Assembly: GCF_026627425.1 (NCBI RefSeq)
Contig: NZ_JAPNLH010000003.1
Coordinates: 1 to 64,000, forward strand
DNA: 64,000 bases
DNA from: Arthrobacter endolithicus
GTDB lineage: Bacteria > Actinomycetota > Actinomycetes > Actinomycetales > Micrococcaceae
Reading direction: 5' to 3'
Part shown: in pieces, positions 1 to 64,000 of the stretch
Layout of the letters: each line of letters opens with the position of its first letter
How positions within the stretch are numbered: position 1 is the stretch's first letter
The notes under the pieces: generated by a model
Seen by the model: the letters and a program-made list of their open reading frames with translations, nothing else
Told to the model about the DNA's origin: nothing
Databases searched by the model: none
Position numbers and translations under genes: made by a program

Positions 1-698
1 GCGGGATCACCGGGATCAACCTCCACCTCGTCATAACCGACAGGACCCTGTTCCAAGGCGACAGCGAACCCGCCCACCTCACCGGCTACGGCACCGTCCC
101 GGCCCACTGGGCCAGAAACCTCCTCCACCACAAAAACCCCAATACCGGCGGGGCCGGGACCGGCACGAAAAACGGACCCGGCGCTGAAACAGACCACGGA
201 CTGGCCACGGCGTTAGCGGACCCGGCGTTCCGGGTCTGGATCCGCCGCCTCTACACCGCCCCCGGCACCGGGAACCTCGCCGCCATGGACTCCAAAAAAC
301 GGCTCTTCCCGCCCGGGCTGCGCAGATTCATCATCACCCGGGACCAAACCTGCCGGACCCCCTGGTGCGACGCCCCGATCCGGCACATCGACCACATCAT
401 CCCGCACCACAACCACCACCCCGGCAAAAACCACCACCCCGGCAAAAACCACGGCCCAGTCGGCGGCGGACAGACCAACGAACCCAACGGCCAAGGCCTC
501 TGCGAACGCTGCAACTACCGCAAAGAAACCCCCGGCTGGACCTCCACCCCACACCCCGGAACCCCACCAGGAACAGAACCAACCACCGGATCACTCCCAC
601 GACACACCGTCATAACCACCACACCCCTGGGCTTCACCTACACCTCCACAGCACCCGCACTCCCCGGCACCACCCGGAACGAACCACCACCACAATAG
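1..698 (+). CDS. DUF222/HNH endonuclease domain protein (13E12 family), 5' end missing
   Basis: The frame is open from base 3, so the gene begins left of the window. What remains is the end of the DUF222 region followed by the C-terminal HNH nuclease domain. The family signature [16 protein letters not shown] leads into [13 protein letters not shown], then DHI with the histidine pair, and ends in the conserved [11 protein letters not shown] segment. The usual loop between the His pair and NGQG is enlarged by two copies of a six-residue HHPGKN repeat. Family members are multi-copy in actinobacterial genomes and are putative metal-dependent nucleases; the substrate is unknown. The last ~45 codons are Thr/Pro-rich and low in complexity. 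Confidence 0.85.
414..449. repeat. 18-bp in-frame tandem repeat (2 copies) inside the HNH loop
   Basis: Two adjacent identical 18-bp units (414-431 and 432-449) encode HHPGKN twice. They lengthen the loop between the HNH histidines and the NGQGLCERC segment without breaking the frame. Confidence 0.9.
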
Positions 699-782
699 AG
701 GTCGCGAAACCCTGCTGTGTTATGACTTCCCCCATATCCCGACGCGCCGCCAAGGCATTGGTGCTCCCGCACGGTGACACGA

Positions 783-812
783 GCACTTGTAGTGCATTTG
801 TATAATCAAGGC
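783..812 (+). promoter_or_regulatory. pucR promoter with inverted-repeat operator candidate
   Basis: A perfect -10 hexamer TATAAT lies at 801-806, exactly six bases before the ATG at 813, which suggests a leaderless transcript; no ribosome-binding site is visible. A perfect 5-bp inverted repeat GCACT-TGT-AGTGC (783-795) lies just upstream of the -10, where a repressor or the PucR protein itself could act. No good -35 was found. Confidence 0.6.
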
Positions 813-2258
813 ATGTCAATCTCCTTGGCGGATCTGCTGGCAGCCCCGCAGCTTCACCTCACGAATCTCGGGGCAGCACAGGGCACCTTGAACACCCCGA
901 TCCAATGGGCTGCGGTCACCGAATTGGAGAATCCGCAGCCATTCCTCAGCGGTGGTGAGCTGGTGCTCACTACGGGGCTTAATAGTGTCACGGCCGCGGC
1001 CCAGCGATCGTTTGTTCGTCAGGTGCAGCGTGCCGGCGCAGTCGGAATCGGTTTTGGCATCGGCCTCGGCCACGATCAGGTGCCCCCGGCGTTAATTGCG
1101 GAGGCGAACCGATGGGGAGTTCCCGTCGTCGAGGTCCCGTACCGGACCCCGTTTATTGCCATCGGCAAGCTTGTGGCAGACTCCCGCTCCGCGGATCACT
1201 ACGCCAAGCTCGAAAGGCTGCTGACCCAGCATCAGATTCTTGCCCAATCGCTGCTCTCCGGCGGCGGGCTGAACGCCCTCCTGGCCAAGCTGGCCGGGAT
1301 GATTCGCACGGACGCGGTATTGACGCAATTTAACAGCGAACTTTTCAGCACCTGCCCCGGCACCGCCGTCGACGACGAAAACTGGCTGCCGGTGGTCCTC
1401 GCCACAGGTAAGCGCGACGCGAGCACGCTCTGGCTGCGTAAACCATTCGAGGACGGAGCGATCATCGATTATGCCAAGGGCCTGATCGGCGTCGAACTGA
1501 ATAATGTGGTGCAGCGCCGACACGCGGCACGGCAGCTTGCCGGGCAGGTGATTGCGGATATTATCCGCGGCTCATTGGAGGGTCCCGAGGCCGCCGCCCG
1601 GCTACAGAGTGTCGGCATCAACCCGGGGATCAAGAATATGTTGCTGCTGGTACAGTCCCCGCCCGGCCGAGCGTGCACCCTGGGCGCCATGGCCCTGCCG
1701 CAGCTGCTGGAACCGGCGGTGGCCGCAGTTCTGGGCGACGGGGACAAGCAGGAACTGCTCATAGTCTGCCCGGCAGGCATCGGCTCCCCTGCCGCTTTAG
1801 GGCGTGCATTGGGCCGGCAAGTGGCCGATGTAGGCGTTACCGCAGCAGTGGGGATCGGGGGCGCCTATGCACAGGCCAACGGACTGAGGTGGAGCTATTT
1901 CGAAGCCAAAGAAGCCGCTTCCCGCGGGCTTGCGGTCAATGAGCCGGAACGGCTCAGCTTGACGTCGCTGTTGCTGGCCAGTGAGGATGTGCCGATGGCG
2001 GACATGGCAGCCGAGGCGTTAGCCCCCCTTCTGGCCTTTGATGCCGCTCATGCTGCTGAACTGGTCACTACGCTGGAAAGCTATCTGCAGCTCAATGGCT
2101 CTGTGGCGTCCGTGGCGGAGGCGCTGACCTTGCACCGGAATACCGTCCGCTACCGGCTGACGCAGATCGCCGAGCTGACAGGCTACGACCCGGCAGTTAC
2201 GGCGGATCGGGTGCAGCTGTGGCTGGCGCTGGCCGTGCGGCGGCTTGCCCGGGCCTAG
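813..2258 (+). CDS. pucR: PucR family transcriptional regulator
   Basis: A 481-residue regulator. An N-terminal PucR-type sensory domain (roughly residues 5-130, beginning SLADLLAAPQLHLTNLG) is followed by a middle linker/GGDEF-like region and a C-terminal PucR helix-turn-helix (about residues 415-478, with SVASVAEALTLHRNTVRYRL). I chose the ATG at 813 rather than an in-frame ATG at 774 because the protein then begins where family members do and because TATAAT lies six bases upstream. PucR-type proteins control purine, amine or amino-acid catabolism, but no such genes are adjacent here, so the target is unknown. The downstream gene is convergent, so pucR is monocistronic. Confidence 0.85.
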   Translation: MSISLADLLAAPQLHLTNLGAAQGTLNTPIQWAAVTELENPQPFLSGGELVLTTGLNSVTAAAQRSFVRQVQRAGAVGIGFGIGLGHDQVPPALIAEANRWGVPVVEVPYRTPFIAIGKLVADSRSADHYAKLERLLTQHQILAQSLLSGGGLNALLAKLAGMIRTDAVLTQFNSELFSTCPGTAVDDENWLPVVLATGKRDASTLWLRKPFEDGAIIDYAKGLIGVELNNVVQRRHAARQLAGQVIADIIRGSLEGPEAAARLQSVGINPGIKNMLLLVQSPPGRACTLGAMALPQLLEPAVAAVLGDGDKQELLIVCPAGIGSPAALGRALGRQVADVGVTAAVGIGGAYAQANGLRWSYFEAKEAASRGLAVNEPERLSLTSLLLASEDVPMADMAAEALAPLLAFDAAHAAELVTTLESYLQLNGSVASVAEALTLHRNTVRYRLTQIAELTGYDPAVTADRVQLWLALAVRRLARA

Positions 2259-2296
2259 CTGCTCAACCCGGTCCGCCGGCGTCGCCCCCGGTTGTC

Positions 2297-3376
2297 TCAG
2301 ACGCGCCCAGTGTCCCGGTTTCCCGCTGAGGCATCCATTGCCGCATTCGCCGACTTGTCGGGATCCGCGGTCTCCGGATGCAGCCGTTTACTCAGTGGAA
2401 TGATGTCCCCTTCGCGATAGAGCAGCGCACGGAGCTCCGATTCCACTGAGTCCGGACGTTTCGGGTCAACCGTCTCACCCGCGGTGTAATGATCCAGTAC
2501 GCGTGGATCGACGTAACTTTTCCGCGCGATCGTGGGGGTGTTTCCCAGGACGTGCGCCGCATCCTCAACTGCCCGGCTGATCGCCTTCTTGCGGTCGGTC
2601 ACCTTTTTCTGTGGACCGATCCGCCCTAAACTCGCCGCCGCCGCCGCAGTGCCGCGCAAGGTGCGGAAATCCTTGGCGGTGAAATCCTCACCCGTCTGGT
2701 CTTTGACGTAGGCGTTGATTTCCGCACTGGTCACCGGATGCCAGCTTCGTCCATCCTTGTAGGCGAGCAGACGAGCCTTGCCGCCGCGCCGTTTGAGCGA
2801 CCTGACGAGGGCTGCCAGATCGGGATCCGTAATTTCTGATGTCCAGGTCTTACCGCTCTTCGCCGGGAAGTTCAGCCGCAGGGTGTCCCCTTTTACTCTC
2901 ACGTGAGCGCAGAGCAGGGTCGCTAGGCCACGACTACCGTTGTCGTTTGTATAGCGTTCGGACCCCACCCGAAGCGAGCCGCTGTCCAGCATTCGGAACG
3001 CTGCCGCCAACACCCGTTCCCTGCCCACCCCGTCGCGGCGCAGATCCATAGTGACCCGTCGCCGTGCGGTCGGAAGTGATTCTGCCAGGGCCAGTGCGCG
3101 GTCAAATTTGACCCTGTCCTTTTGCTCCCGCCACGTGGGGTGGTAGATATATTGGCGTCTGCCAACCGCGTCCACCCCGGTCGCTTGGATATGGCCGTTC
3201 TCAAACGGCGCGATCCACACATCCGTCCACGCCGGCGGAATGCCGATGCCCTCGAGGCGTTCCCGGAGCGCCCCGTGGGCCAGGGTTTCACCACGAAAAT
3301 CCCGATAGCTGAAACCGCTGCCGGATCTGACCCGGCGGTAGCCGCGTCCGGAGGTATTGCTGCGTCGAAGCCTCAC
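2297..3376 (-). CDS. Type IB DNA topoisomerase (bacterial/poxvirus type)
   Basis: Relaxes supercoiled DNA through a transient 3'-phosphotyrosyl link. The conserved core is present: GSRGLATL (first catalytic Arg), FPAKSGK (Lys), DFRTLRG (second Arg), and GNTPTIARKSYVDPRVL with the nucleophilic Tyr about residue 288. Asn replaces the His found in poxvirus enzymes, as in other bacterial members. I prefer the GTG start at 3376 (VRLRRSNTSG) because GGAG lies about nine bases upstream; the earlier in-frame ATG at 3412 would place the N-terminus inside a terminator-like hairpin. The length of 359 aa is normal. The last ~30 residues are polar and poorly conserved. Confidence 0.88.
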   Translation of the reverse strand: MRLRRSNTSGRGYRRVRSGSGFSYRDFRGETLAHGALRERLEGIGIPPAWTDVWIAPFENGHIQATGVDAVGRRQYIYHPTWREQKDRVKFDRALALAESLPTARRRVTMDLRRDGVGRERVLAAAFRMLDSGSLRVGSERYTNDNGSRGLATLLCAHVRVKGDTLRLNFPAKSGKTWTSEITDPDLAALVRSLKRRGGKARLLAYKDGRSWHPVTSAEINAYVKDQTGEDFTAKDFRTLRGTAAAAASLGRIGPQKKVTDRKKAISRAVEDAAHVLGNTPTIARKSYVDPRVLDHYTAGETVDPKRPDSVESELRALLYREGDIIPLSKRLHPETADPDKSANAAMDASAGNRDTGRV

Positions 3377-3398
3377 CGCTATTTCTCCTGCCCACGAT

Positions 3399-3433
3399 GC
3401 AACGGGCCGCATTACTGTTTCTCGGCCCGTTGC
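3399..3433 (-). terminator. Intergenic hairpin between fprA and the topoisomerase gene
   Basis: A perfect 11-bp inverted repeat (GCAACGGGCCG at 3399-3409 and its complement at 3423-3433, 13-nt loop) lies between the fprA stop and the topoisomerase start. The T-run (3434-3437) is on the plus-strand side, so for minus-strand transcripts this would be a U-less terminator of the kind common in actinobacteria. Confidence 0.6.
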
Positions 3434-3472
3434 TTTTGCCTATCGTAAGCCTACTGACCTGATTCGCTTGCC

Positions 3473-4969
3473 TCAGACCCGTGCGTTGGCGCCGCGCGCA
3501 GCGGTGAGCATATCTGTTCGTGACACCACCTTAACCCGCTCCCGCTGGACTCCGCCGTGCGCGGAGGCGGCGGCGCCCAGCACCCTTTCATGGCTGTCCA
3601 GTTCCAGCCAGCCCTCCCAACCGGTGTAGTGGATGCCGCGGGATGCGAGCAGTCCGACGACGGCGTCCGGGTCAGGGTTTGCCGCCGCCGGCAGCTGGGC
3701 CAGGTCCTGCAGGAGGTAAGTGACGGTTTCCAGCGCGTCCCCCTTGGTATGGCCGATCAGGCCCACAGGACCGCGCTTGATCCAGCCGGTGGCATAGATG
3801 CCGGGAACCGGTGTACCGTCCGCGGCCAAGACGCGGCCGCCGTCGTTAAGCACTACACCGCGCTGATGATCGAACTCAACGTCTCCCGGCGCGGAACCGA
3901 AATAGCCTACTGAGCGGTAGACGGCCTGCACCGGGTAGTGAACCATCTCGCCGGTACCGCGGGCACGGCCGGTACCGTCGAGCTCGGTCAGCTCGAACTT
4001 GATCCCGCTGACTTTCCCATCCGTGCCGGTGATCTCCACCGGGCTGTGCAGGAAATGCAGGTGCAGCCGCCTGGACGCCGGTGTCCTTGCGGGAGTGACG
4101 TCGTCATCCTGCTCCACCAGCCAGTTCGTCAAGGTGTTGACCATGGTCCTGACCTGGTTATTCGTCCGGATCGCCTCATCCGAGGCCGCATCAAAGACAA
4201 AATCCTCCGGATACAAAACAATGTCCACATCCTTCGAATGCGACAACTCCCGCAGCTCCAACGGCGTGAACTTCACCTGCGCCGGCCCGCGGCGGCCAAA
4301 AATATGCACATCCGTCACCGGCGAGGACTTCAACCCCCGGTACACATTGTCCGGAATCTCCGTCACCAACAAATCATCGGCATGCTTGGAGAGCATCCGC
4401 GCCACATCCAAAGCCACATTGCCGTTCCCGATCACAGCAATTTCCTTCGCCTCCAACGGCCACTCCCGCGGCACATCCGGATGCCCGTCATACCAGGAGA
4501 CAAAATCCGCCCCGCCAAACGAGCCCTCCAGCTCGATGCCCGGAATGTTCAGATCCGCATCGTTGACGGCACCGGTGGCAAAGATGACAGCGTCATAGTA
4601 GGTCTTCAGCTCCGCCAAAGTGATGTCGGTTCCGACGTTGACATTGCCGAAGAAACGGATATCACCCCGATCCAGAACCTTGTGCAGGGCGTTCACAATT
4701 CCTTTTATCCGGGGATGATCCGGAGCCACACCATAGCGGATCAGACCGTAGGGGGCCGGGTAGCGGTCAAAGAGGTCGATGCTGACCTGCAGCCCGTTGC
4801 GGACTTCTTCGCTCTTGGTCAGGATATCGGCGGCATAAACGCCGGCTGGCCCGGAACCAATGACCGCGACGCGCAGCGGCCTTTCCGTGGAGCCAGGTGC
4901 GGCTTCTGCTGTCGGCTTCGCGGCCGGGGAGCCCGCACGTTTCTCGTTTTCGGAGGTTTTCATCGACAC
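3473..4969 (-). CDS. fprA: FAD-dependent ferredoxin-NADP+ reductase, FprA-like
   Basis: An adrenodoxin-reductase-type flavoprotein of about 498 aa. The FAD-binding VIGSGPAGVYAAD lies near the N-terminus, the NADP site GNGNVALDVARML about residue 190, and the late segment GWIKRGPVGLIGHTKGDA closes the FAD site. It moves electrons between NADPH and ferredoxin. Its position behind cobA, in a sulfur cluster whose sulfite reductase is ferredoxin-dependent, makes electron supply to SirA its likely job (inference). The GTG at 4969 has AAGGA ten bases upstream; the ATG at 4963 is a possible alternative. The leader directly upstream is the 24-bp inverted repeat shared with the cobA 3' end. Confidence 0.88.
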   Translation of the reverse strand: MSMKTSENEKRAGSPAAKPTAEAAPGSTERPLRVAVIGSGPAGVYAADILTKSEEVRNGLQVSIDLFDRYPAPYGLIRYGVAPDHPRIKGIVNALHKVLDRGDIRFFGNVNVGTDITLAELKTYYDAVIFATGAVNDADLNIPGIELEGSFGGADFVSWYDGHPDVPREWPLEAKEIAVIGNGNVALDVARMLSKHADDLLVTEIPDNVYRGLKSSPVTDVHIFGRRGPAQVKFTPLELRELSHSKDVDIVLYPEDFVFDAASDEAIRTNNQVRTMVNTLTNWLVEQDDDVTPARTPASRRLHLHFLHSPVEITGTDGKVSGIKFELTELDGTGRARGTGEMVHYPVQAVYRSVGYFGSAPGDVEFDHQRGVVLNDGGRVLAADGTPVPGIYATGWIKRGPVGLIGHTKGDALETVTYLLQDLAQLPAAANPDPDAVVGLLASRGIHYTGWEGWLELDSHERVLGAAASAHGGVQRERVKVVSRTDMLTAARGANARV

Positions 4970-4991
4970 AGTGGTAATTTCCTTACGTCGG

Positions 4992-5078
4992 CCCAACTCA
5001 GTAGCAGCACCTGCAGTCAAAACGCGTTTTGCGTGCAGGTGCTGCTACTGAGCGTGCAGGTGCTGCTACTGAGTTGGG
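4992..5078. repeat. 24-bp perfect inverted repeat with a third copy and a central palindrome
   Basis: The 24-bp arm at 4992-5015 is the exact reverse complement of 5055-5078. A 22-bp segment starting GCGTGCAGG occurs twice in direct orientation (5031-5052 and 5052-5073, 21-bp period), so either downstream copy can pair with the left arm. A 14-bp perfect palindrome CAAAACGCGTTTTG (5018-5031) lies between. The block encodes the last residues of CobA (LSSSTCT twice) and forms the leader just before the fprA ribosome-binding site. No U-tract follows the hairpin on the minus strand. Confidence 0.9.
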
Positions 5079-6282
5079 TGGGATGGGGGCTGGGTGTGTA
5101 GGGACTGAGGCGGACAACATCACCGACGACGACGACGGCCGGGTTCGCCACGCCCACGGCGTCGGCCTGGTCAGCGATGGAACCCAGTGTTCCGATGGTC
5201 ACACGCTGATCCGGGGCATAGCCGTTTTCGATGATCGCGACAGGGCACTGCGCTCCCCGGCCACCGGCGGCCAGGATCCCGGCGGAGCTACGGAGCGTAC
5301 GCACGGCCATCAGCAGCACCACCGTGTGGTCGCTGCCGCCGGGGACGCTGGACAATTCCTCATGGCCACTGATCATGGTGAAGGCCTTGGCAAGACCCCG
5401 GTGGGTGACGGGGATGCCCGCCGCGGCAGGGACCGAGACGGCCGAGGTCACACCGGAGACGACTTCGACATCAACGCCATGCTCGCGGCAGAACAATGCT
5501 TCTTCGCCCCCGCGGCCCAGCACAAAGGGATCACCGCCTTTGAGCCGGACCACGCTATGCCCCGCTTTGGCTTCGCGGACCAGGATGGCGTTGATCTGCG
5601 CCTGCGTTACCGGATGGTGTCCCGGTGTCTTCCCGACCTCGATGACCCGGACGTCCGGGTCCAGGTCCGCAAGCAGCGCGCGGGGCCCAAGCCGGTCCGC
5701 CACGACAACGTCGGCGGCGGCCAAGAGCCGCCGGCCGCGCACGGTGATCAGTCCGGGGTCCCCCGGTCCGCCACCCACCAACGCTACGGCCCCGGCAGAA
5801 TTCCGGCGCCGGCGCAACGGCAGGTCTCCGCATTCCAACGCTGTCACTACTGCGTTGCGCAGCCGCTGCGCCAGACGCGGATCCCCACCGGCGCTGACGG
5901 CGACCTTGACGCCGTCGACCTCGGCAACCGCCGGCGTCCACGCTGCAGAGGCCTCGTGGTCGGAGGCATTAACGCACCAGGTGTGGGCCGCTTCCGCGTC
6001 CGCCGCTACCTGTGCGTCCACGCCCGGCACCCCGGTAGCGCTCTGCACAAACCACACGCCGTCCAGATCAGTGGAAACATACTGACGCTGGATCCATTGC
6101 ACCAGCCCGGCGTCCACCAGGGCCAGTACTCCCGTCCCCGCAACCGGGGCGACCACCGTAACCACGGCTCCGGCGTCGAGCAGACCCCGCGCGCGCCGGG
6201 CAGCAACGGAGCCTGCTCCCACCACCAGAACGCGGCGGCCCAGCAGCCGCAGCGAGATGGGATAGATATCTTGAACAACCAT
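5017..6282 (-). CDS. cobA: Siroheme synthase: precorrin-2 dehydrogenase fused to uroporphyrinogen-III C-methyltransferase
   Basis: 421 aa, CysG-like. Residues ~10-150 are the NAD-dependent precorrin-2 dehydrogenase domain (GRRVLVVGAGSVAARRA). Residues ~165-400 are the SAM uroporphyrinogen-III methyltransferase (VALVGGGPGDPGLITVRG, RLKGGDPFVLGRGGEE). It converts uroporphyrinogen III to precorrin-2 and sirohydrochlorin for the siroheme of sulfite reductase; iron insertion is probably done by the separate chelatase at 16.3-17.1 kb. The ATG at 6282 follows a -10 by six bases, so the mRNA is probably leaderless. The C-terminal tail is encoded by the repeat block and is unlikely to be conserved. 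Confidence 0.9.
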   Translation of the reverse strand: MVVQDIYPISLRLLGRRVLVVGAGSVAARRARGLLDAGAVVTVVAPVAGTGVLALVDAGLVQWIQRQYVSTDLDGVWFVQSATGVPGVDAQVAADAEAAHTWCVNASDHEASAAWTPAVAEVDGVKVAVSAGGDPRLAQRLRNAVVTALECGDLPLRRRRNSAGAVALVGGGPGDPGLITVRGRRLLAAADVVVADRLGPRALLADLDPDVRVIEVGKTPGHHPVTQAQINAILVREAKAGHSVVRLKGGDPFVLGRGGEEALFCREHGVDVEVVSGVTSAVSVPAAAGIPVTHRGLAKAFTMISGHEELSSVPGGSDHTVVLLMAVRTLRSSAGILAAGGRGAQCPVAIIENGYAPDQRVTIGTLGSIADQADAVGVANPAVVVVGDVVRLSPYTPSPHPTQLSSSTCTLSSSTCTQNAF

Positions 6283-6350
6283 AGAAAAACCTTAAGGAGA
6301 GGGGAACGGCAGAGCCAAAGACTACGAAATGCCCGGTCATGCGGCGTCAC
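6283..6350 (-). promoter_or_regulatory. cobA promoter with shared sulfur-operon box
   Basis: Reading on the minus strand: GTGACGC (6350-6344), 4 nt, TGAC (6339-6336), 3 nt, GCATTTCG (6332-6325), then -35 TTGGCT (6318-6313), 18-nt spacer, -10 TAAGGT (6294-6289), 6 nt, ATG. The TGAC-N3-GCATTTCG element directly upstream of -35 also occurs before sirA and, in degenerate form, before ssuA. Confidence 0.6.
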
Positions 6351-6361
6351 GCGCCGACACA

Positions 6362-7324
6362 CTAGCCGGCGATGCCCAGCAGCCCACGGCCCCGCAGCAA
6401 CCGGCGTTCCAACGGGGAAAACAGCAGCAGCTCGACGGCGATTCCGACAATGAGGATCAGCAGGACGGCGCTCATCACGGTGCCCATGTCGGACAGATCG
6501 CGGCCCTGCTGCAGCAAGGAACCGAGCCCGAAGCCAATAGACCCGCCCATCGCGATGATTTCCGCGGCCATCAGCGAGCGCCAGGAGAAGGCCCATCCCT
6601 GCTTGAGACCGGCCAAATAACCCGGCAGTGCCGCAGGGAGCACAATCTGCACCGCCATTTCCCAGCGGCTGGCCCCGAGCACGTGGCCCATCCGGCGGTG
6701 CTGCGGCGGAATCTGGTCCACCCCGGCAATCAGCCCGTTGATAATCGACGGCACGGCTCCCATCAGCAGCACAAAATAGACCGTCGCGTCGGAGAGGCCG
6801 AACCAGATGATTGCGGCCGGAACCCACGCGACCGAAGGGAGCACCTGCAGGCCGGAAATCAACGGCCCCAACGCGGTGCGGAGCGGGCGCACCTGTGCTA
6901 TCAGCAGCCCGATCGGCGTGGCAATCAGCGCACTCACGCCGAAACCAATCAGCCCGCGCTGCACACTGGTCCACAGCGAGTCCTGCAGTTTGCCCTCACC
7001 CCACAGCAGTGCCAGCGATGCGGCGACGTCCAGCGGCCCGGGAACCAGATCCGCGCGCCTGTGGGCCAGCAGCACATAGAGCTGCCACAGCAGCACCAGA
7101 ACGACGACGGCGCTCAGCGGCGCCAGGACTTTGGCGGGCTTAAGCGTCGGGCGGGCAATGGGCTGGGACTGTAGGACGTCCAGCCCGGCTTCTACACTGC
7201 CGGGTTCCGGTGATCGGCCCTGGCCACCCGCGGCCGCGCAGAGATCCTGTGGCGTGGGGGGATCCTGTGCCGCGGTGGGATCCTGTGGCGCGTCCTCGGT
7301 GAAAGTCTCCTGCTTAGCGGACAT
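6362..7324 (-). CDS. ssuC: Sulfonate/taurine/nitrate-type ABC transporter permease
   Basis: About 320 aa, with an Ala/Pro-rich cytoplasmic N-terminal segment of ~55 residues and then the six-helix BPD permease domain (LAPLSAVVVLVLLWQLYVLL onwards; EAA-loop region around HRRMGHVLGASRWEMAVQIVLP). The ATG at 7324 has AAGGAGAT eight bases upstream, inside the end of ssuB (11-nt overlap), so the two are translationally coupled. With ssuB and ssuA it forms an importer of the SsuABC/TauABC class. Its place among siroheme and sulfate-reduction genes favours an organosulfur substrate, but nitrate or a related anion cannot be excluded from sequence. Confidence 0.82.
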   Translation of the reverse strand: MSAKQETFTEDAPQDPTAAQDPPTPQDLCAAAGGQGRSPEPGSVEAGLDVLQSQPIARPTLKPAKVLAPLSAVVVLVLLWQLYVLLAHRRADLVPGPLDVAASLALLWGEGKLQDSLWTSVQRGLIGFGVSALIATPIGLLIAQVRPLRTALGPLISGLQVLPSVAWVPAAIIWFGLSDATVYFVLLMGAVPSIINGLIAGVDQIPPQHRRMGHVLGASRWEMAVQIVLPAALPGYLAGLKQGWAFSWRSLMAAEIIAMGGSIGFGLGSLLQQGRDLSDMGTVMSAVLLILIVGIAVELLLFSPLERRLLRGRGLLGIAG

Positions 7325-8099
7325 GGCGGCGGATCTCCTTGCGCAGTTCGGTGGTGATTTCCGCAGCCAACCGGGCCGCTTCTGCCGGCTCTTTTTGCCC
7401 GGCGGAGACTCGCCATTCATTGACCACACGGCCCGGGCGTGAGGACATCAGCAGTACCCGCTGGCCCAGCCGGACCGCTTCCCGCACGTTATGCGTGACG
7501 AAAACGATGGTCCTCCCGGTCTCGCGCCAAATCCGCTCCAACTCGTCGTGCAGCAGGTCGCGGGTGATCGCGTCCAGGGCGGCGAATGGCTCGTCCATGA
7601 GCAGTACGTGCCGCTCCTGCGCCAGTGAGCGGGCCAGCGCCACGCGCTGGCGCATTCCGCCGGAAAGCTCGTGTGGGCGCTTGTGCCCGGCACCGGCCAG
7701 GTGCACCAGCTCCAGCAGCTCCCCGGCGCGGGCGGCACGCTCGGACCGGGGTACGCCGCGCAGCTGCAGCGCCAGCTCGATATTTCCCCGTGCGCTCAGC
7801 CAGGGGAAGAGGGTTGCGTCCTGGAACATGAAAGCGGCGCCGTCGGCCGGAATCTCCAGGATGCCCGAACTCGGCGGTTCCAGGCCTGCCACCAGGTTCA
7901 GCAGCGTCGACTTGCCGCAGCCAGAGGCACCGAGCAGGGCCACGAACTCCCCCGGACGAATGGTGAGATTGACGTCGTCGAGCACCGGCGCCCCCGCGCC
8001 GAAGCGCTTGCCTACGCCGCTGAGTTCAATCGCGACCTGTTCACGGACACCGCGTTCAACGACATTGGATGCACCGGCGGTCCGGACCGGGGCGGTCAT
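7314..8099 (-). CDS. ssuB: ABC transporter ATP-binding protein, SsuB/TauB type
   Basis: 261 aa ATPase. Walker A GASGCGKST (about residue 58), signature LSGGMRQR, Walker B VLLMDEPFAALDA and the H-loop VTHNVREA are all intact. The degenerate Q-loop FMFQDATLFPW is typical of nitrate/sulfonate/taurine transport ATPases. The ATG overlaps the ssuA stop (ATGA), and the 3' end overlaps ssuC, so one ssuA-ssuB-ssuC message is expected. Confidence 0.85.
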   Translation of the reverse strand: MTAPVRTAGASNVVERGVREQVAIELSGVGKRFGAGAPVLDDVNLTIRPGEFVALLGASGCGKSTLLNLVAGLEPPSSGILEIPADGAAFMFQDATLFPWLSARGNIELALQLRGVPRSERAARAGELLELVHLAGAGHKRPHELSGGMRQRVALARSLAQERHVLLMDEPFAALDAITRDLLHDELERIWRETGRTIVFVTHNVREAVRLGQRVLLMSSRPGRVVNEWRVSAGQKEPAEAARLAAEITTELRKEIRRHVR

Positions 8100-9265
8100 T
8101 GGCTGCCCAATCCGGCCGCGGAAACGGCCGGCAACCCGGCGTCGCGGAGCACCGCGTTCAGCGGGCCCAGGTCAACAATGCCGTTCAGGTCTGCGCTCTT
8201 GGTAGTGCCCGCGTCCACCCCGTCCTGGAGCAGCTTCCGGTAGGTTCCGACAAGCGGATCCTGTGTGAAACGCAACCCGGATAGGGACCGGGCGAGCACG
8301 TCCGCCGGCAGTGCCGACCCCGCGTCCGCCTTCAAAGCGCTGTTGATGCCTTCCGCCGCCAGGGTTGGGTTCTGCTGCAGCCACTGCACGGATTCCACAT
8401 GCGCCTTCAGCAGGGCGCGAACCGTCTCCGGGTGCTCCTGCAGAAACGTCTTGTTCACAATGAGAATAGTGGTCGGGAATTCGCCGGCGTTGGCCGTCAG
8501 CGAACCGTCCCATAGGTCCTTCTCATCCACCAGTACCTTCGCCCCGGCCTGAAGCACCAAACGGGAGGCCCACGGCTCGGGCAACCAGGCGCCGTCGAGC
8601 TTTCCGTCCTGGAACAGCTTCAGGGACGCGGCGTTATCCGTTGGGTTAATGCTCACCGTATCCGCGGCTCTGGCTCCGGCATCCTGACCGAACCTTAGAC
8701 CCTGCTTGGCCAGCCAGCCGCGCAGCGCCACGTCCTGCGTTCCGCCCAACTGCGGTGTGGCCAGCGTCGTGCCCTTCAGATCCGCCGCGGTCTGGATGGA
8801 CGGCCTGACCACCAGCTGAGCCCCGCCCGAGGCGGCCCCGGCGATGATGCGCAACGATGCGCCCTTGCTCTTGACGAAGGAATTAATAGCCGGGTTCGGG
8901 CCCAGATACGCCGCATCGATGGCCCCGGCGTTGAGCGCCTCCACGGCCGCCGGACCAGCATTGAACACCTGCGTGCTCAGCTTCGTTGCGCCCAGATCCC
9001 GTTGGAAGAACCCACGGCTCATGCCGATCAGCGCGGGCGCGTGCGTGACATTGCCGAAGTAGCCCAGCTTCAGCGTTGCCGCCGGGGAGGCGGCTGGGGC
9101 GGGCGCTGCTGGCCCGCTATTTTGCGAAACGGATGCGACGGCGGCGCCCGCGCCGATCAGCAGCACCAGGGTTGCGAGGATGAGGCTTTCCAGACCGCGG
9201 CGGCGGCGCGTTGGGCCCTCACCGGCGACGATTTTGATGGTGGCCAGCTTTGGTTCAGTGGTCAT
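8096..9265 (-). CDS. ssuA: ABC transporter substrate-binding protein, SsuA/TauA type
   Basis: 389 aa. A positively charged start (GPTRRRRG) precedes one hydrophobic segment (residues ~28-48). There is no lipobox cysteine, so it is either membrane-anchored by this helix or secreted, unlike most Gram-positive binding lipoproteins. The mature part begins TLKLGYFGNVTHAPALIGM, the family opening, with GAIDAAYLGPNPAINSF further on. First gene of the ssuABC unit. The ATG is preceded at six bases by TAGGGT, so it is probably leaderless. The ligand is probably an alkylsulfonate or similar (inferred from context). Confidence 0.82.
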   Translation of the reverse strand: MTTEPKLATIKIVAGEGPTRRRRGLESLILATLVLLIGAGAAVASVSQNSGPAAPAPAASPAATLKLGYFGNVTHAPALIGMSRGFFQRDLGATKLSTQVFNAGPAAVEALNAGAIDAAYLGPNPAINSFVKSKGASLRIIAGAASGGAQLVVRPSIQTAADLKGTTLATPQLGGTQDVALRGWLAKQGLRFGQDAGARAADTVSINPTDNAASLKLFQDGKLDGAWLPEPWASRLVLQAGAKVLVDEKDLWDGSLTANAGEFPTTILIVNKTFLQEHPETVRALLKAHVESVQWLQQNPTLAAEGINSALKADAGSALPADVLARSLSGLRFTQDPLVGTYRKLLQDGVDAGTTKSADLNGIVDLGPLNAVLRDAGLPAVSAAGLGSQ

Positions 9266-9342
9266 TGACTCACCCTAGAGACGCCCGGCCGCCGGCTCAA
9301 CGGCGCGGAAACCCGGGGTCATCTGCGTTCACGTGGCGTCAC
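9266..9342 (-). promoter_or_regulatory. ssuA promoter with sulfur-operon box
   Basis: On the minus strand: GTGACGC (9342-9336), 14 nt, TGAC (9321-9318), 3 nt, GGGTTTCC (9314-9307), 6 nt, -35 TTGAGC (9300-9295), 17 nt, -10 TAGGGT (9277-9272), 6 nt, ATG. The 14-nt spacing equals that before sirA; the GTTTCC half is a degenerate version of GCATTTCG. Confidence 0.55.
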
Positions 9343-9596
9343 ACGAAGGCTTTGCGGGACGGGCTTGGACGGCAGACAATGCGATGCATTATGAACGTTG
9401 ACCTGCCCAACAGACGGCTGGGAGCATCAAAGCGCTCGCTCATTACCGAGGTGGCCCGGCGGTGCTTACCCTTGACAGCTCCGACGAATTTGCCGCTCGA
9501 GGGCTTCGACCCAGCAGGATAGTTACAGGCCAACGCACAGTGACCGAGTCATGGGCGCGGCGAGCATTTAGCCGCATCGTCTCTTCCACATAGAAG
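9343..9596. other. Intergenic stretch without a recognised gene
   Basis: About 250 bp between the ssuA promoter and the stop of the next minus-strand gene. Short open frames exist on both strands (for example 9391-9522 plus), but none has a ribosome-binding site or recognisable residues. I see no clear terminator hairpin. Confidence 0.5.
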
Positions 9597-10523
9597 CTAT
9601 TTGGCGACGTCCGGATTGACCTCGGCCTTCGTAACGGCGATGTTGCCAACGCCCCACTCATCGAGGATCTTCTTGTAGTCGCCGTTTTCGATCAGCTTGT
9701 TCATGGCCTTGGCCACCACATCCGTCAGGGGAAGGTCGCTCTTCGCTACGGCGATTCCCACCGGGGAGGCGTCATAGGCGGGGCCAAGGGCCTCGAGCTG
9801 GCCCTTGGTCTGCGTGATCGCGTAGGCGATGGTGATGGACCCTGCGGGCATGGCGTCAACACTGCCGTTGACCAGGCGGGTGGAGACATCCGTCTGGTTC
9901 TGCAGGCTGACGATCTTGATAGCAGGCTTTCCCGCTGCGACACACTTATTATTGCGGTCCACCAGGTCTTTGGTCTCCTGGAAGGACCCCGTCTGTACGG
10001 CGACGCTGCGACCGCAGATGTCGTCCAGGCTGAACTTCTTCGGGTTGCCCTTCTGCACGGCCCACTGGGTGCCGGCGTCGAGGTAACTGACAAAGTTCGC
10101 AGCTTGCTTGCGCTGATTCGTAATGAAGAAAGATGACGCGCTCAGGTCATACTTGGGCCCTAGGGAGGGCAGGATGCTGGTGAAGGCCGCACTCTGCACC
10201 TCGACCTTGAGCCCCAGCAGCGCGCCTATGGCCTTGACCAGATCGACGTCGTAGCCAATCGGAGTCTGGCCATCGGTGCCACCCAAATATTCCGCCGGGG
10301 CATACGTGGTGTCGGCTCCCATCACCAAGGTGCCCTTGTCGCGCAGCGCCTGCGGGACCGCGGCGGCCAAGGTCGCGTCCTTTTGAATGGTGGTGACATC
10401 GAACGACGCCGATGAAGGGGACACCGCTGCGTTTTGTTGGGAGGCGGTGGTGCACCCCGTCAGCGCCAGGACGCCGACGACGAGGAGGCCTGTCGAGCGC
10501 GAAATTATCGACTTTGCGGCCAT
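9597..10523 (-). CDS. Orphan amino-acid ABC transporter binding lipoprotein
   Basis: 308 aa, SBP_bac_3 (family 3) type. The lipobox LALTGC predicts a lipoprotein; the mature part has GTLVMGADTTYAPAEYLG and GYDVDLVKAIGALLG, both classic for polar amino-acid binding proteins. GGAGGAT precedes the ATG at 10523; an upstream in-frame ATG (10601) has no such site. No permease or ATPase accompanies it. By eye well over half its residues match the binding protein at 25479-26417, which sits beside a full permease/ATPase pair, so the two may share that transporter. Its position behind cysN suggests a sulfur amino acid such as cystine, which is speculative. Confidence 0.85.
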   Translation of the reverse strand: MAAKSIISRSTGLLVVGVLALTGCTTASQQNAAVSPSSASFDVTTIQKDATLAAAVPQALRDKGTLVMGADTTYAPAEYLGGTDGQTPIGYDVDLVKAIGALLGLKVEVQSAAFTSILPSLGPKYDLSASSFFITNQRKQAANFVSYLDAGTQWAVQKGNPKKFSLDDICGRSVAVQTGSFQETKDLVDRNNKCVAAGKPAIKIVSLQNQTDVSTRLVNGSVDAMPAGSITIAYAITQTKGQLEALGPAYDASPVGIAVAKSDLPLTDVVAKAMNKLIENGDYKKILDEWGVGNIAVTKAEVNPDVAK

Positions 10524-10571
10524 GAGATCCTCCAGGATCGGGATAGGTAAAAGACGGCGGAACAGAAAATC

Positions 10572-10601
10572 AGAATGTGTGACACGCCCGACACTTGTCA
10601 A
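10572..10601 (-). promoter_or_regulatory. Promoter of the orphan binding-protein gene
   Basis: A perfect -35 TTGACA (10601-10596), 18-nt spacer and a weaker -10 CATTCT (10577-10572) lie about 50 bases before the start codon. GTCAA-A-TTGAC (10597-10607) is a small palindrome overlapping the -35. The gene can therefore be expressed separately from cysN. Confidence 0.5.
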
Positions 10602-10664
10602 ATTGACGGGCGATAGTTGGCCATGTATTACGGGAGCAGACCCTTGCCGGCCGGCGCGTGCCGC

Positions 10665-12125
10665 TTAGATCGCGTACCGCTCGCCCTCCGGATCGCCGGG
10701 ATGGCTCTTGACCAATCCAGCGGCCAGGGTGTTGCCGTCGGCGGGGTCGATGACCAAAAAGGCTCCGGTGCGCCGGTGCGCCGCGTAGTCCTCCACGGGC
10801 AGCACCGAAGCCAGCCGGATCTGGACGCTGCCAATGTCGTTCAGTTCCAGGCCGGAGGCCGGTTGTTCCTGGAAGGTCGCCAGATCCAGCCTTCCGGTGA
10901 CGGCGCGGACCAGTGCCTGCACGGTCCGGCTGCCGTGCTTGACGAGGACTTTGGCGCCTTCGCGCAGTGGCTTGGGCGAGAGCCAACACAGCTGGGCCGA
11001 CAAGTCCTGCGCCGGAGCGCTGAAGGTCCCGGCGGCGGCAATTAGGTCCCCGCGGGCAATGTCTATCTCATCGGCGAGCCGGAGCGAGACGGACTGTGGG
11101 GCCACTGCGCGCTGCAGCTCCGAACCGGCGAAATCAATGCCGACAACGCTCGTTTGCCGTCCGGAGGGAAGTACGGTCACCCGGTCCCCCAGTGCGACGG
11201 ACCCGGAGGCCAGCTGGCCGGCATAGGCGCGGTAATCGCGGAAGGTGTCCGGGCCGGCGTCGCCCGTTCCCGCAGGCCCGGCAACGAGCTCAGGCGCCAA
11301 GGCCCCCTGCGGACGGATCACCAGCTGAACGGGAAACCGGAAGGGCTCCTGCCCGCGCTCCAACTCATCGGTGGAGGGCAGCGTCTGCAGAATCTGAAGC
11401 AGGCTCGGCCCCGAATACCAGGGCGTGCGTGCGGACCGGCCCACCACGTTGTCACCCGCCAGTGCGGAAACCGGGACCACCTGCACATCCGCCAGCCCCA
11501 GCTGGGCGCTGACTTTACGGATGTCCTCAGCGATGGCGGTGAACACCTCCGCGCTGTAGTCAACCAGATCGATCTTGTTCACGGCCACGAGCACGTGGGG
11601 CACGCGCAGCAGCCGCAGCACGCAAAGATGCCGCCGGGTCTGCTCCAGCACGCCCTTGCGCGCGTCAATGAGGACGACGACGGCGTCGGCCGTGGACGCG
11701 CCGGTCACCGTGTTCTTGGTGTACTGCACGTGACCGGGGCAGTCCGCCAGGATGAAGCTGCGCCGATCGGTGGCGAAGTAGCGGTAGGCGACGTCGATGG
11801 TAATGCCCTGTTCGCGTTCGGCGCGGAGCCCGTCGGTGAGCAGTGCCAGATCGATCTGCTGGCCGGCGGGCACAGAGCCCGGCTCGCCGCCGCCGAAACC
11901 GCGCTCCGCCGAGGTCCGGGTGACCGACTCCAGCTGGTCGGCCAGGATGGCTTTGCTGTCATGGAGCAGCCGGCCCACGAGCGTTGACTTGCCGTCATCG
12001 ACGGACCCGGCGGTGGCGAACCGGAAGAGCGTTCCCACCCGCTCTCCACCCTCGTGTCGCTCCGCAGGGTAGCCGTACGGGCGGGCGCCCAGTTCCGATA
12101 CGAGTGTTTGTGTACTGGTGCTCAT
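10665..12125 (-). CDS. cysN: Sulfate adenylyltransferase large (GTPase) subunit
   Basis: 486 aa. GTPase motifs are complete: GSVDDGKST (G1), EQGITIDVAYRYF (G2), DCPGH (G3), NKID (G4), followed by EF-Tu-like beta-barrel domains. With CysD it makes adenosine 5'-phosphosulfate (APS) from ATP and sulfate, driven by GTP hydrolysis. There is no C-terminal APS-kinase domain, and no cysC in the window, which agrees with the direct APS reductase upstream. The start codon overlaps the cysD stop as TAATG. Confidence 0.93.
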   Translation of the reverse strand: MSTSTQTLVSELGARPYGYPAERHEGGERVGTLFRFATAGSVDDGKSTLVGRLLHDSKAILADQLESVTRTSAERGFGGGEPGSVPAGQQIDLALLTDGLRAEREQGITIDVAYRYFATDRRSFILADCPGHVQYTKNTVTGASTADAVVVLIDARKGVLEQTRRHLCVLRLLRVPHVLVAVNKIDLVDYSAEVFTAIAEDIRKVSAQLGLADVQVVPVSALAGDNVVGRSARTPWYSGPSLLQILQTLPSTDELERGQEPFRFPVQLVIRPQGALAPELVAGPAGTGDAGPDTFRDYRAYAGQLASGSVALGDRVTVLPSGRQTSVVGIDFAGSELQRAVAPQSVSLRLADEIDIARGDLIAAAGTFSAPAQDLSAQLCWLSPKPLREGAKVLVKHGSRTVQALVRAVTGRLDLATFQEQPASGLELNDIGSVQIRLASVLPVEDYAAHRRTGAFLVIDPADGNTLAAGLVKSHPGDPEGERYAI

Positions 12126-13087
12126 TAGAAATAGCCATCCTTCTTGCGGTCTTCCATGGCGGCCTCGGAAATGCGGTCATCGGCCCGGGTGGCACCGCGT
12201 TCGGTGATGGTTGAGGCCGCTACTTCGCGGACCACCTCTGCCACGGTGGCAGCGGTGGATTCGACGGCGCCGGTGCAGGACATGTCGCCCACCGTGCGGT
12301 AGCGCACCGTTTTCACCAAGACTGTCTCGCCCGGCGTCGGCGCGGAAACGTCCCCGACGGCCCGCCACATGCCGTCGCGGGCATATACCTCGCGTTCGTG
12401 CGCGTAGTACAGGCCGGGCAGTTCGATGCCTTCACGTTCGATGTACCGCCAGATGTCCAGTTCGGTCCAGTTGCTGATCGGGAAAGCCCGGACGTGCTGC
12501 CCGACGGTGTGCCGGCCGTTATACAGATTCCACAGCTCCGGACGCTGATTGCGTGGATCCCACTGGCCGAATTCGTCCCGCAGGCTCAAAATCCGCTCCT
12601 TGGCACGCGCCTTGTCCTCGTCCCGGCGGCCGCCGCCGAACACGGCGTCGAACTTGTTGACCCTGATCGCTTCCAGCAGGGGCGCGGTCTGCAGCGGGTT
12701 CCGGGTGCCGTCGGCACGCTCCGCCAGCTCACCGCTGTCGATGTGGTCCTGCACGCGGCCGACGACGAGGCGCAGCCCCAACCGCTCAACGGTGCGGTCA
12801 CGGAATGCGATCACCTCCGGGAAATTGTGGCCGGTGTCCACATGGACCACGGGAAACGGGACCCTGCCGGGCCAAAAGGCCTTCGTCGCAAGATGGAGCA
12901 TGACCACGGAATCTTTGCCGCCGGAAAACAGCAGTGCCGGGCGGTCGAATTCGGCGACCACCTCGCGGATGATATGGATCGCCTCAGACTCCAGCACGTC
13001 CAGGGACGTCAGCCAGGGAGTGCCCGAAGCATGCCATGCCGCCTCCGGCCCTTCGCCGGCTTCGTATAATTCCGTCTGACTGCTCAT
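12125..13087 (-). CDS. cysD: Sulfate adenylyltransferase small subunit
   Basis: 320 aa. PP-loop nucleotide-binding motif ALLFSGGKDSVVML (about residue 55), followed by PFPVVHVDTGHNFPEV and the C-terminal CTGAVES/DRISEAAMEDRKKDGYF segment typical of CysD. The ATG at 13087 overlaps the cysH stop (ATGA); the frame stays open upstream in the shadow of cysH, but the start is fixed by this overlap. It acts with CysN in sulfate activation. Confidence 0.93.
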   Translation of the reverse strand: MSSQTELYEAGEGPEAAWHASGTPWLTSLDVLESEAIHIIREVVAEFDRPALLFSGGKDSVVMLHLATKAFWPGRVPFPVVHVDTGHNFPEVIAFRDRTVERLGLRLVVGRVQDHIDSGELAERADGTRNPLQTAPLLEAIRVNKFDAVFGGGRRDEDKARAKERILSLRDEFGQWDPRNQRPELWNLYNGRHTVGQHVRAFPISNWTELDIWRYIEREGIELPGLYYAHEREVYARDGMWRAVGDVSAPTPGETVLVKTVRYRTVGDMSCTGAVESTAATVAEVVREVAASTITERGATRADDRISEAAMEDRKKDGYF

Positions 13088-13794
13088 AAGTGAAGCCCGC
13101 ATTCTGTCTTGGAGGTTCCGGCCCACCGGCCGGCACGGGGATCTTCGCCGGCGGCCACCTTTCGGGTGCAGGGCCGGCAGCCAATGGACGGGTAGCCCTG
13201 GCCGAGCAGGGGGTTGACGGGGAGCAGATTGTCCCCGGAGTAGTCCACCAGCTCCTCGAACGTCCAGCCGGCCAACGGGTTGACCTTGATCAGCCCGTTC
13301 GCTTCGTCCCAGGTGATCAACGGCGTATTGGTCCGGGTCGGCGCCTCGTCCCGGCGGACACCGGTAAACCAAAGCCGATAGCCGGCCAATGTGCTGCGCA
13401 GCGGAGCGACCTTGCGCAGTGCACAGCACAGGCCGGGGTCGGTGCGGAACAGATCCTTGCCCAGCAGGGAATCCTGTTCGGCCACAGTTTGTTCCGGCAG
13501 CACATCCACCACATTGATCCGCAGGGCCTGCGCTACCTCATTTCGCGTGGCGTAGGTTTCGTCGAAGTGGTAGCCGGTGTCCAGGAAGAGGACATCCACG
13601 CCCGGGAGTTGTTCGGCCACCAGTGCCGGGAGCACGGCGTCGGCCATAGAGCAGGCGACGGCGACGTCTCGGACCGTGAAATTCCGTGCCACCCAGGCAA
13701 TAACATCCTCCGCCGGAGCATCCCACCCCAGCTCGGCAGCGCCGGAGGCTGCCAAGGCCGCCAGCGACGCCTTGTCGCAGGTCCGCGCGGTCAC
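13084..13794 (-). CDS. cysH: Adenylyl-sulfate (APS) reductase, iron-sulfur type
   Basis: 236 aa. It reduces APS to sulfite using thioredoxin. The paired cysteines in GLCCALRKV and the later CRPCTRK pair are the four ligands of the [4Fe-4S] cluster that marks APS rather than PAPS reductases. The C-terminal ECGLH holds the catalytic Cys. The LDTGYHFDETY segment belongs to the PP-loop fold. It is coupled by ATGA overlaps both to sirA upstream and to cysD downstream. The missing APS kinase supports the APS assignment. Confidence 0.93.
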   Translation of the reverse strand: MTARTCDKASLAALAASGAAELGWDAPAEDVIAWVARNFTVRDVAVACSMADAVLPALVAEQLPGVDVLFLDTGYHFDETYATRNEVAQALRINVVDVLPEQTVAEQDSLLGKDLFRTDPGLCCALRKVAPLRSTLAGYRLWFTGVRRDEAPTRTNTPLITWDEANGLIKVNPLAGWTFEELVDYSGDNLLPVNPLLGQGYPSIGCRPCTRKVAAGEDPRAGRWAGTSKTECGLHL

Positions 13795-15545
13795 TGCAGC
13801 ACCGCTTCGTTGGCCAGGAGCGCCCAGTGCGCAAATGACTCATCCGCGGACCGCCCGGCCACATAGGCCCGCACCACGCGCTCAACATAGTCCGGCAGCT
13901 CGGCAGCCGTTACCTTCAGGCCACGAATCGTACGCCCCAGCCCGGCCTCGGCCCGGTCCACCGCGGCCAGCCCGCCGCCCAGATGGACCTGGAAACCGGG
14001 GGTGGGCTCGCCGTCGGGCGTGGGCAACATCATGCCCTTTAGCCCGATGTCCGCAGTCTGAATCCGGGCACAGGAATTGGGGCAGCCGTTGATGTGCAAA
14101 GCGATGGGGTCCGTTAGTTCCCCGCTGTCGGTCAGATCCGCCAGCCGCTTTTCCAGTTCCGCGATCGCCGTCGCGGCTGTGTCCTTCGTGTTGACGATTG
14201 CGAGCTTGCAGAACTCGATCCCCGTGCAGGCGATGGTGGAGCGGCGGAACAGCGACGGACGGGCGCTAAGGCCCAGCTTCTCCAACTCGGCGACCAAGGA
14301 TTCGACCCGCTCGCCGGGAACGTCGAGGATCACGATTTTCTGGTGCGGGGTGGTGCGCAGACGATAGGAGCCGTGTGCTTCCAACGTGTCCGCGAGCGCG
14401 CTCAGCCGTTCCCCGGAAAGCCGGCCCACTGTCGGCGCCGCGCCAATGAAAAAATTGCCGTCCTTTTGCTCATGAATGCCGATGTGGTCCCCGGGAGTCG
14501 TCGGCTTCGGCGCGGCCGGGCCGTCGGGGAGTTTAAAGCCAAGGTATTCGTCCTCAAGTATTTGCCGGAATTTTTCCGTACCCCAGTCCGCCAGCAGGAA
14601 TTTCAGCCGGGCCTTGTTCCGCATCCGCCGGTAGCCGTAATCACGGAAGATGCTGGTCACGCCCATCCAGACGTCTGCCGCGGTGTCCGGGGACACGAAG
14701 GCGCCCAGCCGCTCGGCCAATCGCGGATTCGTGGACAGCGCGCCGCCGACCCACAGATCGTAGCCGGGACCCAGTTCGGGGTGCAGCACACCGACGAGTG
14801 CAAAGTCATTGATCTCGTGCACCACGTCCTGGGAAGGATGACCGGTGATGGCGGTCTTGTATTTACGCGGCAGATTGGCAAAATCCGGGTCGCCAATGAA
14901 CCGGGCACTAAGTTCGCAGATCAGCCCGGACGGGTCGATGATTTCGTCCTTGGCGATCCCTGCCACCGGGCTGCCCAGGATCACGCGGGGAACATCGCCG
15001 CAGGCCTCGGTGGTGGACAGTCCCACCGCTTCGAGCCGCCGCCAGATTTCCGGCATGCTCTCGACCTCTATCCAGTGCAGCTGGATGTTCTGCCGGTCCG
15101 TCAGATCGGCCGAGCCACGGCCGAACTCGGTGGAGATGCCGCCGATGGCGCGCAGTTGCTCGGTGCTCAGCGAACCGCCGTCGATCCTTATCCGCAGCAT
15201 GAAGTACCTGTCCTGCAGCTCATGCGGCTCCAGCGTCGCGGTCTTGCCGCCGTCGATCCCCTGCCGGCGCTGCGTATACAGCCCCCACCAGCGGAACCGG
15301 CCATGCAGGTCATCGGAGCTGATGCTGTCAAAACCGTGCTTCGCGTAGATGGTCTCGATGCGCGTGCGGCAGCTGAGGCCGCCATCTTCCTGTTTCCACA
15401 CCTCGTTGGCATTGAGCGGCTCGGTACCGTCAACCTTCCACTGGCCGTGCGGCTTGGCGGCAGGACGGGCGGGACGTGCAGGACGGCCGGGACGGTCAGA
15501 GTCCACGGACTCCGGGGTCGCTCCAGCTAGAGCTGTCTGTGTCAT
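13791..15545 (-). CDS. sirA: Ferredoxin-dependent assimilatory sulfite reductase
   Basis: 584 aa, SirA/NirA family. Two ferredoxin-like and two siroheme domains are arranged as usual; the siroheme/[4Fe-4S] cysteines are in CTGIEFCKLA and NGCPNSCAR (about residues 445 and 490). It reduces sulfite to sulfide with six electrons from ferredoxin. First gene of the sirA-cysH-cysD-cysN unit. A short Arg/Ala/Pro-rich N-terminal stretch (RPARPARPA) precedes the conserved part. The ATG is six bases after TACGCT, so it is probably leaderless. A nitrite reductase reading is less likely because of the cys neighbours. Confidence 0.92.
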   Translation of the reverse strand: MTQTALAGATPESVDSDRPGRPARPARPAAKPHGQWKVDGTEPLNANEVWKQEDGGLSCRTRIETIYAKHGFDSISSDDLHGRFRWWGLYTQRRQGIDGGKTATLEPHELQDRYFMLRIRIDGGSLSTEQLRAIGGISTEFGRGSADLTDRQNIQLHWIEVESMPEIWRRLEAVGLSTTEACGDVPRVILGSPVAGIAKDEIIDPSGLICELSARFIGDPDFANLPRKYKTAITGHPSQDVVHEINDFALVGVLHPELGPGYDLWVGGALSTNPRLAERLGAFVSPDTAADVWMGVTSIFRDYGYRRMRNKARLKFLLADWGTEKFRQILEDEYLGFKLPDGPAAPKPTTPGDHIGIHEQKDGNFFIGAAPTVGRLSGERLSALADTLEAHGSYRLRTTPHQKIVILDVPGERVESLVAELEKLGLSARPSLFRRSTIACTGIEFCKLAIVNTKDTAATAIAELEKRLADLTDSGELTDPIALHINGCPNSCARIQTADIGLKGMMLPTPDGEPTPGFQVHLGGGLAAVDRAEAGLGRTIRGLKVTAAELPDYVERVVRAYVAGRSADESFAHWALLANEAVLQ

Positions 15546-15622
15546 GTTTCGAGCGTAGGTGTGCCATTTGCGCGCTCAAAAGAATCCGAAATGCTAAGTC
15601 ACGTGCGGAAATATTGCGTCAC
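15546..15622 (-). promoter_or_regulatory. sirA-cysHDN promoter with sulfur-operon box
   Basis: On the minus strand: GTGACGC (15622-15616), 14 nt, TGAC (15601-15598), 3 nt, GCATTTCG (15594-15587), 7 nt, -35 TTGAGC (15579-15574), 16 nt, -10 TACGCT (15557-15552), 6 nt, ATG at 15545. The arrangement matches the ssuA and cobA promoters. Confidence 0.6.
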
Positions 15623-15715
15623 GTTGCCGGGACATTAATCGGTAGCCCACACTTAAGGCAGCCTCGGCAGTGAGGTCGAAGGAATCCGTCGGTCCGCCGC
15701 CTCGAAAGGACAGCC

Positions 15716-16345
15716 ATGGACGCGCAGAGTTGGGACGAGCGGTACAGTGCCGCCCGCAACGGGGAGGGTCTCTGGTCCGCGCAGCCACACGCGGCCCTTG
15801 CGCAGATCGTGGGTCCGTTGACCGCCGGCACTGCGCTTGACGTGGCCACCGGGGATGGCCGGAACGCTATCTGGCTGGCGGAACGGGGCTGGCAGGTCAC
15901 CGCCGTCGACTTTTCCGCGACGGGGCTTGACGTGGCCCGTGCCCGTGCCGCCAGTGCGTCAGCTCCGCGGACCGGGACCATTGACTGGCAGCTGGCCGAT
16001 GTCACCCGGTGGGACCCGGCGCGGGCGTTCGACCTGGTCACGATGACCTATCTGCAGCTGGCTGAGCAAGCCACCATGGACATCATCGCCCGGGCGTCGC
16101 GCTGGCTTGTTCCGGGCGGCACCCTGCTGGTGATCGGACACGACCGGGACAATCTCACCCGGGGCGCGGGAGGGCCGCAGGATCCGGCCGTGCTGTATAC
16201 CCCGGACATGCTCCGCGCGGCAGCAGATGGCCTGCATATCTTTGCCGCGCGGCAGCTGATCCGCGATCCTGCCATGGATCCCGAAGGTCCCCGGGACGGC
16301 GGCCACGCAGCCATCGATACCCTGCTGCACGCGGTCAACGACTAG
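15716..16345 (+). CDS. Class I SAM-dependent methyltransferase
   Basis: 209 aa. SAM motif I is ALDVATGDGRNAIWLA (about residues 41-56), followed by VTAVDFSATGLDVA (acidic loop) and a PGGTLLVIGHD post-motif strand. The start WDERYSAARNGEGLWSAQPH resembles TehB-like and thiopurine-type small-molecule methyltransferases. The substrate cannot be told. AAAGGA lies upstream of the ATG. The stop codon shares the palindrome CTAG with the convergent chelatase gene. Confidence 0.8.
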   Translation: MDAQSWDERYSAARNGEGLWSAQPHAALAQIVGPLTAGTALDVATGDGRNAIWLAERGWQVTAVDFSATGLDVARARAASASAPRTGTIDWQLADVTRWDPARAFDLVTMTYLQLAEQATMDIIARASRWLVPGGTLLVIGHDRDNLTRGAGGPQDPAVLYTPDMLRAAADGLHIFAARQLIRDPAMDPEGPRDGGHAAIDTLLHAVND

Positions 16346-17136
16346 CTGTGCGTCGGGCCGGCTTCGGACTGCGCTGCCTGGTCGAACCTGTCTAACGCGA
16401 TCCGGGCGAGGACGGCGGTCCCGGCGGGCAGCAGCGGCGCCGCCACGCAGTCAGCCCCTGCACCGGCAAGCTGGTCGTGAAAGAATCCGGGAGCCAGCAG
16501 ATAGCTGGCAATGGCTATGCTGCTGGAGCCCTGTGACCGCAGCGCCGTGACAGCGGCCGCCACAGTCGGGTCGGCGCCGGCCCCGTAGCCTGCCAGGACG
16601 GCACGGTCCGTCAGGTGCCGCAGTGCCTCGGCAACCGCTTCCACGCTCAGCGCGGCGGCCGGATCAGAGGACCCCGCGGCCGCCAGCACAATGCCGCGCT
16701 CACGGTCGCCGCCGTGCTCGGAAGACCCAGCCGGCAGCCGATCATAAAGCAGCTTTGCCAGCCGCGGATCCGGCCCCAGCGGACCCGCCGCGGTCAGTTC
16801 CTCCCGGCCGGCCACCGCTTGGGCGATGTCCACCCGAACATGAAATCCCACGGACAGCAGCAAGGGCACTACGACGGCGCGCGTACCGGCGGGCAGGCCG
16901 GCGACGACGTCCGGCAGCGCCGGTTCCTGCACGTCCACGTACGCCGCCAACACCGTCAACCCCGGACGCTGGGCCGCTATTTCTGCCCGGAGGGCGTCGA
17001 TGCAGCCCTGGCCTTCGGGGCTGCGCGTCCCATGCGCGCAGGCGATCAAAACCGGCTGCGGTGTTGGTGCCGCCGGCGACGGTGTTGGTGCCGCCGGCGC
17101 TGGCGTCGGCGCGGCAGTGGCTGTGGCAGACGTCAT
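16342..17136 (-). CDS. Sirohydrochlorin chelatase (CbiX/SirB family)
   Basis: 264 aa. It probably inserts Fe2+ into sirohydrochlorin to finish siroheme, complementing CobA. The conserved opening LIACAHGTRSPEGQGCIDAL carries the metal-binding His; LLLSVGFHVRVDIAQA carries the second conserved His. The second half (LAAAGSSDPAA) is a degenerate repeat of the first, as in two-domain CbiX proteins. The N-terminal ~25 residues are an Ala/Pro/Thr linker made by a 21-bp tandem repeat. The ATG is six bases after TAGGCT, so it is probably leaderless. A cobalt chelatase role is the alternative, but no cobalamin genes are near. Confidence 0.85.
   Translation of the reverse strand: MTSATATAAPTPAPAAPTPSPAAPTPQPVLIACAHGTRSPEGQGCIDALRAEIAAQRPGLTVLAAYVDVQEPALPDVVAGLPAGTRAVVVPLLLSVGFHVRVDIAQAVAGREELTAAGPLGPDPRLAKLLYDRLPAGSSEHGGDRERGIVLAAAGSSDPAAALSVEAVAEALRHLTDRAVLAGYGAGADPTVAAAVTALRSQGSSSIAIASYLLAPGFFHDQLAGAGADCVAAPLLPAGTAVLARIALDRFDQAAQSEAGPTHS
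17060..17101. repeat. 21-bp in-frame tandem repeat in the chelatase N-terminus
   Basis: Two near-identical 21-bp units (17060-17080 and 17081-17101), with a third degenerate one after, encode APTPSPA-type heptads before the catalytic domain. Confidence 0.85.
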
Positions 17137-17142
17137 GCGCCC

Positions 17143-17148
17143 AGCCTA
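17143..17148 (-). promoter_or_regulatory. -10 of the chelatase gene
   Basis: TAGGCT on the minus strand ends six bases before the ATG at 17136, predicting a leaderless message. No sulfur-operon box was seen here. Confidence 0.4.
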
Positions 17149-17229
17149 ACGAATGCGACGTTTCATCCGCTCCCGCCAGTGACCGGCGCCGTAATGTTGA
17201 TTAACGATCGTCAACCGCACCGAGCAAAG

Positions 17230-17898
17230 ATGCAGGCCATGAATTCCGATAATGCACTGCATTTTGATGTAGCACTGGTTCTGGACCTGCTGGGGGTTTT
17301 CTTCTTTGCCGTCTCCGGGAGCCTCCTGGCGGCCCGGAAGGGCTTCGACATGGTCGGATCTCTGCTGCTCGGATGCCTTGTGGGGCTCGGCGGCGGCGTG
17401 ATCCGTGATCTGATCATCTCAACTGCCGTGCCGGCGGCTTTTTCCCAGCCGCTGTATTTAGCGCCCCCACTGCTAGCGGCCGTCCTGGTGCATCTGCTCT
17501 TCAGCCATGTGGAACGCGGCGGCAGGCTGCTGATTATTTTCGACGCCGGCGGGCTGGCCCTGTTCTGCATCACCGGCACGCTCAAGGCGCTGGTCGCGGG
17601 GCTCAACCCGGTGGCGGCGATCCTGCTCGGCGTGACAACAGCCGTCGGAGGTGGCCTGCTGCGGGACATTACGGCCAACGAGGTGCCCCAACTCTTCGAT
17701 TCAAAGGACTTGTACGGGATTCCGGCCTTCCTCGGCGCGGGGCTGACCACCGTTCTCTTTAGCACCGGGTTGCTGAATCTCTTCTCCGGCAGTGCTGTCG
17801 CCGTCGCCGTTTTTACCTTCCGGATTCTGGCCTGGCACTTTGGCTGGCATGCCCCGCTGGCCGCACGCCGGAATCGGGCCGGAGCCGTTCCCGGCTAG
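17230..17898 (+). CDS. TRIC-type/UPF0126 integral membrane protein
   Basis: About 222 aa with seven hydrophobic segments. It shows the internal duplication of the family: GGGVIRD after the second helix and GGGLLRD after the fifth, each in the pattern of prokaryotic trimeric intracellular cation channels (YadS/YicG). FFAVSGSLLAARKGFD and FDAGGLALFCITGTLKAL are the paired family segments. A monovalent cation or amino-acid channel is likely. Start uncertain: ATG 17230, 17239 and 17194 are all in frame and none has a strong ribosome-binding site. Confidence 0.8.
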   Translation: MQAMNSDNALHFDVALVLDLLGVFFFAVSGSLLAARKGFDMVGSLLLGCLVGLGGGVIRDLIISTAVPAAFSQPLYLAPPLLAAVLVHLLFSHVERGGRLLIIFDAGGLALFCITGTLKALVAGLNPVAAILLGVTTAVGGGLLRDITANEVPQLFDSKDLYGIPAFLGAGLTTVLFSTGLLNLFSGSAVAVAVFTFRILAWHFGWHAPLAARRNRAGAVPG

Positions 17899-17936
17899 GA
17901 TTGTGAATCAGATCCCCACTGACTCGGAGCCTAAGT

Positions 17937-18380
17937 ATGAGCGACATGTTCCTGAACAATTTCCGTGCCTTGGTAGCTAAATATCTTGATGAGCCGTGGC
18001 AGGAAGCCGACGGCATCCCGCTGGCCGAGCTCGATGAGCTGCTGGCCGGGCATAACATCACGGTCCCCCAGGTGCTGCGCGAATTCCTGCATGCCCTCGG
18101 CGGCTGCGAGGACCTGATGGAGGCCTATTACTATTTCTGGGATCCTGAGGAACTCGAGATCGAGGACGGTTATCTGTTGTTTCTCGAGGATGAGGACGAG
18201 GAGTTCACCTGGGGCTTCCGCGCTGAGCAGCTGGCAGTGCCCGATCCGATTGTCTGGCGGCGCAACAATGCCACGGGCGCCTGGACCAGTGAGGACGGCA
18301 CGTTCAGTGAATTCGTCTTCGATATGTTCGACTGGGTCTTCTCTGAGGACGCCGACGAGGAAGCGGACGTGGACGACTGA
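17937..18380 (+). CDS. Acidic SUKH (SMI1/KNR4)-like protein, hypothetical
   Basis: 147 aa, strongly acidic. GGAG lies about eight bases before the ATG. The pattern of an N-terminal helix, LREFLHALGG, then a Trp/Tyr-rich beta region and a final FSEFVFDMFDWVF resembles SUKH-superfamily proteins, many of which are immunity proteins to bacterial toxins. No toxin gene is adjacent, so it may be an orphan or a housekeeping relative. The family call is from pattern only. It lies 38 bp after the TRIC gene and may be co-transcribed. Confidence 0.55.
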   Translation: MSDMFLNNFRALVAKYLDEPWQEADGIPLAELDELLAGHNITVPQVLREFLHALGGCEDLMEAYYYFWDPEELEIEDGYLLFLEDEDEEFTWGFRAEQLAVPDPIVWRRNNATGAWTSEDGTFSEFVFDMFDWVFSEDADEEADVDD

Positions 18381-18487
18381 TCCGTTCCGCTCCCGCCCCG
18401 TTGCATTCCGTGAACATCCTTTGGGCATGTCCCGAGTCGCTACCTGATTTAGTCACAGGCCCCGTCTAGCCTTGGACTCAGTCGACA

Positions 18488-18517
18488 CTGCAGGTTCCAC
18501 GACGCTGCAGGTTCCAC
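18488..18517. repeat. 13-bp direct repeat upstream of the acyltransferase gene
   Basis: CTGCAGGTTCCAC occurs at 18488-18500 and again at 18505-18517 (17-bp period), about 20-50 bases before the start codon. A regulator-binding site is possible, but no regulator can be named. Confidence 0.6.
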
Positions 18518-18535
18518 AACATAGCGGTTGCGAGA

Positions 18536-20554
18536 ATGGGGCGCACAATGAGCATGGAGGAACGGGCCACACAGCGCGGAGTAGCTGCGCAGCTGGCCAT
18601 CGAGGAACATGCACGGCCGGAAACCGGGCGGATCAACGGCCTGGACGGTCTGCGTGCCATCGCGGTGCTGGCGGTGCTGGTCTACCATTTGTACGCCGGT
18701 CTGCTGCCCGGCGGGTTCCTCGGAGTCGACGTGTTTTTCGTTGTTTCCGGCTTCCTCATCACCACGCTGCTGCTGCGTGAGGTCTTCACTACCGGCAGGA
18801 TCTCGCTGGGGCAGTTCTGGCTGCGCCGGGCGCGCCGCCTGCTTCCGGCCCTGCTGGTTGTCATCCTGATCAGCACCGCGCTCGGATTCCTCATCGGCAG
18901 GGATCTGCTGGTCGGTATTGGCCGCCAAACGCTCGGTGCCATGACGTTCTCAAACAACTGGCTTGAAATCGCCGCTGGCTCCAGTTACTTCGCGCATACG
19001 GCACCGCAACTGTTCGTCAATTTCTGGTCGCTGGCCGTGGAAGAGCAGTTCTACCTCCTGTGGCCATTCGGATTTCTGGTGCTCATCCGGTACGTCAGCA
19101 GCCGCCGCAGACGGTTGGCCGTGGCCGCCGGCTGTGCCCTGGCCTCGGCCCTACTGATGGCCGTCCTCTATACGCCCGGCACGGATGCCACCCGCGTGTA
19201 CTACGGCACCGACACTCATGCCTTCGGCCTGCTGATCGGCGTTGCCCTGGCCTTCGCGTGGTCCGGCGGAACCGGAATGGACCTGAGCCGCCCCAACTGG
19301 CGGCACCGCCGCAAATTCATCGGTCTGGGTGCGCTCGCCCTGCTGATCGGCTGCATGTACTTCCTGGATGCGGCTTCGCCGTTCGTCTACCGGGGCGGAA
19401 TCCTGCTGGTCTGCGTGTTCACCGCGGTACTGATCCTGACCCTGTTGGAAGGAGCGGGCCCGCTCCAGTCCATGCTTAACTTTCCCGTGCTGACGTGGGT
19501 GGGCCAGCGTTCCTATGGAATTTACCTGTGGCATTGGCCTGCCCTGGTCATCTCCGACGCCGTGGCCCCGCAGGCCATAGGCACACCGGGGTGGTGGAGC
19601 ATCCGGATCATCGCGCTGGCACTGACCGTGCTGGTCTCCGCGCTCTCCTTCCGGTACCTGGAGCAGCCCGTGCGCAGGAAAGGCTTCCGCGCAACGTGGG
19701 CGGCTGCGGCCGGGGCGGTGGCTCGTGGCGGAATAAATTTCACCGGCGCAAAGCTGGCCGCAGGGCTGGGAGCCGCGCTGGCGCTGCTGGCCATCGCGGG
19801 AATCCTCACCGCCCCGGCACAGTCGCAGGTGCAGACCGCACTGGAACGCAACCAGTCGATCGTCTCGGCTGCGACGCCGGTAATAGTGACCCCCTCGTCC
19901 GCTGCTTCACCGACAGCGGATCAGCCGTCGGCACCAGTGTCCGCTCCGGTGCCGTCACCGGTACCGGTACCGACCGCAGGCAACGCTCCGACGCCGGCAA
20001 CCCCGTCCGGAACCCCGATGGGGTACCCTGCCGGCGAAGAGGTCATCGCCATCGGGGATTCGCTGGTGGTGACCAGCGCGGACGGACTCCGTGACCGGTT
20101 CCCCGGCATGGCGTTCGACGCGGTCTCCAACCGGCAATGGCCCGACGGCGTCGCGGCTATTGGCACCAGGGTTGCCAACGGCAGTATGCGCCGGGCGGTT
20201 ATTGTGCACTTCGGCACGAACGCAGGCGTTGACCAGGCGATGGTCTCCAAGGCGTTGGACTTGCTCGGTCGGGACCGTATGGTCGTCCTTGTGAATCTGT
20301 ACGGCGCCAGTTCGTGGGTCCCCAGCGCGAACGACGCCCTCGCAAACGCCGTGAAGGGCCGCCCAAACGTCATCATTGCCGACTGGAACAAGGCGATCAG
20401 CCAGCGGCCGGATCTTCTTCAACCGGATCAGATTCATCCTGGGATTTTCGGTGCGCACCTCTACGCGGACACGATTAAGAGAGCCTTCCACGACCTCGCG
20501 GTGCGCACCGGCGGAACCGTGCCCGGGGACTATACGATCGTTGACGACTACTAA
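18536..20554 (+). CDS. Membrane acyltransferase (OafA/acyltransferase-3) with C-terminal SGNH domain
   Basis: 672 aa. Residues ~35-385 form a ten-helix acyltransferase-3 domain (RINGLDGLRAIAVLAVLVYH with the catalytic His; FLGVDVFFVVSGFLIT; WSLAVEEQFYLLWP). A further helix at ~400-425 leads into a Pro/Ala/Ser linker, then an extracytoplasmic SGNH-type domain (~500-665) with GDSLVVTS (Ser), HFGTNAG (Asn) and DQIHP (Asp-His). Such proteins O-acylate cell-envelope polysaccharide or peptidoglycan. Start uncertain among ATGs at 18536, 18548 and 18554. Confidence 0.87.
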   Translation: MGRTMSMEERATQRGVAAQLAIEEHARPETGRINGLDGLRAIAVLAVLVYHLYAGLLPGGFLGVDVFFVVSGFLITTLLLREVFTTGRISLGQFWLRRARRLLPALLVVILISTALGFLIGRDLLVGIGRQTLGAMTFSNNWLEIAAGSSYFAHTAPQLFVNFWSLAVEEQFYLLWPFGFLVLIRYVSSRRRRLAVAAGCALASALLMAVLYTPGTDATRVYYGTDTHAFGLLIGVALAFAWSGGTGMDLSRPNWRHRRKFIGLGALALLIGCMYFLDAASPFVYRGGILLVCVFTAVLILTLLEGAGPLQSMLNFPVLTWVGQRSYGIYLWHWPALVISDAVAPQAIGTPGWWSIRIIALALTVLVSALSFRYLEQPVRRKGFRATWAAAAGAVARGGINFTGAKLAAGLGAALALLAIAGILTAPAQSQVQTALERNQSIVSAATPVIVTPSSAASPTADQPSAPVSAPVPSPVPVPTAGNAPTPATPSGTPMGYPAGEEVIAIGDSLVVTSADGLRDRFPGMAFDAVSNRQWPDGVAAIGTRVANGSMRRAVIVHFGTNAGVDQAMVSKALDLLGRDRMVVLVNLYGASSWVPSANDALANAVKGRPNVIIADWNKAISQRPDLLQPDQIHPGIFGAHLYADTIKRAFHDLAVRTGGTVPGDYTIVDDY

Positions 20555-20577
20555 AGACCCCGGCTGCCGGCGCCGAA

Positions 20578-21678
20578 TTAGACGGAACGGTCGACGACGG
20601 CACGGGCGAAGCCGCTCAGGGCCGACTTCACCACTCCGTCCGGAATCGGCGCCAGCGCGTCCACGGCCTCCTCCGCCCACTGCCGGGCAATCGCCCAGGA
20701 TTCGGCGGTCACGGCGTGGGCCTGCAAGGCAGCAACGGCCCGGGCCAGAGCATCGTCGCTGGTCAAATCACCCTCCACGAGCGCCAGCACCTCGGCGGCG
20801 GACGGATCGGTCGCGGCGGCCCTGCGCAGCAGCAAAACCGGCAGGGTCTCCACGCCCTCACGCAGATCCGTCCCCGGCGACTTCCCCGACACCTGCTTTA
20901 ACCCGGTGACGTCAATGACGTCGTCGGCCAGTTGGAAGGCAACGCCCACCTTCTCTCCGTATTCCACCAGTACCCGCTGGATCGGCTCCGCAACACCGGC
21001 AAATATCGCACCCAGCTGCCCGGATGCTGCCACCAGGGAACCGGTCTTGTCCGCGATCACGGACAAGTAATGTTCCACCGGATCCTGGTCCGGACGCGGG
21101 CCGACCGTTTCGTGCAACTGCCCCAGGCAGAGACGTTCGAAGGTCCGCGCCTGAATCCCCAGGGCCTGGGCGCCCAGCTCCGAAACCAGAATGGATGCCC
21201 GCGCAAAAATCAGGTCCCCGGTCAAAATAGCCACCGTATTCCCCCACACCTCGTGCGCTGTCGGCGCTCCCCGGCGGTACGGCGCGGAGTCCATGACGTC
21301 ATCGTGGTAGAGCGTGGCCAGGTGTGTGAGCTCGACGACGACGGCGGCTTGGATCACTTCCGGGCGGCTGGCGTCCCCTAACTGGGATGCCAGCAGCGTC
21401 AACAACGGCCGGATGCGCTTGCCGCCGGCCTCTATCAGGTGCCTGCTGGTGGCATCGGCCAGCGGATCCGAGTTGGCAATGGCAAGGCGCAGCTGTTTCT
21501 CCACCCTCGCCAGGGACATCGAAATGGCGGGGCCAAGGTCGGGATCGGCGGCAATGGAGGCAAACCCTTTGGGCAGCTGCAGGCCCGTGGCAATGGCCAT
21601 CGTGGTCGGATCCGGTTCAACGGATTCGGGACGGCCATGGCCGGCATGGGTCCAGCCGGAGTCTGCGGAAGTAGTCAC
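20578..21678 (-). CDS. Long-chain polyprenyl diphosphate synthase (menaquinone side chain)
   Basis: 366 aa. Trans-prenyltransferase fold with both Asp-rich motifs: HDDVMD (about residue 127) and LADDVIDV (~257). GGKRIRPLLTLLAS binds IPP. It probably makes the hepta-, octa- or nonaprenyl tail for menaquinone, given the menJ-menG neighbours on the same strand. The start is taken as GTG 21678, six bases after TAGTGT (leaderless pattern); an internal ATG (21600) would remove a non-conserved 26-residue extension. Confidence 0.87.
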   Translation of the reverse strand: MTTSADSGWTHAGHGRPESVEPDPTTMAIATGLQLPKGFASIAADPDLGPAISMSLARVEKQLRLAIANSDPLADATSRHLIEAGGKRIRPLLTLLASQLGDASRPEVIQAAVVVELTHLATLYHDDVMDSAPYRRGAPTAHEVWGNTVAILTGDLIFARASILVSELGAQALGIQARTFERLCLGQLHETVGPRPDQDPVEHYLSVIADKTGSLVAASGQLGAIFAGVAEPIQRVLVEYGEKVGVAFQLADDVIDVTGLKQVSGKSPGTDLREGVETLPVLLLRRAAATDPSAAEVLALVEGDLTSDDALARAVAALQAHAVTAESWAIARQWAEEAVDALAPIPDGVVKSALSGFARAVVDRSV

Positions 21679-21684
21679 TGCTTA

Positions 21685-21690
21685 ACACTA
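21685..21690 (-). promoter_or_regulatory. -10 of the polyprenyl synthase gene
   Basis: TAGTGT on the minus strand ends six bases before GTG 21678, the same geometry as several other leaderless starts in this window. Confidence 0.4.
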
Positions 21691-21749
21691 GCTTTCGTAA
21701 GGGGGCGAATGTGCCGTCCCGTCGACCGCGGGCACGGCGCACCCAATGG

Positions 21750-23024
21750 TCAGGCGAGCTGATTGTCCGTGGCAGGGACCAGCTTTTCGAGCAGATGAAT
21801 CACTCTATCCTCAAAGCCCTTGCCGCCGCTGTCTGTCAAATTGGCCAGCATCCGCACTACGAACCGCATCAGCACGGGGATGGGCATCCCGGTCCGCAAC
21901 GCCAGCTTCATCACCTTGGGCCTGCCGATCAGCGTTGCGAACATCCGGCCGAGGGTGAAGTGGCTGCCCCATTGCTCCCGTATATACCCGCTGTAGCCGG
22001 ACAACACGTGGTCCCGGGCCAGCTGCGAGTTGGCGCGGGCAGCGTTTTCAATGACCTCCGCCGCGTAGCGGGCGGATTCCATCGCGTAGGAGATACCTTC
22101 GCCATTGAAGGGACTCACCATGCCGCCGGCATCGCCGAGCAGCAACAGACCAGGCGAATAATGCGGGGTTCGATTGAACCCCATAGGCAGGGCGGCACCC
22201 CGGATTTCACCGATCTGGTTGTCCGGGTTAAAGCCCCACTGCGCCGGCATGGCGGCCGTCCAGTCCCGCAGCACCTGCTTGTAATCCAGCTTGCCGAATT
22301 CCCGGGACGAATTCAGGATTCCCAGCCCCACGTTGGATGTACCGTCGCCCACGCCGAAGACCCAGCCGTAGCCGGGCAGCGGATTCCCTGCCTTGTCGGG
22401 CAGCTCCAGCCAACCCTCCATCCAGTCATCGTCCGTCCGCGGGCTGGTGAAATAGGTCCGCACCGCCACCCCCAGCGGCCGGTCATCGCGCTTGTGCAGT
22501 CCCAGCGAAACGGCCGTCCGGGTGGAATTCCCATCCGCTGCGAGCACCACATCGGCCGCAAAATCCTCGGTAGCGCCGGTTTTACGCCCCGCACCGTCCA
22601 GCAGCGCCGCCGTGACGCCGATAACGCGGCCGTTGGCGTCCCTGCGGGCTGCGGTGACGCTGTGGCGTTCACGGACGACGGCGCCCGCGGCCTGCGCGTG
22701 CCGGGCCAGGGACTGATCAAAACCGAGCCGCGTCCGGATCAAGCCGTACTGGGGAAAGTCACTGAGCTCCGGCCATGGAACCTCGACCGTGCGTCCGCCC
22801 GCGATCAGCCGCAGGCCCTTGTTCCGCCGCCAGCCCTCCGCCTCGCTGTGCGGCAAATCCAGCAACTGGATCTCGCGCACAGCCCGGGGGGTGAGGCCAT
22901 CGCCGCAGACCTTCTCCCGCGGGAAGGCGGTCTTTTCCAACACCGTGACCGCGATACCCGCCCTGGCCAGATAATAGGCGGCGGTGGACCCGGCCGGGCC
23001 TGCACCGACAATCAGGACCTTCAC
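21750..23024 (-). CDS. Geranylgeranyl/menaquinone reductase family flavoprotein (MenJ-like)
   Basis: 424 aa. N-terminal FAD-binding [28 protein letters not shown], and the C-terminal FAD segment [18 protein letters not shown]. Family members saturate prenyl chains; in actinobacteria MenJ reduces one isoprene unit of menaquinone, and the menG-menF context supports that. The start is GTG 23024, overlapping the menG stop (GTGA), so it is translationally coupled. Reduction of another prenyl lipid is the alternative. Confidence 0.83.
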
Positions 23025-23848
23025 TTAACTGCTGGTCCGGAGCCGGAGGACCTTGCAGCTCCAGACAACCCCGCAGCTCCAGACAACCCTGCAGCTCCGG
23101 AAGGCTTGGTGCGATGCGTCTTTGCCACCGGGCCCACGCCGCCGCGTTCGTGCCTCCCGGGTTTAACCGCGCGGTGCACCGCCACGATGCCCCCGCTGAG
23201 ATTGCGGTAGGCCACATCCTTCCAGCCAACGTCGCGCAGCCATTGTGCCAGGTGGTCCTGATCCGGCCAGGCCCGGATGGATTCCGCGAGATAAACGTAG
23301 GCCACCGGGTTGGAGGAAACCTTGGTGGCGATGGCCGGCAGCGCGCGCATCAGGTACTCGGTGTACATGGTCCGCCAGAGCGCCACCGTGGGCGAGGAAA
23401 ATTCCGCAATAACCAACTTGCCGCCGGGCTTGGTGACCCGGAGCATTTCCGCCAGTGCCTGATGCGGGGCGCTGACGTTGCGCAGCCCAAAGGAAATCGT
23501 CGCGGCGTCGAAGGAATTGTCCGCAAACGGAAGATTGGTAGCGTCCCCGGCAATGAAATCGATGTCCGGGCGCCGGCGCTTGCCTACTTTGAGCATGCCC
23601 ACCGAGAAATCGCAGGCCACCACGTCGATCCCGGCGTCGGCGTACGGCTCACTTGATGTACCGGTGCCCGCGGCCACATCGAGCACCCGCTGCCCGGGCT
23701 TGGCATCCACGGCGTCCACCACGATCCGCCGCCACCGGCGAGTCTGCCCCATCGACAGCACGTCGTTAACGACGTCGTACTTGGGCGCAACGTCGTCAAA
23801 CATTGCGGCAACTTCTTCCGGACGCTTCTCCAACGATGCACGGTTCAC
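23021..23848 (-). CDS. menG: Demethylmenaquinone methyltransferase
   Basis: 275 aa, UbiE/MenG family. SAM motif [13 protein letters not shown], the family signature [18 protein letters not shown], and the late [15 protein letters not shown]. It adds the last methyl group of menaquinone. The C-terminus carries ~40 extra residues ending in a GAAGLS repeat. The start is GTG ([18 protein letters not shown]); AAGGGG directly precedes it with almost no spacing. It is divergent from menF and coupled to the downstream reductase. Confidence 0.92.
23055..23100. repeat. 18-bp in-frame tandem repeat in the menG 3' end
   Basis: Two 18-bp units (23055-23072 and 23073-23090, one mismatch) plus a partial third encode GAAGLS repeats, ending about 30 bases before the menG/menJ GTGA overlap. 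Confidence 0.9.
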
Positions 23849-23934
23849 CCCTTCATTGTCTCAAAGATCGTCCTCGGGCGGGTATTTTGCGCCCGTGCCG
23901 CCACGGGGCTACTGCGGAGTAGTGTTAAATCATC

Positions 23935-25272
23935 ATGACTGCGTCCCTGACCGCCCTCACCGTACCGCTCGATCTCTCCCTTTTGACCATTCCGCTGCAC
24001 CTGAAGCAAACCGCGAAAGACTACGGGCTGCGCGACCTGCTGCGCATTGACAGCGCACTATGCTGGATCCGCCGCGGCGAGGGGCTGGTGGCCTTCGGAG
24101 AGCTGACACGCTTCAGCGGAACCGGGCCGGAGCGTTTTTCCGATGCTGAGCAATGGTGGAAAGAGCTATTATCCAGCTCACATACCCAGGATTCGGTCCG
24201 GCTACCCGGTACTGGTCCGGTGGCCTTCGGCTCCTTCGCCTTCTCAAAAACATCATCCTTTAAGTCCCGACTGATCGTCCCATCTCTGCTGGTAGGCTTC
24301 CGCGGCGGGCTCATCTGGCTGACGCAGATGACGCTCGACGGCGGCCCGCTCACCGCCGCCGGCGCGCATGCCGCCCTTGGCCTGCTGATTAACAGCGCTG
24401 CCCGGCCCGAGCCCTTGGCCAGTCCCGAGCCACCCGAAGCCGTGGTCTCCAGCGGAGCCCTCAGCGAGCAGGATTGGCTGGCCGCCGTCGCAGCGGGGGT
24501 CAGCGCCATCGAATCCGGAGCGCTGGAAAAAGTGGTGCTGGCACGGGACATCGTCGCGACCTTCGACGAACCCGTTTCCCGCCCCGCCATCCTGGCGGCG
24601 CTGACGGAGCGCTACAGCGAATGCTGGACGTATGGGGTGGAAGGACTGGTCGGAGCCACCCCGGAAATCCTCATCAAGGTAGAGGGAAACACCGCTCAGG
24701 CGCGGGTCCTGGCTGGCACACTTGATCGCGAGGACGCTCCGGAGGATGCCGCCGGGTTTGCCCGCGATGTGCTGGCCGGATCGGTGAAGCAGCGGCAGGA
24801 ACACGATTTTGCCGTCCGGTCACTGACCCGCCAACTGGCCCCTTTCGCCGTCGACCTCTCCTTCCCGCCGGAACCCTTTATCCTGGAACTGCCCAACGTC
24901 TGGCACCTGGCCTCCGACGTCAACGCGGAACTGGCGGACGTGGACGGCCACCTTCCCACCTCCCTGGCGCTGGTGGAGGCGCTGCATCCCACGGCGGCCG
25001 TGTGCGGTACGCCGCGCAGTGAGGCGGGGGTACTGATCCGTGAGCTGGAGGGGCTTGATCGCGGTCCTTACGCCGGGCCGGTCGGCTGGCTGGACGGCTC
25101 CGGCAACGGCGAATGGGGCATTGCCCTGCGCGGCGCAGTGCTGGAAAATCCGACGACGGCGCGGCTGTACGCCGGTTGCGGCATCGTGGCCGCATCGGAT
25201 CCGGACGCTGAACTCGCCGAAACCTGGGCCAAATTCCGTCCGATGCTGCAGGCCTTGGGCCTGCGCGCCTGA
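23935..25272 (+). CDS. menF: Isochorismate synthase
   Basis: 445 aa, chorismate-binding enzyme family. Conserved C-terminal core: EKVVLARDIVATF, TPEILIKVEGN, AGTLDREDAPEDA, LHPTAAVCGTPRSEAG, GPYAGPVGWLDGSGNGEWGIALRGA and YAGCGIVAASDPDAELAETW. It converts chorismate to isochorismate, the first menaquinone-specific step. It is divergent from menG across an 86-bp gap; TAGTGT (23920-23925) lies nine bases before the ATG. A siderophore-type isochorismate synthase is possible but unlikely among men genes. Confidence 0.9.
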   Translation: MTASLTALTVPLDLSLLTIPLHLKQTAKDYGLRDLLRIDSALCWIRRGEGLVAFGELTRFSGTGPERFSDAEQWWKELLSSSHTQDSVRLPGTGPVAFGSFAFSKTSSFKSRLIVPSLLVGFRGGLIWLTQMTLDGGPLTAAGAHAALGLLINSAARPEPLASPEPPEAVVSSGALSEQDWLAAVAAGVSAIESGALEKVVLARDIVATFDEPVSRPAILAALTERYSECWTYGVEGLVGATPEILIKVEGNTAQARVLAGTLDREDAPEDAAGFARDVLAGSVKQRQEHDFAVRSLTRQLAPFAVDLSFPPEPFILELPNVWHLASDVNAELADVDGHLPTSLALVEALHPTAAVCGTPRSEAGVLIRELEGLDRGPYAGPVGWLDGSGNGEWGIALRGAVLENPTTARLYAGCGIVAASDPDAELAETWAKFRPMLQALGLRA

Positions 25273-25424
25273 ACGCCCATCCCAGCGGCGCCCAGCGACT
25301 TTTGCCACGTTTCCGGCGCCAATTCCGGGATCCCGGACGTCGGGCGCCTCACTCACTTGCTTTTAGCCCACTAAAGTTATCTGATAGTGAAACGTTGTTT
25401 ACTGTGATGCACATCTCTTTCGGC

Positions 25425-25437
25425 TATACACTATAAG
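25425..25437 (+). promoter_or_regulatory. AT-rich promoter region of the amino-acid ABC operon
   Basis: TATACA (25425-25430) and TATAAG (25432-25437) are candidate -10 hexamers ~45-50 bases before the start codon. No convincing -35 lies at normal spacing. The 206-bp region before this operon is otherwise free of genes. Confidence 0.35.
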
Positions 25438-25478
25438 ACGGATAACTCCTTCCAGCCTCAGAAACAAAGGGTAAATCG

Positions 25479-26417
25479 ATGCCGTTCTCCCCCAAGCTGT
25501 CCGCCAAGATCCTCACGGTTGCCGCCGTGGCGGCACTAGCGCTCACCGGCTGCACCACCGCTTCGCAGTCCGGTGCCGGCGCTCCCTCCGGGGCGTCCGG
25601 TTCGGCGAGCTTTGACCCCTCCGTCGTCAAAAAAGACGACGCCCTGGCAGCGGCCGTTCCCGCCTCGATCAAGAGCAAGGGCACGCTGACCGTTGGTTCG
25701 GATACCTCCTATGCTCCCGCGGAGTTCCTGGGCGGGTCGGACGGGCAGACGCCGCAGGGCTACGACGTCGATCTCGCCAAAGCAATCGGCGCAACCCTCG
25801 GGATGCCGGTCAAGGTGCAGACTGCGGAGTTCACCAGCATCCTGCCGGCGCTCGGCGCCAAGTACGACCTGGGCATGTCGTCCTTCACGATCACTCCCGA
25901 ACGCTCACAGGCCGTGAATTTCGTCAGCTACTTCAACGCCGGGGTGCTGTGGGCAGTCCAAAAGGGCAACCCCAAGCACATCTCGCTCGATGACATCTGC
26001 GGCAAGACCGTAGGAGTCCAGACCGGCACGGTGGAGGAGGACCCGGATGTTTCGGGACGCTCCAAGAAGTGCACCGATGCGGGCAAGCCGGCGATCACCA
26101 TTGTCACCTTGAAAAACCAGACCGATGTCACCACGCGCCTGGTTAACGGCAGCATTGATGTGATGTCCGCCGACTCCCCCATCATCGGCTACGCACTCGC
26201 CCAGACCGGCGACAAGCTGGAGACACTCGGGGACGTCTACGACGCCGCCCCGCAGGGCATCGCGATTGCCAAATCCGATACTGCCTTCGCGGATTTGATC
26301 GGCAAGGTCATGAACAAGCTCATCGACGATGGTGACTACAAAAAGATCCTGGACGGTTGGAACAACAGCAAGGGCGCGCTGACCAAGGCCGAGGTAAATC
26401 CGAAGGTGGGCAGTTGA
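25479..26417 (+). CDS. Amino-acid ABC transporter binding lipoprotein
   Basis: 312 aa, family 3 binding protein. Signal peptide with lipobox LALTGC; mature part GTLTVGSDTSYAPAEFLG, GYDVDLAKAIGATLG, FTSILPALGAKYDL. It is a close paralogue of the orphan lipoprotein at 9597-10523; even the LALTGCTTASQ junction is identical. AAAGGG precedes the ATG. It is followed by its permease and ATPase genes, making a complete importer of polar amino acids; the ligand is not evident. Confidence 0.9.
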   Translation: MPFSPKLSAKILTVAAVAALALTGCTTASQSGAGAPSGASGSASFDPSVVKKDDALAAAVPASIKSKGTLTVGSDTSYAPAEFLGGSDGQTPQGYDVDLAKAIGATLGMPVKVQTAEFTSILPALGAKYDLGMSSFTITPERSQAVNFVSYFNAGVLWAVQKGNPKHISLDDICGKTVGVQTGTVEEDPDVSGRSKKCTDAGKPAITIVTLKNQTDVTTRLVNGSIDVMSADSPIIGYALAQTGDKLETLGDVYDAAPQGIAIAKSDTAFADLIGKVMNKLIDDGDYKKILDGWNNSKGALTKAEVNPKVGS

Positions 26418-26458
26418 GCGGCTCGGCACCCAGCAGCACCGGAACAAGGAAAAACGGC

Positions 26459-27415
26459 ATGACTGCATTAGCTAATAAACGCACCGAGGGCCCGGACTTG
26501 ATCAAAGCCGTCCCGGTGCGGCATCCCGGCCGGTGGGTCGGCGGCGTCATCATCGCGCTTTGCCTGTTCCTGCTGGTGCAGTCCCTGGTGACCAACCAGA
26601 ACTTCCACTGGGACACGGTGGGCACGTACCTGATGGACGTGCTGGTCATTCAGGGCATCGGCTGGACCCTGCTGTTGACGGTACTGTCGATGGTGCTGGC
26701 CATTGTGCTGGCCATCATCCTGGCGTTCATGCGGCAGTCGGACAACCCGCTGTTCCGGTATATCAGCTGGGTCTGGGTCTGGTTCTTCCGTGGAACTCCC
26801 GTTTACACGCAGCTGGTTTTCTGGGGCCTCGTCGCGGTGCTGTATCCAAAGATTGCTGCCGGCGTTCCCTGGGGACCGGAGCTCTTCAGCTTCAACACCC
26901 AGGACCTGATTCGGCCTTTCCTGGCCGCCATGCTCGGTCTGGGGCTCAATGAGTCCGCCTACCTTGCGGAAATCTTCCGGGCCGGTCTGAAGTCAGTGGA
27001 TGCCGGGCAGATGGAAGCAGCAGAGGCGCTTGGGATGCGCAGATCCAAAGTCATGTGGCGGATCATTCTGCCCCAGGCCATGCGCGTGATTGTCCCGCCC
27101 ACCGGCAACGAGACCATCGGCATGCTCAAGACCACGTCGCTGGTGCTGGCGGTGCCGTTCACCTTGGATCTGACGTTCGTGACCAGTTCTATTGCCAACC
27201 GCATCTACCTGCCCATCCCGCTGCTGATCGTGGCGGCCTTCTGGTATCTGGTGATCACCAGCGTGCTCATGGTGGGCCAGCACTTCATTGAACGCCACTA
27301 CGGAAAGGGCGTGGACAATCTGGTGCCCGCTCCCGTGAAAGCGACCCAGGCAGTGACAGCTGCCCACACCACGCCGGAAGCGGCGGCAGCGACGGAAGAA
27401 GGTGGCCACGTATGA
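26459..27415 (+). CDS. Polar amino-acid ABC transporter permease
   Basis: 318 aa, HisM/GlnP type. Five or so helices; EAA loop [36 protein letters not shown] is typical of the family. AAGGA lies nine bases before ATG 26459, which fixes the start; the frame remains open upstream. A ~30-residue N-terminal extension precedes the first helix, and a polar Ala/Thr tail follows the last. The stop overlaps the ATPase start (ATGA). Confidence 0.9.
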
Positions 27416-28239
27416 GCACCCCGATGAATGACATTACCGATCCGCAGGCCGCCGGGACCCGGGCTGATTCCTTGGCCGGCAACCCGCTGGTCCGGGTTCA
27501 GGACGTGCACAAGTTCTTCGGCAGCCACCATGTGCTCTGCGGCATCGACATGACTATCCGGGAGGGAGAGGTCTCCGTCATTATCGGCCCCTCCGGGTCG
27601 GGAAAATCCACCCTGCTGCGCTGTGTCAACATGCTCGAAACCATCAGCGCCGGCCGCATCTACGTGCGCGAGGACCTGATCGGTTTCAAGGACATCAAGG
27701 GCCAGCTGCATGACCTGACGCCCAAACAGGTTGCCTTCCAGCGCCGGGACATTGGCATGGTGTTCCAGCGGTTCAACCTCTTCCCGCACCGGACCGCCCT
27801 GCAGAACATCATCGAGGCGCCCACGCAGGTCAAGCGGGTCAGTAAAGCATCTGCGCGGACCAAGGCCATGGAACTGCTGGACCGCGTGGGGCTGGCGGAC
27901 CACGCCGATCACTACCCTGCCCAGCTCTCCGGCGGCCAGCAGCAACGGGTTGCCATTGCCCGCGCCCTCGCGATGGAACCGGAGCTAATGCTCTTTGATG
28001 AGCCCACCTCAGCGCTGGATCCGGAGCTGGTGGGAGACGTGCTCAACGTGATGAAGGATCTGGCGAAGTCCGGCATGACCATGATCGTGGTCACGCACGA
28101 GATCGGCTTTGCCCGCGAGGTGGGAGACACGCTGACGTTCATGGACGCCGGCGTTGTGGTGGAAAGCGGAGATCCGCGTGAGCTGATCGCCAACCCGCAA
28201 CATGCCCGCACCAAGGAGTTCCTCAGCCGGGTACTCTAG
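27412..28239 (+). CDS. Polar amino-acid ABC transporter ATP-binding protein (GlnQ type)
   Basis: 275 aa. Walker [11 protein letters not shown]-loop [11 protein letters not shown], signature LSGGQQQR, Walker [15 protein letters not shown] and H-loop VTHEIGFA are all present. About 25 extra residues precede the domain. It energises the importer formed with the two preceding genes and possibly also serves the orphan binding protein at 9.6 kb. Confidence 0.92.
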
Positions 28240-28260
28240 AGCCGGTGCCCGCCCCGCCGG

Positions 28261-30030
28261 TCAGCTTCGCGGCAGGATCGGCGCCACTTTCAGCGCCACG
28301 GCCCGTGCGAGACTTTCCTGCAGGCTGCGCAGCCCGGCCCGGTCCGCCCGCACTTCCAGCAGGGAGCGCCCGCGGACCGGCTCGGCCAGCGCTGCGGTGA
28401 GCTCCGCCTTCGTACGGACGCTGCGATGCGTTAGGCCGTACCCGGCCGCAAGGGCCGCAAGATCGGCGGTGTGCGGCGTGCCAAAGAGGCGTTCGACGGC
28501 GGCGGCGTAGTCCGTGCGGCCGGCGAGAATGCCGTGCTCCAGGGTACTGAAAATCCCACCCCCGCCATCGTTGAGCACCACCAGCTGCAGATCCGGTTCG
28601 GCCTCGCCGGTCCCCAGCAGCAGCGCGCCGACATCGTGCAAGAAGGTCAGATCGCCGAGCAGTATCCGAGTCGGGGCTCCGCTGGCGAGCGCAACTCCAG
28701 TGCCGGTGGAAATGGTGCCGTCGATGCCCGCCAGACCCCGGTTGGCAAAAACCGGCACCTGCTCCGATCCCGGACGGCCCGCAAGATCCACGTCGCGGAT
28801 GGGATTGGACGAGCCCAGCACCAGGTTGCCCTGCGTTTGCTTCCACACAGCCCGCGCTACATGCAGCCCGGTAAGCGGCGGCAACCCGGTCCCAGGTGCC
28901 GGACCGGCAAGCACTTCCTCCAGCGCCGCCTCAGCACCAAGGGCGGCAAGGCGCCAGGTTTCCAGCCAGCCGGCGGGGCCGCTGCCGGCAAAATCGCGCA
29001 GGTCGTCCCATTCTGTAAGCACCAGTTCGGTGCGCCGCCCCGGCTCAAACCAGGCCACCGGCCGGGGCAGATACAGCGCCCGCGCAATGTCCGTGCGGGC
29101 CAGCAGTGCGGCCACCGGTCTGGAGAGCGTTGGCCGGCCAAAGACCACCACGCGATCGATGGGTTCCGCCGAATCCGGCCCAAAATGCGCCAGCAGCAGG
29201 CGGTAGGGGCCCACCGCGTTCGGTCCAAAGCGGGCGTTCGACGACGGCTCGGCCAGCAGCGGCAGGCCCAGAGTACGGGCAAAATACTCCGCGGACGGAC
29301 CCCCACCGTGTCCGGCGACCACGACGGTTCGACGAGCGGTACCGGTCCGAACCGCTGCCGGCGTTGCCGCCGCCGCGTTAGAAGTCGGCAGCCAGTTCCC
29401 CTTCGCCTCCGCCGGGCCGCTGCCCGCCACAGGCTCCGCTGGAGTCCGGTATCGGGGTTGTTCCCAGTCGCTGCCGTCCAGCGCGGGGGTCAACGGATCG
29501 CGGAAGGCGAGGTTGAGCTGCACCGGGCCTGCCGGCGTGCCCGGAAGCCTGCCCTGGGCCGCGCTCAACGCCGTGCCGATCGCCGCCGTCGGGTCCGTTC
29601 CGGCGGCAACATCGGCCGCGAAACGGACATGCTCGCCGAAGAGGTCAAACTGGACCGTAGTCTGGTTGGCGCCGGTCCCCCGCAGCTCCTCCGGGCGGTC
29701 CGCGGAAAGCACCAGCAACGGAACGGCGGCGTGATCGGCTTCCATCACGGCGGGCAGCAGATTCCCCACTGCCGTGCCGGAGGTGGTCAGCACCGCCGCC
29801 GGTCCATCGCTGCCAAGGGCCAGGCCCAGTGCCGTGAACCCGGCCACCCGCTCATCAATGCGAACGTGCAGCCGGAGCAGGCCCGCTGCTTCGGCCTCCG
29901 CCAGCGCGTAGGACATCGGCGCGCTGCGGGAACCCGGCGCCAGCACCACTTGGCGCACTCCCCCGGCCACCAGGGCGCATACTGCAAGCCGGGCCGCATC
30001 CATCGAGCTAAAAGAAGTCACAGCAACCAT
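28261..30030 (-). CDS. menD: SEPHCHC synthase (MenD)
   Basis: 589 aa, thiamine-diphosphate enzyme joining isochorismate and 2-oxoglutarate. N-terminal VLAPGSRSAPMSYALAEAE and HVRIDERVAGFTALGLA are MenD hallmarks; LLVLSADRPEELRGTGANQT follows, and the C-terminal ThDP/Mg site is in LGDLTFLHDVGALLL with LVVLNDGGGGIFSTLE. It lies 27 bp after menC on the same strand, so menC-menD is an operon converging on the ABC transporter genes. Confidence 0.93.
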   Translation of the reverse strand: MVAVTSFSSMDAARLAVCALVAGGVRQVVLAPGSRSAPMSYALAEAEAAGLLRLHVRIDERVAGFTALGLALGSDGPAAVLTTSGTAVGNLLPAVMEADHAAVPLLVLSADRPEELRGTGANQTTVQFDLFGEHVRFAADVAAGTDPTAAIGTALSAAQGRLPGTPAGPVQLNLAFRDPLTPALDGSDWEQPRYRTPAEPVAGSGPAEAKGNWLPTSNAAAATPAAVRTGTARRTVVVAGHGGGPSAEYFARTLGLPLLAEPSSNARFGPNAVGPYRLLLAHFGPDSAEPIDRVVVFGRPTLSRPVAALLARTDIARALYLPRPVAWFEPGRRTELVLTEWDDLRDFAGSGPAGWLETWRLAALGAEAALEEVLAGPAPGTGLPPLTGLHVARAVWKQTQGNLVLGSSNPIRDVDLAGRPGSEQVPVFANRGLAGIDGTISTGTGVALASGAPTRILLGDLTFLHDVGALLLGTGEAEPDLQLVVLNDGGGGIFSTLEHGILAGRTDYAAAVERLFGTPHTADLAALAAGYGLTHRSVRTKAELTAALAEPVRGRSLLEVRADRAGLRSLQESLARAVALKVAPILPRS

Positions 30031-30057
30031 CTAACCTCATCCTCCGGCGCTGGAGAT

Positions 30058-31062
30058 TTACTCACCGCGTGCCTCTGCGGCCAGCACCGCATGGCTGCGC
30101 CGCAGTCGCTCCAGCCACCAGGCCCGGCGCTGCCCGGAAACCGCGTACCGCTCGAGCAGATCCGGCTCCGCGGCCACGTCCCTGACGGCGATATGCCCGC
30201 CCGCTGCGACCAAAGGATCCCGCACCACGTCCCCGGCAAACAGGGACACCGTCCCCAACCCGCAGGCATACGGCAGCTCAGGCAGCGCGGCGGCCAGCGC
30301 CACCCCGGCCCTAATCCCCACCGAGCTATCCAGCGCGGAGCTCACCACCGCGGGCAGGCCTGCTGCTGCGACGATTTTCAGCGCGCGCCGGACTCCGCGC
30401 AGCGGGGCGACCTTGATAATGATCAGATCGGCCGCACCGGCGCGGGCGACGGCCAGCGGGTCCGTTTCCTTGCGCACACTTTCATCGGCGGCAATCAATA
30501 CCGGCACCCGTCGCGCGGCCAACGTCCGCCGGACGGCTGCCAGGGCGGCAATGTCCGGTACCGGCTGCTCGGCGTACTCCAACTCGAAATCGGCAAGTCG
30601 CGTCAACGCCGGTACGGCCTGCGCCACGGACCAGCCGCCATTGGCATCGACCCTGATGGCCGCGGCAGGCAGCGCCGCACGGACGGCCGAAACCCGGGCA
30701 ACGTCGTCGTCTAATGTTTGCCCGGGCTCCGCTACCTTGACCTTGACGGCCACGGTGGTGTCAAACGAGGCGAGTATTTCCGGGACGCGGACGGCAGGCA
30801 CCGCCGGGACCGTTGCGTTCACGGGAATCAGGGTGCGCCGAGGTTCGGGAAAGCCCTGCCAGCCCGCCTCGATGGCAGCCGCCAGCCAGCGCGCCGATTC
30901 GGCGTCGTCGTACTCGGTAAAGGGGGAAAATTCAGACCAACCGCGGGGTCCGTCCAGGAGCAGAATCTCACGCGCCACGATGCCGCGGAACCTCACCCGC
31001 ATAGGCAGCACCACCACATGAGTTGCCGCAATGAGCTCATCTAGATCGGGCAACGGGAGCAT
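30058..31062 (-). CDS. menC: o-Succinylbenzoate synthase
   Basis: 334 aa, enolase superfamily. Catalytic Lys in the VKVKVAEPG segment; metal ligands in RVDANGGWS, ELEYAEQPV and LIAADESVRKE; the second catalytic Lys in DLIIIKVAPLRGV. It dehydrates SHCHC to o-succinylbenzoate. First gene of menC-menD; TAGAGT lies six bases before the ATG, so probably leaderless. menA, menB and menE are not in the window. Confidence 0.92.
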   Translation of the reverse strand: MLPLPDLDELIAATHVVVLPMRVRFRGIVAREILLLDGPRGWSEFSPFTEYDDAESARWLAAAIEAGWQGFPEPRRTLIPVNATVPAVPAVRVPEILASFDTTVAVKVKVAEPGQTLDDDVARVSAVRAALPAAAIRVDANGGWSVAQAVPALTRLADFELEYAEQPVPDIAALAAVRRTLAARRVPVLIAADESVRKETDPLAVARAGAADLIIIKVAPLRGVRRALKIVAAAGLPAVVSSALDSSVGIRAGVALAAALPELPYACGLGTVSLFAGDVVRDPLVAAGGHIAVRDVAAEPDLLERYAVSGQRRAWWLERLRRSHAVLAAEARGE

Positions 31063-31068
31063 TTACCC

Positions 31069-31074
31069 ACTCTA
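31069..31074 (-). promoter_or_regulatory. -10 of menC-menD
   Basis: TAGAGT on the minus strand is separated by six bases from the menC ATG at 31062; leaderless geometry. Confidence 0.4.
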
Positions 31075-31158
31075 GCTTCTGGCTTCCACCCGAATAGCCC
31101 CGGTATGCGGCCGGGAACGCGGCCGGTCCTGTCAGGAATGTGTGGGAGCCTAGAGGGG

Positions 31159-32079
31159 ATGAGATCGAGCTCCCCGGCCCCGACGAAAAATCGGCGGCCC
31201 CCGCAGGCGGCCCAGCACCCCGGCTATTTTTGGCTGGCGGCCGCGATCTCGGTAATGGCCACCATCGCCACCTACCTGTTCTACGTCCGCACCACCACCG
31301 GGCAGTATATTGACGAATCCGCCCTGAATGAGGCCGCGCGGGCCCAGGCCTGGATCGGGACGCCGATCGCCAGCTTCCTCGATGCCCTGCCCGTTACCTC
31401 GGTGGTGATCGCCGCCGTCGTTGTGCTCTTCGTGACCCTGGCCCGGCGCCGCTGGCTGTCCGCCGGGATCGCGGTGGCCGCGATGATCGCGGCCAACCTG
31501 TGCACGCAGTTGATTAAGTCATCACTGCCGGACCGTCCGGACCGTGGCGTGCTGACGCTCGGGCTGAACTCGCTGCCCTCGGGGCACAGCACTCTGGCAG
31601 CCTCCTCCGCCGCGGCTGTCTTTCTGGTCGTATCGCCGCGGTGGCGCCCGGTGGTGGCATTTTTTGGGGGCAGCTACGCGGTGTTTGCCGGCATAGCGAC
31701 CCTGATCAACCAATGGCACCGGCCCGCCGATGTGATCACCGCCTTTTTGGTCGTCGCTTGCTGGACCGCGTTGGCCGGGCTGGCGGTCATGCGCGCAGGC
31801 TCGAGTTGGAACGTCTGGGACGGCTACGGCGAACACTGGGCTGCCTCCCGGCTGTGGCCATTCCTGTCGGTGCTCGTGGGAATGCTGGCCGCAGCCCTGG
31901 CCGTCGTGGTGCTGCGCGGGATCACACCCCCCGGCGGGAGCAGGGTCAGCACCACGGACTATTTCTGGACCGGCGTGGCCCTGATCGTGGCCACCGGCTA
32001 CCTGCTCACCGTGGCCGGGACCCTCCTGTTCGGAATGGAAGCCCCCCGCCGACGGCATTCGCGCAGGCCTAAAACCTAA
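31159..32079 (+). CDS. PAP2 superfamily membrane phosphatase
   Basis: About 306 aa, six hydrophobic segments. The phosphatase signature is complete: KSSLPDRPD (motif 1), LPSGHSTLAASS (motif 2) and NQWHRPADVITAF (motif 3, catalytic His and Asp). Likely substrates are undecaprenyl diphosphate or phosphatidate-type lipids at the outer face of the membrane. Start unclear: ATG 31159 has GAGG very close; ATGs at 31138 and 31105 are in frame. A Pro/Arg-rich tail ends the protein. Confidence 0.83.
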   Translation: MRSSSPAPTKNRRPPQAAQHPGYFWLAAAISVMATIATYLFYVRTTTGQYIDESALNEAARAQAWIGTPIASFLDALPVTSVVIAAVVVLFVTLARRRWLSAGIAVAAMIAANLCTQLIKSSLPDRPDRGVLTLGLNSLPSGHSTLAASSAAAVFLVVSPRWRPVVAFFGGSYAVFAGIATLINQWHRPADVITAFLVVACWTALAGLAVMRAGSSWNVWDGYGEHWAASRLWPFLSVLVGMLAAALAVVVLRGITPPGGSRVSTTDYFWTGVALIVATGYLLTVAGTLLFGMEAPRRRHSRRPKT

Positions 32080-32089
32080 GGCCAAAGGT

Positions 32090-33322
32090 CTAAGGCCTGA
32101 TCTGCCGCTGCGCCGCGGAACCGGCATCCGGGGCGTTGCGGGGAATCCAGTACCACAGGGCCGCTGCCGCGACCATTCCGAGAACACCGGTGGCAGCGAT
32201 ACCGACGGCGAGCGCGGCAATCGCCGTCAGCCCGGCCAGGAGGGCCGGGCCGCCCGAGCTTCCCACATCCGAGAGGAAGCGCCAAATGCCCAAAAACTGT
32301 GCGCGGCCGCGCGAAGGCGAGTAATCAGCGCCCAACGTCATGATCATTCCTGATCCGATTCCGTTGCCAAAACCGATCAGCAAGGACACCAGCAGCAGGG
32401 ATCCGACGCCCACTGTCAGCGGCATGAGCAGCAGGGCAACGCCCATTAGGGACATCGACGGGACTGCCACCCAGGTTCTGCCTTTGCGGTCCATCACCTT
32501 TCCGGCCGGATAAAAAACCAGCATGTCAATGGCCCCGGACAGCCCGTAAACTAATGAGGTCGTTGCGGCGTCAAGACCCAAATGCTCCGCCCACAGCGGG
32601 ATTACCGCCTGGCGAGAGGCTCGGACAGCGCTCACCAGCAAGACCCCCAGCCCCACAGTGAGAAGGACCCTCCGATGGCTCACCAACAGCGAACGGACGC
32701 CCGCGGGTCGCGCTGCGGCAGGACCGGTGCGTTCAGCAACAGTGTGCACTAGGTCCGGAAGTGTCCACGCCACGGCTCCGGCGGCCAGCACTGCCGCGGC
32801 TCCGACCCAATACGCCCCGGACAGACCAAGCATCCCGATCGCCAGGGCACCGGCGAAGGGTCCGGCAAATACGCCGATCCGCATTACACCGCCGAGGGTG
32901 GACATGGCCCGGGCCCGGAACTGGACCGGGACGGCCTCGGTGAGATAGCTCTGCCGCGCCAAGTTGAAAACAGCCGATGCTGCGCCAATCATGAGGATTC
33001 CCGCGGAGAACACCCAGATGTTCGGCGCCTCCGCGCAGCACACCATAGCGGTCATGCTCAGGGCAGCCGCCACAATAATTGCCCGTCGTTCACCGTATTT
33101 CGCGGTCAGCAGCGACGCAGGAATATTGCACAGTAAGGACCCTATGCCCAGCAAGGTCACGATCAGGGCCGCCGCCGCTACCGAGGCACCCAGCGAACGC
33201 GAACTCAAGGCAATGACGGGCAGGATTGCGCCTTCACCGAGGCCAAAAAGGAGCGACGGGCCGAAGGCCGGGATGGCGATCTTGCGCAGGTTCAGTTGGC
33301 CTGCGTTATCTTTTTCGCTCAC
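32090..33322 (-). CDS. MFS transporter
   Basis: 410 aa with twelve hydrophobic segments. The motif-A-like loop KYGERRAIIV follows helix 2, and a second DRKGRTWVAV lies between helices 8 and 9. Probably a drug or metabolite exporter of the DHA1 type; the substrate is unknown. The start is GTG 33322, six bases after TAGAGT (leaderless). It could also be read from the bkd operon through the metallo-hydrolase gene 65 bp upstream. Confidence 0.8.
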   Translation of the reverse strand: MSEKDNAGQLNLRKIAIPAFGPSLLFGLGEGAILPVIALSSRSLGASVAAAALIVTLLGIGSLLCNIPASLLTAKYGERRAIIVAAALSMTAMVCCAEAPNIWVFSAGILMIGAASAVFNLARQSYLTEAVPVQFRARAMSTLGGVMRIGVFAGPFAGALAIGMLGLSGAYWVGAAAVLAAGAVAWTLPDLVHTVAERTGPAAARPAGVRSLLVSHRRVLLTVGLGVLLVSAVRASRQAVIPLWAEHLGLDAATTSLVYGLSGAIDMLVFYPAGKVMDRKGRTWVAVPSMSLMGVALLLMPLTVGVGSLLLVSLLIGFGNGIGSGMIMTLGADYSPSRGRAQFLGIWRFLSDVGSSGGPALLAGLTAIAALAVGIAATGVLGMVAAAALWYWIPRNAPDAGSAAQRQIRP

Positions 33323-33328
33323 CCCGCA

Positions 33329-33334
33329 ACTCTA
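33329..33334 (-). promoter_or_regulatory. -10 of the MFS transporter gene
   Basis: TAGAGT on the minus strand, six bases before GTG 33322; same hexamer and spacing as menC. Confidence 0.4.
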
Positions 33335-33387
33335 GACTCCCCCGAACACCGGCGAAATTCCGTCGACGGGCTCCGGCTACGGGCTGG

Positions 33388-34218
33388 TTACGCGCTGGTT
33401 TCCTGTAGGCGCTTTATGAACCATCTGGATTGATCCGGCCCATAGGGCAGAATCGGGATGGCTTTGGTGGCCAGGTCCGGCATCTCCCGACTGGCCTGCC
33501 GGGCCTGCCGGACCGCCGTTGTCATGGTGTCTGCCATCACGCGGACAAAATTGTCGCTGACCGGAAGTCCGTGTCCAGGGACCAGGAATTCGTAGCGGCC
33601 CCGCAGTGCCGACAGCTGACGCAGCGTGTTGGCCCAGTCCGCGGGATACGAGTCTTCGAAAGAGGGATGGGCACCCTGTTCCACCAGATCACCGGCAAAA
33701 AGTGCACTCTCCGCCCCCACCAAAAGGTCACCATCGGTATGGCCGCGTCCCAGATAGAACAACGTGGCGACGCGGCCGCCCAGATCGATGAGCACCGGTT
33801 GGTCTTTCACCGTCGCGGTAGGTAGCACCATCATCGAGTTTGGGCCCTCGCCCGCCGCCATTTCCGGCTCTGCCGCGGCTGCGTCAGAGCCGGCGGGGCT
33901 TAGCACGGCACGCTGGGACTCGGAGGATTCCGCCATCTCCCGTACGGCGTTTTCGTGCGCCCAGAAATCCGTGACGCCTGCCGCTGCGAACACGGCATTG
34001 CCGAAGTAGTGGTCAAAATGCGCGTGCGTGTTGACCACTGTCAGCGGCAGGTCCGTTAGTTCGCGGACTGCCGCCAAAATCTCCGCTCCCTGCCGGGGCC
34101 CGCATCCGGTGTCAATCACCAGTGCCCTGTCCCGCCCGATCACCAGCCCGGTGTTCAGCAGTGCCCCTGCCGTACTGAGCACATAGTTTCCTGCACCGAC
34201 ATCCCGCCACTGCGCCAT
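33388..34218 (-). CDS. MBL-fold metallo-hydrolase
   Basis: 276 aa. The metal-binding motif NTHAHFDHYFGN (HxHxDH, about residues 60-70), FYLGRGHTDGD and PGHGLPVSDN supply the usual ligands. It resembles glyoxalase II/quinoprotein-relay-like hydrolases; the substrate is unknown. GGGGAG lies five bases before the ATG. It begins 70 bp after bkdC on the same strand and may be the fourth cistron of that operon. Confidence 0.82.
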   Translation of the reverse strand: MAQWRDVGAGNYVLSTAGALLNTGLVIGRDRALVIDTGCGPRQGAEILAAVRELTDLPLTVVNTHAHFDHYFGNAVFAAAGVTDFWAHENAVREMAESSESQRAVLSPAGSDAAAAEPEMAAGEGPNSMMVLPTATVKDQPVLIDLGGRVATLFYLGRGHTDGDLLVGAESALFAGDLVEQGAHPSFEDSYPADWANTLRQLSALRGRYEFLVPGHGLPVSDNFVRVMADTMTTAVRQARQASREMPDLATKAIPILPYGPDQSRWFIKRLQETSA

Positions 34219-34288
34219 GAATCTCCCCGTTTTTTTGCACTAACTTCCTTGTAGCCCAGCCTATTCCAGTGGCACGGTAATGCCGGCC

Positions 34289-35695
34289 CTATAGGTCCGC
34301 CAGCACGCCTCCCGGATTCTCTATCGCATCCGCAACGTAACGCAGGAACCCGCCGGCCGTGCCGCCGTCGCACACCCGGTGGTCAAAGACCAGCGTCAGC
34401 TCGGTCAGCTTTCGAACGGCCAAGGCGCCGTCTACCACCCAGGGCTTGTCAATGATCCGGCCAATGCCCAGGATCGCGGATTCGGGATAATTGATGATGG
34501 CAGCCGAGCCGTCCACACCGAAGACACCGTAATTATTGAGTGTGAAGGTGCCGCGCGCCAGCTCCGCGGGCGTTGCCTTTCCTGCACGGGTGACGGCGGT
34601 CAGCCGACGGATTTCAGCGTCCAGTTCCCTGGCGCTGAGTTTTTCAGCGTGCTCGACGGACGGGACCATCAGACCACGCTCGGTCTGGGCCGCAAAGCCC
34701 AGATTGATGCCGTCGAGGGCGACAATCTGCTGTCCTCCCTCCTCAGTTCCTTCAATCCGCGCATTGAGTTCCGGGTATCGTGCCAACCCGGCGGTCACGA
34801 AACGGGCGATGAAGGCCAGCAGGCCCGGAGTGCTGTCCGGATCCTGGTTTTTGAGCCCGCTGCGCAGTTCCACCAGCGCGGTGGCGTCGACGTCCACCCA
34901 CACGGTGGCCTCAGGGATTTCGCTGCGGCTCCGGCTAAGATTCGCCGCAACCGTCTTCCGCAGACCCTTCAGCCCGGTGCGGCTGCGGATGGTCAGGCCG
35001 GTTCGGGCATCCCGCTGCCCTGCACTGTCCGCACCGCCAGCACTGCCAGCACTGCCAGCACTGCCAGCACTGCCAGCACTGCCAGCACTGAATTGTCCCG
35101 CCAGCGCCGCCTCGACATCGCGGCGCAGGATCAGGCCCTGCTGCCCGGAACCCGGGATGGAATGCAGCACAAGGCCGCCATCGCGGGCCAGCTTGCGGAC
35201 CAGCGGTGAAATCACCAGTGGGCTTTTGTGATCGACGGAGACCGCCGCCGATGCGGTGAGGACCTCTGCAGGGCCGGTTCCCCCTGTGCTCGCAGAACCC
35301 GCCTGGCCGGCCGCGGGCTTCTTCCGCGGTCGCGTCCTGCCGCCGGCTCCATGGCCAGAGGTGCCATATCCGATCAAGACATTTCCGGAACCCTCGGATC
35401 CGCGGGCCTCCACCTGCTCATATTCCACGGCCTCATTCTCCTCGGTTCCATTCTTCGTTGACTGAACGGAAATCAGCGGTTTGCCGACATCCATCGTCTG
35501 TCCCGCTTTCCCGTGCAGCACTGCGACCTGACCGGCAAAGGGCGAGGGCACCTCGACAAGGGACTTTGCCGTTTCCACCTCCGCGATCGGCTGGTCCACG
35601 GCGATCTCGTCTCCCACCCTGACCAGCCATGTGACCAATTCCGCCTCGGTCAAACCCTCACCGAGATCCGGCAGCAGAAATACCTGCAAACTCAT
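34289..35695 (-). CDS. bkdC: Branched-chain 2-oxoacid dehydrogenase E2 (dihydrolipoyl acyltransferase)
   Basis: About 468 aa. A single lipoyl domain (residues 1-76, modified Lys in ETAKSLVEV), a linker, a peripheral-subunit-binding domain (~150-190, SPLVRKLARDGGL), a GSA-repeat linker and the catalytic domain (~240-468) with FDHRVCDGG (HxxxDG). It transfers the acyl group to CoA. The ATG at 35695 overlaps the E1-beta stop (ATGA); a longer frame to 35707 is not needed. The E3 subunit is not in the window. A pyruvate dehydrogenase role is the alternative. Confidence 0.88.
   Translation of the reverse strand: MSLQVFLLPDLGEGLTEAELVTWLVRVGDEIAVDQPIAEVETAKSLVEVPSPFAGQVAVLHGKAGQTMDVGKPLISVQSTKNGTEENEAVEYEQVEARGSEGSGNVLIGYGTSGHGAGGRTRPRKKPAAGQAGSASTGGTGPAEVLTASAAVSVDHKSPLVISPLVRKLARDGGLVLHSIPGSGQQGLILRRDVEAALAGQFSAGSAGSAGSAGSAGSAGGADSAGQRDARTGLTIRSRTGLKGLRKTVAANLSRSRSEIPEATVWVDVDATALVELRSGLKNQDPDSTPGLLAFIARFVTAGLARYPELNARIEGTEEGGQQIVALDGINLGFAAQTERGLMVPSVEHAEKLSARELDAEIRRLTAVTRAGKATPAELARGTFTLNNYGVFGVDGSAAIINYPESAILGIGRIIDKPWVVDGALAVRKLTELTLVFDHRVCDGGTAGGFLRYVADAIENPGGVLADL
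35041..35090. repeat. 9-bp in-frame tandem repeat in the E2 linker
   Basis: CACTGCCAG is repeated five times plus a partial copy, encoding a Gly-Ser-Ala flexible linker between the E1/E3-binding and catalytic domains. Copy number is likely variable between strains. Confidence 0.9.
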
Positions 35696-36807
35696 TGGTC
35701 CTCCCACTGAAGTTCGTCAACGACATCCAGGATGCGGTCCACCCCGGGAAGATAATGCTGCTCAAGCTTCGGCGCCGGATACGGAATGTCGAATCCGGTC
35801 ACGCGCCGCAGGGGTGCGGCGAGTGAATGGAAACAACGCTCCTGAACCCGCGCAACGATCTCGGCGGCAACGGAGGCGAATCCGGGGGCCTCGGCAATCA
35901 CCACGGCCCGCCCGGTCCGACGGACCGCGGAGCAGACCGTTTCGTCGTCGAACGGGACAAGTGAGCGCACATCAATGACCTGCAGCGATCGTCCCTCCGC
36001 CGCAGCCGCGTCCGCCGCAGCCAGAGCCGTCGGCACGGATGGCCCGTAGGCAATCAGCGTTGCATCCGTTCCCTCCCTGGCAATCACGGCCCGCCCAATG
36101 GACGTCGCCGCTGCCGTCGACTCAAACGCTGCCCGGAGGGCATCAATATCCACGTTCTCCCTGGCGAAATACAGCTTCTTAGGCTCGAGGAAAACCACCG
36201 GATCCGGGCTGCTGATGGCATCCCGGAGCATGAGATAGGCATCCGCCGCCGTCGACGGCGCCAGGACCGTCAGCCCCGGTGTGTGCACGTAATATGCCTC
36301 CGAGGAATCGCAGTGGTGCTCTACGCCGCCGATCCCGCCCGCGTAGGGGATGCGGATGACCATCGGCAGCCGCACCTTGCCCTTGGTGCGGTTGGCCATT
36401 TTTGCCACGTGACTGACAACCTGTTCGAACGCGGGATACGCGAACGCATCGAATTGCATCTCCACCACAGGCTTCATCCCGTTCATGGCCATCCCCACGG
36501 CCATGCCCACAATGCCGGATTCGGCCAGCGGCGTGTCAAAGCAGCGCTCTCGGCCGAAGCGCTTGGTCAGGCCGTCCGTGATCCGGAAAACGCCGCCAAG
36601 CACACCGACGTCTTCACCAAAGATGACGACGGTGTCATCAGCAGCCATCGAATCGGCCATCGCCAGAGTGAGCGCCTTCGCGAACGTCAGGGACTGCTGC
36701 TGTGCTGCTGCCGCTCCCGCCGCGGCTGCAGGGGCCTGGGCTGCCGTCACCGGTGGCGTCTGCACCGACGGATCCGCGGCCGTCGGGCTTGCTGATAGTG
36801 TCGTCAT
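35692..36807 (-). CDS. bkdB: Branched-chain 2-oxoacid dehydrogenase E1 beta subunit
   Basis: 371 aa. Conserved VVIFGEDVGVLGGVFRIT, PLAESGIVGMAVGMAMNG, RIPYAGGIGGVEHHCDS and the C-terminal VDRILDVVDELQWEDQ place it with 2-oxoisovalerate dehydrogenase beta subunits. The first ~38 residues are Ala/Pro/Gln-rich and precede the usual family start, but the ATG is coupled to the E1-alpha stop (ATGA), so I keep it. Works with bkdA as the ThDP-dependent decarboxylase. Confidence 0.9.
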   Translation of the reverse strand: MTTLSASPTAADPSVQTPPVTAAQAPAAAAGAAAAQQQSLTFAKALTLAMADSMAADDTVVIFGEDVGVLGGVFRITDGLTKRFGRERCFDTPLAESGIVGMAVGMAMNGMKPVVEMQFDAFAYPAFEQVVSHVAKMANRTKGKVRLPMVIRIPYAGGIGGVEHHCDSSEAYYVHTPGLTVLAPSTAADAYLMLRDAISSPDPVVFLEPKKLYFARENVDIDALRAAFESTAAATSIGRAVIAREGTDATLIAYGPSVPTALAAADAAAAEGRSLQVIDVRSLVPFDDETVCSAVRRTGRAVVIAEAPGFASVAAEIVARVQERCFHSLAAPLRRVTGFDIPYPAPKLEQHYLPGVDRILDVVDELQWEDQ

Positions 36808-37928
36808 GAGGTGGCTCCTTCGCGGCTGAGCTCTTCGGCCAGCAGCTGTGCCTGTTCGATCAGCTGGGGCGTGGGCGTACTGTAGACAAACCTGAACAGG
36901 TCCTGCGGATCCACGGTGACCTCCGCATTCAGTCCATCGCGGAGCACCGTGGCCACTGCTTCGGCGTCGGCCGCGATCCGCCCTTCCTCGGCGTCCGTCA
37001 GCAGATTCGCCGCGAGCAGGTACGACCGCAGGCGCAGCAACGGGTCGCGCGGCTCCCAGGCGCGTACCTCATCCTCCGTGCGGTAGCGGCTGGCGTCGTC
37101 GGCATTGGTATGGGACTGCATCCGGTAGGTGTGCGCCTCCACCAGGGACGGTCCGCCACCGCCGCGGGCGCGCTGCACGACGTTCCCGAGCACGGCCAGC
37201 AGCGCCGCCAAATCGTTGCCGTCCACCCGCTCACCGGGCATTCCGTAGCCAATGGCCTTGTGCGCCAGTGACGGCGCCACGCTCTGCTGGCTCAGCGGCA
37301 CGGAAATGGCGTACTCGTTGTTCTGCACAAAAAAGACCACCGGCAGATGGAATACGGCAGCAAAGTTCAGCGCCTCATGGAAGTCGCCTTCGCTGCTGGC
37401 CCCGTCTCCACACAGTGCGAGGACAACGGTGTCCTGCCCCCTGAGCTTGGCCGCGTGGGCGACACCCACAGCGTGCAGCAGCTGGGTCGCCAGTGGCGTG
37501 GATTGCGTGGCGACGTTGTGTTCGTAGGGGTCGTAACCGCTGTGCCAGCTGCCGCGCAGCAGCTCCATCACCTGCACCGGGTCGACGCCGCGGGCCATTA
37601 CGGCGACGGTGTCCCGGTATGTCGGGAATAGCCAGTCACCGTCCGCGAGGCACATGGCCGCGGCCACCTGGCAGGCCTCCTGACCATGCGAGGAGGGATA
37701 GACAGCCATCCGGCCCTGCCGCACCAGCGCCGAGGCCTGGTCATTGACCCGCCGGCCCGTCACCAGCTGAGCGTATCCGCGCAGCAGCGTCTGCTCCTCC
37801 GGGAGCGGATAGTTCTCTTTAGATGTCCGGCCCGCGGCGGCAGTACCGGTTTCGTCAATCAGCCGCACGGGCTGTAGCGATGGCAGCATCAGCTCGTCCG
37901 TTAGCACCGGTATTGACAGTTGATTCAT
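36804..37928 (-). CDS. bkdA: Branched-chain 2-oxoacid dehydrogenase E1 alpha subunit
   Basis: 374 aa. The ThDP motif runs from LCGDGASSEGDFHEALNF to VQNNEYAIS; HTYRMQSHTNADDASRYR is the regulatory-loop region. Decarboxylates 2-oxo acids from Leu, Ile and Val, feeding branched fatty acids and catabolism. First gene of bkdA-bkdB-bkdC, divergent from an Lrp regulator. AAGGATGATGG precedes the ATG. The sequence has the features of BCKDH rather than of acetoin dehydrogenase. Confidence 0.9.
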   Translation of the reverse strand: MNQLSIPVLTDELMLPSLQPVRLIDETGTAAAGRTSKENYPLPEEQTLLRGYAQLVTGRRVNDQASALVRQGRMAVYPSSHGQEACQVAAAMCLADGDWLFPTYRDTVAVMARGVDPVQVMELLRGSWHSGYDPYEHNVATQSTPLATQLLHAVGVAHAAKLRGQDTVVLALCGDGASSEGDFHEALNFAAVFHLPVVFFVQNNEYAISVPLSQQSVAPSLAHKAIGYGMPGERVDGNDLAALLAVLGNVVQRARGGGGPSLVEAHTYRMQSHTNADDASRYRTEDEVRAWEPRDPLLRLRSYLLAANLLTDAEEGRIAADAEAVATVLRDGLNAEVTVDPQDLFRFVYSTPTPQLIEQAQLLAEELSREGATS

Positions 37929-38004
37929 GGCCCATCATCCTTGATCAGCAGTGGATGCTTTGAGCTTCAAGTATGCCCTTTGGGAGCGTTTCGTATGCTG
38001 ATGC

Positions 38005-38029
38005 GCGGATAATTCTGGAAATTATCCGC
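38005..38029. promoter_or_regulatory. Perfect 10-bp palindromic operator between bkdA and its Lrp regulator
   Basis: GCGGATAATT (38005-38014) and its exact complement AATTATCCGC (38020-38029) flank CTGGA. The site sits between the divergent bkd operon and the Lrp-type gene. A candidate -10 TAGAAT for the regulator lies at 38039-38044. The length and AT-rich centre fit an Lrp/AsnC binding site. Confidence 0.7.
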
Positions 38030-38133
38030 TGAAAAAGCTAGAATGGAAGACATAATGCAAACGTGAGACAGATTACCTTTCGTTTTGCCATCCGCCGCGC
38101 ACCCCTCGACGCACAACCCACCCGGAGCTGACC

Positions 38134-38586
38134 ATGCCCGATCCGAACACGGCACCGTTGGATGACGTCGACCGCAGAATCCTTGCCGAGCTCACCCGCG
38201 ATGGACGGATGTCCGTGACGGCCGTAGCGGACAACGTGCACATCTCACGAGCCCACGCCTACTCGAGAATTTCCCGGCTTACGGATACCGGCGTGCTGAC
38301 CAAATTCACCGCCCTGGTGGATCCGATCAAAGCGGGCCTGCGTTCCTCCGCTTACGTGACGCTGAAGGTCCGGCAGCATTCCTGGCGGGAGCTGAAGGAA
38401 AAGCTGCGCGCTATTGAGGAAATCCACCACATCGCGCTGGTCGGAGGAGACTTCGACGTCATCCTGCTGGTCCGGGCCGTGGACAATGTGGACCTGCGGC
38501 GCGTGATTTTTGATCAACTGCAGTCCATGCCCGGGGTGCTGGACACCCAAACGTTCCTGATCTTCGAGGATGTCGACACCCGCTAA
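38134..38586 (+). CDS. Lrp/AsnC family regulator (BkdR-like)
   Basis: 150 aa. N-terminal winged helix-turn-helix (LDDVDRRILAELTRDGRMSV, then VADNVHISRAHAYSRISRL), then a RAM ligand-sensing domain (IEEIHHIALVGGDFDVILLVRA). The divergent position next to bkdABC, with a perfect palindrome between, makes it the likely regulator of branched-chain oxo-acid oxidation, probably sensing branched-chain amino acids. Confidence 0.88.
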   Translation: MPDPNTAPLDDVDRRILAELTRDGRMSVTAVADNVHISRAHAYSRISRLTDTGVLTKFTALVDPIKAGLRSSAYVTLKVRQHSWRELKEKLRAIEEIHHIALVGGDFDVILLVRAVDNVDLRRVIFDQLQSMPGVLDTQTFLIFEDVDTR

Positions 38587-38708
38587 ACCACGGCGAGCCT
38601 CGCGCAGGCGAGCTCGCCATTTTGGGCAAGTTCTTCGAACCCGACCTCGATCCGCCGCGGCAGCACCGGAGCTCCGGCGCCCAGCGTCACCGGTGCGTAC
38701 TGGATCCA
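38583..38708 (-). pseudogene. 3' remnant of a RibD-C/dihydrofolate reductase-family gene
   Basis: Minus-strand codons read WIQYAPVTLGAGAPVLPRR followed by IEVGFEELAQNGELACARL and end at a stop that overlaps the Lrp stop. This is the typical C-terminal end of actinobacterial dihydrofolate-reductase-family proteins. Upstream of the Trp the similarity ends within a few codons, so only ~41 codons of the gene survive. It sits between the Lrp gene and paaG. Confidence 0.55.
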
Positions 38709-38762
38709 TATCGAGGGAACTCGTGGACAAATAGATCGATTTCATCAATTTAGCGGTCTTAG

Positions 38763-39542
38763 TCAGCGGCCAAAATCGGGTTTGCGCTTGGCCGCGAAGG
38801 CGGCAAAACCTTCGGCGTAATCGGACGTCGTAGACAGCCCGGCCTGCGCCATGTTTTCCTGCCCGACGGCGGACCATAGTCCCAGCCGCTCGTCCCGGAT
38901 GGCCGCGACCAGGTCCTTGCTGGCGGCAAACGCCTGGGTTGGGCCGGCCGCGACCTTCGTGGCAGTGGCTCGGGTGAAGTCTAGGAGGTCCGCAGCTGGA
39001 AGGGACCGGCTGAACAGACCCGAGGCTACGGCATCGGCACCGCTCATCAGCTCGGTGGTGTAGATCAGATCCAGGGTCCGGTGGGCCCCCAGGCGCTCGG
39101 TGAAGAGCCAGTGTCCGCCGGAGTCAAGGGTGGCGCCGAGGTTTGCGAACGGGGAACCGATCTTGGCGGTGTCCGCGATGTATACGACGTCGGTGGCGAT
39201 CAGCAGGCCAAGGCCGACGCCGAGACATGCGCCGTGCGCCGCGGCGAAGGTGGGTGCGGGGAACGCGCTCATTTTCTGCAGCAACGGAGTCAGTAGATCG
39301 CCCAGGTAGCCCATCGCGTCGTCCTTGTCCGGCGTGACGTGAGAGATATCCCTACCGGCGCAGAAGGCACGGCCCTCGCCGCGCAACAATAGCGCGTGGA
39401 CGGATCCGTCCACGGCGGCCGCGGCGGCATCGTCATAGGCCCTGCTGAGCTCTGCCAGCCCATCCTCGTCGAGCGCGTTGAGTTTGGCCGGGGCGTTGAG
39501 GACTATTTCCGCGACTTTGTCCGTGATGGTCAGGTCGATCAT
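38763..39542 (-). CDS. paaG: Phenylacetate-pathway enoyl-CoA isomerase (PaaG-like)
   Basis: 259 aa crotonase. Oxyanion-hole segments GEGRAFCAGRDIS and AAAHGACLGVGLGLLIATD, and the active-site FANLGATLDSGGHWL. The Asp in LDSGG matches the catalytic Asp of PaaG, and hydratase-type Glu residues are missing, so isomerisation of ring-1,2-epoxyphenylacetyl-CoA to oxepin-CoA is likely. AAGGAG precedes the ATG. It lies 87 bp after paaE as the last gene of the paaABCDE run. Confidence 0.8.
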   Translation of the reverse strand: MIDLTITDKVAEIVLNAPAKLNALDEDGLAELSRAYDDAAAAAVDGSVHALLLRGEGRAFCAGRDISHVTPDKDDAMGYLGDLLTPLLQKMSAFPAPTFAAAHGACLGVGLGLLIATDVVYIADTAKIGSPFANLGATLDSGGHWLFTERLGAHRTLDLIYTTELMSGADAVASGLFSRSLPAADLLDFTRATATKVAAGPTQAFAASKDLVAAIRDERLGLWSAVGQENMAQAGLSTTSDYAEGFAAFAAKRKPDFGR

Positions 39543-39629
39543 GGCTGGCTCCTTGCTGCGGGACGTGGCTGGATCTCCACGCCGGCGCGGACGGTCTTGG
39601 TCAGTTGCCGGGGCGGGCCGATCCCCTGC

Positions 39630-40856
39630 TCAGACGTCGTAGTCAACACTCACGGCATCGCTGGTGGGGTGGGCCTGGCAGGTCAGAATGTAGCCCTTTT
39701 CCACCTCATCGGGCTCCAGCGCATAATTTTCCGCCATCTCCACGGTTCCGGTCACCAGCTTGGCGCGGCAGGTGCCGCAGACACCGCCGGCGCAGGCAAA
39801 TGGAACATCCGGGCGGACACGCAAGGCTGCGTTCAGGATGGACTCCCGGGCGTGCGTGGGACTATCCACCGTGCCTTCCAAACCGTCCAGCTTAAAGGTG
39901 ATTTTGTAAGACTCCGCGGCGTCGTCGGTGCTGACCGCGCGGCCCGCCTGCCCCTCCGGCCGGTCCGGGAGCCCGGTGGTGAACAGCTCGAACCGTACCC
40001 GGTCCGCCGGAACGCCGCGCTCTGCCAGGGCGTCGCGGCAGAGCTGGACCAGTTCAAAGGGCCCGCAGAGGAACCATTCGTCGATATCATCTGCATGGAT
40101 AGCGGCCCGCAGGAGCAACTCCAGCTTTTCGGCGTCGATCCGGCCCGTCATCAACGGCGCTATGCGCTGTTCGCGGGACAAGATATGGTGCAGGGCCAGC
40201 CGCCCCGGATACCTGTCCTTGAGGTCCGCCAGTTCCTCCAGGAACATCACATCCATGGCAGCTTTGTTGGCATACACCAGGTCAAAGCGGGTCTGCGGAT
40301 CGGCGGCCAGCAGGGTCCGCGCAATGGAAATCACCGGAGTAATTCCGGACCCCGCCGCAATCGCCACGTAACTGCCCGGGGTCCCGGCCAGCTGTTCAGG
40401 GTGGTTCATGCTGTTCATGACGTTGCGCTTGGCGCCGTGCTTGGAGATGAAGGCGCCCGCCGGGCTCATCACGTCCAGGGCGTCTCCTGGCTTCAGCTCG
40501 GCATTGGCCCAGGTCGAAAACAACCCGCCCAGATCCCGTTTGATCGCCACCTTGATTTCGGAACTGCCATCCGCAAAATGCATCGGCACAGCACAGATGG
40601 AGTAACTGCGGCGCAGCTCCCGCGGTTCCCCCGCTTCGTCGGTCAATGTTGTCCGCAGGGCCACATATTGCCCGGGGAGATAGTCAAACGCGCCTGCCAA
40701 TGCCGGTGGGACCGCAAACGTCACCTCAATGGCATCCTCGGTCAGCCGGCGCACCGCCGAGACGCTAAGGGTGTGGAAGGAGGCGCGGCGCTTGGCGGGA
40801 GTGTCATTGATCTTCTCGTCAAGGTCGCTGGCCGGGGCAGTCGGTGGAACGGTCAT
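39630..40856 (-). CDS. paaE: Phenylacetyl-CoA epoxidase reductase subunit
   Basis: 408 aa. N-terminal FAD domain (LRRSYSICAVP), NAD(P) domain (AIAAGSGITPVISIARTLL), C-terminal plant-type [2Fe-2S] domain with CAGGVCGTCRAKL and the last Cys in GYILTCQ. It passes electrons from NADPH to the PaaABC oxygenase. The ATG overlaps the paaD stop (TAATG), which fixes the start although the frame is open upstream. Confidence 0.92.
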   Translation of the reverse strand: MTVPPTAPASDLDEKINDTPAKRRASFHTLSVSAVRRLTEDAIEVTFAVPPALAGAFDYLPGQYVALRTTLTDEAGEPRELRRSYSICAVPMHFADGSSEIKVAIKRDLGGLFSTWANAELKPGDALDVMSPAGAFISKHGAKRNVMNSMNHPEQLAGTPGSYVAIAAGSGITPVISIARTLLAADPQTRFDLVYANKAAMDVMFLEELADLKDRYPGRLALHHILSREQRIAPLMTGRIDAEKLELLLRAAIHADDIDEWFLCGPFELVQLCRDALAERGVPADRVRFELFTTGLPDRPEGQAGRAVSTDDAAESYKITFKLDGLEGTVDSPTHARESILNAALRVRPDVPFACAGGVCGTCRAKLVTGTVEMAENYALEPDEVEKGYILTCQAHPTSDAVSVDYDV

Positions 40857-41422
40857 TAGTGCACCTTGAAGTAGTCGAAGGGTTCCTTGCAGTCCTGGCA
40901 GACATAGAGTGCCTTGCAGGCGGTGGATCCGAAACGAGTGAGTTCTTTGGTGTTTAGCGAGGAACACTGCGGACATTTGACCTGCAACGACAGTCTTACC
41001 GGTCCCCGCGCAGTATGCCCAATGCCGCCCGCGGCCGAGGTCCCGGAAGGAGCCGCTATGCCGTATTCGCGCAGCTTTGTCTTGCCCTCCGCGCTCATCC
41101 AGTCGGTGGTCCAGGCCGGGGAGAGCACCAGATTCACATGAACCGCAGGGTATCCCGCCTGCTCAAATGCGCGGGCCAGATCGTCGCGGATCGCGTCCAT
41201 CGCAGGGCAACCCGAGTAGGTGGGCGTGATGGTGACCTCGACGGCGGGAACGAACCCGCCGTCGTCGAACAGGCGTACCTCACGCAGGATGCCCAGATCC
41301 GCGATGCTGAGCACGGGAATTTCCGGATCGCAGACGGCGGCGGCGATCTCCCACGCCTTCTGGTCCGCGGTCCGCACCGTTCCCTGTTCCTCCCGATCCG
41401 CATACGGGTCCACGATCATCAC
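40856..41422 (-). CDS. paaD: Phenylacetyl-CoA epoxidase subunit PaaD (MIP18/DUF59 family)
   Basis: 188 aa. N-terminal MIP18-type domain (AWEIAAAVCDPEIPVLSIADLGIL) and a C-terminal zinc ribbon, CPQCSS and CQDC. PaaD is thought to help mature the iron centres of the epoxidase. The first codon is GTG 41422, overlapping the paaC stop, followed at once by ATG 41419; either may be used. Confidence 0.9.
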   Translation of the reverse strand: MMIVDPYADREEQGTVRTADQKAWEIAAAVCDPEIPVLSIADLGILREVRLFDDGGFVPAVEVTITPTYSGCPAMDAIRDDLARAFEQAGYPAVHVNLVLSPAWTTDWMSAEGKTKLREYGIAAPSGTSAAGGIGHTARGPVRLSLQVKCPQCSSLNTKELTRFGSTACKALYVCQDCKEPFDYFKVH

Positions 41423-42360
41423 CAGCTTGCTCCCGGATATTCGCGCGCCAGCACCTGCATCTCAGCCAGGATGTAGCCCATATGCTCCGAATGCTGTCCG
41501 CGTCGGCCGCCGCCGAGCGCCGAAGGAACGTGGGGTACGTCAATTTCGGCCTCCACCAACACCTCATCGGTCAGGCGATCAAAATCGGCGCGCAGCGAAG
41601 AGGGCGCGACGGCGGCGTCCCCGAGTCGTGCGGTCAGCGCATCGTCCTCGAACAGTTCGCCAACGTAGGGCCAGAGCAGTCGCAGTCCGGCCAGCAGACG
41701 GCCGCGGGATTCATCTGTCCCCAACGCCAGCCGCAGCACCCACTGCGCGCTGTGATCGCGGTGGTAATCCACTTCCTTGACCGCTTTGGCGGCGATAGCG
41801 GCGAGGGTGGCATCCGAAGAGTCGGTCAGCCGGCGGTACAGCTCGAACTGATAATAGGAGACGATGAACTGCCGGACGATGGTGACGGCGAAATCACCGT
41901 TGGGCTGCTCAAACAGATGCGCCGACCGGAACTCCGGCTCCCGCCGGAAGTAGGCAAGCTCGTCCTCGGTCTTTCCCCAGGCCGCGCCGGCGTAGGTCAG
42001 AAAGGAACGGGCATGGCCCAACTGGTCGAGGGCAATGTTGCCCAACGCCACATCTTCTTCCAGCTCGGGCGCACGCGAAATCCAGTGGCCCAACCGCTGA
42101 GCCAAGATCAGGGCATCATCTCCGAGCCGGAGGGCGTATTCGCCCACGTTTTCGCTGGGCTTGACGTCGCCGCGCTGCACTTCCAGGGCAATGTCCTCTG
42201 GACGCAGGGCGTTTCCCGGCGTGATGCGGGTGGCACTGGCTGGGCCCACGCCGGCGAGGGACCCGGCCTGAGCCTGCGAAGGTTGGGAGCCGGTGGCTGG
42301 GCCCACGCCGGCGAGGGACCCGGCCTGAGCCTGCGAAGGTTGGGAGCCGGTGGGGATCAC
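41419..42360 (-). CDS. paaC: Phenylacetyl-CoA epoxidase structural subunit PaaC with N-terminal repeat extension
   Basis: 313 aa. The core starts around residue 71 (NVGEYALRLGDDALILAQRL) and matches PaaC, the non-catalytic ferritin-like partner of PaaA (EVDYHRDHSAQWVLRLALG, SEHMGYILAEMQVLAREYPGA). Residues 4-41 are two copies of a 19-residue repeat [19 protein letters not shown] encoded by the 57-bp element. The GTG start at 42360 overlaps the paaB stop (GTGA), so the extension is translated if this coupling is used. Confidence 0.88.
   Translation of the reverse strand: MIPTGSQPSQAQAGSLAGVGPATGSQPSQAQAGSLAGVGPASATRITPGNALRPEDIALEVQRGDVKPSENVGEYALRLGDDALILAQRLGHWISRAPELEEDVALGNIALDQLGHARSFLTYAGAAWGKTEDELAYFRREPEFRSAHLFEQPNGDFAVTIVRQFIVSYYQFELYRRLTDSSDATLAAIAAKAVKEVDYHRDHSAQWVLRLALGTDESRGRLLAGLRLLWPYVGELFEDDALTARLGDAAVAPSSLRADFDRLTDEVLVEAEIDVPHVPSALGGGRRGQHSEHMGYILAEMQVLAREYPGASW
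42237..42350. repeat. 57-bp in-frame tandem repeat, 2 copies, 5' end of paaC
   Basis: Units 42237-42293 and 42294-42350, identical by eye. They lie six bases after the first codon of paaC, which reads GTGATCCCC before the array. The period is 19 codons with no stop in the gene frame. The unit is the same as that in the paaB array. Confidence 0.93.
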
Positions 42361-42815
42361 AGGTGCTTCACGCCTTCACTTTTGACGTAGTAGGTGGCAT
42401 GGCGATAGTCCTTGCCCTGCGGGGACTCGAAGAAGGATCCCTTGGAATCCGGGTCGCTGGCGGCAATCGCATCGGCGGGAACCACCCAAATGGAGACGCC
42501 TTCATTACGCCGGGTATACAGATCCCGCGCGTTCCGCAGCGCCATGGCCGCGTCCGGCGCATGCAGGGATCCTGCGTGCACATGGGAAAGACCGCGGCTG
42601 GAACGAACAAACACTTCCCACAAGGGCCAGCCGGTGGCTGGGCCCACGCCGGCGAGGGACCCGGCCTGAGCCTGCGAAGGTTGGGAGCCGGTGGCTGGGC
42701 CCACGCCGGCGAGGGACCCGGTCTGAGCCTGCGAAGGTTGGGAGCCGGTGGCTGGGCCCACGCCGGCGAGGGACCCGGTCTGAGCCTGCGAAGGTTGGGA
42801 GCCGGTGGGGATCAT
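42357..42815 (-). CDS. paaB: Phenylacetyl-CoA epoxidase subunit PaaB with N-terminal repeat extension
   Basis: 152 aa; family members are ~95. Residues 61-152 ([20 protein letters not shown] onward) are a normal PaaB. Residues 4-60 are three copies of the 19-residue repeat [19 protein letters not shown] (the last has Ala for Thr). Removing the three units restores [12 protein letters not shown], a natural PaaB start, which suggests insertion/expansion just after the start codon. The ATG at 42815 overlaps the paaA stop (ATGA). Confidence 0.9.
42635..42805. repeat. 57-bp in-frame tandem repeat, 3 copies, 5' end of paaB
   Basis: Units start at 42635, 42692 and 42749. The unit nearest the paaB core has C, the other two T, at the same position (Ala/Thr in the protein). 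Both this array and that of paaC are preceded on the coding strand by TGATCCCC at the gene junction. Confidence 0.95.
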
Positions 42816-43813
42816 GCCGCAACCTCATTCTTCGCTGCCATTTTCGCCGCGTACGCCGTCGCTGCCTCGCGGACCCAGGCGCCGTCGTCGTGCGCCTGGC
42901 GCCGGCGCTCCATCCGCTGCGCATTGCACGGTCCCCGCCCGGCCAGAACTTCCTTGAACTCTTCCCAGTCCAGCGGACCGTGCTCCCACTTCTTCGTATC
43001 CTCATTGAAGCGGACCTCGGGATCCGGCAGGGAAAGTCCCAGCACCTTGACCTGTTCGGCCATCATCCCGACAAACCGGGAACGCAGCTCGTCGTTACTG
43101 AACCGCTTGATATTCCAGGCCATGGACTGCTTCGAGTTGGGGGAGTCATCATCCGGGGGCCCGAACATCATTAGCGACGGGGCATACCAGCGGTCAACGG
43201 CATCCTGCGCCATCTGCTTTTGCGCAGGAGTCCCGTTTGCGAGTTCCAGGAGAATTTCGAAGCCCTGCCGCTGGTGGAAGGATTCTTCCTTGCAGACCCG
43301 GACCATCGCCCGCCCGTACGGGCCAAAGGACGCCCGGCACAGCGGCACCTGATTGCAGATTGCGGCGCCGTCGACCATCCAACCGATGGCACCCATGTCC
43401 GCCCAAGTCACCGTGGGGTAGTTAAAGATGCTTGAATAGCGGGCCTTGCCGGCCACCAGCTGGCCCATCATCTCGTCGCGGGAGGTGCCGAGAGTCTCGG
43501 CCGCAGAATAGAGATACAGCCCGTGGCCCGCCTCGTCCTGCACCTTGGCCATCAGGATGGCTTTGCGTTTGAGGCTCGGAGCGCGGCTGATCCAGTTAGC
43601 CTCCGGCTGCATACCGATGATTTCGGAGTGCGCGTGTTGGGAAATCTGGCGCACGAGCGTACGCCGATAGGCGTCCGGCATCCAGTCCCGCGGCTCGATC
43701 CGCGAGTCCTCCGCCATGACATGGTCAAAATATGCCTGCCCGGCATCCGCGTCCAGCTGGGATTGCTGCTGCGAAGGGGCAACGTCTCCGACTGCCTGCA
43801 GATTTTGCGCCAT
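42812..43813 (-). CDS. paaA: Phenylacetyl-CoA epoxidase catalytic subunit
   Basis: 333 aa di-iron oxygenase. Iron-ligand motifs [13 protein letters not shown] and [19 protein letters not shown] (ExxH type) are intact, with [19 protein letters not shown] before them. It epoxidises the ring of phenylacetyl-CoA. First gene of paaABCDE-paaG. GAGGAG lies seven bases before the ATG. A TetR-type operator overlaps the -10 just upstream. Confidence 0.95.
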
Positions 43814-43830
43814 GATTGCTCCTCAAGGAA

Positions 43831-43877
43831 TTACCGACCGTTCGTTCAGGATATCGGCACGGTGTGATATGAGTCAA
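43831..43877 (-). promoter_or_regulatory. paaA promoter and PaaR-like operator
   Basis: On the minus strand: -35 TTGACT (43877-43872), 18-nt spacer, -10 TATCCT (43853-43848). A dyad overlaps the -10 and runs to 43831; on the plus strand it reads ACCGACCG, TT, CGTTCAGG. Related dyads precede paaI, paaZ and paaJ. The position fits repression that phenylacetyl-CoA would lift. Confidence 0.65.
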
Positions 43878-43975
43878 CCACCGGTGCCCAAACAATCTCC
43901 TTCCCCGTCCCGCCAAGTTGCACCGTGCAGTACAGTCGGCATCAAAGTCCTAAGACCACGTCGGAGGGTATGTCC

Positions 43976-44062
43976 GTGATACTTACACTTTCAGCAGTCC
44001 GTGGCCCCGACCCTATTCATGCAGGGTCCGCACCCGGAATCTTTTGCCGGGGCCGCGAATAA
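43976..44062 (+). CDS. Small upstream ORF coupled to the DUF2254 gene
   Basis: A 28-codon frame from GTG 43976 (or 30 codons from ATG 43970), with GGAGG at 43963-43967 giving an 8-base spacing to the GTG. It ends in TAA at 44060-44062, overlapping the DUF2254 ATG as TAATG. The peptide is unremarkable (begins ILTLSAVRGPDPIHAG after the start). It probably serves translational coupling rather than a separate function. Confidence 0.45.
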   Translation: MILTLSAVRGPDPIHAGSAPGIFCRGRE

Positions 44063-45504
44063 TGTCCCGGTCCAGCAGTGGGCGCCTGCGGGTAGCTCTT
44101 GATGCGTTGGCATCCCTGCTGTGGCCGCTGCCTGCCTTGGGCGTCGTCGTCGCCCTGGCTGCCGGAATTGGGCTGCCGCTGGTGGATGTCGCCGTCACCG
44201 ATGATCTGCCGCCCGCCCTGAAGGTATCTCTATTCGGCGGGGGGCCTGCGGCGGCACGTGCGGTGCTGGAAGCCATCGCCAGCTCACTGGTTACGGTAAC
44301 GTCTCTAACCTTTTCGCTGACTGTCATCACACTACAGCTTGCCAGCAGCCAGTTTTCGCCGCGGCTGCTGCGCAACTTCACCGCTGACCGCACGGTCCAT
44401 GGCGTCCTGACGCTTTTTTTGGGCACGTTCACGTTCGCACTGACCGTGCTGCGGACCGTTCGCTCAGAAAATGGCGGCCAGACCGGCTTCGTACCCCAGA
44501 TTTCCGTTTCCCTGGCGTTCATTCTGGAGATTGCCAGCATCATAGGGCTGGTATATTTCCTGGCCCACCTGGCACGGGAGATCCGCGTGGACACCGTTAT
44601 GGCCAATGTGCACCGCGAGACGACCGCGACCATCAGCAGGCTCTTCCCCGACCGCGTTGACGGCGGGAACGGAGACGACGACGGCGGGGACGGCGACGAC
44701 GGCGGCGGGGACGCAGGTGGCCGCGGGCGTCCGCGGCCGGTGCCGGAAGCGCGGACGGCCATCCTTATTGAGTCAGTGACCTCTGGCTTTTTACTTAGCA
44801 TCGATCCGGACGACCTACTGGAAGCAGCCACGGCGAACAACGCCGTCATCCGCATCGACCGTGAGCCCGGAAGTTCCATCGTTCGGGGAACGCCGCTGGC
44901 AACGGCGTGGCCAGTGGTGTCGAATCAGCCGTTGACGGACCAGAACACCGAAGCACTCCGCAAGGCAGTTTCGAGTGCGGCCACCATTGGTTTTGAGCGC
45001 ACCATAGTCCAGGACGTCAGCTTCGGCCTACGTCAACTGACCGATGTCGCCGCACGGGCACTCTCCCCCGGCGTTAACGACCCGACCACCGCCGTCCATG
45101 TGCTCGGCCATCTTTCTGCCATCCTGTGCGACCTTGCCGGCCGGAAGTTAGGCCCGCGCACCGTGGCGGACGGTAGCGGCCAGATCCGGGTCGTGATCGC
45201 CCAGCCAGGATTTGCTTCCTTGCTGGACTTGGCCATTGGCCAGCCCCGACGGTACGGGGTCGCAGATCCCGTGGTGGCGGGCCGGATCCTCGACCTACTC
45301 AAAGAGGTGGCCTGGTGCAGCTCAACACCCTCGCTTAGAGCAGTCTTGGCGGATCAGCTGACCCGGATGGAACAGCAGATGCAGGAGCAGACATTTGTTC
45401 CGGCGGACCGAGATCACCTGCAGTCCATGTCCCGGGGCGTGCGTGCCGCGCTGCAGGGGGTATGGACGGAGGAGGCGTTTGCGCGCGACCAGCAGCCGGG
45501 GTGA
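44062..45504 (+). CDS. DUF2254 family membrane protein
   Basis: 480 aa. Four hydrophobic segments in the first ~170 residues, including TSLTFSLTVITLQLASSQFSPRLLRNF, the family hallmark. A Gly/Asp-rich low-complexity stretch (~198-222) separates this from the soluble C-terminal domain with SFGLRQLTDVAARALSPGVNDPTTA. Function unknown; the family is widespread in bacteria. The ATG overlaps the stop of a small upstream frame. It is divergent from paaA and not obviously part of that pathway. Confidence 0.87.
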   Translation: MSRSSSGRLRVALDALASLLWPLPALGVVVALAAGIGLPLVDVAVTDDLPPALKVSLFGGGPAAARAVLEAIASSLVTVTSLTFSLTVITLQLASSQFSPRLLRNFTADRTVHGVLTLFLGTFTFALTVLRTVRSENGGQTGFVPQISVSLAFILEIASIIGLVYFLAHLAREIRVDTVMANVHRETTATISRLFPDRVDGGNGDDDGGDGDDGGGDAGGRGRPRPVPEARTAILIESVTSGFLLSIDPDDLLEAATANNAVIRIDREPGSSIVRGTPLATAWPVVSNQPLTDQNTEALRKAVSSAATIGFERTIVQDVSFGLRQLTDVAARALSPGVNDPTTAVHVLGHLSAILCDLAGRKLGPRTVADGSGQIRVVIAQPGFASLLDLAIGQPRRYGVADPVVAGRILDLLKEVAWCSSTPSLRAVLADQLTRMEQQMQEQTFVPADRDHLQSMSRGVRAALQGVWTEEAFARDQQPG

Positions 45505-45599
45505 CGCGACCGGCAACCCGGTGAACAGCGGCGGTACACTGACCCCGTGTCGACCTGTTGACTACGTGGCCTGTCGGCCACCTCGCTAGAGTGGCATCC

Positions 45600-47801
45600 A
45601 TGACGAAAACCACCCCCGCTGCCCCGCCCGTCGCCAAAAAGGTTCCTACTACCCGGACCCATCATGGGGACACTTTCACCGACAACTACGAGTGGCTCCG
45701 GGAGAAGGAAAATCCAGAGGTTAAGGCTCATCTGGAGGCAGAGCAGGCGTACACGGATGAGGTGACTGCGGGCCAGGAGCCGTTGCGGCAGGCCATTTTC
45801 GGTGAAATCAAGGCCCGCACTCAGGAAACGGACCTCTCCGTGCCCACCCGCAAGGACGGCTGGTGGTACTACACCCGAACCGAAGAGGGCGAGGCCTACG
45901 GCGTGCACTGCCGGGTGCAGGCTGCGGACACCGGGAACAGTGTTCAGGATTGGACGCCGCCACTGATTGAGGCGGGCCAGCCGGCGCCGGGTGAGCAGAT
46001 CCTGCTGGACGGCAACGCGGAGGCCGCGGGAAAACCCTTCTTTTCACTCGGCGGTGCCACCGTCACCCAGGACGGCACGCTCTATGCGTACGCCCAGGAC
46101 AACTCCGGGGATGAGCTGTTCACCGTACGGATCAAGGATTTACGCAGTGGCATGCTCCTTGATGACGTGATCGAGAATGTCTTCTACGGGCTGGTCTTCG
46201 CACCCGACGGCAGCCGGCTTTTCTACATGGTGGCCGACGAATCCTGGCGTCCCTATCAGGTGAAATCGCATGTGCTGGGCACGCCTACCTCCACCGATGA
46301 GGTGCTCTACCAGGAGGATGACGTGGCGATGTGGACGGGCTTTGAGCTCTCTTCGGACCGCCGCGCGCTGGTCATCAGCATCGGCTGCTCGGAGTTCAGC
46401 GAGACCCGGTACCTGCGGCTCGATGCTCCCGAAAATGGTCTGCAGATGGTGATTCCACGGACGGAAAAGATCCTCTATGACGCGGAACCATTCCTGCTGG
46501 ACGGGGTGGAAAAGATCCTGCTCACGCATAATAAGGACGCGGTGAACTCGATGATTTCGCTGCTGGATACTGCGCAGCTGGGCAGGCCGGTGGCGGATCA
46601 GCGGTGGGCAACGGTGCTGGAGCACGACGACGGCGTCAGGGTTGACGGCGCGACGGTCACCGCCACGCATCTGGTCCTTTCCGTCCGGTCGGACACGATC
46701 GAACGGGTGCAGGTGATTGAACTGCCCGGGTTGGGCACCGCTGGCCAGCGGGACGCGGTGGAACCGGCCTTCGATGAGGAGCTGTTCACCACCACTATGG
46801 GCGGATCCGATTACGAAGCTCCGGTCATCCGGCTGGGCTACACCTCGTATTTGACGCCGCCGCGGATCTACGACTTCGTGCTGCCGATAACCGCAACCGG
46901 TACCACCGGCAACTCCGGCGAACTCCTGCTGCGCAAGGAATCCCCCGTCCTGGGGGGCTACCGCCCCGGCAGCTACATCGCCAAGCGGGAATGGGCCCGG
47001 ACACCGGACGGCACGCAGGTTCCGCTCTCCGTGATCCGCCGCGCGGACCTGCCCCGGGATGGCTCGCAGGCGGGCGTGGTTTACGGTTACGGTTCCTATG
47101 AAGTCAGCATGGACCCGGGCTTTTCGATTGCCCGGCTCTCGCTGCTGGACCGCGGGATCGTGTTTGTAATTGCCCACATCCGCGGCGGCGGCGAAATGGG
47201 CCGGCACTGGTATGAACAGGGCAAAAAGACGGAGAAGAAAAACACCTTTACGGATTTCCTTGCCGCCACGGATTGGCTGGCCGCTTCGGGCTGGGTTGAC
47301 CGGACGCGGATCGCCGCCCTGGGCGGATCCGCCGGCGGGCTGCTGATGGGAGCGGTAGCGAACCTGGCCCCGGAGAAGTTTGCCGCCGTCGTCGCCCAGG
47401 TTCCTTTTGTGGATGCGCTGACCACCATTCTGGACCCGGAGCTGCCGCTGTCAGCGCTGGAGTGGGAGGAATGGGGAAATCCGATCACTGACGCCGAGGT
47501 TTACCACTACATGAAGGGCTACACGCCGTACGAGAATATCCGCCCCGTTGCTTATCCGCGGATCGCCGCGGTGACCAGTTTCAATGACACACGAGTGCTT
47601 TACGTGGAGCCAGCCAAATGGGTGCAGGCGCTGCGGGAAATCAGCACCGGCAGCGAACCAATCGTGCTGAAAATCGAAATGGACGGCGGCCACGGTGGAG
47701 CATCCGGCCGTTATGAAGGCTGGAAAGCGCGTGCTTGGGATTACGCGTTCCTTGCGGATGCGCTGGGCGCCACCGAGCTGACCGGACCCCGGCCCGCTTG
47801 A
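45600..47801 (+). CDS. ptrB: Oligopeptidase B (S9A prolyl oligopeptidase family)
   Basis: 733 aa. Seven-bladed propeller N-terminal part (HHGDTFTDNYEWLREKENPEV at the start) and an alpha/beta-hydrolase catalytic domain with GGSAGGLLMGA (Ser), the conserved SFNDTRVLYVEPAKW region (Asp) and GGHGGASGRYEGWK (His). Cleaves short peptides after basic residues. TAGAGT (45587-45592) lies seven bases before ATG 45600; no ribosome-binding site, so possibly leaderless. Its stop codon overlaps the -35 of the paaI operon. Confidence 0.92.
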   Translation: MTKTTPAAPPVAKKVPTTRTHHGDTFTDNYEWLREKENPEVKAHLEAEQAYTDEVTAGQEPLRQAIFGEIKARTQETDLSVPTRKDGWWYYTRTEEGEAYGVHCRVQAADTGNSVQDWTPPLIEAGQPAPGEQILLDGNAEAAGKPFFSLGGATVTQDGTLYAYAQDNSGDELFTVRIKDLRSGMLLDDVIENVFYGLVFAPDGSRLFYMVADESWRPYQVKSHVLGTPTSTDEVLYQEDDVAMWTGFELSSDRRALVISIGCSEFSETRYLRLDAPENGLQMVIPRTEKILYDAEPFLLDGVEKILLTHNKDAVNSMISLLDTAQLGRPVADQRWATVLEHDDGVRVDGATVTATHLVLSVRSDTIERVQVIELPGLGTAGQRDAVEPAFDEELFTTTMGGSDYEAPVIRLGYTSYLTPPRIYDFVLPITATGTTGNSGELLLRKESPVLGGYRPGSYIAKREWARTPDGTQVPLSVIRRADLPRDGSQAGVVYGYGSYEVSMDPGFSIARLSLLDRGIVFVIAHIRGGGEMGRHWYEQGKKTEKKNTFTDFLAATDWLAASGWVDRTRIAALGGSAGGLLMGAVANLAPEKFAAVVAQVPFVDALTTILDPELPLSALEWEEWGNPITDAEVYHYMKGYTPYENIRPVAYPRIAAVTSFNDTRVLYVEPAKWVQALREISTGSEPIVLKIEMDGGHGGASGRYEGWKARAWDYAFLADALGATELTGPRPA

Positions 47802-47843
47802 CACGGAGCGCTGCAAGGGTATTACCTAATGAACATTCGGTAA
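47798..47843 (+). promoter_or_regulatory. paaI-paaK-paaR promoter and operator
   Basis: -35 TTGACA (47798-47803) overlaps the stop of the peptidase gene; 16-nt spacer; -10 TATTAC (47820-47825). The best dyad of the window covers 47822-47843: TTACCTAATG and CATTCGGTAA around AA. The ribosome-binding site AGAGGAA and the paaI ATG follow. Confidence 0.65.
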
Positions 47844-47862
47844 GTCGGGTGAGAGGAATCAC

Positions 47863-48393
47863 ATGGTTGGCAGCAGTACCAGTCTGAACCACCCCATGCT
47901 GGCCAACGACCACGCCTCGGCGTGGCTGGGCGTCGAGGTCCTCAAGCTGGGGGACGGGCACGCAACCATCGCGATGACACTGCGCAAGGAGATGATGAAC
48001 GGCTTCGGCGTGACGCACGGCGGGATGATTTTTGCGTTCGCGGACTCCGCCTTCGCGCTGGCCTGCAATCCCGCCGACGGCGACGGCAGCACCATGACGG
48101 TGGGATCCGGCGTTGACGTCAATTTTCTCAAGCCCAGTCGGGAAGGGCAGAGGATCACCGCCGAGGCCCAACGGCGGAGCAGTCAAGGGCGCAGCGGCAT
48201 TTATGACGTGCGGATCTTCGCCGGAGCGCCCGAGGACCGCGACGTGATCGCCGAGTTCCGCGGCCGGAGCCGGACAGTGTTTACCAAGGCAGTGCCGATC
48301 GCGGCTGCCTCGACCACGGAGGCGTCCACGAGCGCCCCCGCCACGACCACCATGGCAACAGGCCCAAGCAGCAGGGAGATCGGTCAGCGATGA
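47863..48393 (+). CDS. paaI: Hydroxyphenylacetyl-CoA thioesterase
   Basis: 176 aa hotdog-fold thioesterase. GFGVTHGGMIFAFADSAFALACN is the PaaI active-site segment. It releases CoA from dead-end intermediates of phenylacetate breakdown. First gene of paaI-paaK-paaR, behind a PaaR-like dyad. A Thr/Ala-rich tail of ~30 residues is extra. The stop overlaps the paaK start (ATGA). Confidence 0.9.
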   Translation: MVGSSTSLNHPMLANDHASAWLGVEVLKLGDGHATIAMTLRKEMMNGFGVTHGGMIFAFADSAFALACNPADGDGSTMTVGSGVDVNFLKPSREGQRITAEAQRRSSQGRSGIYDVRIFAGAPEDRDVIAEFRGRSRTVFTKAVPIAAASTTEASTSAPATTTMATGPSSREIGQR

Positions 48394-49742
48394 CAGACAC
48401 TGTAGTACCGCCAATGACAAGCCACGACCCGGGAGCACTGGACCCGGCGGAAACCATGAGCCGGGATGAGCTCGAGGCCCTGCAGCTGCGCCGGCTGCAG
48501 CAGACCCTGGCCTACGCGTATGAGCGGGTACCCCTGTATAAGCGCAAGTTTGACGAGGTGGGAGTTCACCCCGAGGATCTGCGCGAGCTCTCCGACCTGG
48601 CAAATTTCCCGTACACCACCAAGGAGGACCTGCGCTCGGAGTACCCGTTCGGCATGTTCGCCGTCCCGCAAAACAGGATCGTCCGCATCCACGCCAGTTC
48701 GGGAACCACCGGCCGGCCCACCGTGGTCGGCTACACGCAGAGTGATTTGGATGTGTGGGCCTCCCTGGTGGCACGCTCCATGCGCGCCTCCGGCGTCCGG
48801 CCCGGCAACAAGGTCCACATTGCCTACGGTTACGGACTCTTTACCGGCGGCCTGGGTGCCCATTACGGTGCCGAAGCATTGGGAACCACCGTGATCCCGA
48901 TGTCCGGCGGCCAGACGGAGAAGCAGATCCAGCTCATTACCGATTTTGAGCCGGACGTCATTATGTGCACCCCGACGTATCTGCTGACCATCATGGATGC
49001 AATGCGCCAGCAGGGCCTGGATCCCCGCAAATCGTCGCTGAAAACCGCCGTTTGCGGAGCGGAGCCGTGGACGGATGAGATGCGCCATGAACTTGAAACA
49101 GGCCTGGATCTGGATGCCTGCGACATTTACGGTCTCTCCGAGGTAATGGGTCCCGGCGTTGCCGGCGAGTCGGTGGAAACCAAGGACGGCTGTCACATCT
49201 GGGAGGATCATTTCCGCCCGGAAATCATCGACCCGTTCGATCCCCGCCTCGGCAAAGATGCTGTGCTCAGCGACGGCCAGCATGGGGAACTCGTTTTTAC
49301 CTCGCTGACCAAGGAAGCTCTGCCGATCATCCGGTACCGGACCAAGGACCTCACCCGCCTGCTGCCCGGCACCGCACGGCCGTCGATGCGCCGGATGGGC
49401 CGGATCACCGGCCGCAGCGATGACATGATCATCCTGCGCGGGGTGAACATGTTTCCCTCCCAGGTCGAGGAAATTGCGCTGCGGATCCCGGCGTTGAGCC
49501 CGCATTTCCAGATGGAGCTGTCCCGTCCGCAGGGGCGCCGGATGGATGAGCTGGCCATCAGGATCGAACCCCGTGAAGGGACAACGCAGCAGGAACGGAC
49601 CGCGGCGGCCGCCAAGCTCCAGGAACAGATCAAAATTCATATCGGCTCCTCGGCCCGGATTATCCTGGTGGAGCCCGGCGAGTTGGAACGTTCCAACGGG
49701 AAGCTCCGCCGGATCTACGACCTGCGGCCTAAATCGCCCTAG
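48390..49742 (+). CDS. paaK: Phenylacetate-CoA ligase
   Basis: 450 aa adenylate-forming enzyme. P-loop HASSGTTGRPTVVGYT, then DIYGLSEVMGPGVAGE and the C-terminal RSDDMIILRGVNMFPSQVEE. It activates phenylacetate with ATP and CoA, the entry step of the pathway encoded around it. Normal length. Coupled to paaI by an ATGA overlap; paaR starts 23 bp downstream. Confidence 0.95.
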   Translation: MTDTVVPPMTSHDPGALDPAETMSRDELEALQLRRLQQTLAYAYERVPLYKRKFDEVGVHPEDLRELSDLANFPYTTKEDLRSEYPFGMFAVPQNRIVRIHASSGTTGRPTVVGYTQSDLDVWASLVARSMRASGVRPGNKVHIAYGYGLFTGGLGAHYGAEALGTTVIPMSGGQTEKQIQLITDFEPDVIMCTPTYLLTIMDAMRQQGLDPRKSSLKTAVCGAEPWTDEMRHELETGLDLDACDIYGLSEVMGPGVAGESVETKDGCHIWEDHFRPEIIDPFDPRLGKDAVLSDGQHGELVFTSLTKEALPIIRYRTKDLTRLLPGTARPSMRRMGRITGRSDDMIILRGVNMFPSQVEEIALRIPALSPHFQMELSRPQGRRMDELAIRIEPREGTTQQERTAAAAKLQEQIKIHIGSSARIILVEPGELERSNGKLRRIYDLRPKSP

Positions 49743-49765
49743 CGGTCGTGAGAAACGAAGGAATC

Positions 49766-50395
49766 ATGACCATCGAGTCAAAGAGCATCACCGCTACCCT
49801 CCCGGCCGGGCCCATGTCCAAACGCGGCCGCCCCGGGTACGACCAACAGTCGGTGCTGCGCATCTGCGTAGAGGTCTTCAACAAGCACGGCTATGACGCG
49901 ACGTCAATGGGCGTACTGGCGGAGAATCTGGGGATCTCCAAGTCAGCGATCTACCATCACGTCCCGTCCAAAGAGGATCTGCTCCGGCTGGCCTTGGAGG
50001 AGGCCTTGGGCGCACTGGAAGGAATTCTGGCCGAGCCCGGCGCCGCGAGCGGAGCGGCAGATGCGCGGCTCGAATTCGTCCTGCGCCGCACGGTCGCAGT
50101 CCTGACGGACAAACTGCCGTTTGTCACCTTGCTGCTGCGCCTGCGCGGCAACACGGACATGGAACGCGATGCGCTCGGCCGTCGCCGGGAGTTTGATCGG
50201 CAGGTGGCGGCCCTGATCGCCGATGCCCAGCGGGACGGCGAACTCCGCCGGGACATCGACCCACGGACCATTACCCGGCTGCTCTTTGGTACCATCAATT
50301 CCATTGTGGAATGGTACAAACCGGGCGGCTCGCTGACCGCGGAACGCCTGGCCGACGACGTCATCACCATGGTGTTCGGCGGCCTGCACCACTGA
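49766..50395 (+). CDS. paaR: TetR family regulator of the paa genes (PaaR-like)
   Basis: 209 aa. N-terminal TetR helix-turn-helix (VLRICVEVFNKHGYDATSMG, then ENLGISKSAIYHHVPSKEDLL) and an all-helical ligand domain. ATG 49766 has AAGGA just upstream; GTG 49748 is an alternative. Last gene of the paaI-paaK unit; the four dyads before paa units are of TetR type, so it is the likely repressor, with phenylacetyl-CoA as the probable inducer (known for other PaaR proteins). Confidence 0.87.
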   Translation: MTIESKSITATLPAGPMSKRGRPGYDQQSVLRICVEVFNKHGYDATSMGVLAENLGISKSAIYHHVPSKEDLLRLALEEALGALEGILAEPGAASGAADARLEFVLRRTVAVLTDKLPFVTLLLRLRGNTDMERDALGRRREFDRQVAALIADAQRDGELRRDIDPRTITRLLFGTINSIVEWYKPGGSLTAERLADDVITMVFGGLHH

Positions 50396-50437
50396 GGTAC
50401 CTGGCGTCCGCCATGGACGCCCGAAAAGATGCGCTGC

Positions 50438-51715
50438 CTAGACCCGGCCGAACACCACCACGGCGTTTTGACCGCCGAAACCAAAAGCATTCGTCATGGC
50501 CGTCCGGACGGGAACGGGCCGCGCCTCATTGGGGACGTAGTCCAGATCACACTCGGGGTCCGGTGTGCCGTAATTGATTGTCGGCGGGATCACTGCGTCG
50601 GTCAGCACCCTGGCGCAGACCAGCCCCGCCAGCGCTCCGGCGGCTCCGATCAGATGACCCGTCATGGATTTAGGCGCGGACACGGCCACGGTGTCCGCAG
50701 CGGCACCAAAGACCTGCCGGATGGCGGCCGTTTCGGTCCGGTCGTTGGCCTTCGTTGACGTTCCGTGGGCGCAGATATAACCGACGTCCGCCGGCTCCAG
50801 CCGGGCATTGCGCAGTCCGCGGCGGATCGCCTCGGCCGCGTACTTCCCGCTGGGTTCCGGTGCCACCGTGTGAAACGCATCGGAGGTCAGTGCGCCGCCC
50901 TTGACCTCCGCGTAGACACGGGCTCCACGGGCGCGCGCCGTCGGCAGCCGTTCCAGCACAAACACCACGGCTCCCTCGCCAAAAACGAACCCGTCCCGCT
51001 CCGCGTCAAAGGGCCGGGACGCCTCGGCAGGATTGTCATTGTGGGTGGAGAGGGCCCGCATGGCGCTGAGGCCGCCGAACATTACCGGCGTGATCGCGGC
51101 ATCGGCCCCGCCTGCAATGACGTAGTCAGCATCACCGGCCAGCAGCGCGCGCCGCGCTTCGAGCAGCGCATAGGCGCCGCTGGCGCAGGCGAGCGCGCTG
51201 GCATTGACGGGACCATGCACACCCAGACTAATGGCGACCTCGCAGGCCGGCATGTTCGTCAGCGATGCCGCCACGAAGTTCGGACTGATCCGGCGCAGCC
51301 CCTCCGCAGCCTGGGTCTTGGTGGCATCCTCGATCTCCGTGAAGCCGGCAACCGCAGAGTTAATAAACACTGCCGCTTCCAGTTCGGAAAGATCCGGCGG
51401 CAGCCCGGCATCGGCCACGGCCTCGTACGCCGCCGTCACCGCCATCTGGGAGGTACGGGAGGAGCGTTTACGGGCCTTATACGACATCTGCCCGGTCGGT
51501 TCGAAGTCCTTGACCTCCCCGGCTATCCGGGTCGGAAAGCCTGCGGCATCAAAGAGGGTAATGGGTCCCACTCCGCTTTTCCCCTCGACCAGCGCGTCCC
51601 ATGTCTGCCCCGCGGTCTTGCCGACCGGGGTGACGGCGCCCAGACCGGTGATGACAATCTTGTCCCGGTCTGGGTGCTGGGCTGATTCCCGGGCCAAGGA
51701 ACCGGCCGGACTCAT
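50438..51715 (-). CDS. Beta-ketoacyl-ACP synthase II-like condensing enzyme
   Basis: 425 aa. Catalytic triad present: Cys in ALACASGAYALLE, His in AHGTSTKANDRTE, His in SMTGHLIGAAGA; GFGGQNAVVVF ends the protein. It resembles FabF but stands without an acyl carrier protein or other fas genes. It is coupled by ATGA to an acyl-CoA synthetase gene upstream, which suggests condensing of an activated special substrate. Product unknown. Confidence 0.85.
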   Translation of the reverse strand: MSPAGSLARESAQHPDRDKIVITGLGAVTPVGKTAGQTWDALVEGKSGVGPITLFDAAGFPTRIAGEVKDFEPTGQMSYKARKRSSRTSQMAVTAAYEAVADAGLPPDLSELEAAVFINSAVAGFTEIEDATKTQAAEGLRRISPNFVAASLTNMPACEVAISLGVHGPVNASALACASGAYALLEARRALLAGDADYVIAGGADAAITPVMFGGLSAMRALSTHNDNPAEASRPFDAERDGFVFGEGAVVFVLERLPTARARGARVYAEVKGGALTSDAFHTVAPEPSGKYAAEAIRRGLRNARLEPADVGYICAHGTSTKANDRTETAAIRQVFGAAADTVAVSAPKSMTGHLIGAAGALAGLVCARVLTDAVIPPTINYGTPDPECDLDYVPNEARPVPVRTAMTNAFGFGGQNAVVVFGRV

Positions 51716-53397
51716 TCGGCGGCTCCATCGTCGTGGCGGCCCCCGGTTGACGGCGACAGCAGGAGTCCGGCAGCGCCGTCTGCGACGGCTTGCCCGGCAA
51801 CTTTAAAGTGCATCTTTTTGCCGGTGGCAGTCAGCGGCAGCTCCTGCACAAAACGGTACGCCCTCGGCCGCTTGAAATTGGACAGCAGAGGATGCTCAAA
51901 GCAGTGCCGGTCCAGCTCATCGACGGTCACATCGCCGTGCGTCATTACGTAGGCCACTACCTTCTGGCCCCAGTGCGGATCGGGAAGTCCGACGACGACG
52001 GCGTCGCTGACGCCGGGGTGCTCGCCGAGCACCTCCTCCACCTGCACGGGATGAATATTCTCTCCGCCGGAAATGATCATGTCGTCCTTGCGGCCCACAA
52101 TGGTCACAAACCCGTCCTCATCCCAGCTGGCCAGATCCCCGGGGTACAGCCAGCCGTGCTGGAATTTTTCCTCGTCCTTCTGCGGCAAGTTGAAGTAGGA
52201 AAAACCGGATTTCGGTGAGCGCATAATAATCTCGCCCACCTCCTGGCCATCCCGTGCGGCGAACTCGTCCGGGTTTGCCGCCCGGTCCGGGTAGATGCGG
52301 ACCACGGCGACGTCGTCGTCCGTGCACGCGCGCCCGGCCGTGCCGGCATGGGCGGGAAGGTCCTCGGGCCGCAGGAAGGTGTTCCAGAACGCCTCCGTGG
52401 TGCCGTAGCCATTGAAGATGCGCGGCGTGAGGACCTGCTGATAGCGCAGCGCGGCGCCCCGGCTCAGCGGAGCACCCATGGTGACGATCCCGCGGAGCCC
52501 GGACAGGTCGCGCGGGCTGCGGACCTGCTCGTCGGCGAGCATGCCAAGCGTAACGGGCGCACCGATCAGGAAAGTGATCCCGTACTTCTCCACCCAGTCC
52601 AGCACGCGTGCGGCGTTAAAGGCACGCAGCGGGACCACCGAGCCGCCAACGTAGAACACCGGGTTGGGTCCGCCCGAGTAGAGGCCACCGCGGTGGAACC
52701 AGGGCGTCATATTCAGCGTGCGGTCATACGGCGTCAGCGGGAAATGCATGATCACGTCGTGCGCGCTCATCACCTCCACGAGCGAGGGCAACGGGACGCC
52801 CTTGGGCATGCCGGTGGTGCCGGAGGTGTATAACCTCGTGGTCTCCTCGTAGATCGAGAAGTCCTCCGGAACACTCAGGGCCCGCTCCGGAGCGGCCGCG
52901 AGCGCGGCTGCCAAGGAGCGGGTGCCGCCATCGGTCGGGGTGCCGCCGTCGTCGCCCGGACTGACGGCCAGCAGCACGGGAGACAAGCCGGAAATCTTTA
53001 CCGCCTGCAGCGCACCAAGCTCCCCCGACGCGCCGTAAACGAAGACCGCAGGTTCACTGTCGCTCAGAATATGGGCCGTCTCGCCGGGGGCCAGGCGGAA
53101 GTTGATCGGCACGCCCACGGCACCCAGGCGCTGGGTGGCCAGATACAAAATAGCGAACTCGGGGCAGTTGGTCAGCTGATAAACCACCCGGTCCCCGCGC
53201 CCCACGCCGAGCTCCGCGAGCGCGGACGCGGCACGGGCCACGTCGCCGTCGAGCTCCCGATAGGTCCAGGACCGGTCCGTCTCCGGATCCAGGATGGCCA
53301 GCTGGGCGCCGTACCGGCTCACGTTCCGGCGGAACCCGGCCGCGTAGCTAAAAGCGTGTTCGAAGTATTCCCGGAACCGGCTGGCGTCATAGCTCAT
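51712..53397 (-). CDS. Acyl-CoA synthetase/AMP-dependent ligase
   Basis: 561 aa. RLYTSGTTGMPKGVPLP (P-loop), GYGTTEAFWN, YPGDLASWDEDGFVTIVGRKDDMIISGGENIHP and the Lys in PLTATGKKMHFK are intact. Substrate unknown, a medium/long-chain or aromatic acid. ATG 53397 has GGAGGGG five bases upstream; a longer frame lacks such a site. It lies ~190 bp after paaZ on the same strand and is coupled to the ketoacyl synthase. Confidence 0.85.
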   Translation of the reverse strand: MSYDASRFREYFEHAFSYAAGFRRNVSRYGAQLAILDPETDRSWTYRELDGDVARAASALAELGVGRGDRVVYQLTNCPEFAILYLATQRLGAVGVPINFRLAPGETAHILSDSEPAVFVYGASGELGALQAVKISGLSPVLLAVSPGDDGGTPTDGGTRSLAAALAAAPERALSVPEDFSIYEETTRLYTSGTTGMPKGVPLPSLVEVMSAHDVIMHFPLTPYDRTLNMTPWFHRGGLYSGGPNPVFYVGGSVVPLRAFNAARVLDWVEKYGITFLIGAPVTLGMLADEQVRSPRDLSGLRGIVTMGAPLSRGAALRYQQVLTPRIFNGYGTTEAFWNTFLRPEDLPAHAGTAGRACTDDDVAVVRIYPDRAANPDEFAARDGQEVGEIIMRSPKSGFSYFNLPQKDEEKFQHGWLYPGDLASWDEDGFVTIVGRKDDMIISGGENIHPVQVEEVLGEHPGVSDAVVVGLPDPHWGQKVVAYVMTHGDVTVDELDRHCFEHPLLSNFKRPRAYRFVQELPLTATGKKMHFKVAGQAVADGAAGLLLSPSTGGRHDDGAAE

Positions 53398-53584
53398 TTG
53401 CCCCTCCACATCGGCTGAACGCGCTGCGGCCCGACGAGCAATGCCAGCAGCTTCTGCACTTGTCTGTGATTGTTGCACCGGTCACGCCAACGGCACAAAC
53501 ATTGCGGCGCCGGCAGCACCCGAATGAACCTTTTTGCCCGGTACCTCTAGCACGGCCGTGGGTCAGCTCCTGTGGCGCCCGGGG

Positions 53585-55699
53585 CTAATCCTTGGCCACC
53601 AGGGTCAGTACGTCGTACGTCGCCACAATCTCGTCGTTCTGGTTGTGCAGGATCGCATCCCACCTGACTTCCCCGTAGGCATCAGTTTCGCGGGGTGTGA
53701 TCTGTTTGGCGGTCAGCGTGACGCGGAAGGAATCCCCCGCGGCCACCGGGGTGAGGAACCGCAGGTTGTCCAGACCGTAATTCGCCAGCACCGGTCCCGG
53801 TTCTGGATCCACGAACAGCCCCGCCGCCCAGGAGAGCAGCAGGTAGCCGTGCGCCACGATGCCGGGGAAGAACGGGTTGGCGGCGGCCGCATCCTGGTTC
53901 GTGTGGGCATAGAAGGTGTCGCCGGTGCTGTTCGCGAAGGCGCTGACGTCCTTGAGGGACACCTGCCGGAGCCTGGAGGCGAAGGCATCGCCGATCTGCA
54001 GCTCCGCCAGTGACTTGCGGAACGGGTGGCCTTCCCCGGTGCCAAATCTCCGGTCTGCTCCGGCGTGCCAAACGCCGGTGATGGCCGTGAGCATGTTCGG
54101 CGAGCCCTGCACCGCGGTGCGCTGCATGTGGTGGTAAACGGAGCGGATGCCGCCTAGCTCCTCGCCGCCGCCGGCCCGGCCGGGTCCGCCGTGCACCAGG
54201 TGCGGCACCGGTGAGCCATGCCCGGTGGAACTGCCGGCGTCCTCCCGGTTGAGCACCAGGACGCGTCCGTGATGGGCCGCGATCCCGCTGATCAACTGCT
54301 GCGCAACGGAGGGGTCATTGGTGCAGACGGTCGCGACCAGCGACCCGCCGCCCAGAGCCGCCAACCGTACGGCCTCACTGACGTCCCCGTCCGTCGTCGG
54401 ATAGCCGAGCACGGAAGCCACCGGGCCAAAGGCCTCCACGGAGTGCAGTTCCGACGTCTCCGGGTTGTCCCAGTCCAGCAGCACCGGGGACATGAAGGCG
54501 CCGCAAACCCCGTTGCCGGCCCCGCCAGAAAGTAAACGGACATCTTCCGGTGCCTCCACAGTGCCGTAGGCCAGCGTGCCACCGGCAGCCTGCAGCCTGC
54601 CGACGGCGGAGCGGACTTCGGCGAGCTGGTCTAAGGATGCCAGCGGACCCATGGTGACGCCGTCGGCCCGCGGATCGCCGACGACGACACGCTCCCGGAG
54701 CGCGGCTCCGACGGCCTCGACCACCTCCCGGCGGCATTCCTCAGGCACGATCACGCGCCGGATGCTCGTGCATTTCTGCCCGGCCTTCGACGTCATTTCG
54801 GTGACCACGGAGTCAACGAACGCCGCAAACTCCGGTGTTCCCGGAACAGCATCGGGTCCCAGGATGGCGGCGTTGAGCGAATCCGTTTCGGAGGTGAAGC
54901 GCACCCCCGCTGCCACGACGTTCGGGTGGCTCTTGAGCGTCCGGGCGGTCCCGGCCGACCCGGTGAACGCCACCAGATCGCGGTAGTCGAGTTCATCGAG
55001 CAGATTACGTGCCGAGCCGGAAATCAGCTGCAGGGAGCCGGCGGGCAAAATCCCGGAATCAACGATCAGCCGCACCATCGCTGCGGCCACATAACCGGTG
55101 GGCGTGGCGGGTTTGACGATGCTGGGCACGCCGGCAAGGAACGCCGGCGCGAGCTTTTCGAGCATGCCCCAGACGGGAAAATTGAATGCGTTGATCTGCA
55201 CGGCCACGCCCGGAATGCGCGTGTAGATATGCTCACCGATGAACGAACCGTCGCGGGAGAGCACCTCGGCAGGCCCGTCGATGACCACCTTGGCGTTGGG
55301 CAGTTCACGCCTGCCCTTGGAACCGAAGGTGAATAGCACACCGATGCCGCCGTCAATGTCCACCTTGGAATCATTCACGGTGGCACCGCTGCGGGCGGAA
55401 ACCTCGTAGAGCTCGTCCCGGTGACCGTTGAGGTACTGCGCCAGTTCCTTGAGTTTCAAGGCACGCTGGTGGAAGGTCAGCCGTCCCAGCTCATGCTGTC
55501 CCACCATCCGGCCATGGGCGACGACCGCGCCCAGGTCCAGACCGTCGGCGCTCACCGCGGCCACCGGTTCACCGGTGCTGGCGTCACGGATCGCGGTACC
55601 CGGAACGTCAACGCGTTCGGGTTTCCACCAGGCATCGAGGACGTAGCTGGGGACCGTTTCCACGGTGTATCCGGTGACTTCAGCGGCGGTGGTTGTCAT
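53585..55699 (-). CDS. paaZ: Bifunctional oxepin-CoA hydrolase / 3-oxo-5,6-dehydrosuberyl-CoA semialdehyde dehydrogenase
   Basis: 704 aa. Residues ~10-530 are an aldehyde dehydrogenase (catalytic Cys in [29 protein letters not shown]). Residues ~560-700 are a MaoC-type (R)-hydratase domain ([20 protein letters not shown]). The domain pair opens oxepin-CoA and oxidises the aldehyde. AAAGGA lies about ten bases before the ATG, and a PaaR-like dyad ~67 bp upstream. Full length, so the reactive aldehyde should be channelled normally. Confidence 0.94.
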
Positions 55700-55765
55700 C
55701 GTCGACGGTTCCTTTCGGTAGGTACTCGCGGCAGTGCTTACTCACGGCCACTCGCGGCGCCGATA

Positions 55766-55785
55766 TACCGACCGGGCGTTCAGTA
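55766..55785 (-). promoter_or_regulatory. PaaR-like operator upstream of paaZ
   Basis: Plus strand reads ACCGACCG, GG, CGTTCAGT within 55766-55785; six of eight half-site bases are symmetric. It lies 67 bp before the paaZ ATG. Confidence 0.6.
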
Positions 55786-55876
55786 ATGTGACCAGACTAC
55801 ATGACGGACCACGGGGTCGGGGGGAACGGATAAGGCCTGCAGTGGCGGCCACGGACCTTCGTAGGATACTGGTGTC

Positions 55877-55933
55877 ATGACCGAACGCTACCCACCTCTG
55901 GAGCCCCATGACTCGGCAACCGACGACCGGTAG
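55877..55933 (+). CDS. Possible 18-codon leaderless upstream ORF
   Basis: ATG 55877 lies nine bases after TAGGAT (55862-55867) and opens an 18-codon frame (MTERYPPLEPHDSATDDR). It ends 39 bases before the thioesterase ATG. It may simply mark the transcription start of the thioesterase gene. Low confidence. Confidence 0.25.
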   Translation: MTERYPPLEPHDSATDDR

Positions 55934-55972
55934 CCGGATGGCCGCCAACCAGATCCCAGCAGGAGCGCACTA

Positions 55973-56446
55973 ATGAGCGAGAACGAAACCACATCCCTCA
56001 GCAGCGCCACCGGCGCGTCCGCTGCCGGATCCGCCGCACCGGACGCGGACCAGCCGTGGCAGATCGTGCTCGGCGAGCTGGACGTCAAGATGGGCGTTGC
56101 CATCCTTGAACAATCTGCGCAGCGGGTCGTCGCAACCATGCCGGTGGAGGGCAACCGGCAGTCCTTCGGCATGCTGCACGGGGGCGCCTCGCTGGCGTTC
56201 GGTGAAGCCATCGGCTCCTGGGCCGCCGTCATCCATGCCAGCGCCACCGGCCGGACCGCCGTCGGCGTCGACGTTTCCGCCACGCACCACCGGTCTGCCC
56301 GCAGCGGCCTGGTCACCGGCATCGCCACCGCCATCCATCTGGGCCGGACCACCACCAGTCACGAGGTGATTCTCTACGACGAGCAGGAGCGGCGCCTGTG
56401 CACGCTGCGGATTACCAATCTGATTCTGGACCGTCCGCACGCCTGA
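55973..56446 (+). CDS. Hotdog-fold thioesterase resembling DHNA-CoA hydrolase (MenI/YdiI)
   Basis: 157 aa. After a ~30-residue Ser/Ala-rich start, RVVATMPVEGNRQSFGMLHGGASLAFGEAIGS and VDVSATHHRSARSGLVTG follow the E. coli YdiI pattern closely, including the Glu and Ser of the active site. It could hydrolyse 1,4-dihydroxy-2-naphthoyl-CoA, a menaquinone step missing from the men cluster 25 kb away, or act as a second phenylacetate-pathway thioesterase. AGGAG lies before the ATG. Confidence 0.8.
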   Translation: MSENETTSLSSATGASAAGSAAPDADQPWQIVLGELDVKMGVAILEQSAQRVVATMPVEGNRQSFGMLHGGASLAFGEAIGSWAAVIHASATGRTAVGVDVSATHHRSARSGLVTGIATAIHLGRTTTSHEVILYDEQERRLCTLRITNLILDRPHA

Positions 56447-56553
56447 TGGGGCACCAGCGGCAGAGTGGCGGGGGTTCCCCGACCGGATAGCGGGTTGCAC
56501 GATCAATCAAAAGGTTGATGGATCCCTGAACCCGGACGGCTAAACTGAAAAAT

Positions 56554-57048
56554 ATGGAAACTTTGCTGAACGTATTGCATGTTGTGGCCGCCGTTTTTCT
56601 GATCGGCCCGATGGCTATTCTGCCGATGTCAGCCATGCGAATGCTCCGCAACGGCCACAAAAGCGAAGTCGCTTCGCTGGCCAAATCGACGAACCTGTTT
56701 ACACTGCTGTCCCTGCTGGTAGTTGTCTTCGGTTTCGGCGTACTCGGGATGAGTGATCCCAAGGACCATCTGTCGGTCACCACCGGATGGGTCCTGATCT
56801 CGATCATCGCCTACGTCGTGGCGCTGGCACTGAACCTCTTCGTCGTGGTGCCGGCCATGCGCAAGGCGGCCGAGAGCCTCCAGGTCGTTGCCGCCGGCAA
56901 TGTATCCTCCGATGCCGAGGTTGCACCCCGTGGCGCAGAAACGACAACCGCGCAAACGCGCACCGGATATCCGCAGATCGCCATCTCATCGGGGGTCGTC
57001 ACCTTGCTGCTGGCGCTCGTCGTCGTGCTCATGGTGTGGAAGCCGTAG
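56554..57048 (+). CDS. Small integral membrane protein (DUF2269-like)
   Basis: 164 aa with four hydrophobic segments (residues ~3-25, 47-67, 80-101, 140-160). The opening LLNVLHVVAAVFLIGPMAILPM is typical of DUF2269-like membrane proteins. Function unknown. TAAACT (56541-56546) lies seven bases before the ATG with no ribosome-binding site, so it may be leaderless. Convergent with the GNAT gene. Confidence 0.75.
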   Translation: METLLNVLHVVAAVFLIGPMAILPMSAMRMLRNGHKSEVASLAKSTNLFTLLSLLVVVFGFGVLGMSDPKDHLSVTTGWVLISIIAYVVALALNLFVVVPAMRKAAESLQVVAAGNVSSDAEVAPRGAETTTAQTRTGYPQIAISSGVVTLLLALVVVLMVWKP

Positions 57049-57077
57049 CCGCAGGTGCTCGCACCGCTTTCAAATCG

Positions 57078-57671
57078 TCATTTTTTTGATTTTAGTCTGT
57101 TGACCAGACCATTGCGCACCATGGGCCATTCGGAAGCGATGATGGAAAACACCACAGTGTCCCGCAGCGACCCGTCGGCGAGTCGACTATGATTGCGCAG
57201 CACGCCGTCCTGCTTGGCGCCAAGCCGGACGATGGCTGCCCGCGATTGCTGGTTCATCCAGTGCGTGCGGAATTCCACGGCAATGCAGGCCAGGACGTCA
57301 AAAGCATGGGATAGCAGCAAAAGTTTGGACTCTGCATTAGTGCCGGACCCCTGCGCGCCGGCGGAATTCCAGGTGGAACCGATCTCAAGCCGGCTATTGG
57401 CCGCATCGATGTTCATGTACGTGGTCATGCCGATAATCCGCCTATCCGCGTTCCGACGGGTGGCAAACGGAATCATCTGTCCCTGTTGCTGCAGCCCCAG
57501 CCGCCGCTCAATCTCCGCACCCATTCCCTCCGGACGAGGCACGGAGGTATACCAAAGATTCCATAGTTCGCCGTCTTGGGCCGCGGCTACAAGGCCGTCG
57601 TGATGGTCCGTGGACAGCGGCTCCAGGGTCACAAGCTGACCGGCAAGAGTGAGCGGTTGTATTGGCATCAT
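57078..57671 (-). CDS. GNAT family N-acetyltransferase (RimJ/RimL-like)
   Basis: 197 aa. LVTLEPLSTDHHDGLVAAA at the start, GMTTYMNIDAANSRLEIGSTW as strand beta-4, then the acetyl-CoA loop AGAQGSGTNAESKLLLLSHAF and FRTHWMNQQSRAAIVRLGAKQDG. It acetylates an amine, perhaps a protein N-terminus; substrate unknown. The start is ATG 57671, six bases after TAAGCT, so probably leaderless. Confidence 0.83.
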   Translation of the reverse strand: MMPIQPLTLAGQLVTLEPLSTDHHDGLVAAAQDGELWNLWYTSVPRPEGMGAEIERRLGLQQQGQMIPFATRRNADRRIIGMTTYMNIDAANSRLEIGSTWNSAGAQGSGTNAESKLLLLSHAFDVLACIAVEFRTHWMNQQSRAAIVRLGAKQDGVLRNHSRLADGSLRDTVVFSIIASEWPMVRNGLVNRLKSKK

Positions 57672-57677
57672 AGCCCG

Positions 57678-57683
57678 AGCTTA
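57678..57683 (-). promoter_or_regulatory. -10 of the GNAT gene
   Basis: TAAGCT on the minus strand, six bases before the ATG; leaderless geometry. Confidence 0.35.
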
Positions 57684-57757
57684 GCGGGGCAGGCCGCACG
57701 GGAAACGTCCGGATGCTGCGGGGCGCACGTTCCGGCGTCAGCGATTAACCAGGATGT

Positions 57758-58636
57758 TCAGGCCTGCCAGTCAAAGAAGCCGCTGCCGGATTTGCGTCCT
57801 AATTCCCCGCGGGCCACCTTATCGCGCAGTATCTGCGGCGGTGAAAACCTTTCCCCGAGGGTCGAGTGAAGATACTCCGCAATCCCCAGCCGGACATCGA
57901 GTCCGACGATATCCGTGGTCCTGAGAGGGCCCATTGGGTGTTTGTAGCCCAGCACCATAGCCGCATCAATGTCCGCAGCGGAGGCTACGCCCTCTTCCAC
58001 CATCCGCATGGCTTCCAGCGCGATGGCAACCCCCAGGCGTGAGGAGGCGAAGCCCGGCGTATCCTTGACCACCACGGGCGTTTTACCCAATGCCTCCACC
58101 CAGACGCGGGCCCGCGTTTCCAGCTCAGCGGAGGTCTGCTCGGCCAGCACAATTTCCACCAGCAGCGACGCCGGCACCGGGTTGAAGAAATGCAGCCCGC
58201 AGAAACGCTCGGGGCGTCGCAAGTGCTCCGCAAGGGAACCGATGGACAGCGAGGAGGTATTGGTGGCCAGCCAGGCGTCGGGCTTCAACTGCTCCTCCAC
58301 AGCCTTCAGCGCGGTGCTTTTAAGCTGTAAATCCTCTGGAACCGCTTCCACCACCAGGGCGCAACCGGCAAAAACGGCGTAATCCGTGGCCACACTGATC
58401 CGCGAAACCAGAGCCGCCAGCGACTCAGTCGACGTCCCGCGCTCCACGCTTTTGGCCAGCGCCGCGGTGAGGCGATCAAGCGCGGCGGCGGCAGCGTCGT
58501 CGTCGCGCTCCACGACGACGACGGCGGCACCAGCGGCGGCGAAGGCATGCGCAATACCGGCGCCCATCCGGCCACCGCCGAGCACTCCGACGAACGCAGG
58601 AACGGCAAGTACCTTAGAGACGGCGGAATATTTCAT
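57758..58636 (-). CDS. paaH: 3-Hydroxyacyl-CoA dehydrogenase (PaaH-like)
   Basis: 292 aa. NAD-binding GVLGGGRMGAGIAHAFAAAG and the catalytic FCGLHFFNPVPASLLVEIV, then KDTPGFASSRLGVAIALEAM and a C-terminal all-helical domain. Oxidises 3-hydroxyadipyl-CoA in phenylacetate breakdown. Third gene of paaJ-paaF-paaH, overlapping paaF by ATGA. A 3-hydroxybutyryl-CoA dehydrogenase would look similar; context decides. Confidence 0.9.
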   Translation of the reverse strand: MKYSAVSKVLAVPAFVGVLGGGRMGAGIAHAFAAAGAAVVVVERDDDAAAAALDRLTAALAKSVERGTSTESLAALVSRISVATDYAVFAGCALVVEAVPEDLQLKSTALKAVEEQLKPDAWLATNTSSLSIGSLAEHLRRPERFCGLHFFNPVPASLLVEIVLAEQTSAELETRARVWVEALGKTPVVVKDTPGFASSRLGVAIALEAMRMVEEGVASAADIDAAMVLGYKHPMGPLRTTDIVGLDVRLGIAEYLHSTLGERFSPPQILRDKVARGELGRKSGSGFFDWQA

Positions 58637-59517
58637 TTAGTGTCCCCTGTGTCCTGGTTGGTGTCCGGCTTCTTGCCCCTCTTGTCCTTCTTTTCCAAAA
58701 ACGCCTGCATGCGCTCGAACTTGGCGGGGGATTCAAAAAGCACAGCCTGGGCGTCCATATCTGCCTGCGGATGCATCGCGCGGGGCAGATGAAAAACGGC
58801 CTTAGTGAACTGAACGGCCAGCGAATCCTGCTTGGCGATCCGGTCCGCGAGTGCGTTCGCCGCGTCCAGCAAAGCGTCCTTCTCGTGCAGCTCCGTGATC
58901 AGGTGCAGGGCCAGCGCCTCCTGGGCATCCAAAACACGCCCGGCCAGCAGAATTTGCTTCGCCACCGGCTCGCCCACCAGCTCACGCAGCCGCCAGCTCG
59001 CTCCCGCCGCGGCCATGATCCCCAACCCGGTTTCCGGATTACCGATCTTCACTGATGGAGTCCCGATCCGAAAATCGGCGGCATAGGCCAGTTCCGCACC
59101 CCCGCCGAGGGCGTAGCCATCCAGCGCGGCGATAACGGGCATCTTCAGGGCCGAAATCCGGATGAAAAGCTTAATATTGATGCCCTGCAGCGCGTCGTCG
59201 CGGCGGCGTTCGTGCAGCTGGGCAATATCAGCACCCGAGGCGAAGACAGGCGTGGCCGTCGCACCACCGGCGGGGTCTGCGCCGGAGAGGATCAGTATTT
59301 TCGGCGACTCCTCCAACCGGGTGCAGACAGCGTGCAGCTCATCCACCATCTGCTGGTTGATTGCGTTGCGCGCCTCGGGTCGGTTCAGCTGGACCAGCAT
59401 CCGGTCCGCCCGCTCCTGAACCAGCAGGGTCTGGTATGTCTCGACAGGGCCATTGGGCGTCCCGGGCATTTCCGGCGTCCCGGGCTTTTCCGGCGTCACA
59501 GGCTTTTCCAGCGTCAC
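58633..59517 (-). CDS. paaF: Enoyl-CoA hydratase (PaaF-like) with N-terminal repeat
   Basis: 294 aa crotonase. Both hydratase glutamates are present: ALGGGAELAYAADFR and KIGNPETGLGIMAA. It hydrates 2,3-dehydroadipyl-CoA. The GTG start at 59517 overlaps the paaJ stop (GTGA). Residues 1-24 are a VTPEKPG-type repeat from an 18-bp tandem array, and a second GTG lies one unit downstream (59499). A Lys-rich tail ends the protein. Confidence 0.88.
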   Translation of the reverse strand: MTLEKPVTPEKPGTPEMPGTPNGPVETYQTLLVQERADRMLVQLNRPEARNAINQQMVDELHAVCTRLEESPKILILSGADPAGGATATPVFASGADIAQLHERRRDDALQGINIKLFIRISALKMPVIAALDGYALGGGAELAYAADFRIGTPSVKIGNPETGLGIMAAAGASWRLRELVGEPVAKQILLAGRVLDAQEALALHLITELHEKDALLDAANALADRIAKQDSLAVQFTKAVFHLPRAMHPQADMDAQAVLFESPAKFERMQAFLEKKDKRGKKPDTNQDTGDTK

Positions 59518-59521
59518 AGGG
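59456..59521. repeat. 18-bp tandem repeat spanning the paaJ/paaF junction
   Basis: Units at 59456-59473, 59474-59491 and 59492-59509 plus a partial copy to 59521. The array contains the paaF start codon and overlaps the paaJ stop. The two units nearest the junction each carry GTGACG, so the candidate start codon is itself duplicated. Confidence 0.88.
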
Positions 59522-60716
59522 CCCCCACCATCATGGCCGTACCCTGTCCAACGCCTACGCACATCGTTGCGAGGCCGGTCTGCGCCCCTTCGCGTTCCAT
59601 CCGGCCCAGCAAGGTGATCGCGATCCGGGAACCGGAGGACCCCAACGGATGGCCCAGGGCAATTGCACCGCCATCCCGGTTAACGATCTCCGGGTCCAGC
59701 CCCAGCCGGCGGATGCAGGCCAAGGACTGGGTGGCAAATGCCTCGTTTAGTTCCACGGCCCCGACCGCAGACAGCTCCGTACCCGTGCGGGCCAGTAGTT
59801 TCTGCGTAGCCGGAACCGGACCCAGGCCCATAATCTCCGGAGCCACACCGGCGCTGACCCCATCCACAACCCGGCCGCGTGGTGTCAGCCCGAACCGCCG
59901 CAGCCCGGCTTCACTGGCAACAATGATCGCCGAAGCGCCGTCGTTGACCGACGACGAATTGCCGGCCGTGACGATGCCGCCCGGCTTCACTATGGAGCGC
60001 AGCTTTCCGAGCGCCTCGACAGTAGTCTCGCGGCGCGGCCCCTCGTCCGTATCAACCAGGCCCTTGGCCGTCTGCACGGAAACAATTTCCGCCGCAAAAC
60101 GGCCGGCATCGATGGCGGCGATGGCCTTTTGGTGTGAGGCGAGGGCGAAGCCATCGGCATCCTCGCGGCTAATGCCGTCGAGTCCGGCGACTTCCTCGGC
60201 GGTCTCAGGCATCGAGTAGGTCGCCTTGTCCCGCGATTTAAACGCCTGGTTGGCGAAACGCCAGCCGATCGACGTATCCGCCAGCTCGCCGGGCTTGGCG
60301 AACGCCTTCTCCGGTTTCGCCAGCACCCACGGCGCGCGGGTCATGGATTCCACGCCCCCCGCAATCACCACATCTGCGGCACCGGATTTGATCATCTGGG
60401 CGGCCATGATGATGGCGGAAAGTCCCGACGCGCAGAGCCTGTTCACGGTAATCCCGGGAATTTCGTCCGGCAGGCCCGCCAACAGCGTCGCCATCCGGGC
60501 CACATTCCGGTTATCCTCCCCGGCCTGATTGGCACAACCCAGGATCACCTCGTCGATCCCCGCCGGATCCATCCCGGTCCGCGAGAGCGCTGCGCTAATC
60601 GCCAGTGCGGCGAGGTCATCGGGCCGAACGCCCGCCAGCGCCCCGCCATAGCGTCCCACCGGAGTCCGTACTCCGCCGACCAGATAAGCCTGAGGTCCGT
60701 CAATGGCGTGGGTCAT
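59514..60716 (-). CDS. paaJ: 3-Oxoadipyl-CoA thiolase
   Basis: 400 aa. Catalytic Cys in VNRLCASGLSAIIMAAQMI, His in ALGHPLGSSGSRIA, second Cys in MCVGVGQGTAMM. It cleaves 3-oxoadipyl-CoA to succinyl-CoA and acetyl-CoA, the last step of the pathway. ATG 60716 has GGAAGT seven bases upstream. First gene of paaJ-paaF-paaH, behind a PaaR-like dyad. A beta-ketoadipate thiolase (PcaF) is very similar; position favours PaaJ. Confidence 0.92.
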   Translation of the reverse strand: MTHAIDGPQAYLVGGVRTPVGRYGGALAGVRPDDLAALAISAALSRTGMDPAGIDEVILGCANQAGEDNRNVARMATLLAGLPDEIPGITVNRLCASGLSAIIMAAQMIKSGAADVVIAGGVESMTRAPWVLAKPEKAFAKPGELADTSIGWRFANQAFKSRDKATYSMPETAEEVAGLDGISREDADGFALASHQKAIAAIDAGRFAAEIVSVQTAKGLVDTDEGPRRETTVEALGKLRSIVKPGGIVTAGNSSSVNDGASAIIVASEAGLRRFGLTPRGRVVDGVSAGVAPEIMGLGPVPATQKLLARTGTELSAVGAVELNEAFATQSLACIRRLGLDPEIVNRDGGAIALGHPLGSSGSRIAITLLGRMEREGAQTGLATMCVGVGQGTAMMVGAL

Positions 60717-60784
60717 CAGAACTTCCTTTGCGCGTAGTGGGTCAGGACGTCTGGCGTTCCCCGCCATCAACGTCTCGGCAAGGA

Positions 60785-60834
60785 TTACCGACCGCTCGTT
60801 CTATAAATAAAGCACGCCGTCGACGCCCGGTCAA
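60785..60834 (-). promoter_or_regulatory. paaJFH promoter and PaaR-like operator
   Basis: On the minus strand, -35 TTGACC (60834-60829) is followed at 17-20 nt by an AT-rich -10 region (60809-60801). The dyad ACCGACCG, CT, CGTTCTAT (plus-strand reading, within 60785-60804) overlaps its downstream end. Confidence 0.55.
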
Positions 60835-60868
60835 CCGGTGACCAGCCCGATCCCCCTGCACCGGAGGG

Positions 60869-62332
60869 TCAGTTGAAGAGCGCGCTCTTGGGCTCGTTTT
60901 TCTTCACCAACTGCCAGCCGAGCCACAGCACCACCGCGAAGAACGGGACGGTGGCCAGCGTCCAGAGGCCGAGCAGGAAGACGCTCCCGTCCTTACCCGT
61001 CATCGTGTCAAACCCGATCAGGACCGTGATCACCAGCAACGCCAGCAGACCGAACCAGCTGGTCCACGGGGCCCCGGGCATCAGCAGCGTGGAGACCTTG
61101 CCCTTCTTCCTGCGCAGCATGATCTGGCAGGCGAAAATGGACGCCCAGGTGAAGATTACCCCGATCGATGCGGTGTTCAGCGCGAGGTCAAAGGCATGCG
61201 AGCCACCCAGCAAAATGTTGAGCAAAATACCCACCAGATAGACGCCGGCGATGCTCAGGATGGCCGCATACGGCACATGCCTGGAGGACATCTTCGTCAG
61301 CCACTGCGGCGCGTGCCCGTTGTTGGCCATCGTGCGGAAAATCCGGCCAATCGAGTACAGCCCCGAATTGCAGGAAGACAGCGCAGCCGTGATCACCACA
61401 ATATTCATCACCGAGCCAACCCATCCCAGACCCATGGTACTGAAAACGGTGACAAACGGACTCTCGCCGGTCTTGTAGTGATCCGACGGCATCAGCATCG
61501 CCAGCAGCGTCACGGAGCCTACGTAAAAGACCACAATGCGCAGCACGACGGCGCGGATAGCCTTGGGAACTTCGCGTTCAGGATTCTGCATTTCACCGGC
61601 AGTGATGCCCACCAGCTCGATGGCGTTGTAGGCAAAGATCACCGCGTTCAGCACCAGAATCATGACCATGGCGCCCTTGGGGAACATCCCGCCGTCGTCA
61701 TAGAACAGGTTGTTCACGGACGCGCGCGAGTCACCGACCTGCGCATTGGTGATCACCATGATGGACCCTGCGATCAGGAATAGAACTATGGCGGCGACTT
61801 TCAGGCAGGAGGCCCAGAATTCAAACTCGCCGAAAGCCTTCACGCTCAGCAGGTTGACCGCCACCAAGAGCACCAGCGCGCACAGGGCGCTGAGTTCCAC
61901 GGGCACGTGCGGGAAGAAAAATTGGAAGTACAGACCGATGGCAATAAGCTCGGCAATCCCTGTCATGGCCCAATTGATGAAATACATCCACCCGGAAAGG
62001 AAGGCGCCTTTTTTGCCGAACAGCTCTCCGGCGTAGGAGACGAAGGAACCGGAAGTCTGCCGGTACATGATCAGCTCACCGAGGGCACGCATCAGCAGAT
62101 AGGCAATTACACCTGCGATCGCGTAGGAGAAAATCAGCGCCGGTCCGGTGGACGCCAGTCGGCCGCCAGCTCCCATGAACAGGCCCACGCCGATGGCCCC
62201 GCCCATGGCGATCATGGTGACATGACGGCGGGACAGGGTCCGCGCGTAGCCCTCTGCTGTCAGGGCATCGGTATCCGCGCTTTCGCTTACTGCCGGTGAA
62301 CTTTCTTCGGCTAACTTATTCGACACACACAT
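60869..62332 (-). CDS. Amino-acid permease (APC superfamily, AAT family)
   Basis: 487 aa, twelve hydrophobic segments. MIAMGGAIGVGLFMGAGGRL, the first-helix signature, and FAYNAIELVGITAGEMQNPERE are typical of AnsP/CycA/LysP-like proton symporters. The substrate is not determinable; closest in pattern to L-asparagine and related permeases. ATG 62332 touches the AAGGA; GTG 62326 has better spacing and may be the real start. Not obviously part of the paa unit. Confidence 0.86.
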   Translation of the reverse strand: MCVSNKLAEESSPAVSESADTDALTAEGYARTLSRRHVTMIAMGGAIGVGLFMGAGGRLASTGPALIFSYAIAGVIAYLLMRALGELIMYRQTSGSFVSYAGELFGKKGAFLSGWMYFINWAMTGIAELIAIGLYFQFFFPHVPVELSALCALVLLVAVNLLSVKAFGEFEFWASCLKVAAIVLFLIAGSIMVITNAQVGDSRASVNNLFYDDGGMFPKGAMVMILVLNAVIFAYNAIELVGITAGEMQNPEREVPKAIRAVVLRIVVFYVGSVTLLAMLMPSDHYKTGESPFVTVFSTMGLGWVGSVMNIVVITAALSSCNSGLYSIGRIFRTMANNGHAPQWLTKMSSRHVPYAAILSIAGVYLVGILLNILLGGSHAFDLALNTASIGVIFTWASIFACQIMLRRKKGKVSTLLMPGAPWTSWFGLLALLVITVLIGFDTMTGKDGSVFLLGLWTLATVPFFAVVLWLGWQLVKKNEPKSALFN

Positions 62333-62436
62333 TCCTTAAAGCGAGACGTCGTTGCGGGCGCAACAACCGGGACCGCACCGGACAGGAGTCTAACCACGGC
62401 CAAACCGCGGCAACAGTGCGTGAAGCAGCTAACAGT

Positions 62437-64000
62437 TTAGTGCCCGTTTAAGGCGCCGCTGTCCATTCGGAGCACAGTGCCGCCCTCGACCCCCTTGAAC
62501 CACCGCTTCAGTGAGCGGTCGTGGCTGACCATGACCAGTGTTCCTGCATAAGCGGTAAAAACCTCTTCAAGTTCGGCCACGAGTACGGGAGCGAGGTGGT
62601 TGGTCGGTTCATCAAAGAGAATGACGTCGTAGCTGCCCACCAGCAGCCGGGCCAGGGCCAGTCGCCGGTACTGCCCCACCGACAGCGAGCCAACCGGAAT
62701 GTAAAAATCTTCGGTCCGGAACAATCCCAGCCGCAGCAGCCGGTCGGCGTGCTCGTCGATGTTTCCGCCCCGACCCGCCGCGAACGTAGGAAGGAGCCTG
62801 CGCTGCGGATTTTGCGCAGGTGGCAGTTCCTGCGGCAGATAACCGAGTGCGCCGTATCTGACCACGGAGCCGCTGTCCGGCTCCCTGATGCCGGCCAACA
62901 CGTCAAGCAACGTGGTCTTACCCGCCCCATTGGGACCGGTAATCAGCAGCTTCTCCCCCGCCTGGATGCTAAACCGCGGCACCTGCAGTCGTCCTGCCAC
63001 GGCGATGGCGTTGGCGGCCAGAACTTCGCCACGGTGTTTCCCCGCCCCAAGGTCCGCCGCCAGTGTCAACGGCTCCGGTGGCCGAGCCACCGGAGCCTCT
63101 TCCAACCGTCGCAGCCGCTCCTGGGCGTTGCGGATCCTGCTGGCCGCAGCCTGCTGCCAGCTTTCAGCCTTGAAACCGAAGGCCATTTTGTCACCGTCGC
63201 GCCGCCGTCCGTAGCCCATCTTTTGGGCCACGGTCTGTGCTTGGTGCCTTTCGGCCGCCAGATCATCGAGCCACTGCTGGTATTGCTGTTCCCAGCGGCG
63301 CCGTTCCGCAGCCTTCTCGGCCAGATACCCCACATAGCCGTTGCCATACCGGCGTACCTCACGCCGGTCGGCGTCGACCTCAATGACGGCAGCGGCAATT
63401 CGCGTCAGGAACGTCCGGTCGTGGGAAATGGCGACGACAGTCCCCCGCTGTCCACTCAGCTGCGCCTCCAGCCATTCGACGGCCCCGGTATCAAGATGGT
63501 TTGTGGGCTCATCGAGCAACAGAATGGGCGGCGGATCCGCCAGCAGGCATGCCAGCGCCAGCCGTTCCTGCTCACCACCTGACAGGGAGGCCAGCATGCG
63601 TTCGCGTCCAATCCCAGCCAGGCCGAGGTGGTTCATGGCGGAGTCTACCCGCGCATCCGCCTGGTAGCCGCCGCGCAACTCGAATTCACCCAACAAGGCA
63701 CCATAGAGCTCGAGGTCCTCCTCCGGGGCCGCGGCCATGGCCTGCTCGAGGCCTCGGATCCGCGACTCCAATGCGCGAAGATCTGAAAGTGCCCTATCAA
63801 TGGCTTCGGCCACGGTGGAACTGGGAAAAGCCTGCATAGTCTGCGCCAGGTAGCCGACGTCCGCACCGACGGTGACGCTGCCGCCGTCGGGCACCTCCAA
63901 CCCGGCAATCAGCCGCAGCAGCGTGGATTTCCCCGCGCCGTTCTCACCGACGATCCCCACATGCTCGCCGGCATCGATGGCTAAATCAACATGGTCCAGC
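62437..64000 (-). CDS. ABC-F family ATPase, 5' end outside the window
   Basis: At least 521 codons, open to the right edge. Two ABC cassettes: Walker A GENGAGKSTLL and GPNGAGKTTLLD; signatures LSGGEQERLALA and LSVGQYRRLALA (the second is non-canonical but usual for the class); Walker B LLLDEPTNHLD and ILFDEPTNHLAP. A charged interdomain helix region (AAERRRWEQQYQQWLDDLAA) lies between. No membrane part, so a ribosome-acting ABC-F protein; antibiotic-resistance or translation-factor role undecided. The missing 5' end should hold only the start of cassette 1. Confidence 0.88.
   Translation of the reverse strand, partial: LDHVDLAIDAGEHVGIVGENGAGKSTLLRLIAGLEVPDGGSVTVGADVGYLAQTMQAFPSSTVAEAIDRALSDLRALESRIRGLEQAMAAAPEEDLELYGALLGEFELRGGYQADARVDSAMNHLGLAGIGRERMLASLSGGEQERLALACLLADPPPILLLDEPTNHLDTGAVEWLEAQLSGQRGTVVAISHDRTFLTRIAAAVIEVDADRREVRRYGNGYVGYLAEKAAERRRWEQQYQQWLDDLAAERHQAQTVAQKMGYGRRRDGDKMAFGFKAESWQQAAASRIRNAQERLRRLEEAPVARPPEPLTLAADLGAGKHRGEVLAANAIAVAGRLQVPRFSIQAGEKLLITGPNGAGKTTLLDVLAGIREPDSGSVVRYGALGYLPQELPPAQNPQRRLLPTFAAGRGGNIDEHADRLLRLGLFRTEDFYIPVGSLSVGQYRRLALARLLVGSYDVILFDEPTNHLAPVLVAELEEVFTAYAGTLVMVSHDRSLKRWFKGVEGGTVLRMDSGALNGH

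Follow-up and report, generated by a model that had tools for sequence, protein, structure and literature searches.

The window analysed here is a stretch of 64,000 nucleotides from a contig of Arthrobacter endolithicus (NZ_JAPNLH010000003.1). It carries the genes paaA-paaB-paaC-paaD-paaE on the minus strand, identified by NCBIfam equivalogs, and short tandem repeats stand behind the start codons of paaB and paaC:

42812 to 43813, minus strand: paaA (TIGR02156, E 4.1e-145)
42812 to 42815, minus strand: ATGA, the paaA stop overlapping the paaB start, with the element starting at the next base
42357 to 42815, minus strand: paaB, 152 aa (TIGR02157, E 1.6e-36 at residues 63-151; PDB 4iit_B matches residues 62-152)
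42811 to 42807, minus strand: TCCCC, the 5' edge of the element in the paaB array
42636 to 42806, minus strand: three tandem 57-bp units behind the paaB start (TRF; covariance-model matches at 42755-42811, 42698-42754 and 42641-42697)
42750 to 42806, 42693 to 42749 and 42636 to 42692, minus strand: the paaB units singly, each exactly 57 bp
42357 to 42360, minus strand: GTGA, the paaB stop overlapping the paaC start, with the element starting at the next base
41419 to 42360, minus strand: paaC, 313 aa (TIGR02158, E 5e-87 at residues 79-313; PDB 4iit_C matches residues 72-313)
42356 to 42352, minus strand: TCCCC, the 5' edge of the element in the paaC array
42238 to 42351, minus strand: two tandem 57-bp units behind the paaC start (TRF; covariance-model matches at 42300-42356 and 42243-42299)
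42295 to 42351 and 42238 to 42294, minus strand: the paaC units singly, each exactly 57 bp
41422 to 41419, minus strand: GTGA, the paaC/paaD overlap, without a 57-bp unit

A preliminary description of this DNA reported three 57-bp units in paaB and two in paaC, adding 57 and 38 residues in frame, and our analysis confirms these figures, together with the presence of TGATCCCC before each array at the overlapping stop and start (42807-42814 and 42352-42359). The third paaB unit is identical to both paaC units, and the first two paaB units differ from it at one base. The arrays are not a product of chance: a 27-base piece of the unit has five matches in the window at up to three mismatches, compared with none in 100 shuffles. 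About residues 2-62 of PaaB and 2-41 of PaaC derive from the element. The PaaB core follows from about residue 62, and the NCBIfam models of PaaB and PaaC begin at residues 63 and 79, downstream of the arrays. Solved relatives cover PaaC from residues 71-73 on (4iit_C, 3pvr_B and 1otk_A), and the element-encoded residues precede this region. It had also been proposed that removing the paaB units restores a normal start. This is not simply the original one, as the MIPTG that is left is the element's own 5' edge; in a congener without the element at this junction (G003), the PaaB N-terminus begins with GTG.

The unit belongs to a dispersed family of palindromic repeats in the Micrococcaceae, mostly 57-59 bp long and with the ends TCCCCACCGGC...GCCGGCGTGGGCC. 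Loci read in relatives give the consensus TCCCCACCGGCTCCCA-arm-TCGC..GC-arm-GGG(T/G)CCCTCGCCGGCGTGGGCC. DNA of the arrays has matches in 115 of 395 family genomes (many of the matches listed start at the first query base, in the junction), a covariance model has matches in 35 of 120, and the exact pattern occurs in at least 117 stretches of genome contigs; Arthrobacter, Pseudarthrobacter, Sinomonas and Specibacter are the genera among the 80 titles listed. The highest count among the rows listed is that of G113, with up to 42 covariance-model matches, 46 candidates being scored per genome. The match in Arthrobacter sp. ERGS1:01 (L006, 3001-3062) is a further copy, inside an annotated DEAD/DEAH box helicase gene. 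As a side observation, this copy and another (L102, 1919-1975) stand at the non-stop site ATCG, and the upstream sequence of L102 resembles that of L006. Within paa all 21 extracted rows (about 13 distinct sites) are 57 bp long, the extraction pattern having caught 13 paa sites and missed others. A length of 57 bp is not special to paa, being the commonest elsewhere too: among 120 rows outside paa, from the same kind of pattern, which misses some copies, and with related loci included, 62 are 57 bp, 22 are 58 bp, 28 are 59 bp and 8 have other lengths.

Nine covariance-model matches in the A. endolithicus genome reach E<=0.01, namely the five paa units, three at C55:27506-27673 and one at C1:57373; a tenth is weak (E 0.53). 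The array on contig C55 (L287-L289) consists of three tandem 56-bp units directly 3' of the TAG of an IMP dehydrogenase gene (IMPDH domain PF00478, E 2e-154), outside that gene and with arms that differ from those of the paa units. Its unit length and its place behind a stop show that the element is not restricted to start codons and that its length need not be a multiple of three. A search by exact pattern with up to two mismatches had confined the unit to paa in this genome, a result overturned by the covariance model. The weaker match at C1:57373-57429 (L290; E 8.7e-6) is flanked by two genes, one encoding a Rho RNA-binding domain and the other an RF-1 domain. Pfam provided the gene identities given here and below for carboxyl transferase, ACC_epsilon, IMPDH, Rho and release factor 1. 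Between 41900 and 43200 of the window, the sole Rfam match lies outside the arrays (CRISPR-DR16, E 0.46, 18.4 bits for a gathering score of 35).

The evidence for a hairpin is comparative, and does not come from folding of the A. endolithicus sequence itself. In an alignment of 37 distinct elements, 9 of 19 putative pairs have changed on both sides, and the covariation score is 0.247, compared with 0.059 after shuffling and at most 0.035 with partners slid. Since this alignment was typed and chosen by hand, the count was redone on a machine-extracted set comprising all 93 distinct units of 55-60 nt. Here, 90.0% of cells are paired, with 7 double-changed pairs (shuffled mean 5.1, maximum 6) and 138 double-changed cells (shuffled mean 51.6, maximum 66; slid partners 6-25). 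The predicted helix of positions 3-11 with 47-57 is paired in 95.5% of cells, and the two ends, TCCCCACCGGC and GCCGGCGTGGGCC, form an imperfect inverted repeat. The A. endolithicus unit folds no better than shuffles, either as DNA (z -0.50 and +0.89) or as a three-unit RNA stretch (z -0.38); another family member folding alone gave z -1.90. Conserved palindromic pairing is a feature that the element shares with REPs in the broad sense.

The sequence 5' of the element is far from random. Among 127 exact copies, TCCCC is preceded by a stop triplet in 52 (TAG 36, TAA 9, TGA 7) and by AAG in 33, the AAG-preceded copies being mostly nested in the loop of another copy; read as quartets, CTAG precedes 34, CAAG 30 and GTAG 1. 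The covariance model run over 117 loci gave 171 matches, which merge into 124 arrays or singles. Nineteen of these stand flush behind a coding-like stop, 30 follow a stop triplet that closes no such frame, 31 are nested and 44 fall into none of these classes; the corresponding figures for 65 distinct contexts are 13, 5, 15 and 32. Only 0.12 of the 124 would be expected flush behind a coding-like stop (0.094% of 1,842,058 positions in the same loci, both strands). Equally, of the 49 edges preceded by a stop triplet, 19 have a coding-like stop there, whereas 5.4% of all stop triplets in these loci are of this kind. When the edge is shifted by -1 to -12, four coding-like stops are met at -1, three at -3, one at -10 and none otherwise. 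Shifts of +1 to +12 all give zero and are no control, because the element's first bases contain no stop triplet; the position background was used instead. Of the 44 non-nested contexts, among 61 distinct ones, 31 have T at -3, where the background is 0.16, and 35 have a purine at -2. The element thus prefers a TRR 5' flank and is strongly over-represented at gene stops, an excess that may reflect survival there as well as targeting. At the same time, 105 of the 124 arrays lie elsewhere than flush behind a coding-like stop, and 44 are not nested and follow no stop triplet. The earlier suggestion that the repeat targets start codons does not hold, since elsewhere copies lie behind stops without an overlapping start, as at the IMP dehydrogenase gene of the same genome. 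The two paa junctions had further been thought to be copied from each other. Their likeness is real, and its reason is the preference for a TRR or stop-like 5' flank, acting at two stop/start overlaps; the identical units in paaB and paaC would also agree with one array having been copied from the other, or with both stemming recently from one source. Observed arrays are direct tandems. Other copies are nested in the loops of their neighbours, usually after CAAG or CCAG (L066, L067, L277, L108, L122, L130 and L195), and can help to fix where the element ends; L108 has four left arms and two right ends only.

PaaB is present in 361 of the 395 family genomes, and we read the junctions in 110 genomes including A. 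endolithicus (30 loci and 80 stretches, mostly best-scoring and not a random sample). By a pattern that overlooks relics (e.g. L272, L209) and includes a truncated copy (L217), 6 of 110 genomes carry the element at paaA/paaB, 4 of them flush with the stop, and 14 of 107 carry it at paaB/paaC, 13 of them flush, no PaaC motif having been recognised in 3 of the 110. All 20 element-bearing junctions are stop/start overlaps, and each leaves an open frame that begins at the overlapping start. A second repeat family (GGTTTCGACAAGCTCAACC-like) is read in frame in 8 of 110 paaA/paaB tails, and every repeat-bearing junction opens into PaaB or PaaC (27 of 27; 20 with the element and 7 with the second repeat only). 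This second repeat is palindromic-looking and GGTTTCGACAAGCTCAACCACCGG-like, and was seen in the PaaB tails of L046, L202, L203, L206, L223, L245, L270 and L280. In overlapped junctions, with or without a repeat, the tail length always leaves a remainder of 2 on division by 3 (78 of 78 and 105 of 105), and across the 110 genomes the span from the stop to the conserved motif runs from 14 to 239 nt for paaB and from 8 to 362 nt for paaC.

Carriers are scattered. On a tree of the 110 loci, which rests on about 1 kb, parsimony requires 10 changes for the 14 carriers at paaB/paaC (shuffled labels: mean 13.4, minimum 11) and 5 changes for the 6 carriers at paaA/paaB (mean 5.9, minimum 5). It follows that the element at paa has probably been gained or lost many times, with the proviso that tree error could inflate the number of changes. 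Three of the four other congeners read (G001, G002 and G003) have no element at either paa junction, and the fourth (G004) carries three units at paaB/paaC and, at paaA/paaB, a single copy that looks nested. Copy number therefore differs between congeners (G000, our genome, and G004), in line with the variability between strains that had been foreseen; arm sequence, unit number and nesting also vary among carriers.

Four-nucleotide gene overlaps are common, and paa is over-represented among the sites of the element. A strict scan of the 64-kb window detected six other 4-nt overlaps of coding-like frames, a lower bound because the paa overlaps escaped it. The exact RTGA-flush pattern RTGATCCCCACCGRCTCCC was found at 18 places in 17 of the 395 genomes, with none for the backward control, and 15 of the 18 are in paa. 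We give no probability for this concentration because the carriers are related. The remaining three are one carboxyl-transferase/epsilon pair, one copy running into a contig end and one with a 23-residue frame. In the first of these (L297, 1501), the element follows a carboxyl-transferase gene (PF01039) and supplies the N-terminus of the next gene's product, an acyl-CoA carboxylase epsilon protein of 92 residues with PF13822 at 30-87. The same gene pair carries the element in three contig stretches (L108 at 4468, L122 at 4442 and L152 at 3442), again as the N-terminus of the epsilon protein; the L108 epsilon-like protein has no NCBIfam match.

Based upon these observations, we consider it likely that a REP-like element which settles behind stops becomes an N-terminal tail where stop and start overlap, and is accepted where the tail is dispensable and the frame is kept. 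The Micrococcaceae element would insert 3' of a TRR triplet, often a gene stop, its mobility being suggested by distribution and nesting. Stop and start overlap by four bases in paaABC, so a position behind the stop is also behind the next start, and the arrays come to lie behind the paa start codons because the stop codon sets the site. The element would then be read in one fixed frame (M/V-IPTGS...), as its open frame suggests, and the paa copies probably give rise to N-terminal tails of the proteins. Frame-breaking inserts would be lost. Those that keep the frame could persist, the tails of PaaB and PaaC being variable and outside the structurally covered core. Units are seen both in tandem and nested within the junction, and tandem growth and nesting may then alter copy number. 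To judge from sequence, the tails are probably mainly tolerated passengers. Two ideas in the preliminary description, in-frame N-terminal additions and a selfish repeat tolerated at gene ends, are both supported.

How the element moves is the point on which an alternative competes most closely. It could be a MITE, descended from a classical insertion sequence with terminal inverted repeats and unable to move by itself, an origin we regard as somewhat unlikely. Terminal inverted repeats are present, though imperfect (TCCCCACCGGC and GCCGGCGTGGGCC), and copies are dispersed and nested. Against this origin, exact patterns applied to 117 loci of up to 8 kb found no lone left and right ends separated by 300-3000 bp, and no target-site duplication was noticed by eye at nested copies, where the right edge is resolved to about 2 nt. 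A RAYT as mobiliser is not supported either. Neither the A. endolithicus genome (G000) nor G004 has a gene for Y1_Tnp, the REP transposase; Y1_Tnp occurs in 10 of 245 genomes, including that of a congener, G003, and those of two carriers, G113 and G230. None of 13 fetched Y1_Tnp loci (about 3 kb each) contains the element's left arm by exact pattern, and one holds a 12-base right-arm piece.

Alternatively, selection may have kept the hairpin or the tails, either because ribosome slowing sets the PaaA:PaaB:PaaC ratio or because the tails tether the complex. According to PMC12306157, E. coli REPs placed no more than 15 nt from a stop reduce translation or cause ribosomes to stall, and the share of RTGA-flush exact copies in paa (15 of 18, over 395 genomes) is in keeping with a selected role. 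We nevertheless judge it unlikely. By pattern, relics not being counted, the element is absent from 104 of 110 paaA/paaB and 93 of 107 paaB/paaC junctions, as it is from three of four other congeners read (G001, G002, G003), and arms, unit number and nesting differ between carriers. Tolerance of long tails would by itself account for the concentration in paa. A bolder combination seems to us quite unlikely. In it, a mobile hairpin element, moved by a transposase, has an insertion chemistry that recognises a stop-like TRR and so repeatedly gives N-terminal tails to the downstream, translationally coupled protein at 4-nt gene overlaps, and paa is a recurrent landing site whose tails (up to about 120 residues) adjust subunit synthesis.

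That the arrays are an untranslated leader, with PaaB and PaaC starting downstream of them, appears very unlikely. Passages of Di Nocera et al. (2013; PMC3733652) suggest as much for many REPs annotated at NH2 termini in several species, and warn that such REPs may be untranslated. Each unit holds an in-frame GTG, the last shortly before GWPLWEVF, so that a start inside the array may be possible. Yet the frame from the overlapping start is kept in 27 of 27 repeat-bearing junctions even though 50 of 120 rows elsewhere are 58-59 bp long, and such a frame filter would be unexpected for a leader; the carriers are related, so the independent events number fewer than 27. Plain local tandem duplication by slippage at each gene start, with no dispersed element, fits the near-identical tandem copies in paa and explains copy number only; it is extremely improbable given that the same hairpin is spread over many loci and genera and that the arms differ between the paa and IMP dehydrogenase arrays of one genome. 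An assembly artefact is likewise extremely improbable: the genome is a draft of 72 contigs, yet G004 carries near-identical units (93-98% over matched stretches) at both junctions in another arrangement.

The kind of element described here is already known, because both REPs behind stops or inside ORFs and in-frame Rickettsia palindromic elements (RPE) are in print. The closest likeness is to the GTAG/CGTC-tagged REPs, which passages of Di Nocera et al. (2013; PMC3733652) present as short palindromes, often just 3' of genes and grouped. In the same passages, REPs lie near 3' ends, some inside ORFs or at NH2 termini, and those with a GTAG terminus can supply a TAG stop. Set against what is given there, the flank here is TRR-like (CTAG commonest) instead of a fixed GTAG or CGTC tag, the length is 57-59 bp instead of 20-40 bp, and the Micrococcaceae element sits at overlapping stops and starts in a genome without Y1_Tnp. 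The words Arthrobacter and Actinobacteria are absent from the main text of that paper. With a GTAG foot in 1 of 127 copies, no Y1_Tnp gene in this genome and no left arm at 13 Y1_Tnp loci, the element does not count as a RAYT-associated GTAG REP. RPE resemble it as palindromes that stand in frame in unrelated genes (passages of PMC10969869 and PMC3733652), and in-frame insertion in protein-coding genes is found here too (27 of 27 open); for proteins with an N-terminal RPE-1, expression is reported. RPE are about 150 bp long, however, compared with 57-59 bp in 112 of 120 rows outside paa, and in paa, unlike RPE, placement follows from the upstream stop. REPINs and BIMEs (PMC3116915 and PMC2817692) share dispersed palindromes and clustered copies but have RAYT transposases; no such transposase was found here, and the copies are direct tandems or nested in loops. 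Table 3 of PMC12306157 gives 5,512 putative REPs in Arthrobacter livingstonensis, which may or may not include the Micrococcaceae element. We did not find the Micrococcaceae family, its TRR flank or its repeated presence at paa overlaps described in the open-access literature.

Some unusual N-termini of GC-rich bacteria could follow from one simple rule, in that a stop-flanking repeat would yield a tail wherever stop and start overlap, and annotated 'MIPTGS...' starts can be element sequence. The findings also identify a family of repeats and an operon where it recurrently lands, for which many species serve as replicates, and offer a test of how much N-terminal extension or hairpin a well-studied multi-subunit oxygenase tolerates. 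Elsewhere in the window, a 9-bp tandem repeat (GCACTGCCA, 7.7 copies) lies at 35022-35090, and a 21-bp tandem repeat with Gly/Asp-rich coding lies at 44659-44713, inside a plus-strand ORF (44044-45504) that is upstream of paaA and divergent from it.
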